From contig JABDFZ010000001.1 in assembly GCA_013286325.1 (NCBI GenBank), positions 37,429-101,428 of the forward strand: a stretch of DNA of 64,000 bases, in the 5' to 3' direction. A program made the translations under genes and the position numbers. This document shows positions 1 to 64,000 of the stretch, piece after piece (position 1 is the stretch's first letter; every line of letters starts with the position of its first letter). Below the pieces are notes generated by a model. The model searched no databases. It was given only the letters and a program-made list of their open reading frames with translations, and was not told the origin of the DNA. Origin of the DNA: Bacteroidota bacterium (GTDB lineage: Bacteria > Bacteroidota > Bacteroidia > Sphingobacteriales > Sphingobacteriaceae).

Positions 1-730
1 AGATAAATCCATGTTTTTCAAATATATCAACTATAGTTTGGGGTATCTTGTTTTTGTATTTAACCACCGCGTCTTCTCTGGTGCATTTACATACCCACTG
101 CCAGTAATCGGAATAAGTTGTATTTATGTCAATCGTCATCCCAAAGCTGTGCATGCTATGTCTGTTGGTGCCATTAATGTTGCGCCAGGCAAATGTTCCG
201 CCTATGTTAGTGATGTATTTTTTAAATTCAGGATGGTCATCAAGTTCGTCTGATATTTGTTTAAGCTTTTTATCGATACCATTAACCTTGGTAACGGTAA
301 TCTTTTGGTTTACTAACTTAGGGCACCAGGTTATCTCTGTAAGGTTCTTTCTCACTTCTTTTGCTGACGATCCATACATTTTTAAAAAGAAAGCCTCATT
401 CCTGATCCTTCCCGGGTCATAATTAATTGCAGGTGGAGATTTTAATGCACCTGTAGCATATTTCTGGTTAAACATATCTTTTAAATCAGGCTTCTCCAGC
501 AACAGTTTTGGGGATTTGTTTTTTATACCATCATCCCAAAGCAGCTTGCTGCCATCCTTTAAAATGATGTGATTATTTGAGTAACCTCTGATAAAACCTG
601 GATAACTATTTATAAGTTTTTGAGCTGATTGAGGGATCGTATCAATCGGCTTTATAGGTAGCATTTTTTTAAAACTATAATCAGGACCGAGAATTGTAAA
701 ACTTAACAAGGCAATTAGCGTAATTCTCAT
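1..730 (-). CDS. M15 family peptidase (M15_4-like, VanY/L,D-endopeptidase type), C-terminus truncated by window start
   Basis: Reverse-strand reading opens at ATG (728-730): MRITLIALLSFTILGPDYSF...GGTFAWRNINGTNRHSMHSFGMTIDINTTYSDYW. The HSxGxxxDIN motif is typical of M15 zinc peptidases. It is absent from the ORF track because it runs off the edge. Confidence 0.8.
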   Translation of the reverse strand, partial: MRITLIALLSFTILGPDYSFKKMLPIKPIDTIPQSAQKLINSYPGFIRGYSNNHIILKDGSKLLWDDGIKNKSPKLLLEKPDLKDMFNQKYATGALKSPPAINYDPGRIRNEAFFLKMYGSSAKEVRKNLTEITWCPKLVNQKITVTKVNGIDKKLKQISDELDDHPEFKKYITNIGGTFAWRNINGTNRHSMHSFGMTIDINTTYSDYWQWVCKCTREDAVVKYKNKIPQTIVDIFEKHGFI

Positions 731-749
731 CCTGGCTCTATTAGGTTAT

Positions 750-860
750 TTACTGAAGGATAAATTTATAGATTATTATTGCAAGCACAATAAGTACGTC
801 TTTTATGAATGTATATTGTTTGCGCAACATTTTCTGGCCATGATCGGTGTTGTTCAGCAT
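750..860 (-). CDS. putative 36-aa single-TM small protein (MLNNTDHGQKMLRKQYTFIKDVLIVLAIIIYKFILQ)
   Basis: Short ORF read by hand immediately upstream of and co-directional with the M15 gene; hydrophobic C-terminal helix. Confidence 0.3.
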   Translation of the reverse strand: MLNNTDHGQKMLRKQYTFIKDVLIVLAIIIYKFILQ

Positions 861-976
861 TGATGGCGAACTGTATGTTTTTTGTAATTTAATTGAAGAA
901 TCCGTCTGTTTGGTTGAAATTTTTCGCTTAATGGTAATGTTAATTATATTTTTATAATTCTATAAATCCTATATAA

Positions 977-2752
977 ATGACCACTATAAAAAACAAAACC
1001 TTATACACTTTAGTTATAAGTGCCTTTGCTTTACAACCAATTATGGTTAAGGCGCAAACCGATAGTAAGGCCTGGGTAGCAAAATCAAATAGCTACACCA
1101 AAATTTTGATCGACCTTGACGAAAAATACTCACCAGAGTTCGGTTCATCTCAGGGATTGGCTTATTACGACACTTTGATCGGGGTTCCTACCCTTGCCAA
1201 TGAGCGGGCACAGCGTAAGGAACGGGAAGATGCCGTAGCGCAATTTAAGGCTGCCAAACAAAGAGAAACTGATATAAAAATAAAACAGGATCTGGATATC
1301 TTGATCAACCAGACGGAATTGGGTTTCCGGAACCAGGATTTTAACAACAACAAAGAAGTTTCATTTTTAAATGCAACTGCCAGTGTTTTTGGTGGAATAC
1401 AAACCCTGCTTGATGACCAAACCCCTGCCGAACGCCGGCCAGCTGCCGTTATCCGTTTAAGTAAGTATGCCGGATTGCAAAAGGGATATGCATCGCTTAC
1501 TGCCATTTATAAAGAACGTACTGAGCAACAATTGAAAAAAACCGGGATGATCTTCCCGTCAAAACAGGCAATGGAGGTTGATCTTTCCCGTAATGCCAGT
1601 ATGGTCAGCGGTATTGAGGAGTTATTTAAAAAATATAATATAAGCGGGTGGGAAAAAACTTATGCAGCCATTAAAAAACAATTGGAAGATTATGATGCAT
1701 GGGTTAAAGCTACTGTTTTGCCGAAAGCGCGTACAGATTTCCGCCTGCCTGCCGAAGAATATAAGCTGGCTTTAGAGGGTTATGGTATAGACATCCCTCC
1801 TGCTGACCTGGCTAAGATAGCACATGCCGCGTTTACCGATATCCAAAATCAGATGAAGCCTTTGGCTGAGGAGATTGCCAAAAAGAATAACCTGCCATCG
1901 AGCGATTATCGTGAAGTAATTAAGCTCCTGAAGAAAAAACAGGTTATAGGCGATTCTATTATGCCGCTTTATAAAGGGCATTTGGCCGATATTGAAGACA
2001 TCATCAGGAAACAGCATTTGGTAACCTTGCCAAACCGCCCGGCAATTATCAGGCTGGCAAGTGAAGCCGAAACCGTGCAGGTGCCTGCCCCACACATGGT
2101 ACCGCCTCCATTTTTAAATAATACCGGTGAGCGCGGTGTTTTTGTATTACCATTGAATATGCCAACTGCTCCTGGCGAAAAAGTTGACAAATACGACGAT
2201 TTTACTTACGATGCTGCGTCATGGACAATCATAGCTCACGAAGCACGCCCTGGTCACGAGCTACAGTTTGACAAAATGGTTGAAGAAGGTGTTTCCCAGG
2301 CACGCGCACTTTATGCTTTTAATTCAACTAATGTAGAAGGCTGGGGATTATATTCTGAATATATATCGCTTCCGTATTTTCCGGTTGAAGGCAAGTTGGT
2401 TTCATTAGATTATCGTTTATTGCGTGCTGCCCGGGCATTTTTAGACCCTGAATTACAAGCAGGAAAAGTAACCCAGGAGCAAGTGCTAAACCTGCTGATG
2501 ACGGATGTTGTACTATCGCATGCTATGGCAAAACAAGAAGTAGAGCGTTACAGCCTAAATTCTCCCGGTCAGGCAAACAGCTATTTTTATGGATTTACAA
2601 AAATGATAGCCTTGCGTAAAGATACTGAGAAAGCATTAGGCGATAAATTTAACCAACAGGCCTTTCATGATTTTATACTGTCGCAGGGAATATTACCACC
2701 GGCATTGATAAGAGAAGCGGTTATGACTAATTTTGTAGGAGGCGCAAAATAA
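977..2752 (+). CDS. DUF885 family secreted protein (putative metallo-carboxypeptidase-like)
   Basis: 591 aa, signal peptide, HEARPGHELQ motif and DUF885-type C-terminus. Confidence 0.8.
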   Translation: MTTIKNKTLYTLVISAFALQPIMVKAQTDSKAWVAKSNSYTKILIDLDEKYSPEFGSSQGLAYYDTLIGVPTLANERAQRKEREDAVAQFKAAKQRETDIKIKQDLDILINQTELGFRNQDFNNNKEVSFLNATASVFGGIQTLLDDQTPAERRPAAVIRLSKYAGLQKGYASLTAIYKERTEQQLKKTGMIFPSKQAMEVDLSRNASMVSGIEELFKKYNISGWEKTYAAIKKQLEDYDAWVKATVLPKARTDFRLPAEEYKLALEGYGIDIPPADLAKIAHAAFTDIQNQMKPLAEEIAKKNNLPSSDYREVIKLLKKKQVIGDSIMPLYKGHLADIEDIIRKQHLVTLPNRPAIIRLASEAETVQVPAPHMVPPPFLNNTGERGVFVLPLNMPTAPGEKVDKYDDFTYDAASWTIIAHEARPGHELQFDKMVEEGVSQARALYAFNSTNVEGWGLYSEYISLPYFPVEGKLVSLDYRLLRAARAFLDPELQAGKVTQEQVLNLLMTDVVLSHAMAKQEVERYSLNSPGQANSYFYGFTKMIALRKDTEKALGDKFNQQAFHDFILSQGILPPALIREAVMTNFVGGAK

Positions 2753-2773
2753 GTCGCCCCGTTTTATGTAAGA

Positions 2774-3547
2774 ATGAAAATTGAACACTATTCTCCATCT
2801 GGCAGTTTAAAACCATACATCAAAACTTTCATGATAATTGAAAGCGAACACGGTGTGGAGAACCGGCTCTTGCCAGATACTTCGGTTGCCCTGGCTTTCC
2901 GACTTAGTGGAGATATGACATATACAGCAGAGGGTAATACCTATAATTTACCCTCTGCTGTAATTACCGGGCTCCGGAAATCACCCCGTATGGTGCGTTA
3001 TTCTGCCCAAACATCAAACCTAATCGTTCTATTTAAGGAGGGTGGCGCTGCTGCATTTTTCAAAGAACCTATTCATGAGTTGTTTGGTAAAAGTATTAGT
3101 CTTGATGAACTTATTCCCCGTAACAAGCTCAATCAAATTGAAGAGCAGCTAAACGAAGCAAACAATAATTATAAAAGGATACAAAAAGCAGAAGACTTCT
3201 TTCTTTCACTTCTGCGGAATCAAAAGGAAGACAAGTTGGTTGATCACGCCATCCAAAAAATAAATATGGCTAATGGCAATATCAGCATTAAAAACCTGGC
3301 AAATATTTTGTCGTTAAGCCAGGATCCCTTTGAGAAAAGATTCAGGCGCATGGTTGGAATTTCACCAAAGAAATTTTCGTCTATTGTGAGGCTAAAAAAT
3401 CTGATCAAAAACTATTCGCCAACAGAAAACCTCACCAGCATTGCCCATACTGCCGGCTATTTCGATCAGGCTCATTTTATTAAAGATTTTGAATCCTTCA
3501 CAGGTCAGCCGCCATTGCAATTTTTCAAAACCTCCTCCTGGTGGTAA
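2774..3547 (+). CDS. AraC family transcriptional regulator
   Basis: C-terminal HTH region with SIAHTAGYFDQAHFIKDFESFTGQPPLQF, typical of the AraC family. Confidence 0.85.
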   Translation: MKIEHYSPSGSLKPYIKTFMIIESEHGVENRLLPDTSVALAFRLSGDMTYTAEGNTYNLPSAVITGLRKSPRMVRYSAQTSNLIVLFKEGGAAAFFKEPIHELFGKSISLDELIPRNKLNQIEEQLNEANNNYKRIQKAEDFFLSLLRNQKEDKLVDHAIQKINMANGNISIKNLANILSLSQDPFEKRFRRMVGISPKKFSSIVRLKNLIKNYSPTENLTSIAHTAGYFDQAHFIKDFESFTGQPPLQFFKTSSWW

Positions 3548-3614
3548 ATCAGTGATTTTTTACAATTAATGCCCTTGTCTTGCGGGTAATTTTGTTTTCA
3601 TCAAAAAAATAGAG

Positions 3615-4049
3615 ATGAAAATAATTAACCAAACAAGTATGCTGTTCCTGTTTTTTATAATTAGCTGCACAGCAGCTTTTGCCCAAAATCCAGACAAGCA
3701 GACCGGAATTAAATTATCAAACAAAAAATCAACCATGGAAGTAGTATTTATCGACAGATTTGTTGTATCTGACGCCGCAAAGCCCGAATTTTTAGAAAGA
3801 TTAGCCATCAACCGCAATTTCATCAAACACATACCCGGCTTTGTTGAGGACAATTGCTACGAAGAAATAGGTACGGCTGGCGAACGCCGTTACGTTACTG
3901 TAGCTGTTTGGAAAGATGAAGAAGCCTTTAAAAATGCGAGAGAAGCTGTGATTGAAGAGTATAAGCGCCAGGGTTTTGATCCCGCAGCATTCTTTAAAAA
4001 ATTAAATCTTAACCCCGACCGCGGTATGTATAAAGTATTTCAGGAGTAA
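3615..4049 (+). CDS. secreted antibiotic biosynthesis monooxygenase-like (ABM/Dabb fold) protein
   Basis: Signal peptide plus FIDRFVVSDAAKPEFLERLAINRNFIKHIPGF and an ABM-like core. Confidence 0.6.
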   Translation: MKIINQTSMLFLFFIISCTAAFAQNPDKQTGIKLSNKKSTMEVVFIDRFVVSDAAKPEFLERLAINRNFIKHIPGFVEDNCYEEIGTAGERRYVTVAVWKDEEAFKNAREAVIEEYKRQGFDPAAFFKKLNLNPDRGMYKVFQE

Positions 4050-4059
4050 TATTAAGCTG

Positions 4060-4099
4060 AAGGATCAAGAGTCAAAATTTCCCCCGGCTCTTGATTCTT
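4060..4099 (+). terminator. stem-loop plus T-run downstream of the ABM-like gene; also a copy of the AAGAATCAAGAGCC word family
   Basis: aaggatcaagagtc / ggctcttgattctt (12/14 paired), followed by tttttt. Confidence 0.65.
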
Positions 4100-4154
4100 T
4101 TTTCCTTAGGTCTTTTCACCTAATCTCTAACCCCCAGCCCCTAATCACTAAAAC

Positions 4155-7100
4155 CTACATATTCCTTCTGTACTGACCACCTACTTCGTACAAAGCATGC
4201 GAGATCTGCCCCAACGAACAATACTTACAGGCTTCCATCAGGCTTTCAAAAATATTTTCGCCAGCTATGGCTTTATGTTGCAGATCTTTTAACAGTTTGG
4301 GAATGATAGCTTCATTCCGGTGCTGAAACTCGTGCAACGCTTTTATCTGGTATTGTTTCTCTTCTTCTGTTGCACGGATAACCTCAGATGGCACAATAGT
4401 GGGTGAACCCTTTTTATTAAGGAATGTATTTACACCAATGATAGGATATTCGCCGGTGTGCTTAAGAGTTTCATAGTAAAGTGATTCTTCCTGAATCTTG
4501 CTGCGCTGATACATCGTTTCCATTGCTCCCAATACCCCACCACGATCATTTATGGCTTTAAATTCAGCTAATACAGCTTCTTCAACAAGGTCAGTCAGTT
4601 CTTCAATAATAAACGCGCCTTGTATAGGGTTTTCATTTTTTGCCAGGCCAAGCTCGCGGTTAATAATGAGCTGTATAGCCATTGCTCTGCGTACAGATTC
4701 CTCCGTCGGGGTGGTTATGGCCTCATCATAAGCGTTGGTATGCAGTGAATTACAATTATCGTAAATAGCATATAAAGCCTGTAAGGTAGTGCGGATATCG
4801 TTAAAATCAATTTCCTGTGCGTGAAGGGAACGACCACTTGTTTGGATATGATATTTCAGCTTTTGCGAACGGTCGTTACCCTTATATTTATTTTTAATGG
4901 CTTTTGCCCAAATGCGCCTTGCAACGCGGCCAATCACCGAATATTCCGGATCGATGCCGTTGCTGAAAAAGAACGACAGGTTTGGCGCAAAATCATCAAT
5001 ATGCATGCCCCTGCTCAGGTAATACTCTACATAAGTAAAACCATTTGATAAGGTAAATGCCAACTGTGTAACAGGGTTAGCACCTGCTTCTGCAATGTGA
5101 TACCCGGAGATAGAAACCGAATAAAAGTTCCTTACTTTTTCGTTAATAAAGTACTGCTGGATATCGCCCATCATCCGCAGGGCAAACTCAGTTGAAAAGA
5201 TACAGGTATTTTGCGCCTGGTCTTCTTTTAATATATCCGCCTGTACCGTACCACGCACTGTGGCGATAGCATAGGCCTTTATTTTTGCATAGACATCAGC
5301 AGGAAGGATTTGATCGCCTGTAAGACCGAGAATAGATAATCCTAATCCGTCATTTCCTTTAGGTAGTCCTCCTGCGTATTCCGGTCTTTTTAAATTTTTG
5401 TCATCATAAAGCTCTTTGAACTTTGCTTCAACCAGCTGTTCCAGTTTATGCTCTTTAATATACTTTTCGCACTGCTGATCAATGGCCGCATTCATAAAAA
5501 AGCCAAGCAACATGGGTGCAGGGCCATTAATGGTCATGGATACAGATGTCGACGGGCTACACAAATCGAACCCTGAGTATAGCTTTTTAGCATCATCCAG
5601 GGTGGCAATGCTCACACCGGAGTTGCCTATCTTGCCGTAAATATCTGGCCTAACATGCGGATCCTCTCCATAAAGCGTAACTGAATCAAATGCAGTGGAT
5701 AAGCGATGAGCAGGTTGGCCAAGCGATACATAATGGAACCGCTTGTTAGTCCTTTCGGGGCCACCTTCACCGGCAAACATCCTCGTTGGGTCTTCACCAT
5801 CCCGTTTTAGCGGGAATACACCTGCAGCATACGGAAACTCACCCGGCAGGTTTTCGGTAAGTAACCAGCGTAAAATATCGCCCCAGGCCTCATACTTAGG
5901 CAGGGAAATTTTAGGAATTTGTAATTGGGATAATGAAGTATAATAAAGCGGTTGTTTGATCTCTTTATCTCTTACCTTATAAATAAAGTTTTCGGCTTTA
6001 TATTTTGCAACCGTTTCCGGCCATTCCCTTAACAGACGTTTGCAGTCGCCATGCAATTGCTCTTCAAGATGGGTTTTTATATCCCGTAGAGACGCAATAC
6101 TTTGCGTCTCTAATTGGCTAGCTTGTCCTTGGGGAGGTGTAATACTTTGCGTCTCTATGTATAATTTCATTACACCATCTAACTGAAACAACTGTTGCGC
6201 AATTTTACACTGTTCATTCACCCATTCTTTATAAGCGTGGCTGCTTTCAGCAATTTCGGCAAGGTAACGGTTCCTGTCTGGCGGTATAATATAGATCTTT
6301 TCCGATTCACCTTCATGTTCAACAACTGCATGTGTACCTATCAGGTCGACGCCTGTTTTGGTCTTAATGGCTTTCATCAATGCAGTGAACAGGGTGTTCA
6401 TTCCCGGATCATTAAACTGCGAAGCCATAGTGCCATAAACCGGGATCTCACTATCCTTGGCGTTAAACAGCATGTGGTTGCGTTTGTATTGCTTGCGCAC
6501 ATCGCGGATGGCATCCAACGCTCCGCGTTTATCGAATTTATTTAGAGCTACAAGATCGGCAAAATCGAGCATGTCAATTTTTTCAAGCTGGGTAGCTGCG
6601 CCGAACTCTGGTGTCATCACATAAAGCGACAGATCGCAATAGTCGGTTATCATTGTGTCCGACTGACCGATACCCGATGTTTCAACTATGATCAGATCAT
6701 ATCCAGCAGCTTTGCAAATGTCAATTGATTCCTGTACATGTTTGGACAATGCCAGGTTTGCTTGTCTTGTAGCCAGTGAACGCATATAAACCCGCGGGCT
6801 ATTAATGGCATTCATCCTAATCCTGTCGCCAAGCAGCGCGCCGCCGGTTTTCCGTTTGGATGGATCGACTGAAATAATGGCCATGGTTTTATCAGTCTCC
6901 ATTAAAAACCGGCGTACTATCTCATCAACTAATGATGATTTACCCGAACCACCCGTACCCGTGATACCCAAAACAGGTGTAGTGCCGGTATTGATAATTT
7001 TATGCACCTCGCTTAAAAAAGCGTCGGCCTCTTTTGGATAATTCTCAACAATGCTTATTGCGGTAGCAATTGATTTTATATCTTTCTCGGGCAGGTGTTT

Positions 7101-7565
7101 AAGTTCCCCGTTAAGTTTTATTTTGTTCTGAAAATCGCACTTTATCAGCATGTCATTAATCATGCCTTGCAGGCCCATTGTACGGCCATCATCAGGAGAG
7201 TAGATCTTTGTGATGCCATAAGCCTGCAACTCTGCAATCTCATCAGGCAAAAACACACCACCGCCGCCGCCGAATATTTTAATGTGCCCTGCCCCGCGCT
7301 CCTTTAACAGATCGTACATGTATTTAAAATACTCTACGTGGCCGCCCTGGTAGCTGGTTAAGGCAATGCCTTGTACATCTTCCTGTATGGCACAATTTAC
7401 CACCTCATCAACCGAGCGGTTATGACCCAAATGAATTACTTCCGCACCCGATGATTGCAGGATACGGCGCATAATATTAATGGTGGCATCATGCCCGTCG
7501 AATAACGAGGCAGCAGTTACAAAACGGATCTTGTACCTGGATTTGTAGGGAGCAATGCTTTCCAT
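4155..7565 (-). CDS. icmF: fused isobutyryl-CoA mutase (B12-binding domain, MeaB-like G-protein, mutase catalytic domain)
   Basis: 1136 aa. N-terminal B12-binding region ([15 protein letters not shown]), P-loop [13 protein letters not shown], mutase segment [21 protein letters not shown]...[11 protein letters not shown]. Confidence 0.93.
6087..6157 (-). repeat. in-frame palindromic repeat element within icmF
   Basis: Perfect hairpin TAGAGACGCAA-TACT-TTGCGTCTCTA at 6087-6112. Second half-copy aatactttgcgtctcta at 6141-6157. Both encode ETQSI on the minus strand. Confidence 0.85.
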
Positions 7566-7662
7566 GCAGGCTATAATTAGTAAAATGCAAAATTAACATA
7601 AATAAAGCATCAAAAAACTATGCGTGCATAATAAATTAAAGAAATCGCCACATATAATCTTT

Positions 7663-7767
7663 GTTCATAGTCGATGCTTCATAGTTCATAGCCGCTGCAA
7701 TTGCTACTATTTACTATAAGCTTCTTCTAACCTATGAACCATCAACTATGATCTATTAACCATGAAC
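7663..7767. repeat. intergenic quasi-palindromic repeat, TTCATAG/CTATGAAC word family
   Basis: gttcatagtcgatgcttcatagttcatag ... ctatgaaccatcaactatgatctattaaccatgaac. Confidence 0.7.
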
Positions 7768-8274
7768 TTCATTATAGGCCTTCTCCAAATCAGCAATAAT
7801 CATCTTGCTCATTTTCATCATAGCGCTCATCACCCGTTTAGATTTTTCCGGATCAGAATCATACATTAAGCGCTCAATTGCATTAGGCACAATCTGCCAC
7901 GATACGCCAAATTTATCTTTAAGCCAGCCGCATTGGCTTTTTTGGCCACCTTTTGAAAGTTCTTCCCAATAGTAGTCAACCTCGTCCTGTGTTTCGCATT
8001 TTACATAAAATGAAATAGACTCATTAAAAGTGAATGCAGGGCCGCCGTCAAGTATCATAAATTCAACGCCGTTAAGGAGAAAATTGGCAACCGTAATCTT
8101 GCTGTTGCCTCCAGCGTCAAGGCGCCTTACATTGCTGATCTTGCTATCTTTAAAAACCGAGGTGTAAAAGTTTACCCCTTCTTCAACATTACCATTGAAC
8201 CATAAAAATGGGGTAATGCGCTGTGCGGATGTTTCCATAGTAGTTGCCATAGCTTTATTTATTGGGTTAACCAA
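7756..8274 (-). CDS. VOC/PhnB-like family protein
   Basis: ITPFLWFNGNVEEGVNFYTSVFKDSKI...SQCGWLKDKFGVSWQIVP is the 3-demethylubiquinone-9 3-methyltransferase-like (PhnB) signature. Confidence 0.9.
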   Translation of the reverse strand: MVNPINKAMATTMETSAQRITPFLWFNGNVEEGVNFYTSVFKDSKISNVRRLDAGGNSKITVANFLLNGVEFMILDGGPAFTFNESISFYVKCETQDEVDYYWEELSKGGQKSQCGWLKDKFGVSWQIVPNAIERLMYDSDPEKSKRVMSAMMKMSKMIIADLEKAYNEVHG

Positions 8275-8349
8275 AGGTAGCCGGTAAAATCACCCTTAAC
8301 AATGGGATATAGAGCCAATTAAAGGTGGGTTTAATGACAACAAAATTCA

Positions 8350-8380
8350 TCCTTGCAAAGTTTTTGAAACTTCACAAGGA
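8350..8380 (-). terminator. stem-loop downstream of the 8392-9225 gene
   Basis: tccttgcaaagttt-ttg-aaacttcacaagga, 12/14 paired; same architecture as 31957-31989. Confidence 0.5.
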
Positions 8381-8391
8381 CTAATGCGCAA

Positions 8392-9225
8392 TTATTGTTT
8401 ATCGTCAACGGGCATGGCATTCAGCAAAATATACTCCCTTTCTTTTCCATCAAATTTTAAGCCCTCGGCAGTTAATGTTATCGGGCGGGTAACTAAAAGT
8501 TCATCGCTAATCACTATTCCGTTTTTAAAAATTGTATAACCTATCCAGTGTGATGTACCAGGGGCCATGTCCATTTTTACACTCTTTCCGTCTTTTGTAG
8601 TTATAGATATTTGCTTGGCATCATAATCATAATAGCCTTCGCTGCTGCCTTCGCGTTTCAGCATAATGGTATGGTGGGCAGCATCTACCTGCATCACGGT
8701 TACTGTTTGTTCACCCGGACCGCCTAACTCCCATGGTTGCCCTATATTTATTTTCCAGCTGTCGCCTTCGTGTATTTTTGCGGGCAGCTTACCCCAAACC
8801 AGTTCGCTGTACATAAGGCCACTTGCGCTGCTGTTCATCATAGTTTGGTTATTGAAACTCACTTTTCCACTGGGCTCAACTGTAATGGTTGTATTTGTGG
8901 CAGGCCGGCCATCGTATACGTCCGTTTCGTTAAAAACAGGTTTTAAATAATCATCATCAAGAACCTTATAGGTGCTCGATCCGCTTACCCGTTGTACAAG
9001 GTCTTTAAAGTCATCGCCACTATAGGCAATAGCCCTCGAATAAATATTACCCAGCATTTCGCCCTTCTTGAAAACAGGTTTAATGAACCAATCGCTGCTG
9101 TTTTTATCGGCAGTTTGTTTTGATGAACTTTTTTGGGCGATAGCCGAATAAGTGCAAATTGATATTAATAAGGCAGGCAAATAAAAATGTTTGATACGCA
9201 TAGTTTTGATATTAAATAATACCAA
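8392..9225 (-). CDS. hypothetical secreted protein
   Basis: 277 aa with signal peptide (MRIKHFYLPALLISICTYSAIAQ); start likely at the internal MRIKHFY. Confidence 0.6.
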   Translation of the reverse strand: MVLFNIKTMRIKHFYLPALLISICTYSAIAQKSSSKQTADKNSSDWFIKPVFKKGEMLGNIYSRAIAYSGDDFKDLVQRVSGSSTYKVLDDDYLKPVFNETDVYDGRPATNTTITVEPSGKVSFNNQTMMNSSASGLMYSELVWGKLPAKIHEGDSWKINIGQPWELGGPGEQTVTVMQVDAAHHTIMLKREGSSEGYYDYDAKQISITTKDGKSVKMDMAPGTSHWIGYTIFKNGIVISDELLVTRPITLTAEGLKFDGKEREYILLNAMPVDDKQ

Positions 9226-9325
9226 ACTTGCCGTTTTTAATGCCGCTCAAAAATAAAAATCAATTATTGGGGCGATATACTTAATTGTTGGGGTTGTTTT
9301 TTTAATATTATTATTGGGGAAATAC

Positions 9326-10888
9326 TTACTTTTTCCAAACCACCCAGTTAGTTGCGGGTGGGGTATGTTTTGCAGATGATGCCTTCAGAAAAAAACCAGC
9401 TTCCCTGTCGCCAAGGGCTACAGCCCTGCTCCAATCCGCTTTGGCAGCTGCTTTATTATTTAATAAAGAGTATACCCTCCCTCTTATAAAATAAGCACGG
9501 GCATTCGATTGATTTAATTCAATAGCTTTAGTCAGGTCGGCAAGTGCAGCAGTGTTATTCTTAACACCAGCATAAGCACAACCCCGCATGTAATAGGCAA
9601 AAGGAAGATTAATATTAGCCACAATTGCTTTATTAAGATCGGCTATTGCTGCATCGCAATTGTTCATTTCCATGTATATGGCCGCACGGTAATAACTGGC
9701 GTTACTGTTTTCTGGATTTATTGCAATCACTTTGTTGAGGTCGCTTAAAGCTTCTTTATTTTGTCGCAATGCCAGCTTTGCCGCTGCCCTATTTAGATAA
9801 GCTAATTCAAATGTGGGCGCTAATAAAATTGCATGGTTTAAATCATCAATAGCTCCGGTAAAGTTATTCATAGACGATTTTAAATAACCCCTGTCATTAT
9901 AAGCTTCGGCGTAATTAGGGTCAATACTAATAGCTTTTGTATAATCGGCCAGGGCACCATCATTATCAACAAGCTTTAACTTCACTCCTCCTCTGTAATA
10001 ATAGGCTTCAGCATCATTCGGGTCTAACGCTATCGCCTTCGAGAAATCATTACCCGCATCGCCATAATTCCCCATTTTAGCAATTAATTGAGCCCTTTGC
10101 AAATAGGCCCGGGCTGAACCCTTGTTAATTGTTATGGCCTGGTTGTAATCGGCTAAAGCGTTACTATAATCATTAATCTCTCTTCTCTGCTCCCCTCTGT
10201 AAAGGTAAGCAGCATCAAATGCAGGGTTTATAGCTATCGCCTTTCCAAAATCATCTATGGCTCCATAAGGATCTTTAAGACCAACTTTGGAGATGCCCCT
10301 GTCGAAATAGGCTTCCGGCAATTTAGCATCAAGTTCAATTGCTTTATTCAAATCTTCAAGGCCTCCTTTAAAATCTGCCAGGCCATTCTTCGAATTACCC
10401 CTGTTCGTATAGGCGCTTGCATCATTAGGGCTTAATTCCAATATCTTGTTAAAGTCTGCAATTGCATCATTAAAACTGCCAAGCCGGTTTTTTGCATTTC
10501 CCCTGTTGGTATAAGCGAGGTTATTTTTAGGGTTAAGGGCAATTGCACGGTCACAATCCTCAATAGCACCTTTAAAATCGTTCTTATTAAGCTTTGCATA
10601 AGCCCTGTTCGAGTACGCAAGATCAACGTTGGGGTTAATACTGATTTCTTTCGTAAATACTTCAATTGCAGCCTGGTAATCACCCTGCTGTGCCTTTATA
10701 ATACCTTTGTAGTTATAAGCCTCTAAATTATTAGGATTTAGCTCTATTTCCTTGGTAAAATAGTCCATTGCGCCATTGAAATCCCTATTGCCATATAGTT
10801 CAACACCCTTGTCAAAATATGGGTCGTGCTGCTGTCCAATCGAAAAAAGAGGTAAAAAGAGCGCGAAGTAAAAAAAAGTTTTTTTCAT
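9326..10888 (-). CDS. TPR repeat protein, secreted
   Basis: Signal peptide plus many consecutive ~34-aa TPR units (AYNNRGxAKxxLxDxxGAIxDxxKAIxLNP). Confidence 0.93.
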   Translation of the reverse strand: MKKTFFYFALFLPLFSIGQQHDPYFDKGVELYGNRDFNGAMDYFTKEIELNPNNLEAYNYKGIIKAQQGDYQAAIEVFTKEISINPNVDLAYSNRAYAKLNKNDFKGAIEDCDRAIALNPKNNLAYTNRGNAKNRLGSFNDAIADFNKILELSPNDASAYTNRGNSKNGLADFKGGLEDLNKAIELDAKLPEAYFDRGISKVGLKDPYGAIDDFGKAIAINPAFDAAYLYRGEQRREINDYSNALADYNQAITINKGSARAYLQRAQLIAKMGNYGDAGNDFSKAIALDPNDAEAYYYRGGVKLKLVDNDGALADYTKAISIDPNYAEAYNDRGYLKSSMNNFTGAIDDLNHAILLAPTFELAYLNRAAAKLALRQNKEALSDLNKVIAINPENSNASYYRAAIYMEMNNCDAAIADLNKAIVANINLPFAYYMRGCAYAGVKNNTAALADLTKAIELNQSNARAYFIRGRVYSLLNNKAAAKADWSRAVALGDREAGFFLKASSAKHTPPATNWVVWKK

Positions 10889-10985
10889 GAAAAAACCACT
10901 CTGTGGTTAGTAAAAATTGTTCCCAAATATAAAATTATTTCACCTGCTATTTTCAGATTATGTTTTATATTTAGTGCTTAAATAT

Positions 10986-11996
10986 ATGAAGACCTTTCCC
11001 TTTAATCAATTTAAAACAGCGCTGTTTTGCGGGCTGCTTTTAATTATTCAATCGTGTAAACCAGTTGTTCCTGGTTCCTGGAAAAACGAGAATATCAGCT
11101 CAGGCAAACGCAGCGATTTTCACCAGCTAAATGCTCAGGCATTACAGTATTTAAAAGCCAATAATCCTAAAAGGTTAAGAGCGCTTTTATCCAAAGAACT
11201 GCTCGTTGATAATAATGAAAGGCAGGTTGAGCTAATCAGCAACCGGCTGAACGACAATGCTTATGACTTGTTAGACGAATATTATGTTGTGCATAAATAC
11301 AAGGATACAGATACTATACATTCTGTAGGTGGGAGTATAAACCGTTATGATGTACTGTACCCCTATATTGCAAAAGAGATGTATTTTGCTTTTTTCGCGC
11401 CTAAAAAGTCCAACAACAAATATATGCTGAGCCTTATTTACAGCAAGTTTGATTACGGCTGGAAAATTACCAAACTGGATCTTGAGCCTTATACAATTAA
11501 TGGAAAAACAGCTCCGCAGTTATTTGCCTTAGCTAAAGAGCAATATGCGAAACAGCAGGTGCAAGCTGCACAAAACAATGTATCTCTGGCAGTTACCTGT
11601 TTTAAACCTTGTGTGTATTGGCAATATCCTGACGAAGTTGACGCCGGTAAGTTTTATACCAGGGTGCATGCAGAAGTTAATCAAACCTACAGATATCCAT
11701 TGGTATTAAAACAGATAGCTACCGGGCCGATGATATTGCGTGTTTACAATAAAAACCAGGATGACGGAACTTATCCTATGGTTTATTATATGACCCATTT
11801 TGAACTTAAAGACACAACCGATATAAAAAAGGAAAATGCGCAGATAAGAAATGTTGTCAGCAAAATAATGCCTGGCCTGGGTGAGAACAACAAATACATT
11901 CTATATTCTGCATTTAATAAACAGCCAAACGGTTATGAAGCTGTCGACCACTTTGATATGACGGAGGAAGTCAATACTGCACAAAAACAGCAATAA
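10986..11996 (+). CDS. hypothetical lipoprotein-like protein
   Basis: Start probably MKTFPFNQFKTALFCGLLLIIQSCKP (lipobox-like IQSC) rather than 10917. Confidence 0.6.
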   Translation: MKTFPFNQFKTALFCGLLLIIQSCKPVVPGSWKNENISSGKRSDFHQLNAQALQYLKANNPKRLRALLSKELLVDNNERQVELISNRLNDNAYDLLDEYYVVHKYKDTDTIHSVGGSINRYDVLYPYIAKEMYFAFFAPKKSNNKYMLSLIYSKFDYGWKITKLDLEPYTINGKTAPQLFALAKEQYAKQQVQAAQNNVSLAVTCFKPCVYWQYPDEVDAGKFYTRVHAEVNQTYRYPLVLKQIATGPMILRVYNKNQDDGTYPMVYYMTHFELKDTTDIKKENAQIRNVVSKIMPGLGENNKYILYSAFNKQPNGYEAVDHFDMTEEVNTAQKQQ

Positions 11997-12054
11997 AGAA
12001 TCAAAGGATTCACGAGCCTGAAATTGGACATCTGGATTCCAACCTCAAATTCCG

Positions 12055-12062
12055 TATCTTTG
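12055..12062 (+). promoter_or_regulatory. Bacteroidota -7-like element TATCTTTG upstream of the radical SAM gene
   Basis: TATCTTTGCGGCAAATG directly before the ATG at 12069; no clear -33 TTTG seen. Confidence 0.4.
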
Positions 12063-12068
12063 CGGCAA

Positions 12069-13019
12069 ATGCAGGAATCAGCAACGGCAGTTTGGGAAAA
12101 AGGGTATAACAATTACGGCCCCTGGCTTAAGGAGAAGTACAAGGGTCACCGGGTGTTTAAGGTGATTGTTGATGGCGGCTTCACATGCCCAAACCGCGAT
12201 GGCTCCAAAGGCTATGGCGGCTGCACTTATTGCAATGTAGATTCGTTTACTCCATCGGTAAGCCGCAATGCCCCTACTGTTCGTGAACAAGTGATACAAG
12301 GCATGGAACGCGCCCGCACAGGCAACAAGGCCGATAAATTTATCATTTACTTTCAACCCAATACCAATACTTATGCTCCGGCACATTATTTAAAAATGAT
12401 GTACGACGAGGCGTTGAGTTATGGCACTGAAGATATTGTAGGCCTTTCTATCGGCACCCGCCCCGATTGCATAGATGCTGAAAAAATAGCCTTATTGGAA
12501 AGCTATACCGACAGGTTTGACGTGGATTTAGAAATGGGTATGGAATCCATTTATAATGATACCCTGGCGCAAATAAACCGGGGTTGCAACCACGAGGAAC
12601 TGGTAAAGGCTCTTAAGCTGGTTGAAAACAGCAAGCTGGATATTTGTGTGCATACCATTTTTGGCTTCCCATGGGAAACGCACGAAATGATGCTGCGTTA
12701 TGCTGATGAAATTAACCGTTTTCCGCAGATTAAATTTGTAAAATTCCATCACCTGCATATTGTGGAAGGTTCTGTAATGGGTGTAAAATATAAGCGCGAA
12801 CCATTCAAAGTTTTCAGCATTGATGAATATGCTGACTTCTTATGCGAACTGCTGCCACTCGTTCGTCCTGACATAGTTATCCAGCGTCTTTTCGGTCTTA
12901 GCGACCGCGAATTACTGATAGCCCCTAACTGGGGATTGAAAAAATCGGAGATTCAATATTATATTGATCAAAGAATTTTATCAAAAGGCGTAATACAGGG
13001 ATCTGCATACCGGCATTAA
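12069..13019 (+). CDS. TIGR01212 family radical SAM protein (YhcC-like)
   Basis: GGFTCPNRDGSKGYGGCTYCNVDSF cluster motif and RPDCIDAEKIALLESY; start adjusted from 12024. Confidence 0.9.
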   Translation: MQESATAVWEKGYNNYGPWLKEKYKGHRVFKVIVDGGFTCPNRDGSKGYGGCTYCNVDSFTPSVSRNAPTVREQVIQGMERARTGNKADKFIIYFQPNTNTYAPAHYLKMMYDEALSYGTEDIVGLSIGTRPDCIDAEKIALLESYTDRFDVDLEMGMESIYNDTLAQINRGCNHEELVKALKLVENSKLDICVHTIFGFPWETHEMMLRYADEINRFPQIKFVKFHHLHIVEGSVMGVKYKREPFKVFSIDEYADFLCELLPLVRPDIVIQRLFGLSDRELLIAPNWGLKKSEIQYYIDQRILSKGVIQGSAYRH

Positions 13020-13077
13020 GGGATTTGTCGCGATTGTCAATATATGACAGCGTCAGGCATTTGAGACAGGATCAGAA

Positions 13078-13157
13078 AAATCCCTTAATCCGCTTAATCC
13101 CGGTCAAACCCCGCAATAAATCCCCTAATCCGCTTAATCCCGGTCAAACCTCGCAAG
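13078..13157. repeat. two tandem ~40-bp units (aatcccNtaatccgcttaatcccggtcaaac) overlapping the 3' end of the 13134-14162 CDS
   Basis: cgcttaatcccggtcaaac starts at 13091 and again at 13131; an 11-nt inverse arm ttaagggattt lies at 13016-13026. Confidence 0.8.
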
Positions 13158-14162
13158 TACCTTTCTTCCCAAATCAAATGTTACCCTGAAAGCTTCCTGG
13201 TTACTGGTAAAGCCAGGCGTGCGATGGATACTGAAAATGAACTGACCTTTGATATTCTTAAACAGGAAAGGTGTAAAAATCAGATCGAGGCGGTTATAAA
13301 ATTTCTTTTCATAAAAAGCATCACCATATTCTGTAGTTGATCCTTGTCCATCGTAAAACTCATCGTAAGCAGCAAACCGGTGATAGCTGGCATAAGCACT
13401 GGCAATAAATCCTTTCGGAGTTTTAAAGCCATCCACTCCCCGCTCCCGTTGAAAAGTCATCATGGCCCCTGCTTCGAAAGATAAAGAGTCAAAAGTAGTT
13501 TGCTTGTGGCTAAAATCAAGTCCGAGCCTAACCTGTGCACCGCCATTATCGCCAATATGGTCATTGGGCAACAACACTTCGGCCCCTGCATCGTGCATCA
13601 TCAGCACATAATGCGAAATATAGAACGGTTCAAACGATGATGGCCTCCATTTACCTTCAAAACCAAACAAGAACTGCTCGCGTGCAGTAACTGTTTGTCT
13701 GCTTACCCAATCAATCCAGCCTGTCTCTGTAAAGTTTGCGGTGTGATATCGCGCCAGCAAACCTTCAACATTTGGGCGGTAATAGCGTAAAGTATCATTT
13801 AATAACGCACGGGGGTAATTATCAATTAAACCCTCACGCGGAAACTCGCCTGCATTAAACAGCCATTTTGAGCTTTCATATTTATAATATGCAACCGGGT
13901 TCACCTTTAAAAAATATGGTTGTGCACCAAACTCGTGGATGCCGTTAACCCCAACAATAAAATGGTTCAGGCTGTCAACGTTAAGTCCAAGATCGAGGGC
14001 CAGACGTGTACCCGAGTAAGTGCGCGAGCGGGCTACAAAGTCCTTATATTCCCGGTTATCGAGAAAGCCCATGCCATTAAAGTGTATATCCAGGTTTTGC
14101 GCCAGTGCGGCAGTGCTTGTAATTATCGAAATGAAGATGATGAGGTAGAGTTTTTTTATCAT
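13134..14162 (-). CDS. hypothetical outer-membrane-type protein
   Basis: 342 aa with signal peptide (MIKKLYLIIFISIITSTAALAQ), aromatic-rich alternating pattern. Confidence 0.6.
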   Translation of the reverse strand: MIKKLYLIIFISIITSTAALAQNLDIHFNGMGFLDNREYKDFVARSRTYSGTRLALDLGLNVDSLNHFIVGVNGIHEFGAQPYFLKVNPVAYYKYESSKWLFNAGEFPREGLIDNYPRALLNDTLRYYRPNVEGLLARYHTANFTETGWIDWVSRQTVTAREQFLFGFEGKWRPSSFEPFYISHYVLMMHDAGAEVLLPNDHIGDNGGAQVRLGLDFSHKQTTFDSLSFEAGAMMTFQRERGVDGFKTPKGFIASAYASYHRFAAYDEFYDGQGSTTEYGDAFYEKKFYNRLDLIFTPFLFKNIKGQFIFSIHRTPGFTSNQEAFRVTFDLGRKVLARFDRD

Positions 14163-14177
14163 ACAGTATAAGGGGTA

Positions 14178-15896
14178 TTATTTAACAGTTAATTTAATGA
14201 TCCTGCTGTTTTTACTTCCCCAAAACGGGTCGGTGCGAAGAGAAAAGATCAGGTTAAAATCACCTTTCTCCAACGGCGAATTTACGCTAAAAGTATAATG
14301 AGTTCTCTCACCCGGCTGTAAACTTATATTTTTAAAATCACCTCCGGCTTCCTGTGCATTAATGATGGAATCCCGCTTAAATAAACAAGCTTCAAAAAAC
14401 ACCGGGTGCTGATAGCCCTTATCAGCAAAGCTGATGGGGAACGGATATGGATTTTTTACGGTAAGGTCAAAAACCTTTTTTTGCCCTGGTGATGCAGTTA
14501 CTTTAATGGAATCGGTATCGAATATTACCTTTTGATAGGTACGCACATCATTAACCCAGCCACCATACCATTTACCCGCCTCAATATTTATGGTATCGGT
14601 GCTTAGCCCTTTTACGGGGTAATAAGTTAAATAATACACTTTTTTATGCTGAATACTATCCCCCATCGGCCAGATATCGAACTGGGTAAGGCGGTAATAA
14701 CGGTTATCATAAGCAAAGCATTTAAGGCTGTTGGTATAATAATTATATTTTGAAGGGTTCTGGAAGCCCTCGCTCATTACAACATAATTGTTGCCTGCTT
14801 TTTGCTTCACAATATGCGTCCACTCTTTAAAACCATAATAGCTTTTTAAGTGCCCGTAAGTTTTGGCAAAACCGAAGCCACCAATAATAATAACACGAAC
14901 AATTATAATGATGCTTACATTAACTACAGCCAAAGGCAATAACCATTTTGGCCAGCCACCCTGTTGTTTAAAGTGTATAACCGCCAGCATAACCAGCGGA
15001 GCAAACAGGATGAACGTCCATTGGGGCTGTACTTCGCCTTTAGCGCTGCTGATAAAAAAGAAAAGCAATGTTCCAAGGCAATTTACCATGAGGCAGCGGA
15101 TAAAGGTATCCTTTATGCTGATGGTGTATGCTTTATAAAATAAAAACCAGCCAATAAGCGGCCCTGCCATCAGCAGTTGCCCGGGCAGGTAGGAGAACGT
15201 ATTCGAAAAGCTATAAGTATCAGACGAACGTTCAAACAAATGGTAATTTATAGACGGATAGCCATGATTGACCTGCCATATAATATGCGGTACGTACAAC
15301 ACTACTGCCAGCACAACGATACCCCAAAACGATCCGCGTTTTAACAATTTCAGGTTGGCAATCAGTGTAAAGCCAATTATTAATATGCTGTTGTATTTGC
15401 TGTAGAGCAGGCAGGCAACGGTAATGCCAAGTAAAACGGTCAGCGTCCATGTATCCCATTTCAGGTATTGTTTATACAGATAATAGAATAACACCGTAAA
15501 AAAGAAAAGCGGGGCGTCAGGTGTAGTTGTAAAACCATAAATATGAAAGATAAACACACCTGAGATAACCAATACAAATGCTAAAGCATCAGCCGCGTAT
15601 TCTTTTAATATCAACCACATTAAATAGATGGATGCCGAACTGGTTAATACGGTGATGAGGCGTAAACCAAGTTCGTTATGCATAATGCTGTCGCCAATCC
15701 GGATGAACAAGGCAACCATTGGCGGATGATCGAAGTACCCCCAATCCAAATAGCGCGAATACATCCAGTAGTAAGCCTCATCGCCCTGCAGCTCTAATGT
15801 AGAGGCTTGTATAATGTTCAACACCGTCCAGCATAGCAGGAAATACCAGATAATTTTGTTGGACTGAATAGACTTGTTTAAAGTGTTAACAGGCAT
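14178..15896 (-). CDS. ArnT/PMT-like family 39 glycosyltransferase, membrane protein
   Basis: QGDEAYYWMYSRYLDWGYFDHPPMVALFIRIG motif and multiple TM helices. Confidence 0.88.
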   Translation of the reverse strand: MPVNTLNKSIQSNKIIWYFLLCWTVLNIIQASTLELQGDEAYYWMYSRYLDWGYFDHPPMVALFIRIGDSIMHNELGLRLITVLTSSASIYLMWLILKEYAADALAFVLVISGVFIFHIYGFTTTPDAPLFFFTVLFYYLYKQYLKWDTWTLTVLLGITVACLLYSKYNSILIIGFTLIANLKLLKRGSFWGIVVLAVVLYVPHIIWQVNHGYPSINYHLFERSSDTYSFSNTFSYLPGQLLMAGPLIGWFLFYKAYTISIKDTFIRCLMVNCLGTLLFFFISSAKGEVQPQWTFILFAPLVMLAVIHFKQQGGWPKWLLPLAVVNVSIIIIVRVIIIGGFGFAKTYGHLKSYYGFKEWTHIVKQKAGNNYVVMSEGFQNPSKYNYYTNSLKCFAYDNRYYRLTQFDIWPMGDSIQHKKVYYLTYYPVKGLSTDTINIEAGKWYGGWVNDVRTYQKVIFDTDSIKVTASPGQKKVFDLTVKNPYPFPISFADKGYQHPVFFEACLFKRDSIINAQEAGGDFKNISLQPGERTHYTFSVNSPLEKGDFNLIFSLRTDPFWGSKNSRIIKLTVK

Positions 15897-15921
15897 TATA
15901 TGCTACGAAGGATTGATGCCG

Positions 15922-15951
15922 CAAAGGTAGGATAAAACAGTTTAAGACAAA
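15922..15951 (-). promoter_or_regulatory. Bacteroidota-type promoter TTTG-N18-TACCTTTG
   Basis: Minus strand: TTTG (15948-15951), 18-nt spacer, TACCTTTG (15922-15929), upstream of the GT39 gene. Confidence 0.55.
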
Positions 15952-16013
15952 AAAGAGTGTTGCCTGCCCGAATTAAAATTATTTCCTCAAATTAGCCCGA
16001 CATTAAACAGATC

Positions 16014-16469
16014 ATGATAAAAGCAATACAAACTTTAAAGACACTCAGGGCAAGCACTCTTAAATTAGTTGAGGGGCTTACCATTGAACAGTTAAATAAG
16101 ATACCTAACGGATTTACCAATAACATTATGTGGAATTTAGGGCACTTAATAGCTGCACAACAAGGTGTGTGTTATACCCGTGCAGGCCTTGCAACGCCGG
16201 TTGATCAAAATTTGATAGGACCATACAAACCAGGGACAAAGCCTGAAAGCATAGTTAGTGAAAATGAGGTTGAAGAAATAAAGGCGCTTTTAGTTGCAAC
16301 TATAGACCAGTTGGAAGCAGACTACAATAAAGGTATTTTTAAAGAATATCCTGCATTTACTACCCGGTACGGTGTTGAGTTAGCCAGTATAGAAGATGCT
16401 ATTGACTTTTTGCCTTTTCATGATGGATTGCACATGGGGTATATAATGGCGCTGAAGCGGGCTATATAA
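16014..16469 (+). CDS. DinB-like family protein
   Basis: NNIMWNLGHLIAAQQ...FHDGLHMGYIMALKR, DinB_2 pattern. Confidence 0.82.
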   Translation: MIKAIQTLKTLRASTLKLVEGLTIEQLNKIPNGFTNNIMWNLGHLIAAQQGVCYTRAGLATPVDQNLIGPYKPGTKPESIVSENEVEEIKALLVATIDQLEADYNKGIFKEYPAFTTRYGVELASIEDAIDFLPFHDGLHMGYIMALKRAI

Positions 16470-16478
16470 TTAAGTAAA

Positions 16479-16850
16479 TTATATAGATAAAATTACTGCC
16501 TGGAGATCGCTTATCTTTTTGAATCCTTTGTCCATGGTAAACAAGGGAAGATCAAAATAAATTGCAGTTGCTGCGATGACTGCGTCTGGCAGTTTTGTTT
16601 TATATTTTGATCTTAAATTTATTGTTATATCCTTAATAGCGGGTTCGATATCAACAATATAACACTCGGATAAAAAGTTTTTTAGTAAGGCGAAATCTTT
16701 TGGGGTTATATTGGGGAAACTTAAAACTTCTATTTCAGAAATTATTGATACAAATAAATTACGACCTGTAATTAATTCCTGTACTTCACTAACTCCGTTA
16801 AATAGGTTGATAATTAATGATGTATCAATAACAATTCTATCTCCACTCAT
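16479..16850 (-). CDS. PIN domain protein (VapC-like toxin)
   Basis: IDTSLIINLFNG...E...KLPDAVIAATAIYFDLPLFTMDKGF acidic PIN residues. Confidence 0.85.
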   Translation of the reverse strand: MSGDRIVIDTSLIINLFNGVSEVQELITGRNLFVSIISEIEVLSFPNITPKDFALLKNFLSECYIVDIEPAIKDITINLRSKYKTKLPDAVIAATAIYFDLPLFTMDKGFKKISDLQAVILSI

Positions 16851-17010
16851 CCCTCGTTTTTAATTGATAGGTCAAACCGTCAACACCGAAGTCTATTTTA
16901 CCAAAATATTTACTTAAGTCAATGGGTGCTTTTTTCTTGGGAAGCTTAGTTAGCTCCTCATCAAGTTTGTTCCGGCTCGTTAATTTATTAACCTCAATTA
17001 TTTTTGCCAT
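16837..17010 (-). CDS. 57-aa putative VapB-like antitoxin overlapping the VapC-like toxin by 14 nt
   Basis: Read by hand: MAKIIEVNKLTSRNKLDEELTKLPKKKAPIDLSKYFGKIDFGVDGLTYQLKTRDEWR*. C-terminal form is typical of short Bacteroidota antitoxins; missing from the ORF track. Confidence 0.75.
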   Translation of the reverse strand: MAKIIEVNKLTSRNKLDEELTKLPKKKAPIDLSKYFGKIDFGVDGLTYQLKTRDEWR

Positions 17011-17030
17011 ATACAAATATACTATTTTAT

Positions 17031-17070
17031 CAAAACATAAAACCCGGCTTAAACCGGGTTTTATGTTTTG
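17031..17070 (-). terminator. strong stem-loop downstream of sucB
   Basis: Perfect 17-bp arms caaaacataaaacccgg / ccgggttttatgttttg with 6-nt loop. Confidence 0.88.
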
Positions 17071-17082
17071 ATATAGGGATGT

Positions 17083-18657
17083 TTATACTCCTAATAATAA
17101 CCTTGATGGGTCTTCCAATAACTGTTTTACCCTTACCAGGAAGCTGACCGATTCGCGGCCATCAATAATACGGTGATCGTACGATAGTGCTAAATACATC
17201 ATCGGGCGAATAACCACTTGTCCGTTTACTGCAACAGGGCGCTCAATAATATTGTGCATCCCTAATATAGCAGATTGAGGAGAATTTAAGATAGGTGTCG
17301 ACATCATAGACCCAAATACACCGCCATTGGTAATAGTAAATGTACCACCGCTCATTTCCTCTAATGTAAGTTTACCATCGCGTGCTTTAACAGCAAGGGC
17401 GGCAACTGCTTTTTCAATTTCGGCAAGGCTCATGCTCTCTGCATTACGAATAACCGGCACTACCAAACCTTTAGGTGCTGATACAGCTATAGATATATCG
17501 GCAAAATTGCTGTAAACAATTTCTTCACCTTCAATGCGTGCACCTACTGCAGGCCAGTCTTTCAACGCTTCGCAAACTGCCTTGGTGAAAAACGACATAA
17601 AGCCTAAACCTACACCGTGTTTCTCTTTAAATTTATCTTTATATTTTGTACGCAGCTCCATTATTGGCGACATATCCACTTCGTTAAAAGTGGTAAGCAT
17701 GGCAGTTTCGTTTTTAACCGCAACTAATCTGCGGGCAACTGTTTTGCGTAACGACGACATTTTTTCGCGGCGGTCAGATCTTGGACCTGAAGCTACCGTT
17801 TCAGTTTTCGGAGCTGCAGCCGCTGGTTTCGGGCTTCCTACATCCTTCAATGCTTCTTTATTCACCTGCGGGTTCTCTGAAACTTTTTCGGCCAATAAGG
17901 CATCCTCTTTAGTTATCCTTCCGGCTACACCTGTTCCGCTTACACCTTTTGCGTCAACACCTTTTTCTGCCAATATTTTTGCAGCAGCAGGAGATGGAGT
18001 GCCCGATGCATAAGTTGTTGCTTTTTCAGTTGTTACCGGGGCGGATGCGGCGGCTGGGGCAGCAGCAGTTGCAGCTGGCTTTGCAGCGCCCGATCCTTCA
18101 ATAGTACAAACAACTGCACCAATAGGTAATACGTCGCCCTCTTGGGCTATAGTTTTTAATACGCCCGCCTTTTCAGCAGTTAATTCAAACGTAGCTTTAT
18201 CTGATTCAAGCTCAGCAATGGCTTCGTCCATAGCAACTGTATCGCCATCCTTTTTTATCCAACGGGATAAGGTTACTTCGGTAATCGATTCACCTACTGT
18301 TGGTACTTTAACTTCCAATGATGAAGCAGCAGTAGCAGGAGTTTCTGGCTGAGGGGCAGGAACAGCAACAGTTTCTTTACTGCTACTTTCAACTGCCGCT
18401 GGTTTGCTTTCTTCAACAGCGCCACCCTCTTCTATAATTGCAACAACAGCGCCGATAGGCAAAGTATCCCCTTCTTTTGCTTGTGTTTTTAAAACCCCGT
18501 CTGCTTCCGCAGTAAGTTCAAAAGTTGCTTTATCTGATTCTAATTCAGCAATTACTTCGTCCATTTTAACTGTGTCGCCATCCTTTTTTTTCCAGCTCGA
18601 CAGGGTTACTTCGGTAATTGATTCGCCAACCGGCGGAACTTTGATAGTTAAACTCAT
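17083..18657 (-). CDS. sucB: 2-oxoglutarate dehydrogenase E2 (dihydrolipoyl succinyltransferase) with two lipoyl domains
   Basis: Two ESDKATFEL lipoyl motifs, E3-binding domain, catalytic C-terminus [16 protein letters not shown]; start adjusted to [13 protein letters not shown]. Confidence 0.93.
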
Positions 18658-18663
18658 TTTTTC

Positions 18664-18832
18664 AATTTGAAAATTTGTTGATTTGAAAATTTGAAAATGC
18701 TGTCTGGTGATTATCTCTTCCAATCAGGGCGTCTTCAAAGTTTCAAATTAATATTTGTTGACTTTGAAAATTTGAATTTGTCGCCTCAAGATCACTAATC
18801 ATCAAATTGGCACATCATCAAATTTTCAAATT
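18664..18832. repeat. sucA-sucB intergenic spacer of repeated TTTGAAAATTTG words and their inverse
   Basis: aatttgaaaatttgttgatttgaaaatttgaaaat; gtttcaaattaatatttgttgactttgaaaatttgaatttg; catcaaattggcacatcatcaaattttcaaatt. Confidence 0.8.
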
Positions 18833-18835
18833 AAA

Positions 18836-21643
18836 TTAATCCGCTCCAACATTGGCCATTTTTTCAGCTGTTGCCTTTACTGCAGCTTTTACCTGTTTCC
18901 CGGCAGGGGCCTCAAATGCTTTTGAAACAATGTGCAATTGCTGCGCGGCATGTTGTTTTGCAAAACCGGTAGCCGTACTGCTGCCTTCATGTCTCGAAAT
19001 TACATTCAGGTTTATTACTTTATCATTATGGAACTTACGGCAAATATATGGCCATGCACCCATATTTTCAGGCTCTTCCTGTACCCATAAAAATTCAGTA
19101 GCTTTTGTATATTTTGCTCTCATTTTCAGGATCTGGACAATTGGGGTAGGATACAATTGTTCTACACGCACTATAGCCACATCTTTACGTTTATCAGCTT
19201 GCTGTTTTTCAAGAAGATCGTAATAAATTTTACCAGAACACAATAACACGCGTTTCACCTTTTTGACATCAGCGTAAGCATCATCAATCAATTCATGGAA
19301 GTGGCCCTTTGTAAAGTCTTCCAGTTTTGATACACATTTAGGGCTGCGTAGCAGGCTTTTTGGTGTGAAGATGATCAGTGGCTTGCGGAAATCACGAAGC
19401 ATCTGCCTTCTCAGGATATGGAAAAAGTTTGCAGGAGTTGTGCAGTTTGCTACCTGGATATTGCTATCGGCACAAAGCTCCAGAAATCGCTCAATACGTG
19501 CCGATGAATGTTCAGGGCCCTGTCCTTCATAGCCATGCGGCAGTAACATTACCAAACCATTGCCACGCTGCCATTTTGTTTCGGCGCTGGCTATATATTG
19601 GTCAACAATAATTTGTGCTCCGTTAAAGAAATCGCCAAACTGAGCTTCCCATATAGTTAGTGCATTAGGGTTTGCCAGGGCATAGCCATATTCAAAACCC
19701 AAAACGCCATATTCAGATAACAACGAATTAAATATGCTGAATTTGGCTTCTGTTTCTATAGTATCAAGGGGAGTATACTCATCTTCCGATTCGGCCAGTG
19801 TTAAAACCGCATGGCGGTGCGAAAAAGTGCCGCGTTTAACATCCTCGCCGCTCAACCTAACCGGGTGACCATCTTTTAATAAAGTACCATAAGCCAGCAG
19901 TTCGCCCATTGCCCAATCAAAAACATGGGTGCTGTTTACCATTTTATTGCGTTCATCAAAAAGTTTTTCAATTTTTTTGAAGAATGCTTTTCCTTCAGGT
20001 AAAACAGTTATTTTTTCACCGATCTCTAAAAGCTCTTTTTCAGGGACAGCAGTTTCAACCGGTACAAAAAATTCTCTTGTTGTTGCTAAATGCAATCCAT
20101 GCCAGGCGCCTTCAAACATTTGAATAGTTTCAGTAAACCTTTCTTCGGCCTTTGATTCATCAAGTTTGGATTGCAACTCTGCACGGAACTGTTTCTCTAT
20201 CTCTGCTGCCAGGCTGGCATCAATGCTTTTCTCGGCGAGCAGTTTTTGTTTATATATTTCGAGCGGATTTGGATGCGCTTCAATTGCTTTGTATAACAGA
20301 GGCTGGGTAAATTTAGGTTCATCAGCTTCATTATGGCCATACCTGCGATAGCATAATATATCAATAAACACATCTTCGTGAAATACCTGACGGTATTCCA
20401 TAGCCAGGTTCACCACATAAGCCAATGCTTCAACGTCGTCACCATTAACGTGAAAAACAGGCGATAAAACTGTTTTGGCCACATCGGTACAATAAGTACT
20501 TGAACGGGCATCTTTAAAGTTGGTGGTAAAACCTATCTGGTTATTGATCACTATGTGGATAGTTCCGCCGGTGCGGTAACCATCCAGTTTTTCCATTTGT
20601 AAAACTTCGTAAACAATACCCTGGCCAGCTACTGAAGCATCGCCATGTATTAATATAGGCGCTATTTTTGAATGATCGCCATTGTATTTAAAATCGATCT
20701 TTGAGCGGGTTAGACCCTCAACAACCGGATCTACCGCCTCAAGGTGCGACGGGTTAGGGCAAAGACTTAAGTGTACACTTTTACCACCTTTGCTAACTAC
20801 ATCGGTTGAATAACCCAGGTGATATTTTACGTCGCCGCTGAAAGGAGTGTCCTCATCAAAGTTTTTACCTTCAAACTCCGAAAAAACCTCTTTATAAGGT
20901 TTCTCCATTATATTAGTAAGCACATTCAGCCTTCCGCGGTGTGCCATACCTATAATAAACTCTTCAATACCCAGATCGGACCCGCTTTGGATAACAAAAT
21001 CTAAAGCCGGAATCAATGCTTCCGCCCCTTCGAGCGAGAAACGTTTTTGCCCAAGGAACTTGGTACCTAAAAAGTTTTCAAAAACAACTGCATCGTTCAG
21101 CTTATTAAGCATCAGTTTTTTCTGTTCAACAGAAAACGAAGGCGTATTACGTTTGCTTTCCATCCTGTCTTCAAACCATTTTAGTTTGATAGGATTACGA
21201 ATATACCTGTATTCGGCACCTATCGACTGGCAATAAGTGTCCTCCAATAACTGACGGATATCACGCAGCTTGGCAGCGCCTAATCCAACTTCAACACCCG
21301 AATTAAAAACGGTATCGAGGTCGGCATCGCTTAAACCAAAAGTTTCCAGCTCTTTACCCGGAAAATACTTGCGCCTTTCGCGTACAGGGTTGGTTTTTGT
21401 AAATAAATGACCCCGTGTACGGTAGCCATCTATCATATTGAGCACATTTATTTCTTTCAAAAAATGCTCGGGAGTTTCGGCAGCTACAGGGGCAGCAGGT
21501 GCTGGTGTATCTTTGCCAAAATCAAATCCTTCAAAGAATTTTTGCCATCCAAAGTCGACAGATTCAGGGTCTTGTTTGTACGCTTCGTAAAGGGAATTAA
21601 TGTATTCAGCGTTCCCGCTGTTAATATAATTGAGACGATCCAT
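18836..21643 (-). CDS. sucA: 2-oxoglutarate dehydrogenase E1 component
   Basis: Start adjusted to MDRLNYINSGNAEYINSLYEAYKQDPESVDFGWQKFFEGF; GMAHRGRLNVL, HGDASVAGQGIVYE motifs. Confidence 0.96.
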   Translation of the reverse strand: MDRLNYINSGNAEYINSLYEAYKQDPESVDFGWQKFFEGFDFGKDTPAPAAPVAAETPEHFLKEINVLNMIDGYRTRGHLFTKTNPVRERRKYFPGKELETFGLSDADLDTVFNSGVEVGLGAAKLRDIRQLLEDTYCQSIGAEYRYIRNPIKLKWFEDRMESKRNTPSFSVEQKKLMLNKLNDAVVFENFLGTKFLGQKRFSLEGAEALIPALDFVIQSGSDLGIEEFIIGMAHRGRLNVLTNIMEKPYKEVFSEFEGKNFDEDTPFSGDVKYHLGYSTDVVSKGGKSVHLSLCPNPSHLEAVDPVVEGLTRSKIDFKYNGDHSKIAPILIHGDASVAGQGIVYEVLQMEKLDGYRTGGTIHIVINNQIGFTTNFKDARSSTYCTDVAKTVLSPVFHVNGDDVEALAYVVNLAMEYRQVFHEDVFIDILCYRRYGHNEADEPKFTQPLLYKAIEAHPNPLEIYKQKLLAEKSIDASLAAEIEKQFRAELQSKLDESKAEERFTETIQMFEGAWHGLHLATTREFFVPVETAVPEKELLEIGEKITVLPEGKAFFKKIEKLFDERNKMVNSTHVFDWAMGELLAYGTLLKDGHPVRLSGEDVKRGTFSHRHAVLTLAESEDEYTPLDTIETEAKFSIFNSLLSEYGVLGFEYGYALANPNALTIWEAQFGDFFNGAQIIVDQYIASAETKWQRGNGLVMLLPHGYEGQGPEHSSARIERFLELCADSNIQVANCTTPANFFHILRRQMLRDFRKPLIIFTPKSLLRSPKCVSKLEDFTKGHFHELIDDAYADVKKVKRVLLCSGKIYYDLLEKQQADKRKDVAIVRVEQLYPTPIVQILKMRAKYTKATEFLWVQEEPENMGAWPYICRKFHNDKVINLNVISRHEGSSTATGFAKQHAAQQLHIVSKAFEAPAGKQVKAAVKATAEKMANVGAD

Positions 21644-21775
21644 GAGAAACCAATCTTTAAAACGGTACAAAAGTAAACATATAGGCTTACAAACTTTAAA
21701 TTTAATTGTTAAAATCTTTCGGGCAACAGGTTAATTTAATATTAACTGTTACAAGGACGCCTATTAAGGTAAAAA

Positions 21776-21877
21776 TTAGTGCAAAAGCTTGTGCAGAAAA
21801 TCGCGCAGGTAGGATATGCCCTCGAAAAGAATGGCGAGGACACCTATGATAACCGTAAATTGCTCAAAAGAGTTCAT
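21776..21877 (-). CDS. putative 33-aa small membrane protein (MNSFEQFTVIIGVLAILFEGISYLRDFLHKLLH)
   Basis: Short ORF read by hand between cry-DASH and sucA; one hydrophobic helix. Confidence 0.3.
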   Translation of the reverse strand: MNSFEQFTVIIGVLAILFEGISYLRDFLHKLLH

Positions 21878-21926
21878 ACTATTAATACGACTTAAAGCTA
21901 CTAAAATTGTTACAGCCTAATCAATT

Positions 21927-23249
21927 TTATTTTAGCACAATACCTGCCGAAAAGGCCTGGTAATCATCGCTTTTTGTTGCAGGTAGCCAGGTGTCTATAT
22001 AATCGTTCTTTGTGTTTTGTTCCGTAATTTGAATGGAGGTTATATTATAGCGGCTTTCGCGGGCATCATTAGCTCCGGCAATAAATGCCCAATTGCCCCA
22101 GTTGCTTGCAGGGGAATAGTCAATTAATTTTTCTTCAAAATAAGCAGCACCTTTTTTCCAATCCACATTCAGTTCTTTTACTAAAAAGCCGGCAACTACT
22201 TGCCTGTTGCTATTATTTATATAACCTGTAGCATTAAGCTCGTGCATAATTGCATCAACAAGGGCAAAGCCTGTGTCACCGTTTTTCCAGCTTTCAAAAA
22301 GTTCGTCCTGGTTTACAGCGACGTCAGCAGCGTCCGTTGAGTCTTTAGTTGCGATAAATTTTTGGCCATGCTTTTTAAACATAAACCTGAAATAATCGCG
22401 CCATAAAAGGTCTAATAATAAACCAGGATAGTGTGTGTTATTTAATTGCTGGTATTTTATAACTTCCCAATAAACCTGTCTTAGCGAGATACAGCCCAAT
22501 GCTATCCAGGGTGATAATTTAGAAAGATTAATTTGAGCGCCTTTTTTGCCAATAAGTATATGGCTGTTGTTTATAAAGAAACTATCGAGCTGATTTAAAG
22601 CTTCATCCTCTCCCCCAACAAACCGGTTCTCAGACCGCGGATCATCAAATGGTTCATCCAAACCCAGTTGCTTTAAGTCAGGCAATTCCCCGGCATCAGT
22701 AATTTCAGGAGTGACTATATTTTCAGGAGTAGCTGTACATGGGCGAACATTGCTGTCGCGCTCCACTTTCTTTTTGAAAACAGCAAAGCTATCCGGGATG
22801 TCTTTTATAGGGAAAGGAAGATCCTCTTTATGATATAAGGTATGCCCAATAAAATGCTTTAAGTTTAGTTTTATTTTCCAAAGCGTTGTTTCAACCTGTT
22901 CAGATATTTCGGTTTCCTCATGAGCAACTTCCCTATGGTGATAAACCTCATTTACCTGGTACTCATCAGCCAGTTGAGGCAATATTTCTGCTGGATTGCC
23001 AATGCGGATAACGAGTTCACCGCCGATCTTTTTCAGGTTTTTACGAAGATTAGCAACCGACTCCAAAAGAAACCGTGCCCTTAAATTTCCAGTCTTCGGG
23101 TTCCCGGAAAGGTTTTGTTTAAAGTAGAATGGATCAAAACAATATACCGGTAATATTTTATCAGCTTTACGTGTTGCCTCTAACAGTATTTCGTTATCGT
23201 GTATGCGTAAATCATTTCTAAACCAAACCAATATTGTTTTTTCACTCAT
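21927..23249 (-). CDS. cryptochrome DASH / photolyase family protein
   Basis: KTILVWFRNDLRIHDNEILLEA N-terminus; FAD-binding C-terminal region with NWGNWAFIAGANDARESRYNI, cry-DASH-like. Confidence 0.88.
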   Translation of the reverse strand: MSEKTILVWFRNDLRIHDNEILLEATRKADKILPVYCFDPFYFKQNLSGNPKTGNLRARFLLESVANLRKNLKKIGGELVIRIGNPAEILPQLADEYQVNEVYHHREVAHEETEISEQVETTLWKIKLNLKHFIGHTLYHKEDLPFPIKDIPDSFAVFKKKVERDSNVRPCTATPENIVTPEITDAGELPDLKQLGLDEPFDDPRSENRFVGGEDEALNQLDSFFINNSHILIGKKGAQINLSKLSPWIALGCISLRQVYWEVIKYQQLNNTHYPGLLLDLLWRDYFRFMFKKHGQKFIATKDSTDAADVAVNQDELFESWKNGDTGFALVDAIMHELNATGYINNSNRQVVAGFLVKELNVDWKKGAAYFEEKLIDYSPASNWGNWAFIAGANDARESRYNITSIQITEQNTKNDYIDTWLPATKSDDYQAFSAGIVLK

Positions 23250-23512
23250 CGCTTCACAAAGGGGATTAATAAGATTGCAGTTTGCAAATTTGCAATTTAT
23301 TTATTTCTTATACACATCTGTAGCCAATATTTGACATCGGTTAAACATTTTTAGCCGTTGCTTCTTCCTAAACTCTTCCAATTAAACTATTAAGGTACGC
23401 AAATCCTGGTAATTTGTACTATCCTAAAAATCCAACCGTTAATTATAGATACCCGTGACATTTACTTAAATGTAATGTTATAATTTTATAATCTCAACTT
23501 AATACATCTGCT

Positions 23513-24175
23513 ATGGCTACCATTGAAAGTATTCAGAAAGCATATATAGATTTTGTACTTACACAGGGCGAGCAGCCTAAGTCTGTATACATTTTCGCTA
23601 AAAAAATTAAAATGACTGAAGAAGAGTTTTATCGCTTTTTTGGCTCGTTTGATGCACTTGAGCAAAATTTATGGACCGGTTTTGCGGTGAAAACCATTGC
23701 CGAAATAAAAACCCAGGAAGTATGGAGCCAGTATTCGGCGCGCGAAAAAGCTTTATCTTTTTTTTACAGCTTCTTCGAATTATTGAAAAGCAGCCGAAGC
23801 TTTGTTGTTTATAGTATTAAAAAACAACCTAAAACATTTGCTACCCCGCAGGTTTTCCAGGGATTGAAAGATCTTTTTGAGAATTTTTGCAACGATCTTA
23901 TTGTTGAAGGTTTAGAATCGAATGAATTGTCTGAACGTAAGTTTTTCTCCAACCGATATAAGGATGCCCTTTGGGTACAACTTGTTTTTGTATTAAATTT
24001 CTGGATAAACGATAATTCTGCCGGTTTTGAAAAAACAGACGAAGCCATTGAAAAAGGTATCAATGTTACTTTCGATCTTTTCCAGCGTTCACCAATCGAC
24101 AATCTGTTAGAGTATGGCAGGTTCTTAGCCAAACACGGTGGCATTAAGCAAAGCATGGGTTTTGGAAGCAACTAA
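23513..24175 (+). CDS. TetR-like transcriptional regulator
   Basis: N-terminal HTH-like segment (SVYIFAKKIKMTEEEFYRFFGSFDALEQNLW) and TetR C-terminal-type helical domain. Confidence 0.7.
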   Translation: MATIESIQKAYIDFVLTQGEQPKSVYIFAKKIKMTEEEFYRFFGSFDALEQNLWTGFAVKTIAEIKTQEVWSQYSAREKALSFFYSFFELLKSSRSFVVYSIKKQPKTFATPQVFQGLKDLFENFCNDLIVEGLESNELSERKFFSNRYKDALWVQLVFVLNFWINDNSAGFEKTDEAIEKGINVTFDLFQRSPIDNLLEYGRFLAKHGGIKQSMGFGSN

Positions 24176-24830
24176 TTCGTTCGCCGCCATATTCGATATG
24201 GATGGCACCCTCATAGATAACACACCTTATCATTTTAAATCGTGGCAGGCGCTTTTTAAAAAATATAATAAAGGCGAAATAAGCAAAGAGACCTATTATA
24301 CCAGTATTAGCGGCGTGCCCGTTATGGATACCATAAGAAAACTCTTTGGCGATGACCGTGACGAAGCAGGATTAAAAGCGTTGCTTAACGAAAAGGAAGA
24401 ATTTTACAGGCAGGAATACGCTCCTTATGTTGCACCGGTAAATGGCCTCGTGGACTTTTTAAGCAGCCTTAAAAACTCCGGAGTAAAAATGGCAATGGCA
24501 ACATCGGCAACGGTTGAGGATATTGATTTTATTTTAAACAGGATCCCTATCCGTAATGATTTTGATGAGATCGTAAATTCATCAATGGTTAGCAGGCCAA
24601 AGCCAGAACCGCAGATATTTTTAAAGGCTGCAGAAAAATTAAATACAGAACCAGCAAAATGTGTTGTATTTGAAGATTCGTTAGCAGGGATTAAGGCAGC
24701 TAACAGCGCCGGGATGAAAGTTGTAGCAATTACTACCGGGCATACTGCAGATGAATTGCATCCGATTGATTTGGTTATAAACGATTATTCGGAGCTGACC
24801 GTGCAGAAACTTGCTGCACTATTTAAGTAA
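24159..24830 (+). CDS. HAD-family phosphatase (beta-phosphoglucomutase-like)
   Basis: FDMDGTLIDNTPYHFKSW, VFEDSLAGIKAANSAGM; start is GTG 24138 or TTG 24159, overlapping the TetR gene end. Confidence 0.85.
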   Translation, partial: VLEATNSFAAIFDMDGTLIDNTPYHFKSWQALFKKYNKGEISKETYYTSISGVPVMDTIRKLFGDDRDEAGLKALLNEKEEFYRQEYAPYVAPVNGLVDFLSSLKNSGVKMAMATSATVEDIDFILNRIPIRNDFDEIVNSSMVSRPKPEPQIFLKAAEKLNTEPAKCVVFEDSLAGIKAANSAGMKVVAITTGHTADELHPIDLVINDYSELTVQKLAALFK

Positions 24831-24837
24831 CATTGAA

Positions 24838-26172
24838 ATGAGTGATAATACGCCAAAAGAGCAAAATAGTATACCAACCAGCAAAGTACAGCGTTCGGCC
24901 AAATTTGTAAAGACCGGGTTTAAAGTTGGGGGTAATTATATAAAGCATTATTCAAAAAAGCTGTTCAATCCGGATATGGATAAAACTGAGCTAAATGAAG
25001 ATAATGCCGCTGATATTTATGAATCATTAAGCGAGCTGAAAGGCAGTGCCCTTAAAGTTGCGCAGATGCTGAGCATGGATAAAAACCTGTTGCCGCAGGC
25101 GTATACAGATAAGTTTTCTCAATCGCAATACAATGCCCCACCCCTTTCGGGCCCGCTGATTGTGCAAACGTTTAAAAAGTATTTTGGCAAAACGCCCGAT
25201 AAGATCTACGATAAATTTAATGTCCGTTCATCAAACGCAGCATCAATTGGTCAGGTACACCAGGCCGAATTAAATGGCAAAAAACTGGCGGTAAAAATCC
25301 AATACCCGGGTGTTGGCGATTCTATTTCATCCGACCTTAAACTGGTAAAGCCATTTGCTTTTCGCCTGCTCGGCATGAGCGAAAAGGAGCTGGATATTTA
25401 CATGAAAGAAGTTGAGGAACGTTTGTTAGAAGAAACAGATTATGAGTTAGAGGTGCGCCGTTCTATCGAATTTTCTACTGCTTGCGCGGGCTTGGATAAT
25501 GTGGTTTTTCCTAAATATTATCCTGAATTATCAAGTAAGCGCATTATTACTATGGACTGGCTTGAGGGTAAACACCTTCGGGAATTTTTACAGACAAACC
25601 CATCGCAGGAGCTAAGAAATAAAATAGGCCAGGCATTATGGGATTTTTATAATTTTCAGCAACATGAGCTCCGGGCAGTACATGCCGATCCGCATCCGGG
25701 CAATTTTATGATCACCAGCGAAAACAAGCTTGGAATTATTGATTTTGGGTGCATAAAAGAGATGCCTGAAGATTTTTACTATCCCTTCTTCTCCCTTACC
25801 TCAACCGGACTGATGGAGAATAAAGAGGAAACGATTAAGGCGTTCCGTCAGCTGGAAATGATCCACGTTAATGATAGCCCAAAACAAATTGAATTTTATT
25901 ATACCATGTACAGGCAAATGATCGGGCTGTTTGCCAAACCTTATATAACCGATCATTTCGATTTCGGGCAAACTGCATTTTTTGATGAGCTTTACGGCTT
26001 CGGCGAAAAAGTTTCCAAGATGCCGGAGTTTAAGCAAGCACGTGGCGTAAAGCACTTTATTTACGTAAACCGCACCAATTTTGGCCTTTACAATATATTG
26101 CATGAGCTAAAAGCAGAAGTGAAGACAGATACGTTTAAGCCTCATGTAACTTTAGAGTTTGCTGCAAGCTAA
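24838..26172 (+). CDS. AarF/ABC1/UbiB-family kinase
   Basis: KxGQ-like SALKVAQMLSMD, AAASIGQVHQAEL-type motif (SNAASIGQVHQAEL), HADPHPGNFMI, GIIDFGCIKEM. Confidence 0.93.
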   Translation: MSDNTPKEQNSIPTSKVQRSAKFVKTGFKVGGNYIKHYSKKLFNPDMDKTELNEDNAADIYESLSELKGSALKVAQMLSMDKNLLPQAYTDKFSQSQYNAPPLSGPLIVQTFKKYFGKTPDKIYDKFNVRSSNAASIGQVHQAELNGKKLAVKIQYPGVGDSISSDLKLVKPFAFRLLGMSEKELDIYMKEVEERLLEETDYELEVRRSIEFSTACAGLDNVVFPKYYPELSSKRIITMDWLEGKHLREFLQTNPSQELRNKIGQALWDFYNFQQHELRAVHADPHPGNFMITSENKLGIIDFGCIKEMPEDFYYPFFSLTSTGLMENKEETIKAFRQLEMIHVNDSPKQIEFYYTMYRQMIGLFAKPYITDHFDFGQTAFFDELYGFGEKVSKMPEFKQARGVKHFIYVNRTNFGLYNILHELKAEVKTDTFKPHVTLEFAAS

Positions 26173-26300
26173 TAGTTTGTAGTTAAAAAGCTTTAATGAC
26201 ATTGATTTGTACAAACTAGTAATGGCGGCAAAAAATGCTCCGCTAAAAGTTACCAAACCTTAATTTTTATTGCCATTTTTAGGCAAATAAAAATAATGCT

Positions 26301-26612
26301 ATGCTCCTCAAAAACACTTTCGTTCATCACGTACATTTATGGCTTAAGGATAAAGCCGATAAACAGAAATTAATAGACGGCTTGAATACACTTATCCCAA
26401 TACCTCATATCCGCGAAATCCATATTGGTGTACCTGCTGAAACATTCAGGAGTGTGGTAGATCGTTCTTACGATGTATCCCTCCTCATCTTATTTGATAG
26501 CCCTGAAGCACAGGAAGCTTACCAGGTTGATCCTACCCACGTAATATTTGCAGAAAACTATGCCAAACCGCTTTGCAGTAAAGTTGTTGTATCGGATAGT
26601 GTGAATATTTGA
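26301..26612 (+). CDS. Dabb family (stress-responsive A/B barrel) protein
   Basis: FVHHVHLWLKDKADKQKLIDGL...SLLILFDSPEAQEAYQVDPTHVIF. Confidence 0.85.
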   Translation: MLLKNTFVHHVHLWLKDKADKQKLIDGLNTLIPIPHIREIHIGVPAETFRSVVDRSYDVSLLILFDSPEAQEAYQVDPTHVIFAENYAKPLCSKVVVSDSVNI

Positions 26613-26616
26613 TTTA

Positions 26617-26720
26617 GTCCATAGACCATGGTCAATAGTCGATAGCCATTTATAAAACAGAATTAACCACATTTGCTATGGTCTATGGGCCATGGACTAT
26701 GGACCATTAAACTATGAACT
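26617..26720. repeat. intergenic inverted repeat, CCATAG/CTATGG word family
   Basis: Left arm agtccatagaccatggtcaatagtcgatag; right arm ctatggtctatgggccatggactatggaccat (25/32 complementary), reaching the ATG of the next gene. Confidence 0.85.
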
Positions 26721-27619
26721 CAAAAAGCATTCTTCTCACCGGCGGTACGGGCCTTATTGGTAAAAACCTTACCAAACAATTGCTTGCGAAAGGTTACCGT
26801 GTAAGTCATTTAAGCAGGGAGCCAGGGAAAGATCCGCATGTAAAAACTTTTTTGTGGGACATTCACAAAGGCGAAATAGATGCGGATTGCATTGATGGAG
26901 TAGATATAGTTATCCATTTAGCAGGCGCAGGGATAGCAGACAAACGCTGGACAGAAGAAAGAAAAAAAGAACTTATTGATAGCCGTACAAAATCAATAGG
27001 TTTAATTTACCATCTGCTGCGTACTAAAAAACACCAGGTTCATTCCATTATATCGGCCTCTGCAATTGGCTATTATAGTGACCGGGGCGATGAATTGATG
27101 ACTGAAACAAGCCCACCATCAAACGATTTTATGGCTAAATGCTGCATCGAATGGGAAGCTGCTGTTGATGAAGGTAAACAACTGAACCTACGGATAGTGA
27201 AATTCCGCACTGGCGTTGTGCTTGATAATGGCGGAGCGCTTGCAAAACTGGCAATGCCCATAAAGCTGTATGTTGGTTCGCCATTAGGCTCTGGCAAGCA
27301 GTGGATCCCGTGGATCCACTGGCTCGATGTAGTAGACATGTATATGTATGCCATAGAAAATGAAACTTTTACAGGCACCTATAACATGGCGGCTCCAAAC
27401 CCTGTGACCAACAAACAGCTTACCCGGGCCGTTGCAAAACAGTTGCACAAACCACTGTGGGCGCCAAAAATCCCTGCATTTTTGTTAAAGCTTTTGATGG
27501 GTGAAATGAGCACGATAGTATTAGGGAGCACCAAAGTATCGGCACGGAAAATAGAAGATGCAGGTTTCAAATTCAAATATCCTGAAATTACATTGGCGTT
27601 AAAAGAAATTTATGGGTAA
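26714..27619 (+). CDS. TIGR01777 family SDR / epimerase
   Basis: ILLTGGTGLIGKNLTKQLLAKGYRVSHLSR; SAIGYYSDRGDE; WIPWIHWLDVVDMY. Confidence 0.93.
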   Translation: MNSKSILLTGGTGLIGKNLTKQLLAKGYRVSHLSREPGKDPHVKTFLWDIHKGEIDADCIDGVDIVIHLAGAGIADKRWTEERKKELIDSRTKSIGLIYHLLRTKKHQVHSIISASAIGYYSDRGDELMTETSPPSNDFMAKCCIEWEAAVDEGKQLNLRIVKFRTGVVLDNGGALAKLAMPIKLYVGSPLGSGKQWIPWIHWLDVVDMYMYAIENETFTGTYNMAAPNPVTNKQLTRAVAKQLHKPLWAPKIPAFLLKLLMGEMSTIVLGSTKVSARKIEDAGFKFKYPEITLALKEIYG

Positions 27620-28925
27620 AGGACCTGCAATCTCGGTATTTTGGTTCAGGCGCGATCTCAGGCTGAACGATAACGCCGGCCTGTATCATGCACTAAAAAG
27701 TGGAAACCCGGTATTGCCTGTCTTTATTTTTGATAAACAGATATTGGACCAACTAGAAGATAAGGACGACGCCAGGGTCACATTTATTTATCAAACTATT
27801 GAGGAACTTGATAAGGAATTGCAAAAATATGGCAGCAGTTTACTGGTTATTTATGACAAACCTGAACGTGCATGGAATACACTTTTGAAAGATTATGATA
27901 TAGCTGCAGTTTATACTAATCATGATTATGAGCCTTATGCAAGAGTTCGTGATGTAGAAATAAGCAGGTTATTAAAGGATCATGACATACCTTTTAATAC
28001 CTATAAGGACCAGGTAATTTTTGAAAAAGATGAAGTAATTAAGGATGATGGCAAACCCTACACGGTTTATACACCATACATGCGCAGGTGGTATCAAAAA
28101 CTCACCCCTTTCTATCTAAAGGCATATCCCAATAAGAAGTATTTTAAGAATTTCTTAGAGACACCTCCATTCGAGTTGCCAATCTTAAAGCAAATTGGCT
28201 TTGAAAAAAGCAACAAAGATTTCCCGCCAATTCATTATGAAGAACTGATTGCCGATTATGCCGAAAAAAGAAATTTTCCGGCGATCAGGGGCACTACCCA
28301 TATTGGCCTGCATTTGCGGTTTGGCACAGTAAGTATACGCGAGCTTGCACGCATTGCCAACACATTTCAAGAGAAAACATGGCTTAACGAGTTGATTTGG
28401 CGCGAGTTTTATATGATGATACTTTATCATTTTCCCAAAACGGCAGATCATGCCTTCAGGCCGGAGTATGACCGGATTAAATGGGTAAATAACGAGGAGC
28501 ATTTTACGGCCTGGTGCAACGGGCAAACAGGTTACCCACTGGTTGATGCAGGGATGAGGGAGTTAAACGAAACAGGTTATATGCACAACCGTGTACGGAT
28601 GGTTATTGCAAGCTTTTTAAGTAAAGATCTGTTAATTGACTGGCGCTGGGGCGAGCGTTATTTTGCCCGCAAACTGCTCGACTATGAAATGGCCAGTAAT
28701 GTCGGCGGCTGGCAATGGTCTGCGGGTTCGGGTACAGACGCAGCACCCTATTTTAGAATTTTCAATCCCGATTCGCAGCTTAAAAAGTTTGATCCGGAAT
28801 TAAAATATATAAAAAAATGGGTTCCGGAATATGCTGATTTCAGCAAGTATCCAAAACCCATTATTGACCATGCCTTTGCCCGCGAACGTTGTTTAAAAGC
28901 TTTTAAGGAAGCGCTGGCTAAATAA
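27612..28925 (+). CDS. phrB: class I deoxyribodipyrimidine photolyase
   Basis: VFWFRRDLRLNDNAGLYHAL; LIWREFYMMIL; LLIDWRWGERYFARKLLDYEMASNVGGWQWSAGSGTDAAPYFRIFNP. Confidence 0.93.
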   Translation: MGKGPAISVFWFRRDLRLNDNAGLYHALKSGNPVLPVFIFDKQILDQLEDKDDARVTFIYQTIEELDKELQKYGSSLLVIYDKPERAWNTLLKDYDIAAVYTNHDYEPYARVRDVEISRLLKDHDIPFNTYKDQVIFEKDEVIKDDGKPYTVYTPYMRRWYQKLTPFYLKAYPNKKYFKNFLETPPFELPILKQIGFEKSNKDFPPIHYEELIADYAEKRNFPAIRGTTHIGLHLRFGTVSIRELARIANTFQEKTWLNELIWREFYMMILYHFPKTADHAFRPEYDRIKWVNNEEHFTAWCNGQTGYPLVDAGMRELNETGYMHNRVRMVIASFLSKDLLIDWRWGERYFARKLLDYEMASNVGGWQWSAGSGTDAAPYFRIFNPDSQLKKFDPELKYIKKWVPEYADFSKYPKPIIDHAFARERCLKAFKEALAK

Positions 28926-28965
28926 TTAATATTGCGTTTATATAAACACTACGGAGTGTCTCCAA

Positions 28966-29916
28966 TTATTTCATCCTCATTTTCAGGCTCCTAAAAATAC
29001 TGGACATAACTTTTATACCATTACTAAGCAGGTAGATTCTTTTACCTGTAGGAATTCTTGTAAGCTTCTTTCCGTTATAGGATTGTTCAACTTTTTCTCC
29101 CGTCTTTATATTCTTCAGGCTATTGCGCAGGTATAGCTCTTTGGTAACCATGTTTGATAGCATGGGTGTATAGTAATAACAATCTTTAAAAAAATAATGT
29201 GTTACCTGCGACCATCTTGTTGACCCTGCTTTAGTAACGGGAGAGCCGCCATGAATGATATTAGATGACCAAATAAGTGCGTCGCCTTTTTTAGCAACAA
29301 ATTTACGTTTAGTAAATTGCTTAACCTCAACTATTTTCTCAATAAAGTCTTCATAATCCTTATATACTTCATACGACCCGGTTTCGCTGGTATCTTTAAT
29401 TAAGGAAAAATCATATTCAGGCAACTGATGCGATCCGGGATAATAAAATACCGGGCCGTTTTCTTCAGTTATATTTTCTAAAGCAACCCAGGCGCCGCAC
29501 ATAAACTTTGCCGGTAATGAACTAAAATGTATCGTGTCTGAATGCGCCCTTTGCTGTGTGCCTACCCGAAAATTTAGTGTTTGGAACGGTATAGGCTCCC
29601 GCTCATACAATAATTCTAAAATCTCAAGTATTTGGGGATAAGCAGCCAATTCTTTTGCTGCATCGGATGCCTGCCAAAAATCCTGAACACGAACATCGTC
29701 ACGTTGGGTGTTTAGGGGAAAGTCTGGGTTAAACGCTTTTTTTTCTGCATCATCCCTTACTCTGTCTATTAAAGATTGCGGAATTAAGCCTGGCAATACA
29801 ACAAATCCATTTTCGTGATATTCCTTTACAAGTTTTAGCTGATCATCTGATAAACTTTTTGACTTCAACTGTTCATCAAAAAAAGGCGATTCAACCCAGG
29901 GCAGGTTAGCGTTCAT
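28966..29916 (-). CDS. phytanoyl-CoA dioxygenase (PhyH) family protein
   Basis: HSDTIHFSSLPAKFMCGAWVALENITEENGPVFYYPGSHQLP; HxD motif and distal H (SNIIHGGSP). Confidence 0.88.
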   Translation of the reverse strand: MNANLPWVESPFFDEQLKSKSLSDDQLKLVKEYHENGFVVLPGLIPQSLIDRVRDDAEKKAFNPDFPLNTQRDDVRVQDFWQASDAAKELAAYPQILEILELLYEREPIPFQTLNFRVGTQQRAHSDTIHFSSLPAKFMCGAWVALENITEENGPVFYYPGSHQLPEYDFSLIKDTSETGSYEVYKDYEDFIEKIVEVKQFTKRKFVAKKGDALIWSSNIIHGGSPVTKAGSTRWSQVTHYFFKDCYYYTPMLSNMVTKELYLRNSLKNIKTGEKVEQSYNGKKLTRIPTGKRIYLLSNGIKVMSSIFRSLKMRMK

Positions 29917-30032
29917 GTTTAAAATTATTTTTATTAATAACCATTAACTAAGAAACTTACATAGCCTGTGGCTATTATAAGCAGTTATATAACGTCCGTC
30001 TTCACAACTCCAACAGGTAATTTACTTAGTAT

Positions 30033-30147
30033 TAAAAATGGGTTCCGGAATATACGCATTTCAGCAAATTTCCAAAACCCATTATTGATCATGTGTTTAT
30101 TCGTGAATGTTGTTTAAAAGCTTTTTAAAAGGCGCTGGCAGAGTAAT
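30033..30147 (+). pseudogene. decayed copy of the photolyase 3' end
   Basis: aaaatgggttccggaatatacgcatttcagcaaatttccaaaacccattattgatcatg... aligns with ~28811-28925. Translates KWVPEYTHFSKFPKPIIDHVFIRECCLKAF* versus KWVPEYADFSKYPKPIIDHAFARERCLKAFKEALAK. Confidence 0.92.
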
Positions 30148-31112
30148 TACTGTACGTCTACAATTTGAAAAGTAAATCTTAAACAACTATTAATCGGTAT
30201 TGAACCCGAGGTAGTACTACCATACGCCAACGCAGATGGAACTATAATGGAGATCTTAGTCCCGGTTACAGCCGCTTTTTCTAAGGCTTCCTTCACACCT
30301 GACGTTAAGTCGGCTATTGTTAGTTCAGTGGTGTTGCTACCGTTATAAGCTCCGTCAAAAACAGTTCCGTTTAATAATGAACCAGTATAAGTTACAGTAA
30401 CAGTGCTATTATCGGTAATTGGCGTTACTCCGGTGCCTTTTGTCAGTACTTTATAATAATAAAAATTACCAGGGTAGGCTATACTTTCAGTTTTTGTGTA
30501 GTCGCTTATATTTATATTATTATTCTTAAAATAGTTGCTAATTACCTGAGTATCGTACACCTGATAACCTGCAGGAGTAGTAATGTCAATAGTATGCACA
30601 TAATAATCAAGGCTTTGGTTACCTGCTATTTTTGAATTCGCAATGGTCGAGCTGCCCGATCCATAACCGTTTACCCCATAAGCAAGGTGCGATGGTATAA
30701 GCAAGCGCATACTCGCACCCGGATATTTCAATAAATTTTTAATCGCCAGTTGCAAACCTGCAGGCAAGCCATCATTTACCAAATGTCCGAGATAATCTTC
30801 TTCATGGTTTTGAATGGTGTCTGCTGATATATATTTACCATCTAACGAGCTCAATGTAAATACATACGATACTTTATCAGGATAATCTAACGGTGTCAAA
30901 GTAGTATTTCCGGGAAGGATTAGCTTATAATACATACCTGTGGTGTCTCCTCCTGTAGGATCTTTTAACATACCGGTTATCCCATGAACGCTGATATAGT
31001 TTTGGATCTGGCTGTCGTCATATTGCTTAATATTCTGTTCGACCTTATCTTTCCGGCACGATACTAAACCTATAGCAGAAATTAACAGAAGGGTAAAAAT
31101 TTTTTGTTTCAT
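30147..31112 (-). CDS. FKBP-type peptidyl-prolyl isomerase lipoprotein
   Basis: LLISAIGLVSCRKD lipobox; VTVTYTGSLLNGTVFDGAYNG...IIVPSALAYGSTTSGSIPINSCLRFTFQIVDV. Confidence 0.85.
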   Translation of the reverse strand: MKQKIFTLLLISAIGLVSCRKDKVEQNIKQYDDSQIQNYISVHGITGMLKDPTGGDTTGMYYKLILPGNTTLTPLDYPDKVSYVFTLSSLDGKYISADTIQNHEEDYLGHLVNDGLPAGLQLAIKNLLKYPGASMRLLIPSHLAYGVNGYGSGSSTIANSKIAGNQSLDYYVHTIDITTPAGYQVYDTQVISNYFKNNNINISDYTKTESIAYPGNFYYYKVLTKGTGVTPITDNSTVTVTYTGSLLNGTVFDGAYNGSNTTELTIADLTSGVKEALEKAAVTGTKISIIVPSALAYGSTTSGSIPINSCLRFTFQIVDVQ

Positions 31113-31202
31113 TTGTTATCTTTTGTTTTAGCGGCTAAATGCAGCCCTCATCACATATTATGCTTTGCGCATGTGTTTAATATGCTGATCTCTTTTTTTG
31201 CG

Positions 31203-31715
31203 TTAGTTGGTTATGTTATAAACTGTTATTTTAAAAATAAGTATTGCATTTGCCGGCAAACCCAGCGTTGGCTGTGGATAAGGCCCATAAGCATAATGCG
31301 ATGGCACATACAATGTTATAGTCCCACCCTTTTTCACATTAGGAATCCCAAACTGCCAACCTCTCAAAGTGCCCCCTAACGCGTACGACGGATGAAAGGT
31401 ATCGGTAGAGACAACTTGCTTGCCTGTTGTTAATAATGTAGCTGTATAACCCACTGTTACCTGTGTTGCGGCTGTATACAGATCGTCACCAGTGCCCTGT
31501 TCATTTATTATATAATAAATACCTGTTGAAACACCTGCAGAATCCACCACTTTTGCAGTAAGGCTATGGGCGCTTAAATAGTTGGTTATTATATTGTTGT
31601 CAATAGCCAATTGTGCCCTTATCTTCTCTTCAGCAGTAGTTGATTTTTTACAAGCTGTTAAACAAGCAGAAAAAAGCAATAAAAATAACAGTATCCTGTT
31701 CATCTGATCAATCAT
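31203..31715 (-). CDS. FKBP-type peptidyl-prolyl isomerase lipoprotein (paralog)
   Basis: LLLFSACLTACKKS lipobox; VTVGYTATLLTTGKQV...LYVPSHYAYGPYPQPTLGLPANAILIFKITV. Confidence 0.85.
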   Translation of the reverse strand: MIDQMNRILLFLLLFSACLTACKKSTTAEEKIRAQLAIDNNIITNYLSAHSLTAKVVDSAGVSTGIYYIINEQGTGDDLYTAATQVTVGYTATLLTTGKQVVSTDTFHPSYALGGTLRGWQFGIPNVKKGGTITLYVPSHYAYGPYPQPTLGLPANAILIFKITVYNITN

Positions 31716-31956
31716 TCAGTTTATTTGCCTTTAACCTAAATCAACCGGTTTTTGCATATTACCAGCATCCTCATTTCAATCGGCAAATTTATTCTTTTAT
31801 AATTCAAAAACAGCAGCTTAACAATTTTTAACATTTAATGCGATGTAAACCTGCTTTTTATTGTAGTAGAGCATCATTTTTATGATGAAATAACGTGGAT
31901 TTTATAAAAAACGTGTGGTGTTTGAATTGAATATATATTTGCCCTGGGTTACCATC

Positions 31957-31989
31957 AGACTTACGGAGTTTTGAAGACTTCGTAAGTCT
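31957..31989 (-). terminator. stem-loop downstream of the MarR gene
   Basis: agacttacggagttttgaagacttcgtaagtct. Confidence 0.5.
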
Positions 31990-32004
31990 TTTAGTCTTTT
32001 ATAA

Positions 32005-32457
32005 TCAATTATCCTCAGGTTTATAATTAAGCGTTAGCTGATTAATTTTTTTAAGGGTTTTTATTAAGTATTCTTTATCGTTTTCGCTGATATGCGCATT
32101 GAGGTAATTATTGAACTGTTTTACTATGGCCCGTGCCTGGTGGCGTTTTTCTTTACCAAGATCTGTCAAGTATATTTTAACCGAGCGTTTGTCACCTTCG
32201 TTCGATTCGCGGTAAATCAATCCCGATTTTTCTATTTGCCTGAGCATCCGCGAAAGACTGGTTGATTTTAACCCAAGCAAAGCAGCAGCCTGCGAAACAG
32301 TGGTACCTTCCTTTTCATCAATATTAATCAGTAAATAACCTATCGACTGTGTTATACCAAACTCAGTAACCAATTGGTTATACCGGTTGGCTACAGTTTG
32401 CCAAACTACCTTTAAAAAGTAATCAATGGTTTCCTGGTGTCTTATTTGGTTGTTCAT
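32005..32457 (-). CDS. MarR family transcriptional regulator
   Basis: EGTTVSQAAALLGLKSTSLSRMLRQIEKSGLIYRESNEGDKRSVKIYLT winged-helix; start adjusted to MNNQIRHQE. Confidence 0.9.
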   Translation of the reverse strand: MNNQIRHQETIDYFLKVVWQTVANRYNQLVTEFGITQSIGYLLINIDEKEGTTVSQAAALLGLKSTSLSRMLRQIEKSGLIYRESNEGDKRSVKIYLTDLGKEKRHQARAIVKQFNNYLNAHISENDKEYLIKTLKKINQLTLNYKPEDN

Positions 32458-32548
32458 AGTTCTGGTTGATAATTCATGGAAAAAATTGCGATTGGCTGAT
32501 TGGTTGTAAAGTGCAGCTGCCATGAACCATTAACTATGATCCATGAGC
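32449..32548. repeat. intergenic repeat, CATAGT/ACTATG word family (MarR-ggt spacer)
   Basis: gttcatagttctggttgataattcatgg ... catgaaccattaactatgatccatgagc. Confidence 0.65.
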
Positions 32549-32555
32549 TGTTCTC

Positions 32556-34250
32556 CTAATACCCTAATTTCGTATCATCCCCTCTCGGATCAGCGCCGCC
32601 CTGATAATATCCATCCTTTGTTATTAAAATAGCATCAACCCTGCCGCTTGGTCCGCCTATAATTATCTTATATCCTTTTTGCTTTAATTTATCAATAACT
32701 GTTTCAATAAGTGCACCTCTTTCTACATTAACATTATCGGGCAGCCACTGGTGGTGAAACCGTTTGGAATCAACTGCCTGCTGCATATCCTGGTTAAACT
32801 CAATTACATTTAAAATGGTTTGAAATACCGATGTAATAATTGTCGATCCTCCGGGCGTGCCTACAACCATAAATAATTTACCGTCCTTTTCAATAATGGT
32901 TGGTGTCATTGATGAAAGCATGCGTTTGCCGGGCTGTATACTGTTTGCTTTACCGCCGATAAGCCCGAACATATTTGGTACACCCGGCTTGGCGCTAAAA
33001 TCGTCCATTTCGTTATTCAGTAAAAAACCTGCGCCTTTAACAACTATTTTTGAACCAAATGAACCATTTAAGGTAGTAGTAATGGCAACTGAATTTCCAT
33101 CATGGTCGACAATAGAATAATGGGTTGTCTGATCGCTTTCATAACCAACAAACGAGCCTGGCTGTATACTGCTGCTAAGTGTCGCTGCGTTCCAGCTAAA
33201 GCTTTTCATACGGAGATCAATATAAGCAGGATTAAGCAGGCTGTCGACAGGTACTTTGTAAAAATCAGGGTCACCCAAATATTTTGAACGGTCGGCATAT
33301 ACCCTGCGTTCTGCTTCAACAATCAATTGTACGGTTGAATCCTGGTTGTAACCCCAGCGGTGCAAAGGGTAATTTTCAACTGAGTGCAGTAATTGCAGTA
33401 AAGCAATTCCTCCGCTTGATGGCGGCGGCATAGTGATAATTTTATAGCCTTTATATTTTCCAGTAATAGCCTTACGCCAAACCGAATGATAATTTGCAAG
33501 ATCGGTTTTCGAAATGATGCCGTTGCCGTTTTTCATTTCCTCAACCAGTTCATCAGCGATTTTGCCTGTATAAAAACCATCCCTTCCTTTATCGCGGATC
33601 AGTTCGAGTGTTTTTGCAAGGTCTTCCTGTATTAACAGGTCGCCTTCCTTCCATCCTCCAATTTTTAAAAAATAGGTTTTGCCTGGGTTCAATTTTTCAA
33701 ACTGGCTTTGGTGCGAGTTCAATGAACCTGCGAGAAGCCGGGTTATCTTAAATCCATCACGGGCCAAATCAATCGCGGGTTGTACCAGGTCAGCCCATTT
33801 CAACTTTCCATATTTACGATGCGCTTCAACCATGCCGTCTACCGAACCAGGCACGCCCGAAGCCTGATGAGTTAAAATACTCATATCAGGTATAACGTTA
33901 CCGGCGCTGTCAAGGTACATATTTGGACTTGCCGCTGCTGGGGCTTTCTCACGGAAATCGAGCGTATTACTTTCTCCTTTAGCCGAACGGTAAACCATAA
34001 AACCGCCACCACCAATATTTCCTGCTTCGGGATGGGTAACGGCAAGGGCAAACTGTACAGCTACAGCTGCATCAACAGCATTTCCTCCTTTTTTCAGAAT
34101 GTCAAGGCCAACCTTCGCTGCATCCGGAGTAGCACAAACCACCATCCCGTTGCGGTATTTAATTGAGGCATCCTGTGCAGATGCGCCCTGTAAAAATGAA
34201 AATGCTATTAAAAGTAATAAGGTTCTTTTTATGTTGAATTGATATTTCAT
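32556..34250 (-). CDS. ggt: gamma-glutamyltransferase
   Basis: GMVVCATPDAAKVGLDILKKGGNAVDAAVAVQFALAVTHPEAGNIGGGGFMVY; DQTTHYSIVDHDGNSVAITTTLN catalytic Thr region. Confidence 0.95.
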   Translation of the reverse strand: MKYQFNIKRTLLLLIAFSFLQGASAQDASIKYRNGMVVCATPDAAKVGLDILKKGGNAVDAAVAVQFALAVTHPEAGNIGGGGFMVYRSAKGESNTLDFREKAPAAASPNMYLDSAGNVIPDMSILTHQASGVPGSVDGMVEAHRKYGKLKWADLVQPAIDLARDGFKITRLLAGSLNSHQSQFEKLNPGKTYFLKIGGWKEGDLLIQEDLAKTLELIRDKGRDGFYTGKIADELVEEMKNGNGIISKTDLANYHSVWRKAITGKYKGYKIITMPPPSSGGIALLQLLHSVENYPLHRWGYNQDSTVQLIVEAERRVYADRSKYLGDPDFYKVPVDSLLNPAYIDLRMKSFSWNAATLSSSIQPGSFVGYESDQTTHYSIVDHDGNSVAITTTLNGSFGSKIVVKGAGFLLNNEMDDFSAKPGVPNMFGLIGGKANSIQPGKRMLSSMTPTIIEKDGKLFMVVGTPGGSTIITSVFQTILNVIEFNQDMQQAVDSKRFHHQWLPDNVNVERGALIETVIDKLKQKGYKIIIGGPSGRVDAILITKDGYYQGGADPRGDDTKLGY

Positions 34251-34583
34251 TTAGTTCAAAGGAATTAACCCGGCTAATTTATCATATTTCGATGTAAAAA
34301 ACAGAAACTGGGGCTTATTTAAGATTCATGGACCACACTAGCTATCATTAATGTAATATCCTATTATCTGTCAAAATATATTATTTATACCACATGCCTG
34401 ATAAAAATATCTCAATTATTTATACTTGAAAATCAGCAGGTTGTTAGCTGGCAGCCATCCACTTCACATCCAAACACCAATAAAACACCAATTCTACCGT
34501 TAATTTGCAGTACATATTATGGAAATATTATTCTGATATTAATTTAGAATAGCAGCTTCATTACCTAAAAAACAATTACACTA

Positions 34584-35078
34584 ATGAAAAAATTATTTAT
34601 CTATTCATTCATTTTAGCTTCATTTTTACTTATCGGCAAACGTTCAAACGCACAGGATTATAAAACCGCTGTGGGCTTAAAATTTGGCGGTTATGAAAAC
34701 GGCTTCTCTGCTAAATACTTTACTACTAACGACGTGGCCCTCGAAGGCTTGTTAGGTTTCAGATCGCATGGCGTTGTGATAACCGGCTTATATGAGATCC
34801 ATCAGGAAGCATTTGGAGTAAAAGAGCTGAAATTTTATTATGGAGCCGGCGCGCACATTGGTGCAATAGGCAGCGGCCTTTACCGCAGGTTTAACGGCAG
34901 CGATGAATATTACAACAGCAGCCATATCCTGCTTGGTATAGATGGTGTTTTAGGGTTGGAGTATTTGATACCTAAATCGCCTATTGCAGTTAGTCTTGAT
35001 CTTAATCCGCGTGCAGAGCTGGCAACCGGGCCATTTTTTGATATTGCACCAGGGCTTGGATTGAAATACACTTTTTAG
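34584..35078 (+). CDS. hypothetical outer-membrane beta-barrel-like protein
   Basis: 164 aa, signal peptide, glycine/aromatic-rich repeated strands. Confidence 0.65.
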   Translation: MKKLFIYSFILASFLLIGKRSNAQDYKTAVGLKFGGYENGFSAKYFTTNDVALEGLLGFRSHGVVITGLYEIHQEAFGVKELKFYYGAGAHIGAIGSGLYRRFNGSDEYYNSSHILLGIDGVLGLEYLIPKSPIAVSLDLNPRAELATGPFFDIAPGLGLKYTF

Positions 35079-35081
35079 TTG

Positions 35082-35183
35082 AAAGGTAAAAGCAGAAAGC
35101 TCAAAGCTTAATCAGCTTTTAATCGAATAGAAAGGTGACGACCCAGAGTTTTAATGGCTTTAGGTTTTCACCTTTTTGCTTTT
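35082..35183. repeat. convergent intergenic spacer of AAAAGC/GCTTTT words, possible bidirectional terminator
   Basis: gaaaggtaaaagcagaaagctcaaagc ... ggttttcacctttttgcttttagctcttacct. Confidence 0.55.
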
Positions 35184-35188
35184 AGCTC

Positions 35189-38100
35189 TTACCTCCCTAT
35201 AACAATCTTATTATTATAAACCTTTTGTCCCAACTGGATTTTTAAAACATATACTCCGGCTGGTATAGCCGATACATCTACAACTGTACTAAAATTTCCG
35301 GCAGCAATTGCCTGTGCTTTCTTGTAAACAACCTGGCCTGCCGAGTTTATAATTGAGGTAGTTAAATTAGCATTGGCTTTGGCTGCAAAAATTATATTTA
35401 AGTCGCTACTAGCGGGAACCGGGAATATATCGAGCGCTATATCTGTTTTATTACCCTCGTTAGATGTTATCACATAAACATAATTATCGGATAGTAAGCT
35501 GCAGCCACTTGCCAACGTAACTCCAACCTGGTAATTACCGCTCTGTACAGGAGAGAATGTTGCATTTGTTGCCCCGGTTATAGCCTTCCCGTTTAAATAC
35601 CACTGATTATTGGTTGCAATATTTGAGCTTAAAACAGTACCATTTTGTGTTATAGCAAGCTTGGTGACGGTTACAGGTAACCTGGATACTGAAGGGCAAC
35701 CAGCACTTTTTACCTTAACATCATACAGATAATAATAAAAACCTTTATAATAATTATCATCTCCTGCCGATGTAGCATTATTACCAGTGATACTAAAAAT
35801 ATTGCCTATTGTAAACGGATAGCCCGTTACACCTGCATTACTGCGGTAAATAGTTGCTGTATTGTCGTACACAATATTAATGGTATAGTCTCCTGCTGAA
35901 GGCAATAATAAGTTTAAGTTATAAACCGAGCCCTGGTCGGTAGGGTCATCAGGCTGGCTTCCTGGTTGGGGGTTTGAGCGGTTAGCAACAGCATTTATAG
36001 TAACCGTCGATACGATCTCACCATTTGAATCGGAAACATTAAAAGTTATTTTCCCTGAGTTACCAATATATAAACGGGCGCTTTCAATAATTACCGGGAT
36101 TTGTGTAGTTACTGTAATATACGGTGTAAACTGATCATACCCTCCACCTGTAAATGCAGTTTTTGTGGCCGGGCCAACGCTTCCTTTAAAATCGTTAAGG
36201 CCTGCATAATATGTATTATTAACAGGCGGGGGCGATACTTCAGTAAGCGAACCGTAACCTATTGGTATGGCATCGCCCTCATTCTGATACCATAGCAACT
36301 CACCATCGCCGGAGCCTGATAGCTGGTATTGTTTACTATCAAGGCAATAATAAGCGGCAAGATCTGTTGCCGATGGTGGCGAGCTGATTACAACTGTTTC
36401 GGTTACCTGATTATTGGAGCTAACAGGATCATTAGCAAGATTTGTTGTTGCCGAAATTTTATAGGTCGATCCTGCTACCGCATTAAAAGAAGTGTTAAAG
36501 GTGAAGTTTTCTTGCTCTAATGATTGTAAAGTACCGGTATAAGTTTGCTGCAATGTTGTAACCGTGTTATCGGGTGCTGTAATGGTAACGGTAACCGGTA
36601 TATTGCTTATAGCTGCGCTGCCAAAGTTTTTAATACTTACCGTTACCTGCGTAGCTGCTGAACATGAACCCGAAGCATCGGGACTAACAATGGCTGCAAT
36701 ACCTGCATCAATACTTGTTTGTAAAAATTGTACCCGGTAATCCTGAGTTTCACCTTTAGCATAAGTGCCGCAAGGGGTAATAACCGATGCATCATTTGTT
36801 TCGGCTAATACCACTCGCATTATGCTAAAATTTCCGGGTATCACTGTTGCAGGAACAGTTATGTTGGTTGTAAAAGTACCGGTAGCATTAATAATTCCTG
36901 TTGTTGCTACTAATTCGCTCGCATCAAAAGTACCATCACCATTCCAATCAATGTAAACTTTAGCGGCTTTATTAAAGTTAGCGCCGCAAGTGCCCAGTGT
37001 GATACTTAATGGATAGGTTTTACCTTGCTCAAGCTTAAATGTTAAATCGGTATGATCGGAATATGTGGTACAGCCCGCAGGCTGGGTATAGTTAAGATTT
37101 GCCAGCGTTACGTTATTAACACGCGAGTCGGCATTTGATAACGGAGCTGATGCACAATAAGCGTTGCCACCAACCCCGGTTACTATAAGCGAGTAATCCT
37201 GCATTGAAGATTGCAGGGTACCTTTGTGCGATACAGTTATGGTGTATGTTTTCCCGGTTACCGTCCCGGGTATATAAATTTGCTCAATATTATCTAAAAC
37301 GTTATCGCCTGTTGTTGCCGCTACTGATGGGTTTGCCGGGTTAAGGATCCAGGGCATAAAGGTTGTTGTGCCATCGCTGATGCGTATGTCCAGGTCGTTT
37401 ACCAGCTTAGGTGTACGGTTGTTTATTGTTCCATCCGGAGTGGCCGATCCGGCGGGGTCAGTCCACGATATAGTTGCCATTAAAGGCCCTGCGCCGGATG
37501 CTATAACATTAAAGGTTTGCTTTTGCCCTTGTTGCAATGTATTTTCTTTTATCAGGCTTTTCCCGTCATTGTCTGTTATTGTCTGTGCTGCTTTATGCAT
37601 ATCAAGCAAACCCCATCCATAAATATAATCTGGGCCCACATTGCCTGCATCAATTGCAGTATGGCACACCAATCCTTTAAGCGTTGCTGCCTTCATAAAG
37701 CTATTCCTGCTTTTGTAAGTATAATAATACTCCTGTAACAGGTATAACGATCCGGTTATATTAGGGGCAGCCATTGATGTTCCGGATAAGGTAATATAAG
37801 ATGTAGTACTGCTACTCCCTGTTGACAACACATCCACGCCATCGCCAACAATGTCTGGCTTTATCCTGCCATCATCTGTAGGGCCATAGCTGCTAAAATA
37901 AGCGATGGTTATATTCTTGCTGTTTCCGGGTCCGTTTGGTAAGGGGTTTATTGCGCCTACTGTTAATATATTCTTCGCATTTCCGGTAGTGGCAATAACA
38001 TCGTAACCGCTATTGTCGCTTATTCCGGCGGGGCGTGGCCCCTTATCAACCAGGGTTTGATCTGTTTTGCTATTATACCCGTAATAATCCTGACCAACAG

Positions 38101-38929
38101 CAGGCCCTGTATCAGCACGGCTATTACCCGCCGACTCCACTATTAAATAATAGGGTGCGCTATATGCTATCTTGTCCCAGCTTTGTGTCCGCGAGCCATA
38201 AAAGCCAAAGTTGTAATCAACAGTGTCGCCAGGTAATCCGTACCATTCCCAATGGCTGTTAAGATCATTAAAATACCACCCTGCGGCATCGCCATAGGAG
38301 TGATTGGAGAGCAGCAAGCCAGATGCGGCTGCACTCATCTTTGTTATGTCGTTATCAAAATCGTACGACTGTAGTGTAGCCGCATTAAATGCCATGCCTT
38401 TAGCTGGCGGGTAAACACCTTTTGCTATCATGGTACCGGATACATGCGTGGCATGATCAATTACTCCTGAATTTATATCGTGAATAGTAATTGTTTTTCC
38501 GGCAAACTCCTGGTGCGATGCAAGGACTGAGCCACCATCCCAAATAGCTAATTTGTTATTGAGGGCTGCACTTGATCCGGATAAATTTAAACCAAGCGAT
38601 CCGCCGGGTTGTACTGTATTTGTGCCCGTAGTTGCCGCTGCGGTAGTATTATTATCGGTTTTGAGATATATGGGAAACCCAAGACTATTTACTCCCTGCA
38701 AAGAAAGCATTCCTCCTTTTTTTGTTTTCCTGCGGATGGCCCACCCCTTGTTTTTGGCCATTGACAATGCCCTCTGATAACCACTTTGGTAGGAATTGTT
38801 CAATTTGGCAGAAAAATCGGTAAGTTCCTTTTTCTTCGCGTCGCTGACAGGAATTTGCTGACCAAAAGTTTGATCCGCTAAACACAGCAATAAAAATGGG
38901 AAGACAATTGCTGCGTAAAGTTTATTCAT
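35189..38929 (-). CDS. secreted S8 subtilisin-like serine protease with GEVED-like/CARDB-like regions and a T9SS type A sorting domain
   Basis: WDGGSVLASHQEFAG, DHATHVSGTM, SGTSMAAPNITG catalytic motifs; C-terminus DIFPVPASSDLNIIF...GVYVLKIQLGQKVYNNKIVIGR. Confidence 0.93.
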   Translation of the reverse strand: MNKLYAAIVFPFLLLCLADQTFGQQIPVSDAKKKELTDFSAKLNNSYQSGYQRALSMAKNKGWAIRRKTKKGGMLSLQGVNSLGFPIYLKTDNNTTAAATTGTNTVQPGGSLGLNLSGSSAALNNKLAIWDGGSVLASHQEFAGKTITIHDINSGVIDHATHVSGTMIAKGVYPPAKGMAFNAATLQSYDFDNDITKMSAAASGLLLSNHSYGDAAGWYFNDLNSHWEWYGLPGDTVDYNFGFYGSRTQSWDKIAYSAPYYLIVESAGNSRADTGPAVGQDYYGYNSKTDQTLVDKGPRPAGISDNSGYDVIATTGNAKNILTVGAINPLPNGPGNSKNITIAYFSSYGPTDDGRIKPDIVGDGVDVLSTGSSSTTSYITLSGTSMAAPNITGSLYLLQEYYYTYKSRNSFMKAATLKGLVCHTAIDAGNVGPDYIYGWGLLDMHKAAQTITDNDGKSLIKENTLQQGQKQTFNVIASGAGPLMATISWTDPAGSATPDGTINNRTPKLVNDLDIRISDGTTTFMPWILNPANPSVAATTGDNVLDNIEQIYIPGTVTGKTYTITVSHKGTLQSSMQDYSLIVTGVGGNAYCASAPLSNADSRVNNVTLANLNYTQPAGCTTYSDHTDLTFKLEQGKTYPLSITLGTCGANFNKAAKVYIDWNGDGTFDASELVATTGIINATGTFTTNITVPATVIPGNFSIMRVVLAETNDASVITPCGTYAKGETQDYRVQFLQTSIDAGIAAIVSPDASGSCSAATQVTVSIKNFGSAAISNIPVTVTITAPDNTVTTLQQTYTGTLQSLEQENFTFNTSFNAVAGSTYKISATTNLANDPVSSNNQVTETVVISSPPSATDLAAYYCLDSKQYQLSGSGDGELLWYQNEGDAIPIGYGSLTEVSPPPVNNTYYAGLNDFKGSVGPATKTAFTGGGYDQFTPYITVTTQIPVIIESARLYIGNSGKITFNVSDSNGEIVSTVTINAVANRSNPQPGSQPDDPTDQGSVYNLNLLLPSAGDYTINIVYDNTATIYRSNAGVTGYPFTIGNIFSITGNNATSAGDDNYYKGFYYYLYDVKVKSAGCPSVSRLPVTVTKLAITQNGTVLSSNIATNNQWYLNGKAITGATNATFSPVQSGNYQVGVTLASGCSLLSDNYVYVITSNEGNKTDIALDIFPVPASSDLNIIFAAKANANLTTSIINSAGQVVYKKAQAIAAGNFSTVVDVSAIPAGVYVLKIQLGQKVYNNKIVIGR

Positions 38930-39023
38930 GTTATATTTTTAGTAAGATACAGGCTAAATATAATGCATTCCTGTTAAAACACGTTTTTGTTTTTTATAAT
39001 GCGCTAAAAAATTTGTTTTGTGT

Positions 39024-39075
39024 GTATATAACTAAGTGAATGGGAAATATATTTCCCATTCACTTAGTTATATAC
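39024..39075. repeat. 52-bp perfect loopless palindrome
   Basis: gtatataactaagtgaatgggaaata|tatttcccattcacttagttatatac; the two 26-nt halves are exact reverse complements. Confidence 0.97.
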
Positions 39076-39415
39076 CTCCTGTTTATAGCCAAATCTACCT
39101 CGGCGCATATTTTGTTTAATCAATATTTGAAAAAACCGTTGTTCCAATATGGGAAGAGTTGTTTTTTAAGGGGAATTAACCCCTTTTTTAAAAAGCTTAT
39201 TCTGTATGGGAATAATTGCAACCAATTGATCTTCATTGCGTATAAGCCGCTCGTTGTTAATTTAAGTAACAAATAAGGAAACCTTAAGTCTTCATAATTA
39301 ATAAGTGTTAGCAATCAATGTTGGCAACTATCCTATTGTTAATGATTAACTGTTAATATGATGTTATGTTGGTTACCTAAATGTTAATTTTGAACTCTAA
39401 TTTTTTGATAAACTA

Positions 39416-42400
39416 TTGAGAACGATACTAATAAAAACATCCCTATTAGGGATTGTTTTGTGTTTTATGGTCGCAAAGGCCGGCGCACAAAGATATATGA
39501 GTGATACTTACGGGTATTCGTGTTATAATTACTTTGATAATATTAATGTAAGCTCAACGGTTGGCGGCACAACAACCAACTCAAGTACGGCTAATGTATA
39601 TGCACCGGGATTTCTCCCCGATCCGGACGTATCCGCAAATAACACATCTGTTGTAGTTTCATCAGCAGCCATAAACAATTTAACATTGTCGGCCACCGGG
39701 AGATGCTTAACTTCCAAATACCAGGCTACTCCTAAATCTGTTTATGTAAATAACATCAACGGTGCGGATGCGGCAACCTATGCACCTTTAAATAGCAATG
39801 ACTGGGAATGGTCGTTTTTGTTTAAATCGAACCTGGCAAGCGGCACTTATCCTTCATCAGCACCTCAAAATGCGGCAATTACTTCAAGCACTGCAAATTC
39901 ATGGCGTTATTGGCTGCATGCCACTACCTCTACCATAAGCAGCAGTACACAAGGTTTTTACGTTACACAAACCAGTGATGGTTACCTGCGGGTTTATGTT
40001 CAGAATGGCAGCGGCACAACAGCGCAGCTTATACAAAGCAATGCGGCATTACCAAACGGGGTTACTTATTGTATAAAGATACAGCGACTTACAGGTGGCT
40101 ACTGGAAAATGTATATAGACCCTTACACCGCATCAGTAACCCAGGCTAAAACGTTACAGACATCAAATACAAACAGCGATAATCAGACAATTTCACTTAC
40201 GTATACTAACTCCGTATTGGAAGCCGAAAATAAATCGGGAAGCGACGGCGCTTTTCAGTTTGATGAAATGCATATGTATACCCGCTATGCAAGTTTTACC
40301 GGTATAGCCAGTACAGCAAACGGTGTAACCCCCTCCCCCTTATATGCGGGCGAAGGAACGGTGATATTATATGGCGAACAAATACAAATGCGTGGCAACT
40401 ATGAGCTTGGCGGGCAAATTTATTTCGGCAAAAATGATACTGGTTACCCGGAAGGGAACCTTAATGGTACAGCCACGCTTTATAAAACCAGCAGCAGCAC
40501 TTTCAGCACATCTACAGGTACTGCTATAACAACCCTGAGCCTTAGCGGCGGCGGTATTGGCGGAACCTCGTCTGCAGCAGGTGCCTCTTTAAGCGACACT
40601 TATGTATCAGCAGGCAATACTGATGGAACATTAACAACTACAGGGTATTATTTTATTACAACTACCGTAAATGCTTCCATTGCTTCCTATAACATCACAG
40701 GCGTATCAATGGCGTTTACCGGGAATGTGCAGGTATACGATAATGCAAAAAATAACAGCCCGATTGTTAATACCAGCTCGGCCGGAACAACCACATCGAA
40801 CATTTACTTTGCAGGTGTTTATGACTGGAACGGATCTACAAGCGTAAATACGCAAACAGCCGCAAATTGGACGCCCAATGGTGTGCCAGGTGCAACAGAT
40901 TATGCGCGCATAGGTTATATTGATTATTCATCGCCATACAACCAACCAACTGTATCAACAACTTCAACTATTTATAATATAATAATAGGCCCATACCGCA
41001 ACCCTAAAATAACCATAGCCGCGGGAAAAACTTTAACAATTGCTGCCGGTTTCGCTGTTAACACTGCAACTACGGCAAGTATATCGGGCCCGGGTACGTT
41101 AATATTAACTGGCACATCTACCGTAAACGGAACAGCCAGCTTTACAATTAACCCAACTGGTGTGTTGAGCCTTGCTAATAACAGCAGCACTTTAACCGTA
41201 AATGGCAGCGCTACGTTTACCCTTGCTTCGGATACTACGGGCACAGCAACTGTAACCGCCATACCATCCGGTGGTACGGCAGCTATAAACGGAATTGTTA
41301 CTGTACAACGCTTTTTACAAGGCAGCCCTACTTACGATAACGTAAAAAAACGCTGGCTCGCACGTAGCTACAGGATACTATCATCTGCAGTGAATGAGGG
41401 AGCTGATGTTAATGGCAACTATCCTTATAGCTTAAACTATCTTGGAGCAAAAACTATTATTACCGATTGTGTTTCAACTTATTCATCAACGCCCGGCAAC
41501 CCTAGCCTATACTTGTATAGCGATAAGTATACACCGAGTAATGCAAGCTTCACAAGCGGGAACTTTATTGGCGTTACCAATATAAGCAGTACAATAGCAT
41601 CGGGTACTATATCAACAACAGACGCTACTAACAGTACCGGTAAAATTTATGTCGGAGGTGGCTTCCTGATGTATTTCAGGGGTGATAAGGTTATACATAT
41701 TACAGGCAGCCCGAGCAAAACATCTTATCCTTATGTATCGCCGGAAGGTGTGGTTTTTAGCGCCACAGGATATTTAAATCAGGGGACCTATTCGGTAAAA
41801 TCGTGGACAGGTGATGCAGGTTTAATGTTTAACACTTCAAACTATCCAAATAATAGTAGTATACAGGGCTTTAATATGGTCGGCAACCCTTATCCGAGCT
41901 CTATTGATTGGTCGTTATTCAGTAACACCGATCCATCAGCACCTATATATGGATATCATGTAGACCCAACCGTTTATATTTTTAATCCCCGCACAAACAA
42001 CTATGATACATATAATGCAGGTTCGAACCAGCATACAGGGAGCGCAACCAATATTATACCAAGCGGCCAGGGCTTTTTTGTTAGGGCCACCGACCTCTCG
42101 CCAACCCTAACCTTCCGCGAAAGCGCTAAAATCACCTCACAGGTTACCAGCTCTAACTTATTAATGGGCGTACCTGCCGGGCAAAATGTTACTTCGCAAT
42201 TTCTGAGATTAAAATTATCTGCCGATTCATTGAACGATAATGATATTGTTATCGGGTTTAAGTCTACAGCTACAACAAAGTATAACGGTTTTGAGGATTC
42301 AAAATTCCTTTCAGGCTCCGGGGCAATTGTAAGTCTATCAAGTTTTTCAACCGACAGTATCCCCGTTCAATTGTCCATAAATTTTTTGCCATTGCCTAAG

Positions 42401-43264
42401 CAAACACAACAGATAATAAGGCTGAATACGAAAACTACCCTATCAGGTACGCTTACATTGCAAAGAACCGAACTAAGTGCATTACCACCCATTTATGAGG
42501 TATGGCTGATGGACAACTATAAAAAGGATTCGCTGGATCTGCGCAATAATGCAACTTATACATTTAATGCAGATCAGGCAGATACCGCAAGCTTCGGAAA
42601 AAACCGTTTTCAGGTAATTATCAGGCAAAACCAGGCATTGGGTGTACATTTATTAGACTTTACTGCTGTAAAAGCATCCGGCGGGGCACAAATTGCCTGG
42701 AAGACTGAAAATGAGCAGAACTATACCAATTTTACTGTAGAGAGAAGTACTGACAATGGCGTAACGTTTGATGTATTAGGTGGCTCTTTGTCCAATTCAC
42801 AAGGTATTTACAGCTTCCTTGATAAAAACCCTGCCAATACAGTTGACCGGTACCGCCTGAAGATAGAAGACCTGAATGGTATTATTACCTATTCGAAAGT
42901 AATTGCATTAACTTATGGCGCTGCAGCTAATGCTATTGCAAGCAGTAACATTAATGTTTACCCTAATCCGGCAAGCGGTGTTTTAAATTTATCTATCAAA
43001 ACTAATAGCAACTCGCCCACTATTTTGTCGGGATTGCAAAATATAAACAAAAATCCTGTGTTAGGGAACCCTCAAAGTGGCCAGTCGCCATCATACGCTA
43101 TTAAAATAATAAGCATTTCGGGAACTGTTGTAAAAACTGCAAACTCATCGCAAACTGACTGGCAGGATAATGTAAGTACTCTTTTGCCTGGTACTTATAT
43201 TATACAGGTAATAAATAACAACGATAAAACTCTGGTAGGAAAAACCACCTTTGTAAAAATATAA
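39416..43264 (+). CDS. large secreted protein with T9SS type A sorting domain
   Basis: TTG start, signal peptide, C-terminus INVYPNPASGVLNLSI...LLPGTYIIQVINNNDKTLVGKTTFVKI. Confidence 0.88.
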   Translation: MRTILIKTSLLGIVLCFMVAKAGAQRYMSDTYGYSCYNYFDNINVSSTVGGTTTNSSTANVYAPGFLPDPDVSANNTSVVVSSAAINNLTLSATGRCLTSKYQATPKSVYVNNINGADAATYAPLNSNDWEWSFLFKSNLASGTYPSSAPQNAAITSSTANSWRYWLHATTSTISSSTQGFYVTQTSDGYLRVYVQNGSGTTAQLIQSNAALPNGVTYCIKIQRLTGGYWKMYIDPYTASVTQAKTLQTSNTNSDNQTISLTYTNSVLEAENKSGSDGAFQFDEMHMYTRYASFTGIASTANGVTPSPLYAGEGTVILYGEQIQMRGNYELGGQIYFGKNDTGYPEGNLNGTATLYKTSSSTFSTSTGTAITTLSLSGGGIGGTSSAAGASLSDTYVSAGNTDGTLTTTGYYFITTTVNASIASYNITGVSMAFTGNVQVYDNAKNNSPIVNTSSAGTTTSNIYFAGVYDWNGSTSVNTQTAANWTPNGVPGATDYARIGYIDYSSPYNQPTVSTTSTIYNIIIGPYRNPKITIAAGKTLTIAAGFAVNTATTASISGPGTLILTGTSTVNGTASFTINPTGVLSLANNSSTLTVNGSATFTLASDTTGTATVTAIPSGGTAAINGIVTVQRFLQGSPTYDNVKKRWLARSYRILSSAVNEGADVNGNYPYSLNYLGAKTIITDCVSTYSSTPGNPSLYLYSDKYTPSNASFTSGNFIGVTNISSTIASGTISTTDATNSTGKIYVGGGFLMYFRGDKVIHITGSPSKTSYPYVSPEGVVFSATGYLNQGTYSVKSWTGDAGLMFNTSNYPNNSSIQGFNMVGNPYPSSIDWSLFSNTDPSAPIYGYHVDPTVYIFNPRTNNYDTYNAGSNQHTGSATNIIPSGQGFFVRATDLSPTLTFRESAKITSQVTSSNLLMGVPAGQNVTSQFLRLKLSADSLNDNDIVIGFKSTATTKYNGFEDSKFLSGSGAIVSLSSFSTDSIPVQLSINFLPLPKQTQQIIRLNTKTTLSGTLTLQRTELSALPPIYEVWLMDNYKKDSLDLRNNATYTFNADQADTASFGKNRFQVIIRQNQALGVHLLDFTAVKASGGAQIAWKTENEQNYTNFTVERSTDNGVTFDVLGGSLSNSQGIYSFLDKNPANTVDRYRLKIEDLNGIITYSKVIALTYGAAANAIASSNINVYPNPASGVLNLSIKTNSNSPTILSGLQNINKNPVLGNPQSGQSPSYAIKIISISGTVVKTANSSQTDWQDNVSTLLPGTYIIQVINNNDKTLVGKTTFVKI

Positions 43265-43312
43265 TTGAGAATTGGGGGAAGAAAGCACAATCAAGAGTAA
43301 AGAATCAAAATG

Positions 43313-43362
43313 ATCAATATAACCTATCATATACAAATCTGCATGTGATGGGTTATATTGAT
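43313..43362. terminator. bidirectional stem-loop between convergent genes
   Basis: atcaatataacctatca / tgatgggttatattgat (16/17 paired). Confidence 0.6.
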
Positions 43363-43421
43363 TTGACATCCTTACTATTTTAAGCTCCAATGCCAGGTTC
43401 TTATTTTGAATGGTTTTCTAC

Positions 43422-44813
43422 TCAAACTACCTTCATATTCTCCGCATCCCAGTGGATCACTTTATTTTGAAAATAGCTTTCGTTGCAGGCTAACGCAGGT
43501 GCTGCTGCTCTAAAACCAAATACTGCATCTTCCACAACTGGTTTGCCATTGCGGATAGCATCCATAAAATTGGCAAAGTGATCGTTTGACGAGTTATACC
43601 CATCCGGTGAATGATAGGTTACTCCCGGAAGGCTTGGCGCTTTCTGATCAGTTGCAGAGTACTTTTTATTATAATCGTCCATCAACGCTTTTTGCATGGC
43701 TTCGGGGTAGGTATAAAACGAATCCCAACCGCCGATGCCCGGAGCCACCGGCATTTTATTTTTTCGTATAGTAAAACCCTGGTCGTCATCAAGCTCAATC
43801 ACACCTTCAGAACCTATTATTTTGGTTGAAGATCTTTCACCTTCTCCACTTATAAAATTCACCCTCAGGTTTGCCTGGAAAGCCGGATGCTCTTTAGTTG
43901 CGGGGTATTCAATTACAGCGCTCATTACATCGGGCACATTTCTGCCGTCTTTCCAGTAATACGTCCCTCCTATTGAAAATATCTTATCAGGTCCTTTAGA
44001 GTTTGTTATAAAATGGATGCCAGTTAACAGATGAACAAAAAGATCGCCTGCCACACCTGTACCGTATTCTCTATAATTACGCCACCTGAAAAACCGGTTA
44101 CTTTCATAAGGTAATTTTGTTTTTTCATTGGCTTGGAAACGGTCCCACCCTACAGTTTGCAATCCAGCATCAAGCGGAATAGTATATTGCCATGCACCAA
44201 GCGCATTTTGGCGATTAAAGGATGCTTCTACTGTATTGATCTGCCCTATTGCTCCCGATTGATAAAGTTCTTTTGCTTTTTGAAAAGCCAGGCTGCTTAC
44301 CCGTTGGCTTCCAACCTGGAAAACTGCCTTGGTTTCCTGTTGGGTTTTTATTTCGCCCAAGCCTTCACTTAAATAATGCACCATGGGTTTTTCGCTGTAA
44401 ACAGCTTTGCCCTTACGCATGGCGGCGTTAGCTATAGTACTGTGCCAGTTATCGCTGGTTGCCACAATAATCGCATCCACATCTTTGCGGTCGATTATTT
44501 CATGATAATCAGCAGTGGTAAAAATATTTGCCCCATAAATTTCTTTGGCTCGCTGCAATCTCCCCTGGTACAGATCGCAACAGGCAACGAGCTCAACTCC
44601 CAGACAAGTGAGCGCGGCGCGGGTATCATTAAATCCCATAATCCCCATCCCTACTGTGGCAATCCTGATCTTATCATTCGGACTATATCGTTTTTCTGCT
44701 TGTAGAATCCTTCTTTCATGATCCTCCATAGCTGCAAAACCTGAAAGTGAGGCCGAAGTAAGCACAATGGTACTGCCCAGCTGTTTAATGAATTTTCTGC
44801 GATCGGATGCCAT
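43422..44813 (-). CDS. Gfo/Idh/MocA family oxidoreductase
   Basis: KIRIATVGMGIMGFNDTRAAL nucleotide-binding; SDNWHSTIANAAMRKGKAVYSEKPM. Confidence 0.92.
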   Translation of the reverse strand: MASDRRKFIKQLGSTIVLTSASLSGFAAMEDHERRILQAEKRYSPNDKIRIATVGMGIMGFNDTRAALTCLGVELVACCDLYQGRLQRAKEIYGANIFTTADYHEIIDRKDVDAIIVATSDNWHSTIANAAMRKGKAVYSEKPMVHYLSEGLGEIKTQQETKAVFQVGSQRVSSLAFQKAKELYQSGAIGQINTVEASFNRQNALGAWQYTIPLDAGLQTVGWDRFQANEKTKLPYESNRFFRWRNYREYGTGVAGDLFVHLLTGIHFITNSKGPDKIFSIGGTYYWKDGRNVPDVMSAVIEYPATKEHPAFQANLRVNFISGEGERSSTKIIGSEGVIELDDDQGFTIRKNKMPVAPGIGGWDSFYTYPEAMQKALMDDYNKKYSATDQKAPSLPGVTYHSPDGYNSSNDHFANFMDAIRNGKPVVEDAVFGFRAAAPALACNESYFQNKVIHWDAENMKVV

Positions 44814-44990
44814 AATTTTTGGTTTTAGGAGTTGTAATTGGTTAATGCAAGATAAGAATTAGTTGATTCAACTCATCAATCTGATATTACTTAATCAATA
44901 ATTTAAATGAAATCACTTTTTAATATTATTTAAAAAGTATAATTTGCATGCAGATATCTCCTTCCAGTAAAATCCATTATTGAATTAAAC

Positions 44991-46877
44991 ATGAAAAAAT
45001 TATCCTTAGCACTATGTTGTTGTCTTATTAGCTTCCTGTCATTTAGCCAAACCAATAAAAGCGGATTGGCTATTATACCCGAACCAGTAAAGGCTATAAC
45101 AAAACCGGGCGAATTCACCCTGCCTAAAAATATTACTATCCAGGCAAGCTCGAAGGCAGATATATTGCCGGTTACCGCTTACCTTAAATCGAAATTAGCG
45201 ATATCTACGGGAGCATTGGTTACTGTAAAAAGTGCATTTCCAGTCCCTGCTACAATTAAACTGATGCTTAACACAAAAGCGGATACTGTGCTGGGAAAAG
45301 AGGGTTATCATTTATGGGTTGGCAAAAAGGGTATCATAATAAAAGCTAACGAACCGGCCGGATTATTTTATGGCGTGCAAACATTAATACAGTTATTGCC
45401 TAAAGAGATTGAGAGTACAGAAGTACACCACATAAAATGGACTGCGCCACTTGTTGATATTACTGATTACCCCCGATTTAAGTGGAGGGGGCTGATGTTT
45501 GATGTTTCGAGGCATTTCTTTACCAAAGAGGAAGTGAAACAGTACATTGACCAAATGGTGCGCTATAAATTTAATGTTTTACATATGCACCTTACCGATG
45601 ACGAAGGCTGGCGCATTGAAATTAAAAGCTTGCCGCGTTTAACAACAGTAGGAGCTTATAACGTTAAAAAGATTGGCGAGTTTGGTAATTTCTCGACACC
45701 TACGCCTGATGAACCACGCACTTATGGCGGTTTTTATACTCAGGAAGATATTAAAGAACTGGTAAGATATGCAAAGGAAAGGTTTTTGGACATTATGCCG
45801 GAAATCGATGTACCTGGGCACAGCCTTGCCGCTGTTGTTTCTTATCCCGAATTGTCATGCACTCCTGGCGCCGATCAGTACCAGGTAAGATCTGGAGAGC
45901 GCACTATGGGTGATAATACGCTTAACCCATCAAGCGAGAAAACTTATGCATTTTTGGACAAGGTGCTTACGGAAGTAGCCCAGCTGTTCCCATTTGGATA
46001 TGTGCACATGGGCGGCGACGAGTGCAATAAGGCTTACTGGGCAAAAAGTGATTCGGTAACCGCTTTGATGAAACGTGAAAACCTGAAGACCTACGAGGAA
46101 GTACAAAGCTATTTTGAAAAACGATTGGAAAAGATAGTAGAATCGAAAGGTAAGAAATTTATGGGCTGGGACGAGATAATTGAAGGCGGCCTGGGACCGA
46201 ATGCTGCTGTTATGAGCTGGCGCGGCATACAGGGAGGTATCACCGCTTCGAAGCTTGGGCACGAAGTGGTAATGAGTCCTACAACGTTTGCTTACCTGGA
46301 TTATATGCAGAGTGACAGGGTTACTGAACCGCATGTATACGCTACGCTGCGTTTAAATAAATCGTACGAGTTCGAGCCTGTGCCGGATAGCGCTGAATCT
46401 AAATTAATACTAGGAGGTCAGGCTAATTTATGGACAGAGCAGGTATTTACTTTCAGGCAGGTAGAATATATGACCTGGCCGCGCGGTTTTGCTATATCAG
46501 AGTCTGTTTGGTCGCCTAAAGACAAGAAAAGCTGGGGTAATTTTTATCCGAAGGTTGAAAAACATTTTGCCCGTTTTAACGAAGCTGAGATAAAATATGC
46601 ACCAAGCGTTTATGACCCCAGCTTTGATGCGCACATGGGAGCAGACAGCCTGATAAGGGTTACCCTTACCAACGAGATCCCTAACCTGGATATTTATTAC
46701 AGCTTTGATAATTCGTACCCGGACAAGTTCTATCCTAAATATACAGAACCTTTAATAGTGCCGAAAGATGCAGTACAGCTACGTGTAATAACTTACAGAG
46801 GCAAAGAACCGATTGGAAGAATGGTGACCATGCCAATAGCTGAATTAAGGAGAAGACTGGGAAGGGGAAGGCAATAG
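44991..46877 (+). CDS. GH20 beta-N-acetylhexosaminidase
   Basis: KWRGLMFDVSRHFFTKEEVKQYIDQMVRYKFNVLHMHLTDDEGWRIEI; HMGGDECNKAYW catalytic DE pair. Confidence 0.96.
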   Translation: MKKLSLALCCCLISFLSFSQTNKSGLAIIPEPVKAITKPGEFTLPKNITIQASSKADILPVTAYLKSKLAISTGALVTVKSAFPVPATIKLMLNTKADTVLGKEGYHLWVGKKGIIIKANEPAGLFYGVQTLIQLLPKEIESTEVHHIKWTAPLVDITDYPRFKWRGLMFDVSRHFFTKEEVKQYIDQMVRYKFNVLHMHLTDDEGWRIEIKSLPRLTTVGAYNVKKIGEFGNFSTPTPDEPRTYGGFYTQEDIKELVRYAKERFLDIMPEIDVPGHSLAAVVSYPELSCTPGADQYQVRSGERTMGDNTLNPSSEKTYAFLDKVLTEVAQLFPFGYVHMGGDECNKAYWAKSDSVTALMKRENLKTYEEVQSYFEKRLEKIVESKGKKFMGWDEIIEGGLGPNAAVMSWRGIQGGITASKLGHEVVMSPTTFAYLDYMQSDRVTEPHVYATLRLNKSYEFEPVPDSAESKLILGGQANLWTEQVFTFRQVEYMTWPRGFAISESVWSPKDKKSWGNFYPKVEKHFARFNEAEIKYAPSVYDPSFDAHMGADSLIRVTLTNEIPNLDIYYSFDNSYPDKFYPKYTEPLIVPKDAVQLRVITYRGKEPIGRMVTMPIAELRRRLGRGRQ

Positions 46878-46900
46878 GAAAAATCTGGAGTTTTAAGTCA

Positions 46901-46952
46901 AAAGCCCGAAGCCCTGAACCATAGAAAAACTAAGGTCCAGGCTTCGGGCTTT
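46901..46952. terminator. bidirectional stem-loop between convergent genes
   Basis: aaagcccgaagccctgaacc / ggtccaggcttcgggcttt, 13-bp perfect plus extension. Confidence 0.85.
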
Positions 46953-47000
46953 AAATTAAGGCAACTACCAAACATCAACCTTTACAAATATTTGTAACTT

Positions 47001-47759
47001 TTAATTAGTTGAAGGTGTTTGCGGTGCTTTTTTATTAGCTAAAGAAAAAATTAATTTAAAGGACCAACCACTTACTGTTTTGTTATAGAAAAGATTCGTG
47101 TCTTTAGTATCTAATGCATTATAATTAGTCCCATCACCTTTAGGAATTGGTTTATCTGCATAAGCGTTTACTATATAATCACGCAACTGGCTGATCCTAC
47201 TCACATCATAAAACATTGCTATTTGGAGGTTCTCGGTAACAAAATATCCAAGACCCATACCTCCATTTATATTTTTATTAAATGTTACATCAGGGGCAAC
47301 ATTCACAAGGTCCAAAGCAAGGTTAATTGACAAATGTTCCCAAAAACTAACACCGGCAATATTTTGAACGCCCTTATCAAGTTTTTTCGATGTTGCAAAT
47401 GCAGAAGTACTTGAGTCTGTTAAAAATCCGGATTGCTTAGTCAAACTATATTTTTGTTGAAGTAGCGAGTTATAACTGGTGGTTTTTGATTGCTTTACAA
47501 AAGTATTAGCATTTTGGTCTACGGCTATTTTACCAAGCTTAACCATAATAACTGATGATATTACAAAAGCCTGTTTACTAAGTGGTTGCAATTTTAAACT
47601 ATGATTATTATCCGTTGTTAAGGAATAATCGTATGTTTTTTCGTTTGTGTGACTGTATCCTGCCCCAAAGCCAAATGTCACACCATTTAAATCAGCTGTT
47701 TGCCCAAAAGCCAGGTCAATTAAACCCAGGAACATTAAGGTAAATATTAATCTTTTCAT
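47001..47759 (-). CDS. hypothetical secreted/outer-membrane-type protein
   Basis: 252 aa, signal peptide (MKRLIFTLMFLGLIDLAFGQ). Confidence 0.6.
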   Translation of the reverse strand: MKRLIFTLMFLGLIDLAFGQTADLNGVTFGFGAGYSHTNEKTYDYSLTTDNNHSLKLQPLSKQAFVISSVIMVKLGKIAVDQNANTFVKQSKTTSYNSLLQQKYSLTKQSGFLTDSSTSAFATSKKLDKGVQNIAGVSFWEHLSINLALDLVNVAPDVTFNKNINGGMGLGYFVTENLQIAMFYDVSRISQLRDYIVNAYADKPIPKGDGTNYNALDTKDTNLFYNKTVSGWSFKLIFSLANKKAPQTPSTN

Positions 47760-47844
47760 TGTAATAAAGTTTAGGTGCCTACTCTAAATCCGTTTTCGGC
47801 TTTCCGGGTTTTAGGTTCGTTAAAATATCATATTGATGCATTAT

Positions 47845-48303
47845 TTATTTTAAGGCTGAAGAAGCTTTATTAAAGCCATAAGGCAGAACACCAATTCCCA
47901 ATCCATAAATAACAGTGGTAAGGTTTGATAAATCGGCAGGCTTAGCCGGATCTTTAAAATAACAGTACATATAAAAAGTGCTTAAACAAACACCTATTGT
48001 AAGCGCCACCAGTCCGGTCAAGAATGCAATAGCACGGCTGGTGCTTTGCGGCGGAGTCGGAGTACCTGTACTGCTTCCGGCAACAGGAGCGGCATTTTTA
48101 TCTTTTTCGGCCAAGAGGCCAGAGGATTTTACAGTACTCTTTAACTTAACGGTTGTTACAATTAAAATAAGGGCAAAAAAGATGACCGGTAAAAATGCTA
48201 TCCAGGTTTCAGGGATATTGGGCTGATCATTTTTTGCAGTATCAGCCAAACAACAAAAGGGGGTCAATAACGCGATGGTTAATAATAAATTTTTAGTTTT
48301 CAT
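47845..48303 (-). CDS. hypothetical membrane protein
   Basis: 152 aa with signal-like segment and two TM helices. Confidence 0.55.
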   Translation of the reverse strand: MKTKNLLLTIALLTPFCCLADTAKNDQPNIPETWIAFLPVIFFALILIVTTVKLKSTVKSSGLLAEKDKNAAPVAGSSTGTPTPPQSTSRAIAFLTGLVALTIGVCLSTFYMYCYFKDPAKPADLSNLTTVIYGLGIGVLPYGFNKASSALK

Positions 48304-48513
48304 GACTTTAAGGTTTTAATGAGATTGAATACCTCAAATCTCAGCAGGAAAATAAAATGGCAATGCCGTAAAAAAGCCTTTTTTAACAGGGTGATTTTAC
48401 GGTATTAAAAAGGGCATAAACACATTGTGGATGTGATAGTTAGTGCAGAATATTGGATTATTAAATAACACATTAATTCATTAAATTTATCACAACTTAA
48501 ATCTTAAAACATC

Positions 48514-48978
48514 ATGAAAAAATTAGCATTACCAATTGTCACATTAATAATTGGGTTTGTAACAGGTTATCTTATTTTCAAAAATTCAACTCCAAAATTT
48601 CCTTTTCAATTTGGACCAGGTAGTTTCGAGAAATCTCATTCACTTTTACCCCAAGCTATTGACAGTGCTGTAGCAGCAAAAAATATTGCTGATTATCAAA
48701 AAATGGTTAGTGCTTCCGTACCTGGAACACAAGGTCCTTTCCATGGTTTTTTTCTTGATTCGGCATCTCTTCAAAAAGTACTATCTGAAAAAGTAGATGG
48801 AATAAGCTTTTACCTAGGTATGGATCCATATAATTCAATAAATCATCAAAATTATGTAACTATTTATTATACTGGAGCCAAAGCCAACCTTCATGCTCCA
48901 CCTAGATTTATAAATTCAAAAGATGTTTATGAATATGTTTATCCATGTCCCACAGCTTGTGGAACTTTAGCACCTTGA
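48514..48978 (+). CDS. hypothetical membrane-anchored protein
   Basis: 154 aa, N-terminal TM (MKKLALPIVTLIIGFVTGYLIF). Confidence 0.6.
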   Translation: MKKLALPIVTLIIGFVTGYLIFKNSTPKFPFQFGPGSFEKSHSLLPQAIDSAVAAKNIADYQKMVSASVPGTQGPFHGFFLDSASLQKVLSEKVDGISFYLGMDPYNSINHQNYVTIYYTGAKANLHAPPRFINSKDVYEYVYPCPTACGTLAP

Positions 48979-48980
48979 TC

Positions 48981-49643
48981 ATGTTTATTAATTTTATAAT
49001 TTATCTTTTGCTATTATTATTGATTTTTATAAATGGTGCAGTGCAATTAAAAAGGCACTCAACACCATTTATAATTTTAATAACACTTATAGGATTGACA
49101 TTTTTAAGTGAGTTAATAGGCAGATTTTTAGCTATGAAACTTCGTAATAGTATGCCTGTCTACCATGTTATTTCTGTGCTTGAGTATACTTGTATAACTT
49201 TGATTTATTTGTATTTTCTAAAGGGAAAAAAATTTAGAGTAATCAAATATTTACTACCAGTCCTAATTATTTGTTCCTTTTTAAATAGTCTTTATATCCA
49301 AGGACTTTTAAATTTCCCTTCAAATAGCATATTATTATTTCAAATAGTTTATTTATGTTATGCGTTATTGGGGTTAATTCAAATGTTAAAAATTCCAAAT
49401 CAAATTTTAATCCGTAAACAAAGTTTCTTTTGGTTAAATATATCACTGTTATTTTATTCAAGTACTCAATTATTGTTTTTTGGATTGCTAAATTATGCAA
49501 TCAAACATCATTTAAATTTGAATCCAGTATTTACTTTTTCATTTATAATTAATTTAATTTACTATAGCCTCCTAGCTATATCAATACGTTTGGATAGGAT
49601 TAGTCCTAATAGATCAACTCACAATGAAGTCCTTGATAAATGA
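48981..49643 (+). CDS. hypothetical multi-TM protein
   Basis: About seven hydrophobic segments; overlaps the start of the histidine kinase gene. Confidence 0.6.
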   Translation: MFINFIIYLLLLLLIFINGAVQLKRHSTPFIILITLIGLTFLSELIGRFLAMKLRNSMPVYHVISVLEYTCITLIYLYFLKGKKFRVIKYLLPVLIICSFLNSLYIQGLLNFPSNSILLFQIVYLCYALLGLIQMLKIPNQILIRKQSFFWLNISLLFYSSTQLLFFGLLNYAIKHHLNLNPVFTFSFIINLIYYSLLAISIRLDRISPNRSTHNEVLDK

Positions 49644-50424
49644 TGACTTTGAACTATATGAACTAATTTTTGTTACGGCATTTTTTTTTGCTGGTCTAAC
49701 TGGGTTTATTATTTATTTTTTAATATTATATAGAAAAAAACAAGTATTAAATTCAATTCAACAAGAAAAATTAGAAATTAAATTTCAACGGGAAATATTA
49801 AAAACCCAGCTCGAAGTACAGGAACAAACTATGCAAACCATTGGCGCTGATCTGCATGATAATATTGGGCAGTTGTTGAGTCTTACCTCGTTAACGCTTA
49901 ACTCTATTGAGTTAGATAATGAGCTAAAGGCCCGACAAAAAATTGATACCGCTATTGATCTCACTGTCCGTTCTATTAAAGAAATGCGTTTGCTTGGAAA
50001 ATTGTTACAGGGCGACCAGCTGATTGCGATGGGTTTGCCGGAAGCTATCAGGCATGAGATCAACTGGATTGAAAAATCAGGCCGCTATCAAATTAATTAT
50101 ACTGAAGAGGGGGAGATGCCTGCAATCAGCTGCACGGAAAAGGATCTTATTCTTTTCCGGATCATCCAGGAGATCTTAAATAATATTATGAAACACTCGC
50201 AAGCTACGGAGATAAATATTAAGCTAAATTACCAGGATGCATCGCTCCTATTAGCTGTTAATGATAACGGTATAGGCTTTAATGCAGATAATTTACCCAC
50301 AGAGCAAAGCGGCATGGGCTTGCAGAATATTCAAAAAAGAGCAGGCATAATTGGCGGCGAGGCTACGATCATTTCAAATCAGGGTGAGGGTACCACTATA
50401 ACTATTTTTACACCATATCCTTAA
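49624..50424 (+). CDS. sensor histidine kinase (HisKA_3, NarL-type)
   Basis: One TM; DLHDNIGQLLSLTSLTL H-box; NDNGIGFN and GMGLQNIQKRA ATPase boxes. Confidence 0.93.
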   Translation: MKSLINDDFELYELIFVTAFFFAGLTGFIIYFLILYRKKQVLNSIQQEKLEIKFQREILKTQLEVQEQTMQTIGADLHDNIGQLLSLTSLTLNSIELDNELKARQKIDTAIDLTVRSIKEMRLLGKLLQGDQLIAMGLPEAIRHEINWIEKSGRYQINYTEEGEMPAISCTEKDLILFRIIQEILNNIMKHSQATEINIKLNYQDASLLLAVNDNGIGFNADNLPTEQSGMGLQNIQKRAGIIGGEATIISNQGEGTTITIFTPYP

Positions 50425-50427
50425 ACA

Positions 50428-51069
50428 ATGCAAAAAGAACAGATATTAATTGCGATTGTTGACGACCATACACTTTTCAGGAATGGTGTTGCATCGCTTA
50501 TGGGTGAGTTTGAGGAATTAAAGGTTGTTTTTGAAGCCGAAAACGGCGAACAGATGCAATATATGTTGGCGAAAAAACCTTTGCCGCAAGTAATATTAAT
50601 GGATATTAATATGCCTGTGATTGACGGTTATGCTGCAACCAAATGGCTTAAAGAAAGGTATCCCAAGATCAGGGTTTTGGCGCTAAGTATGTTTGAGGAT
50701 GATAAGGCGGTTATCCGGATGATAAAAAGCGGGGCAAACGGCTATGTGTTAAAAGAATCAAAACCAAGGGAGCTTTTGGAGGCTATTAAAACTGTTAATG
50801 AAAAAGGTGTTTTTATTAACGAAATGGTTTCAGGTAAACTTATCCGTACCGTTGCGGGTGACGAAACGCCTCCCGATTTCTCGGGCAAAGAGCTTGAGTT
50901 TTTAAAGCTATGCTGCTCGGAATTAACCTATAAAGAAATTGCTGATAAAATGTTTGTAAGCCCGCGTACAGTTGATAACTACCGTGAGTCGCTTTTTCAA
51001 AAGCTTAACCTAAAAACAAGGACAGGGCTGGTGATGTATGCCATTAAAAATGAAATTTTTAAATTGTAG
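50428..51069 (+). CDS. NarL/LuxR-type response regulator
   Basis: AIVDDHTLFRNGV receiver; ELTYKEIADKMFVSPRTVDNYRESLFQKLNLKTRTGL HTH. Confidence 0.95.
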   Translation: MQKEQILIAIVDDHTLFRNGVASLMGEFEELKVVFEAENGEQMQYMLAKKPLPQVILMDINMPVIDGYAATKWLKERYPKIRVLALSMFEDDKAVIRMIKSGANGYVLKESKPRELLEAIKTVNEKGVFINEMVSGKLIRTVAGDETPPDFSGKELEFLKLCCSELTYKEIADKMFVSPRTVDNYRESLFQKLNLKTRTGLVMYAIKNEIFKL

Positions 51070-51202
51070 ATTTAGCTTTCGATGCTCATATCGGGCTTTA
51101 GGCAGCTTTCAAACCACAGTTTTCCACACCTTCTGGTTAACTTTTTGCTTATAGGTGGTTAAAATAAAGTTATCTTAGGCAATTAATATCATTTAAAGCG
51201 GT

Positions 51203-52423
51203 TTGTCACAAAAGTCAGTTCAAAATTATATACCGGCATTAACAGGAGTGCGTGCAATGGCAGCCTTCCTTGTATTTATATCCCACTTTGCGTATGTTTT
51301 TGATGATAAATTTCCACACATTATACAACGTTTCCTGGGTGAGTTCCACATTGGGGTAAGTATTTTCTTTGTGCTGTCGGGCTTTCTGATCACTTTCCGT
51401 TATTACAACAGCTTCAATTTAACTACCGACTGGTTTAAGCAATATTTAAAAAACAGGGTTGCGCGTATTTACCCGATGTATTTCTTGCTGACAGTAGCTG
51501 CTTTTGTTTACTATTTTATCACTAAAGATCAAACTATAACAAAAGGTTCATCCAACCCGGTAGGGTTAATGGTATTGAACATAACTTTTATACGCGGTTT
51601 TTTTTATCAGTACTGGGATACCGGTATAGCGCAGGGATGGTCGCTTACGGTTGAGGAATGCTTTTATTTCTCTGCTCCAATTATTTTCCTTATCGCCAAA
51701 AAATATAATAAATTCTATATACAGCCGGTAATTATTACGCTGTTCGCTATCGCGATGGTGTTCATTTTCCGGGATATAAACTGGCATGGTTTTTTTGGCA
51801 ATTTTACATTTGTGCTGTGCTTTACCTTTTTTGGCCGGTGCTTTGAATTTTTTGTTGGTGTACAATTAGCCAGGTATGTGCTTAAAAACGGTTTTACGCG
51901 CACGCATAAATTCAGCTTTACCTACGGGGGCTTTATTATGATATTTGTTTGTGTGTTTGTTATGGCGCTACAAACACCAATAGCACCCTGGATTGCCGGA
52001 TTAGAGACCCCGGTAGGCATAATCACTAACAATTACTTTTTATGCGTGATGGTGGCCTTTTTCTTTTACGGCATCTTAACCGAGGAAACCGCATTTAAAA
52101 AGCTGCTGGCAACACCATTTGTAGAACTGCTTGGCAAGAGCTCTTATATATTCTACCTCATCCATTTGGGGTGGATGTATAACCTGATACATGATAACAT
52201 TAACCACCTTAATGACTATATTTTTACGCTTTATGATAGATGGGGGAAAGATTGGTTTTCGCCCTTTCAATACGATAGTTTAAACCTTCTGTACATTTTT
52301 ATCGTATTAAACGCCGTTTCTATATGTTTATTTAAACTAATTGAGGAACCACTAAATCATTATATCCGTAAATCAGACTTTTTAATAAAGTATAAACCAC
52401 GCCCTAAAGGGATTGAAGATTAA
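51203..52423 (+). CDS. acyltransferase family 3 (OafA/YrhL-like) membrane protein
   Basis: YIPALTGVRAMAAFLVFISHF...GEFHIGVSIFFVLSGFLITFRYY; TTG start. Confidence 0.93.
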   Translation: MSQKSVQNYIPALTGVRAMAAFLVFISHFAYVFDDKFPHIIQRFLGEFHIGVSIFFVLSGFLITFRYYNSFNLTTDWFKQYLKNRVARIYPMYFLLTVAAFVYYFITKDQTITKGSSNPVGLMVLNITFIRGFFYQYWDTGIAQGWSLTVEECFYFSAPIIFLIAKKYNKFYIQPVIITLFAIAMVFIFRDINWHGFFGNFTFVLCFTFFGRCFEFFVGVQLARYVLKNGFTRTHKFSFTYGGFIMIFVCVFVMALQTPIAPWIAGLETPVGIITNNYFLCVMVAFFFYGILTEETAFKKLLATPFVELLGKSSYIFYLIHLGWMYNLIHDNINHLNDYIFTLYDRWGKDWFSPFQYDSLNLLYIFIVLNAVSICLFKLIEEPLNHYIRKSDFLIKYKPRPKGIED

Positions 52424-52455
52424 CGGATGTATTTGGCCTGTGGATTTATTATCTG

Positions 52456-53304
52456 ATGAAAAGAACATTTACGTTTACTTTTTCCTGGTGCCTGTTTTTT
52501 GTTTTGATATCTACATTTAAAACATTTGCAGGTTTCCCTATTGGTAAATACCGTAATGTTGTTGTTCCTACCTTCTCTTATTACCGCCAAACAGACAGGT
52601 TTGATATTAGTGGTAATATTATAAAGGGCAAACCAGGCGCCAGTTTTACCTCTTTTTCGGCTAATTTATATATTGGTTATGGCATTTCACGCCGATTGGA
52701 TATTATTGCTACCGTACCTTATTTATACCAGGTGAATAAATTGGCTCCTGGCCCGGGTAATACCCTGATTAACCAGGGAGCAGGTGATCTGCTTGTTGGC
52801 TTAAGCTATAACCTGATAAATTTTAATTACATAAGGTATCTTTCTGTGCAGGTATCGGGCATTGCACCGCTATATAAAACAAATGGCGGAGAGTCAGCTT
52901 TGGGTTTAGGAAACTATGGCAGTGAGGTTAAGCTGATGTATTGCGGAAACCTGCCGAAAGCTATTTTTGACAAAGGTTATTTCAATACAGAGCTTGCTTA
53001 TCGCAGGTATTTTAATGCACAGGGGCCGGATCAGGTAAGCTTTACAGGCACGTTTGGTTATCCACTAAACAAACACAACCAGTTGAGCCTTGATATTTTA
53101 CTTTTCCGTTCATTTAGTTCGAACAAAGAATTTAACAATAACTTTTATGCCGAACGGGATTATGCTTTTTTTAAGCCCCAGTTGAACTATGGGCATCAGT
53201 TTACCCGTCGGTTTACCATGTTTGTTGGTGGGTTTTATGTGCCATTCGGGTTAAATACTGGGGTTGGCTATGGCGGCACAGCTTTAGCGGTTATTAAATT
53301 ATAG
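52456..53304 (+). CDS. outer-membrane protein (phenol MetA-like/transporter-type beta barrel), copy A
   Basis: Signal peptide, FPIGKYRNVVVPTFSYY...LYIGYGISRRLDIIATVPYLY; paralog of 56233-57093. Confidence 0.7.
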   Translation: MKRTFTFTFSWCLFFVLISTFKTFAGFPIGKYRNVVVPTFSYYRQTDRFDISGNIIKGKPGASFTSFSANLYIGYGISRRLDIIATVPYLYQVNKLAPGPGNTLINQGAGDLLVGLSYNLINFNYIRYLSVQVSGIAPLYKTNGGESALGLGNYGSEVKLMYCGNLPKAIFDKGYFNTELAYRRYFNAQGPDQVSFTGTFGYPLNKHNQLSLDILLFRSFSSNKEFNNNFYAERDYAFFKPQLNYGHQFTRRFTMFVGGFYVPFGLNTGVGYGGTALAVIKL

Positions 53305-53306
53305 TT

Positions 53307-54644
53307 ATGAAAAGGATCAGCTATTTAATTATTCTTTCTATTTGCTTGCTGCTTGTTGCTTCTTTAAAGGTTGCAGCCCAGGAACAGGAGGAAGAAGCTG
53401 TTGAGACTGGAGATGTTGTGCTGAAACCTATGCCTCAAAACAAAAATGCCCTTTTCAAAAGCAATGAAGAGATAAGGTACAAAATACAGGTAAGCAATAA
53501 TACAAACCAATATCAAAACGGAAAGATCTCTTATATAATCACAACCGATGAAGGGAAAAAAATCGCTATTGATTCGGTTCATTTGAGCATCAGGGGTAGC
53601 TCTAATAAGGAGCTACTGATAAAGATCTCACCAAAAGGAGCCGGATTCTACAGGATAAATTTTATAGTGAACCTGCCTGAATATGATGATACCGTGAGAA
53701 GAGTATTTGGTGTAGATCCTGAAAAGATCCGATCGCAATTGCATAAACCTACCGATTTTGATGTTTTCTGGAAACAAAGCCGCGAGCAGTTGGCAAAGGT
53801 AGTCCCAAGTTATCGGGTATTGGAACGACGTGACCTCTCAACCGACGAGAAAAGGGTCTATGCAGTCGAAATGCGTTCGTATGGTGATATACTGATCCGC
53901 GGCTGGTTAGTTATTCCGCGCGACGGGAAAAAGTTTCCGGTACACTATCGTGTTCCGGGGTATGTAGTTACGTTAAAGCCTAATATGGATAACGACGACT
54001 TTATTGCGTTCGACCTGAATGTGCGCGGAAACGGCAACAGTAAGGACGTAATTAATATCGGTACAGACATTTACTCTGTAGTAAACATCGATAATAAGGA
54101 TAAATACATTTACAGAGGTGTATATATGGATTGCCTGCGCGGGCTCGATTTTTTGTATTCGCATGCTAACCTGGGTATTGATACATCCAAGATTTTTGTT
54201 GAGGGAGGAAGTCAGGGTGGTTCGTTAGCACTGATTACTGCAGCGCTTGATAAAAGGGTGAAATTATTAACCATTCAGGTGCCTTTATATGCCGATATCC
54301 ATGATAACTTCGCGATATCAGAATCGTACGATAAACAGGTTTTTCCATTTAAAGTATTCAGGAAATATCAGAGTCAGCATGCCGGCTTTACATGGGATAA
54401 ATTCTTCAGCACATTTGATTATTACGATCCGCAAAATTTTGCTCCGATGGTAAAATGCCCAGTGCTGATGGGGATAGGATTACTTGACCAGTTTTGCCCG
54501 CCGCGCTGCAGCATGTCTTTGTACAACCATATCGGCAGTACGAACAAGGAGTTTGTTTGTGTACCAAACTCCACTCACGAAGTAAATTTTAATTATTTCA
54601 TGTTCCAGAATTTATGGCTCCGCGAAAAATTCAGGATACCCTAA
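53307..54644 (+). CDS. secreted acetylxylan-esterase-like alpha/beta hydrolase, copy A
   Basis: VEGGSQGGSLALITAALDKRVK nucleophile elbow, GLLDQFCPP acid, STHEVNF His; N-terminal beta-sandwich-like region. Confidence 0.85.
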   Translation: MKRISYLIILSICLLLVASLKVAAQEQEEEAVETGDVVLKPMPQNKNALFKSNEEIRYKIQVSNNTNQYQNGKISYIITTDEGKKIAIDSVHLSIRGSSNKELLIKISPKGAGFYRINFIVNLPEYDDTVRRVFGVDPEKIRSQLHKPTDFDVFWKQSREQLAKVVPSYRVLERRDLSTDEKRVYAVEMRSYGDILIRGWLVIPRDGKKFPVHYRVPGYVVTLKPNMDNDDFIAFDLNVRGNGNSKDVINIGTDIYSVVNIDNKDKYIYRGVYMDCLRGLDFLYSHANLGIDTSKIFVEGGSQGGSLALITAALDKRVKLLTIQVPLYADIHDNFAISESYDKQVFPFKVFRKYQSQHAGFTWDKFFSTFDYYDPQNFAPMVKCPVLMGIGLLDQFCPPRCSMSLYNHIGSTNKEFVCVPNSTHEVNFNYFMFQNLWLREKFRIP

Positions 54645-54903
54645 AACCTGATAACTGTTGAAATGTTTACCCATTAATTAAAGAATAATAATATATAAGT
54701 GAATTGAAATATCCCCAAAAGGGCTATTTTTAACCTAATTAAGCACGTAACAGATAGTATTAATATAAAGGTTAAACAATAAAGTAAATTTCGGCACGGT
54801 AATAGCCATACAAGGCCGATAAAAAAGTTAAAATCAGGCTAATGCTGATTATTAAACATTTTGCAGAGGTTAAAATACTTCGGCTAAATTTATGAGTTAA
54901 AAT

Positions 54904-56217
54904 ATGATGGTAAGATTTACAAATAAATTCTCAACTTTAGTTTGCATGCTGGTTGCCATTTTAGCAACACAGCAGGCATTTGCGCAAGGCGGGAGTAGTG
55001 AAGGCACGGTAAATGCCGTTGTGACCACGCATAGCAATGACGGTATTTTTAATTCAACAGCATCTTATACATTCGATGTTACCAACAACTACCCAAATCA
55101 GCAGGTTGGACGGGTTAAATATGTGGTAACTACCGAATCAGGCAAAAAATTAAAATCAGATTCGGTACATGTAAGCCTCGGCAAAAACAGCTCAGCCAGT
55201 TACAATTTTGATATTCCGGGGTTAAAATCTGGTTTTTATAAAATCAACTTCATGATCAATACCACTGATTATGACGATACAACACGTAAAGCATTTGGTA
55301 TAAAACCTGAGGATATCAGGTCGCAATATGGAAAACCTGCCGATTTTGATAAATTTTGGGATAATGCAAAAGCCGAGCTTGCTAAGGTAAAACCTGAATT
55401 TAAGGTTACTGAATTGCCAGACTCAAGCAAGGATAAGCGTAATGTATTTTTAGTTGAAATGAAATCAATAGACGGATTAACCATCAGAGGGTGGTTAACC
55501 GAGCCTATTACAAAAAACAAGAATAAAAAATTTGTAGTAATGCTGGCCCTTCCGGGCTACCAGGTTGATTTAAAGCCTCTATACGGCCTTGATCCGGATA
55601 TTGCCATTCTATCCTTAAATATAAGGGGACAGGGAAACAGCAGAGATGTAATTAATGTACGCAGGGAAACTTATATCACCCTGGGCATTGAAGATAAAAA
55701 TAAATATGTTTTACGCGGCGCTATTATGGACTGTGTGCGTGCGGTTGATTTTATATTTACACGCCCTGAATTAAGGCATGATAATATAATTGCAGTCGGC
55801 GGAAGTTTGGGTGGTTTCCTGGCGCTTGCAACTTCTGGCATTGATAAACGTATAAGCTTCTGTTCAGCTGCGAATCCTATACTTAGTGATGTACGCAATT
55901 TGGTTAGCGAAGTTGACTGGCCGTTTATTGATATAAAGAAATACGTTAATACAAGGCCGGGATTAACTTTTGATAAGGTGCTAAATAATATGGATTATTT
56001 TGATGCTAAAAATTTTGCATCAAGTATAAAATGCCGCACATTGGTTGGCATGGGTCTGGTTGATAATATTGCACCTCCAAATACAGTACAAACACTTTAT
56101 AATGGAATTACGGCAGACAAACACCTGATCATATTCAGAGACCTTGCGCACGAAATTGGTAAGAAATACGTGATATATGAAGGGCGCTGGATGCGGGATA
56201 CATTTGCATTGTTTTAA
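54904..56217 (+). CDS. secreted acetylxylan-esterase-like alpha/beta hydrolase, copy B
   Basis: Same architecture as copy A; nucleophile elbow AVGGSLGGFLAL, GLVDNIAPP, LAHEIGK. Confidence 0.85.
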   Translation: MMVRFTNKFSTLVCMLVAILATQQAFAQGGSSEGTVNAVVTTHSNDGIFNSTASYTFDVTNNYPNQQVGRVKYVVTTESGKKLKSDSVHVSLGKNSSASYNFDIPGLKSGFYKINFMINTTDYDDTTRKAFGIKPEDIRSQYGKPADFDKFWDNAKAELAKVKPEFKVTELPDSSKDKRNVFLVEMKSIDGLTIRGWLTEPITKNKNKKFVVMLALPGYQVDLKPLYGLDPDIAILSLNIRGQGNSRDVINVRRETYITLGIEDKNKYVLRGAIMDCVRAVDFIFTRPELRHDNIIAVGGSLGGFLALATSGIDKRISFCSAANPILSDVRNLVSEVDWPFIDIKKYVNTRPGLTFDKVLNNMDYFDAKNFASSIKCRTLVGMGLVDNIAPPNTVQTLYNGITADKHLIIFRDLAHEIGKKYVIYEGRWMRDTFALF

Positions 56218-56232
56218 CATTAACCACAAATC

Positions 56233-57093
56233 ATGAGCCTTTTAAAAACAATTACCAAACTTTCATTTTTAACATTAGTACTTTTTATAACGGCGCAAAG
56301 CGTAAGTTATGCCGATGGTGGTTTCCCGGTAAGACCAGGCCGGTTATTGATAGCCCCTTCTGTAAGCTACTTTTTTGCTAACTCTCAATGGGACTCCACC
56401 GGAGTAAAAAAAGCATTTGCAAACAACGGCCGTTTTTCGTCGGTTGGTGTTACATTATATGCAGAATATGGAATAAGCAGGAAATTTGCAGCGGTAGCCT
56501 CGGTTCCGTTTGTATATAATATGTATACCCAAAACACTGCCCCAACCAGCACTAATAGCTCTGGCCTTGCCGATATGGAAACAGGCTTAAGATATTACCT
56601 GGCTAATATTGATTTTATTTACTATTTTTCTATCCAGGGAACAGCTATTACGCCTTTATATTCAAATAACGCCAGCTTAGGTTATGGCCAGGAAGGTGCG
56701 GAACTAAAACTTGCATTTTCCGGAACTGGTAAATTGGGAACTTTAAGTACTTACTTTAATGCGGCCGATGGCATACGCCAGTATTTTGGCACAAACGGCC
56801 CTATTCAAAACAGGTACAACGCAACTTTCGGGCTATCACTTGATGAGGAGTATGAAAACCAGATCTCGGCAACAGTAAGCGGGATTTATTCACAAAGTAA
56901 TGATAAAAGATTCTCGGTAATACCCGAAACAAATAAAGATTTTTCATTCCTGCAGGCCTCTATAGGTTTCGGCCATTCATTTACAAGGGAAACTTCATTG
57001 TTTTTAAGCGGTGGCCGCTTCTTAACAGGCCGTAACACAGGCATAGGTACTTCAGTATCGCTTGCCTTTATATACAGGTTGGATTACAGATAA
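56233..57093 (+). CDS. outer-membrane protein, copy B (paralog of 52456-53304)
   Basis: GFPVRPGRLLIAPSVSYF...LYAEYGISRKFAAVASVPFVYN. Confidence 0.7.
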   Translation: MSLLKTITKLSFLTLVLFITAQSVSYADGGFPVRPGRLLIAPSVSYFFANSQWDSTGVKKAFANNGRFSSVGVTLYAEYGISRKFAAVASVPFVYNMYTQNTAPTSTNSSGLADMETGLRYYLANIDFIYYFSIQGTAITPLYSNNASLGYGQEGAELKLAFSGTGKLGTLSTYFNAADGIRQYFGTNGPIQNRYNATFGLSLDEEYENQISATVSGIYSQSNDKRFSVIPETNKDFSFLQASIGFGHSFTRETSLFLSGGRFLTGRNTGIGTSVSLAFIYRLDYR

Positions 57094-57118
57094 TTTTAGC
57101 TGAAAGCAAAGAAATTAG

Positions 57119-57160
57119 AAGCCGGAGTTTATTGAATATTTCAATAGCTTTCGGCTTTTT
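57119..57160. terminator. nested stem-loop between convergent genes
   Basis: aagccggag...tattgaatatttcaata...ctttcggctttttgcttt. Confidence 0.55.
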
Positions 57161-57169
57161 GCTTTAAGT

Positions 57170-57643
57170 TTAATGCCCGAACTCCCCGAACATTTCCTTT
57201 ATTGCTTTTTCGCGGTAACTGAAAATGTCTTTGATTTGTTTATCTACTAAAATTTTATTGGCCCAGGTACCAATAAAGCCATATGGGATGGCATAGTGTA
57301 AAATATCATTCATCAGTACCCCTCCATTTATAGCTTTGAAATGATGCTGATGATGCCACAGGGCATAAGGACCAAAGCGTTGTTCGTCCACAAAATATTC
57401 GCCTTCTTTTACATGGGTTATCTCAGTCATCCAGTTCATCTTTATGCCTAATACCGGCGCTATTTTGTAAGTAATAATCATCCCGGCATAAATTTTAGTG
57501 GTCTCCGTAAAATCCGAAGTAACCTTAAAGCTCATGTTCTTAGGGGTAATTTTAGCGAGATTTAGTGGTGATGAAAAAAAGTCCCAGGCTTCATTTAAGG
57601 TAATGGGGATGGCTTGTTCAGTTTTTACCAGGTATGTTTTCAT
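57170..57643 (-). CDS. SRPBCC family (polyketide cyclase-like) protein
   Basis: LNEAWDFFSSPLNLAKITPKNMSFKVTS...MNDILHYAIPYGFIG. Confidence 0.85.
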   Translation of the reverse strand: MKTYLVKTEQAIPITLNEAWDFFSSPLNLAKITPKNMSFKVTSDFTETTKIYAGMIITYKIAPVLGIKMNWMTEITHVKEGEYFVDEQRFGPYALWHHQHHFKAINGGVLMNDILHYAIPYGFIGTWANKILVDKQIKDIFSYREKAIKEMFGEFGH

Positions 57644-57691
57644 AAAGCATGTAAAATAGTGTGTTTGGCGATTGAACCATTATCAGACTCC

Positions 57692-58240
57692 TTAATGTTT
57701 CTCAGCTTGTACCTGTTTCATGGCCTTTTCCAATTCCTTAATGAATTTTGGCTTATAAGGCGGGTTGCCATTTTTCTGCTGAATATCTAAAGTAAACATT
57801 GCTCCATTATTCCTGGAATTATTAGTCATAATTGAAATCATGACTTTATCGTTCGTTTTTAAAGTCCAATTTAAATCTTTATTTATTCTTTTATAATCTG
57901 ATTTAGGATTATCGAACCTGGCTATTAAGGCCGGCATATATTTAACGTTACTGAACCCGGTCATATAATGAATACAAACCCCTTTAGGAGAAAACATAAA
58001 AAGTCTTATAAATATTCCGGTCCGGTCAATCGTTGTGGAAGGAAATTCATACATTAATTGATTTCCCTGGGTATTTGTAATAATATCGAGAGTTACAACC
58101 TCCTTTTTTAAAATTCCTTGCTGCCCTTTCATGTATTCCTTTATCTGTTTCACATTGGCATTCAGCAATTCCTGACACTTTACTTCTGATCTTATAAATA
58201 AAACCAATAAAAGAGATATACCTAATCTTAATGCTTTCAT
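57692..58240 (-). CDS. hypothetical secreted protein
   Basis: Start adjusted to MKALRLGISLLLVLF. Confidence 0.5.
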   Translation of the reverse strand: MKALRLGISLLLVLFIRSEVKCQELLNANVKQIKEYMKGQQGILKKEVVTLDIITNTQGNQLMYEFPSTTIDRTGIFIRLFMFSPKGVCIHYMTGFSNVKYMPALIARFDNPKSDYKRINKDLNWTLKTNDKVMISIMTNNSRNNGAMFTLDIQQKNGNPPYKPKFIKELEKAMKQVQAEKH

Positions 58241-58268
58241 TTTTTGTGGCCAAACAATCCTATTTATT

Positions 58269-58589
58269 TTATCTCTCATAAATAGTATCTCTACTATTTT
58301 TTCTTATTAGCATAATTAACAAATTGTCTTTCTTTTTAATTATAGTATCTCCAACGTGAATTTTAATTTGCCTATCCCACTGTACATTATAAAGATAATA
58401 TTTTTTATAATGTACTGTTACAGAAGGAGTGTGTTGCCCATCGTAGCTAACTTTTTGAACAGGTCCTTTAAAACTCCATTTTAAAGCTTTTTTAGGCTCA
58501 AGAATGCTATTAGTAATAAATATAATTACCATTACAAAAAAAATAATTTTCACAGCTGAATCGTACTCTCTCTTAACATTTAAATCCAT
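58269..58589 (-). CDS. hypothetical membrane-anchored protein
   Basis: MDLNVKREYDSAVKIIFFVMVIIFITNSI; one TM. Confidence 0.45.
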   Translation of the reverse strand: MDLNVKREYDSAVKIIFFVMVIIFITNSILEPKKALKWSFKGPVQKVSYDGQHTPSVTVHYKKYYLYNVQWDRQIKIHVGDTIIKKKDNLLIMLIRKNSRDTIYER

Positions 58590-58618
58590 ATAGCAGCTTT
58601 GTGTATCTGTATCCAAAT

Positions 58619-59086
58619 TTATTCATCAAGCCCTATTCGCATTTCGAGTAAATTTGGGATAAAACCGGCTTTTTCGTAAGCTTTAATTGCAGGCAAATTT
58701 TCATTATAAACTTCCAGTCGCATTTCGGTTACGCCCATAGAAATAACCCATTGCTTAAGCGCCTCAATAATTATATTATTTACACCCTTTCCCCTATGCT
58801 CTGGTTTTACATACATAAAGCCCAAATAGGCATGTTTAGGGTGTTTCAGGTAGACCTTTGAATCTTCTATCCGTGCATATGCAGAACCTATTAATTCGCC
58901 ATTTATTTCTGCTACAATAACCTCCACATGAGGTGCGGCAATCATTCCTGCAATGTCGTAATAGTGAATTTCGCCTTCTTTTAATGTCGGATCAAAAGGG
59001 CGTTCTGCTGTAATAATACCCTGCTCAAAGCTCAATAATATCTTTAGGTCACTTAACTCTGCCTTTCTTGTAATAATATGTTCCAT
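58619..59086 (-). CDS. GNAT family N-acetyltransferase
   Basis: LGFMYVKPEHRGKGVNNIIIEALKQW...YNENLPAIKAYEKAGF. Confidence 0.93.
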   Translation of the reverse strand: MEHIITRKAELSDLKILLSFEQGIITAERPFDPTLKEGEIHYYDIAGMIAAPHVEVIVAEINGELIGSAYARIEDSKVYLKHPKHAYLGFMYVKPEHRGKGVNNIIIEALKQWVISMGVTEMRLEVYNENLPAIKAYEKAGFIPNLLEMRIGLDE

Positions 59087-59090
59087 TGTT

Positions 59091-59219
59091 TTAATTAGTG
59101 AATTGGTAATTTAGTGAATGACTAATTGTGAATTAGCGATTTAGTGATTGAATTATCGGATGATAGGATAAATATCCTAATATTCACTCAATCACTAACT
59201 CCCCCATTCACTAATTAAT
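59091..59219. repeat. intergenic spacer of TTAGTGA(A/T)T words and inverse
   Basis: ttaattagtgaattggtaatttagtgaatgactaattgtgaattagcgatttagtgattgaat ... attcactcaatcactaactcccccattcactaattaata. Confidence 0.8.
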
Positions 59220-60054
59220 ATCGTTCAATGGTAGCCATAGGTAAGTCACGTCTGGACCATTCACTCCATGAGCCAACATATAGTTTTGGTTCGGGAATGC
59301 CTGCGTAGGCCATACCTAAAAGCGTATGGCAAGCCGTAACTCCAGATCCGCAATGAACAATCACTTCGTTATGGGCTACATTGCCGATAATATCGTTATA
59401 CATGCTCCGGAGTATTTCGGGTGGCAGATATTTGCCATCGCTGTCGAGGTTTAAAACGTAGGGCAGATTTGCAGCCCCAGGGATATGCCCGGCAATAAGA
59501 TCTATCGGTTCGGTTTGGCCGAGATAGCGCGGCGTTTCCCTAACATCAATTACTATTCTGCTTTCATCCTGTGCGGCTGCACCGGCTTCGTCAATATCAA
59601 CAGTTCCTTTATAATCTCCTGTTACGGGGTATGGCTTTACGGGAGTTGGTGTGTATATATCAGTACTTAATTTTACACCTTCTTTGTTAGCTGACTGCAA
59701 GCCTCCGTTTATTACCTGCACTTGTTTATGACCGATAGCCCTGATCATCCACCATAGCCTGGCAGCGCTGAATGCGCCTGATTTGTCATCATAAATAATA
59801 ACACGACTTTCTGGAGTGATGCCCCAATCGCCTAATAGTTTAGCAAAATCTTTTACAGGGGGCAAAGGGTGCCTGCCACCAATAGAAGCATCGGTAACTT
59901 TTGCTGCAAGATGTTTATCTAGATCGGCATAAATGGCATTTTTTAAATGCCCTGCAAGGTAACGCTGATAAGAATCCTGCCCGCCGCGGGCATCGATGAG
60001 GATAGTATTCGCGCCGACGAAAGCCGGACCGTTGATTTCAATTAGTGGCGACAT
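59215..60054 (-). CDS. sulfurtransferase (two rhodanese domains)
   Basis: LIDARGG, GRHPLPPVKDFAKLLGDWGI, VHCGSGVTACHTLLGMAYAGI active-site loop; start adjusted to MSPLIEINGP. Confidence 0.93.
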   Translation of the reverse strand: MSPLIEINGPAFVGANTILIDARGGQDSYQRYLAGHLKNAIYADLDKHLAAKVTDASIGGRHPLPPVKDFAKLLGDWGITPESRVIIYDDKSGAFSAARLWWMIRAIGHKQVQVINGGLQSANKEGVKLSTDIYTPTPVKPYPVTGDYKGTVDIDEAGAAAQDESRIVIDVRETPRYLGQTEPIDLIAGHIPGAANLPYVLNLDSDGKYLPPEILRSMYNDIIGNVAHNEVIVHCGSGVTACHTLLGMAYAGIPEPKLYVGSWSEWSRRDLPMATIERY

Positions 60055-60084
60055 AGCTGCTTCGATATTTAGTTTAGAAGAACC

Positions 60085-60168
60085 AAGATTCAAGAATCAA
60101 GAGCCAGAATTAAAGCAAAGTTGTTTCAGCTTCAGATCTTGATTCTTGGCTCCTGATTCTTGAATCTT
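60085..60168. repeat. intergenic inverted repeat, AAGATTCAAGAATCAAGAGCC word family
   Basis: aagattcaagaatcaagagcc (60085-60105) / ggctcctgattcttgaatctt (60148-60168), 20/21 paired. Confidence 0.88.
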
Positions 60169-60213
60169 CTTCAGATATCAAATATAGATACACCGCATTT
60201 AGTTTCGCAATTT

Positions 60214-60687
60214 TTACTGAACCATTTTATTAGCGCAGTACGAACTTGCAAAAGCTTCGGGTTTAGCCTTAAATACAAAGCCCATGCTTAAAATGTAGCC
60301 CATAGCTTCGTGCAAAGCCTGGTTCGATTTAAACATAGGGTTGGTGTTAATGTCGGCATGTACTTCCAGATCAACATCATACAGATCAAGCAGGTCGCAA
60401 AGTTTGTAAGCAATGTCGATTGATTTTTGCACTTCTGAAAGCATCCTTTCCTTAATGCTCATTTTTTGCGAGGTACGTTCCTGGTGGATAAACATAAATC
60501 CTCCTCTCTGCTCGCGTAAAAAAACAATTACGGTTGCAAAATCAGTCACATTACCTTTTACCTGCGAGTCGGTACCGATACATACTTTAAGTTTGTTGCC
60601 GAGCGCAGATTCCCTTTCAATGGCCTTCTCAACTTCTTCTAAAATGGGCGAATTGATAACCTCGCCGCTAAATTTTCTCCAGGTCAT
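60214..60687 (-). CDS. YkuK/DUF458 family ribonuclease H-like protein
   Basis: KVCIGTDSQVKGNVTDFATVIVFLREQRGGFMF...LEVHADINTNPMFKSN. Confidence 0.82.
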   Translation of the reverse strand: MTWRKFSGEVINSPILEEVEKAIERESALGNKLKVCIGTDSQVKGNVTDFATVIVFLREQRGGFMFIHQERTSQKMSIKERMLSEVQKSIDIAYKLCDLLDLYDVDLEVHADINTNPMFKSNQALHEAMGYILSMGFVFKAKPEAFASSYCANKMVQ

Positions 60688-60881
60688 AAATTTATTTTTA
60701 GGGTTAAATTTTAGCTGACCTTTTTACGGTCTATAAAAATAAGCGATAACGTTTCATATAAACGTGAATACAATGTGATTTATTTGTTAACATTTAATTG
60801 AATATTAACAAGTTAGCTTAATACATTAATATAAGGGTATTTCGTTTACAGAAATGGCAGTATGGGGATGCGAGAAGGATT

Positions 60882-60911
60882 ATAGTTTATAGTCAATGGA
60901 CCATGGTCAAA
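60882..60911. repeat. half copy of the CCATAG/CCATGG word family
   Basis: atagtttatagtcaatggaccatggtcaaa; no matching right arm seen. Confidence 0.55.
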
Positions 60912-61059
60912 AATTGGTAAAATAGAAATATAATTGGTTGAATAGCTGATAATAATCAATACTATTACAATCTTACCGTCACAAGGCCGTTACATTATGA
61001 ATGTTATAAAATTCACATTATTTCTGATACATTTATTGACAAATTAATAAACCATTAGC

Positions 61060-63108
61060 ATGAAATTAACCAAATACCTTTTATTTGCCATACCTGCGGT
61101 TATTGTTGCAGGATGTAAACAGTCACAAAAAGATTCATCGGCAGAGACGCCGAAACGCACTGTATTTTTTGACAAAGCCGGGATGGATACTACCGTTAAG
61201 CCCGGAGACAACTTTTTTTTATATGCCAGCGGTAACTGGATGAAGAAAACGCAGATCCCGCCATCGGAAACAGGCTGGGGCTCTTTTTATACCTTATTTG
61301 ATGACAATGAAAAAAATCTACATCGTATTTTGGAGGATGCCGCCAAACAGGATAACACCAAAGGTAGTATTGAGCAAAAAGTAGCCGACCTGTATACCAG
61401 CGGTATGGATACTACAGCCATTGAAAAATTAGGTTATGAGCCTGTTAAACCATTCCTTGAAAAAATTAATGCAGTTAAAAATTATAAAGACCTGCTTTAC
61501 CTTGCTGCTGATAGCTATAAAGACGGCGATGGCTATCTTTTAGGCTTTAGTATTGGTGCAGATGACAGGATCAGTACTAAAAACATAGCTCATTTTGACC
61601 AGGCCGGCTTAAACCTGCCAAACAGGGATTATTATTTTAATACGGATTCGGCAACTGTAAAAATAAGGGCTGAGTACTTAAAATATATTGCCAAACTATT
61701 CACGTTGACAGGTACCGATGCTGCAACAGCAAATAAAAAATCTGCTGCCATTTTACAACTGGAGACTGAAATTGCCAAATCGCACCTTACGCCTACTGAG
61801 CTGCGCGATCCGGTTAAAAACTATAACAAATTTGTAGTTGCCGATCTGCAAAAACAATTACCCGATATTGATTTAAAGGAAGTATTTGGCCATTTAGGAT
61901 TAAAAGCTGATACCGTTCTGGTTGGGCAGCCCCAATATTTTAAAGCGTTAGATAACCTGCTGAAAACACAGCCATTAGATGTCTGGAAAGATAAGCTGGC
62001 ATTTACTGCCCTTAATAATGCATCTACTTATTTGAGCAAAAGCTTCAGGGATGCTAATTTTGACTTTAACGGCCGGATACTGAATGGCCAGAAACAACCA
62101 AGGGACAGGTGGAAAACAATTACTGATAACGTTGATGGTGGCATTGGCGAATTATTAGGACAGCTTTATGTTCAGAAATATTTTACGCCTGAAGCCAAAA
62201 GCCGGATGCTTGCGTTAGTGAATAACCTGATAAGCGTTTATAAAGACCGCATTGAGAAACTTGACTGGATGAGCGCTGAAACAAAAAAGCATGCGCTGGA
62301 AAAATTAGCTGCTTTCACTAAGAAGATCGGGTATCCAGACAAATGGAAAAAGTATGATGACGTAGAGATAAGCAAGGATACTTATTTTGCAAACATGCAG
62401 TCAATTAGCAAGCATAATTATAATGAGGGGATAAAAAAAGTTGGCAAGCCCGTTGATAAAACCGAATGGGGAATGACACCGCCAACAGTAAATGCCTATT
62501 ATAATCCAAGCAATAATGAAATTGTATTCCCTGCAGGTATTTTGCAATTCCCATTCTTTGATAAGGACGCTGACGATGCCATTAATTACGGAGCTATTGG
62601 AGCTGTGATCGGTCATGAAATGACTCATGGTTTTGACGATCAGGGAAGGCAATATGATAAAGACGGCAACCTGAAAGATTGGTGGACAAAAACAGACGCT
62701 GATAAATTTAAAACCAAGGTACAGGTAATGATAAACCAGTATAACGGCTTTACAGTATTGAATAATCTACATGTTAACGGCAGCCTTACCCAGGGTGAAA
62801 ACCTTGCAGATATCGGCGGTGTTGCCATTGCTTACCAGGCGTTTAAAAACACAGAGGAAGGCAAGAGCGATAAAAAGATTGACGGCTTTACCCCCGATCA
62901 ACGGTTTTTCTTATCGTTTGCGCAGGTTTGGCGTGTTAAAACCCGCGACGAAACTATGCGTCTGCGTATCAGCAGTGACCCGCATTCTCCTGAAATGTAT
63001 AGAACCAATGGTCCGCTTTCAAATACTGAAGCATTTTATAAGGCATTTGACATAAAGCCAGGCGATAAAATGTACAGAGATGAAAAGGACAGGGTAAAGG
63101 TTTGGTAA
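61060..63108 (+). CDS. M13 (neprilysin/PepO-like) metallopeptidase lipoprotein
   Basis: IGHEMTHGFDDQGRQYDKDGN zinc motif, NAYYNPSNNEIVFPAGILQFPFF, lipobox IVAGCKQ. Confidence 0.96.
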   Translation: MKLTKYLLFAIPAVIVAGCKQSQKDSSAETPKRTVFFDKAGMDTTVKPGDNFFLYASGNWMKKTQIPPSETGWGSFYTLFDDNEKNLHRILEDAAKQDNTKGSIEQKVADLYTSGMDTTAIEKLGYEPVKPFLEKINAVKNYKDLLYLAADSYKDGDGYLLGFSIGADDRISTKNIAHFDQAGLNLPNRDYYFNTDSATVKIRAEYLKYIAKLFTLTGTDAATANKKSAAILQLETEIAKSHLTPTELRDPVKNYNKFVVADLQKQLPDIDLKEVFGHLGLKADTVLVGQPQYFKALDNLLKTQPLDVWKDKLAFTALNNASTYLSKSFRDANFDFNGRILNGQKQPRDRWKTITDNVDGGIGELLGQLYVQKYFTPEAKSRMLALVNNLISVYKDRIEKLDWMSAETKKHALEKLAAFTKKIGYPDKWKKYDDVEISKDTYFANMQSISKHNYNEGIKKVGKPVDKTEWGMTPPTVNAYYNPSNNEIVFPAGILQFPFFDKDADDAINYGAIGAVIGHEMTHGFDDQGRQYDKDGNLKDWWTKTDADKFKTKVQVMINQYNGFTVLNNLHVNGSLTQGENLADIGGVAIAYQAFKNTEEGKSDKKIDGFTPDQRFFLSFAQVWRVKTRDETMRLRISSDPHSPEMYRTNGPLSNTEAFYKAFDIKPGDKMYRDEKDRVKVW

Positions 63109-63135
63109 TTATTAATTAACAAAACAGGTATCGAT

Positions 63136-64000
63136 ATGAAATTAGTAAAATATATGTTGTTTGCACTACCGGCGGTTATAGCTACCGGATGCAGGCAGCA
63201 TCCGAAAGATGCGGCGGCGGACGTACCCCAACGCACCATTTTTTTTGATAAGCCGGGAATGGATACAACCGTTAAACCAGGCGAAAACTTCTTTTTATAT
63301 GCCAACGGTACCTGGTTAAAGAATACTAAGATCCCACCTTCGGAAACAGGGTGGGGTTCTTTTTATATTATGCATGAGGATATCCAAAGAAACCTGCACC
63401 ATATTTTGGAAGATATTTCGAAAACGGATAATCCTAAGGGAAGTAAGGAGCAAAAGGTAGCCGACTTTTATACCAGCGGTATGGATACGGTAACTATAGA
63501 TAAGCTTAATTACGACCCGGTAAAACCGTTATTCACAAAAATAAATGCCGTTAAAAATTATAAAGAACTGATAGATCTATCGGCCAGCAGCTTTAACGAC
63601 GGCGACGGGTTCCTATTCGGGTTTTATGCATCGCCTGATGACAAGAAAAGTTCGGTAAATGTGGCACACTTTGATCAAACAGGATTAGGATTGCCTACAA
63701 GGGATTATTATTTTAATACGGATTCGGCAACTGTAAAAATAAGGACTGCTTACGTGAAGTACATTGCCAAACTTTTTACGCTGACAGGCGCAGATGCAAA
63801 AACTGCGGACAAAAAAGCAGCCGACGTTTTAAAGCTGGAAACAGAAATAGCAAAATCGCATTTAAGCCCTATTGACCTGCGCGATCCGCAGAAGAACTAC
63901 AATAAATTTGCCGTAGGCGATTTTCAAAAACAAGTACCTGATATTGACCTAAAGGATGTGCTTAATCGCATGAATATTAAAACCGACACTATATTTGTTG
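63136..64000 (+). CDS. second M13 metallopeptidase, tandem paralog, 3' end beyond window
   Basis: MKLVKYMLFALPAVIATGCRQHPKDAAADVPQRTIFFDKPGMDTTVKPGENFFLYANGTW, closely parallel to the preceding gene. Confidence 0.93.
   Translation, partial: MKLVKYMLFALPAVIATGCRQHPKDAAADVPQRTIFFDKPGMDTTVKPGENFFLYANGTWLKNTKIPPSETGWGSFYIMHEDIQRNLHHILEDISKTDNPKGSKEQKVADFYTSGMDTVTIDKLNYDPVKPLFTKINAVKNYKELIDLSASSFNDGDGFLFGFYASPDDKKSSVNVAHFDQTGLGLPTRDYYFNTDSATVKIRTAYVKYIAKLFTLTGADAKTADKKAADVLKLETEIAKSHLSPIDLRDPQKNYNKFAVGDFQKQVPDIDLKDVLNRMNIKTDTIFV

Follow-up and report, generated by a model that had tools for sequence, protein, structure and literature searches.

A perfect, loopless 52-bp palindrome, found once in its genome, between divergent T9SS protein genes of a soil Mucilaginibacter

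Among the short palindromes between bacterial genes are the REPs, whose stems measure 6-13 bp in the GTAG family and 8-9 bp in the CGTC family and enclose a loop (PMC3733652). A different route to dyad symmetry is known from E. coli quasipalindromes, where template switching turns imperfect repeats perfect (PMC7202029), and perfect stems can arise through one template-switch event (PMC8794818). Here, a palindrome at positions 39024-39075 of a 64-kb window, by which the whole stretch of DNA that was analysed is meant, was compared with these systems.

The palindrome is 52 bp long and consists of two 26-bp arms (GTATATAACTAAGTGAATGGGAAATA|TATTTCCCATTCACTTAGTTATATAC) that are 100% complementary, with no spacer between them; read directly from the sequence, it belongs to neither strand, and its symmetry ends at 39024/39075 with no further extension outward. 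Base composition predicts about 4e-11 such palindromes in the window, and the longest loopless arm in 40 third-order Markov simulations of the window was 7-11 bp, compared with the real 26 bp. In a 2.44-Mb survey of its own genome and Mucilaginibacter relatives, no other palindrome whose loop is 4 nt or less has perfect arms as long; a contig of its own genome outside that survey carries a 55-bp palindrome (L258) in which 27-bp arms are separated by 1 nt. The exact, loopless 52-bp palindrome described in an earlier note on this DNA is therefore confirmed as real and beyond chance.

The host is a soil Mucilaginibacter, the genus in which the orthologs of its S8 protease are found. According to domain matches, the palindrome is flanked on one side by the minus-strand gene of a 1246-aa S8 (subtilase) protease with GEVED and Por_Secre_tail domains (35189..38929) and on the other by the plus-strand gene of a large, 1282-aa T9SS-sorted surface or secreted protein (39416..43264). 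A T9SS type A sorting domain is found in both proteins, barely over the cut-off in the 1282-aa one. Between the palindrome and the S8 start (38929) there are 94-95 bp, and the divergent gene begins with a TTG codon (39416) at a distance of 341 bp. This matches the placement given earlier (95 bp and about 340 bp, between divergent T9SS genes).

The likely core promoters of both genes fall outside the palindrome. The probable -7 box of the S8 protease gene (TATATTTA, 38955-38962, minus strand) was assigned by its resemblance to the consensus TAnnTTTG, and relatives have TATATTTAG or TACATTTG; that of the divergent gene (TAATTTTG, 39385-39392, plus strand) was assigned by a consensus match. Upstream of the S8 box, the alignment of orthologous spacers reveals a conserved S8-proximal promoter block on the minus strand (AAAACAAATTTTTTAGCGCA, 39000-39019; AAAACAAATTTTATATTGCG in relatives), which begins 4 bp from the palindrome end. 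Going by this conserved promoter, the S8 transcript likely starts downstream of the palindrome, which would lie ~75-130 bp upstream of the predicted transcription start. A box that matches the same consensus exactly, TAGATTTG, is present upstream of the palindrome on the minus strand (39090-39097) and could be a second S8 promoter. If so, a 24-26 bp hairpin would be carried in the S8 5' UTR, or the palindrome might be made as a small hairpin RNA, and a predicted RNA fold of -35.3 kcal/mol (z -10.6) is in keeping with such a role. Against it, the conserved S8 promoter is downstream of the palindrome, conservation of the 39090-39097 box was not seen in relatives, and an Rfam search returned no family at or above its gathering score, only weak matches to microRNA models far below threshold. 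An RNA role is thus decidedly unlikely.

S8 orthologs were found in 135 of 151 genomes of the genus, with a best identity of 83%. A large divergent gene lies ~450-720 bp upstream of S8 in G137, G143, G128, G073, G149, G113 and others, and in some of those relatives it resembles the T9SS protein of this locus. The spacers of the closest relatives share two blocks with the host spacer, the proximal block AAAACAAATTTTATATTGCG and a distal block TTATACGnAATGAnnATCA, whereas the sequence between them shows no conservation across relatives; the palindrome sits in this fast-changing middle. The distal block (TTATACGCAATGAAGATCAATTGGTTGC, 39218-39245, minus strand), aligned in the orthologous spacers of several species, is noncoding and occurs once in the genome. 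In the form TTATACGnAATGAnnATCAnTnRGTTnC it is common to several Mucilaginibacter species, and a regulatory role would be more plausible for it than for the palindrome. The palindrome itself is missing from all orthologous spacers examined (29 relatives and 59 loci, two overlapping sets), a few of which hold other, unrelated palindromes. The comparison of spacers proposed in the earlier note, run here in related species, therefore found the promoter blocks kept and the palindrome absent.

These conserved flanks also bear on whether the palindrome is an assembly or library fold-back artefact, as might be feared in a fragmented draft assembly that is 61% complete. Had the DNA folded back, the left flank should continue into its own reverse complement. 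What is seen is unique sequence on each side, the two flanks forming part of a single orthologous spacer whose gene pair and block distance are the usual ones, which makes an artefact extremely improbable. In the host the blocks are 226 bp apart; in five relatives (G137, G143, G128, G073 and G149) the distances, listed from shortest to longest, are 199, 199, 202, 220 and 228 bp. A clean 52-bp insertion would imply a 174-bp ancestor, shorter than in all five relatives, and is unlikely for this reason, while a 26-bp inverted duplication would imply 200 bp. Such a duplication, or a replacement in place, may fit the spacer length somewhat better, although the argument is weak since spacers vary in length and the blocks of G137 are 228 bp apart without a palindrome. 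In alignments to relatives with one or both arms removed, made to identify the ancestral arm, neither arm scored above shuffled arms, because the relatives are too distant.

To establish whether the palindrome is repeated, its 26-mer was searched for genome-wide, as the earlier note had proposed. Besides the palindrome's two arms, no match within 3 mismatches was found in its own genome (~61% complete), leaving a single copy and no repeat family. In the 151 genomes of the genus, five 3-mismatch matches occur outside the own genome, no more than with the reversed-pattern control; no exact 21-mer of the palindrome is present in GTDB species genomes, and nothing similar was found in the phages and plasmids searched. 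Several related copies within one genome, as REP- or MITE-type elements would have, were likewise not found in this ~61% complete genome. The palindrome belongs to no repeat family found.

By its shape, the palindrome could be a mobile-element remnant, either a minimal MITE or a pair of 26-bp terminal inverted repeats that became joined when the interior was lost, and dispersed near-loopless palindromic repeats do exist in the genus. Yet its own genome has no second copy of an arm (a lone parent element could be missed at ~61% completeness), the 151 genomes give nothing above control and GTDB species genomes no exact 21-mer, no target duplication flanks the palindrome and the spacer is of normal length. 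The outer flanks TGTTTTGTGT and CTCCTGTTTA form no direct repeat; a TA or TATA inside the palindrome could still be a duplication. The fused terminal inverted repeats suggested earlier accordingly find no backing in other copies, target duplication or spacer length, and a mobile origin is very improbable.

A 10-mer of the palindrome does recur at 59203-59212, as had been noted, while the repeat family that it was thought to hint at did not hold up. With one mismatch allowed, the 10-mer has 8 matches in the window against 3.4 expected, and the copy at 59203-59212 sits inside a TAGTGA-type word-repeat spacer; it is therefore no sign of a shared family, and the match at 59203 is a coincidence. 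A family shared with the 59.1-kb spacer was rejected, as just this one 10-mer is in common, in low-complexity repeats. Two such word-repeat spacers occur in the window (59090-59215 and 60078-60161), with TAGTGA-type and ATTCAAGAATCAAGA-type words, the second type resembling repeats in L080 and L100.

Membership in a dispersed family of palindromes with a GAAGTTTT-n-AAAACTTC core was also rejected, the palindrome at 39024-39075 having no sequence relation to it. The core itself (GAAGTTTT-N0-5-AAAACTTC) has 18 copies in the genome and 0 in the reversed control. The dispersed near-loopless repeat mostly takes the form AGAYTTACGAAGTTTT-n-AAAACTTCGTAARTCT, 33 bp long; its flanks are unique, and changes in its arms are paired. 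Of 61 genomes of the genus, 33 carry it, in as many as 76 copies, and the remainder lack it. REP-like, it often lies 5-30 bp past a stop codon; its sites are at 31957-31989 in the window and at L244-L258 on the host's own contigs C1, C7, C11, C14-C16, C18, C19, C22, C44, C51, C54, C58 and C72. A limited literature search found no description of this repeat, and more attention to it may perhaps be due. In two of its members, L258 (C72, core 1711-1727) and L244 (C1, 32628-32674), perfect arms of 27 bp and 23 bp run into unique sequence, as though the repeat had landed in the loop of a pre-existing hairpin or its arms had been lengthened by template switching. In another Mucilaginibacter genome, a divergent gap holds a 40-bp perfect loopless palindrome, CTACTATCCTGTAGGATACCGGTATCCTACAGGATAGTAG (L119:1774-1813), composed of two inner palindromes.

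The palindrome is not a terminator of its flanking genes, since it lies in a divergent gap and neither arm is followed by a U-tract; on this point the earlier note, which had argued from the divergent starts, was right. Counted on crude gene calls, long palindromes of the genus number 66 in 46.9 kb of convergent gaps, 65 in 138.7 kb of tandem gaps and 15 in 65.9 kb of divergent gaps, an excess in convergent and tandem gaps as expected if most of them are terminators. The window also holds a 46-bp near-perfect loopless palindrome (17028-17073), 10 bp past the end of a minus-strand 2-oxoglutarate dehydrogenase E2-like gene (17083-18723), which is likely a terminator hairpin.

A dimeric or tetrameric regulator that acts on S8, and possibly on the divergent gene as well, could bind where the palindrome lies, upstream of the conserved promoter, and operator-like dyads are seen in some other S8 spacers (TATCAAAATGATA repeats in X4EP1, TTCCC-N5-GGGAA in OK098). 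An operator would be expected to be conserved together with its regulated promoter, but no ortholog examined has the palindrome even though the neighbouring blocks are conserved. Moreover, its core, GGGAAA-N0-6-TTTCCC, is at control level in its own genome (3 vs 3), and regulators usually need less than a 26-bp perfect arm. A regulator site is therefore unlikely, and the cruciform or regulator site for the gene pair proposed earlier is not borne out by orthologous spacers that keep the promoter blocks without the palindrome. We would give only a small chance to joint switching of the S8 protease and T9SS protein genes by a newly arisen, species-specific cruciform or regulator site. The idea that S8 spacers share an operator of the CCCAT/ATGGG or TTCCC/GGGAA type was rejected, matches being too few and the core being at control level genome-wide. 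The TATCAAAATGATA dyad is repeated and operator-like at L039:10196-10227 and L041:4998-5029, upstream of S8 in one species and nearby in another.

The explanation that we favour, at somewhat better than even confidence, is that template switching during replication produced the palindrome recently and in this lineage only; it probably has little function. Template switching would account for its perfection, its unique sequence, its absence in relatives and the lack of a family. During replication, the polymerase may have changed template where a short inverted repeat, possibly the AT-rich centre GGGAAATATATTTCCC, was present, and copied ~26 bp as the reverse complement; alternatively, an imperfect palindrome may have been 'corrected' to a perfect one. 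The event would have taken place in the unconstrained middle of the divergent spacer, adjoining but outside the conserved S8 promoter, and the palindrome would have been tolerated because it broke no promoter and was short enough to survive. Perfect arms that extend into unique sequence elsewhere in the genome, such as those of the 55-bp palindrome at L258, support template switching. Counting against it, Bacteria overall prefer 4-bp spacers to loopless repeats (PMC13155455), and selection could also keep a perfect 26-bp stem. Among the rival explanations, we rank a regulator site first, followed by an RNA hairpin, a mobile-element remnant and, last, an artefact.

The locus offers a clean case: the palindrome is very long, perfect and loopless, it occupies a bacterial promoter region, and orthologous spacers mark it as lineage-specific. 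It also warns that, unless comparative data are at hand, a striking sequence should not be taken to be functional. Close strains, if found, would make a template-switch origin directly visible.

In comparison with known systems, the palindrome shares with intrinsic terminators the form of a long intergenic hairpin, and most long palindromes of the genus are in terminator positions; terminators, however, follow genes and have a U-tract, whereas the palindrome lies between divergent starts without one. Like REPs of the GTAG and CGTC families (PMC3733652), it is short, intergenic, palindromic and bacterial, but REPs are repeated by definition and the palindrome is single copy. With the palindromic operators of dimeric regulators it has in common a dyad symmetry upstream of a promoter, but it is perfect and much longer, and orthologous promoters do not conserve it. 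It also resembles the template-switch mutations at E. coli quasipalindromes (PMC7202029) and the hairpins created by template switching (PMC8794818), since such a single event would yield a perfect repeat of unique sequence, with no family and no counterpart in relatives; in contrast to those cases, the palindrome is known here without its ancestral sequence, and its 26-bp loopless arms are long.
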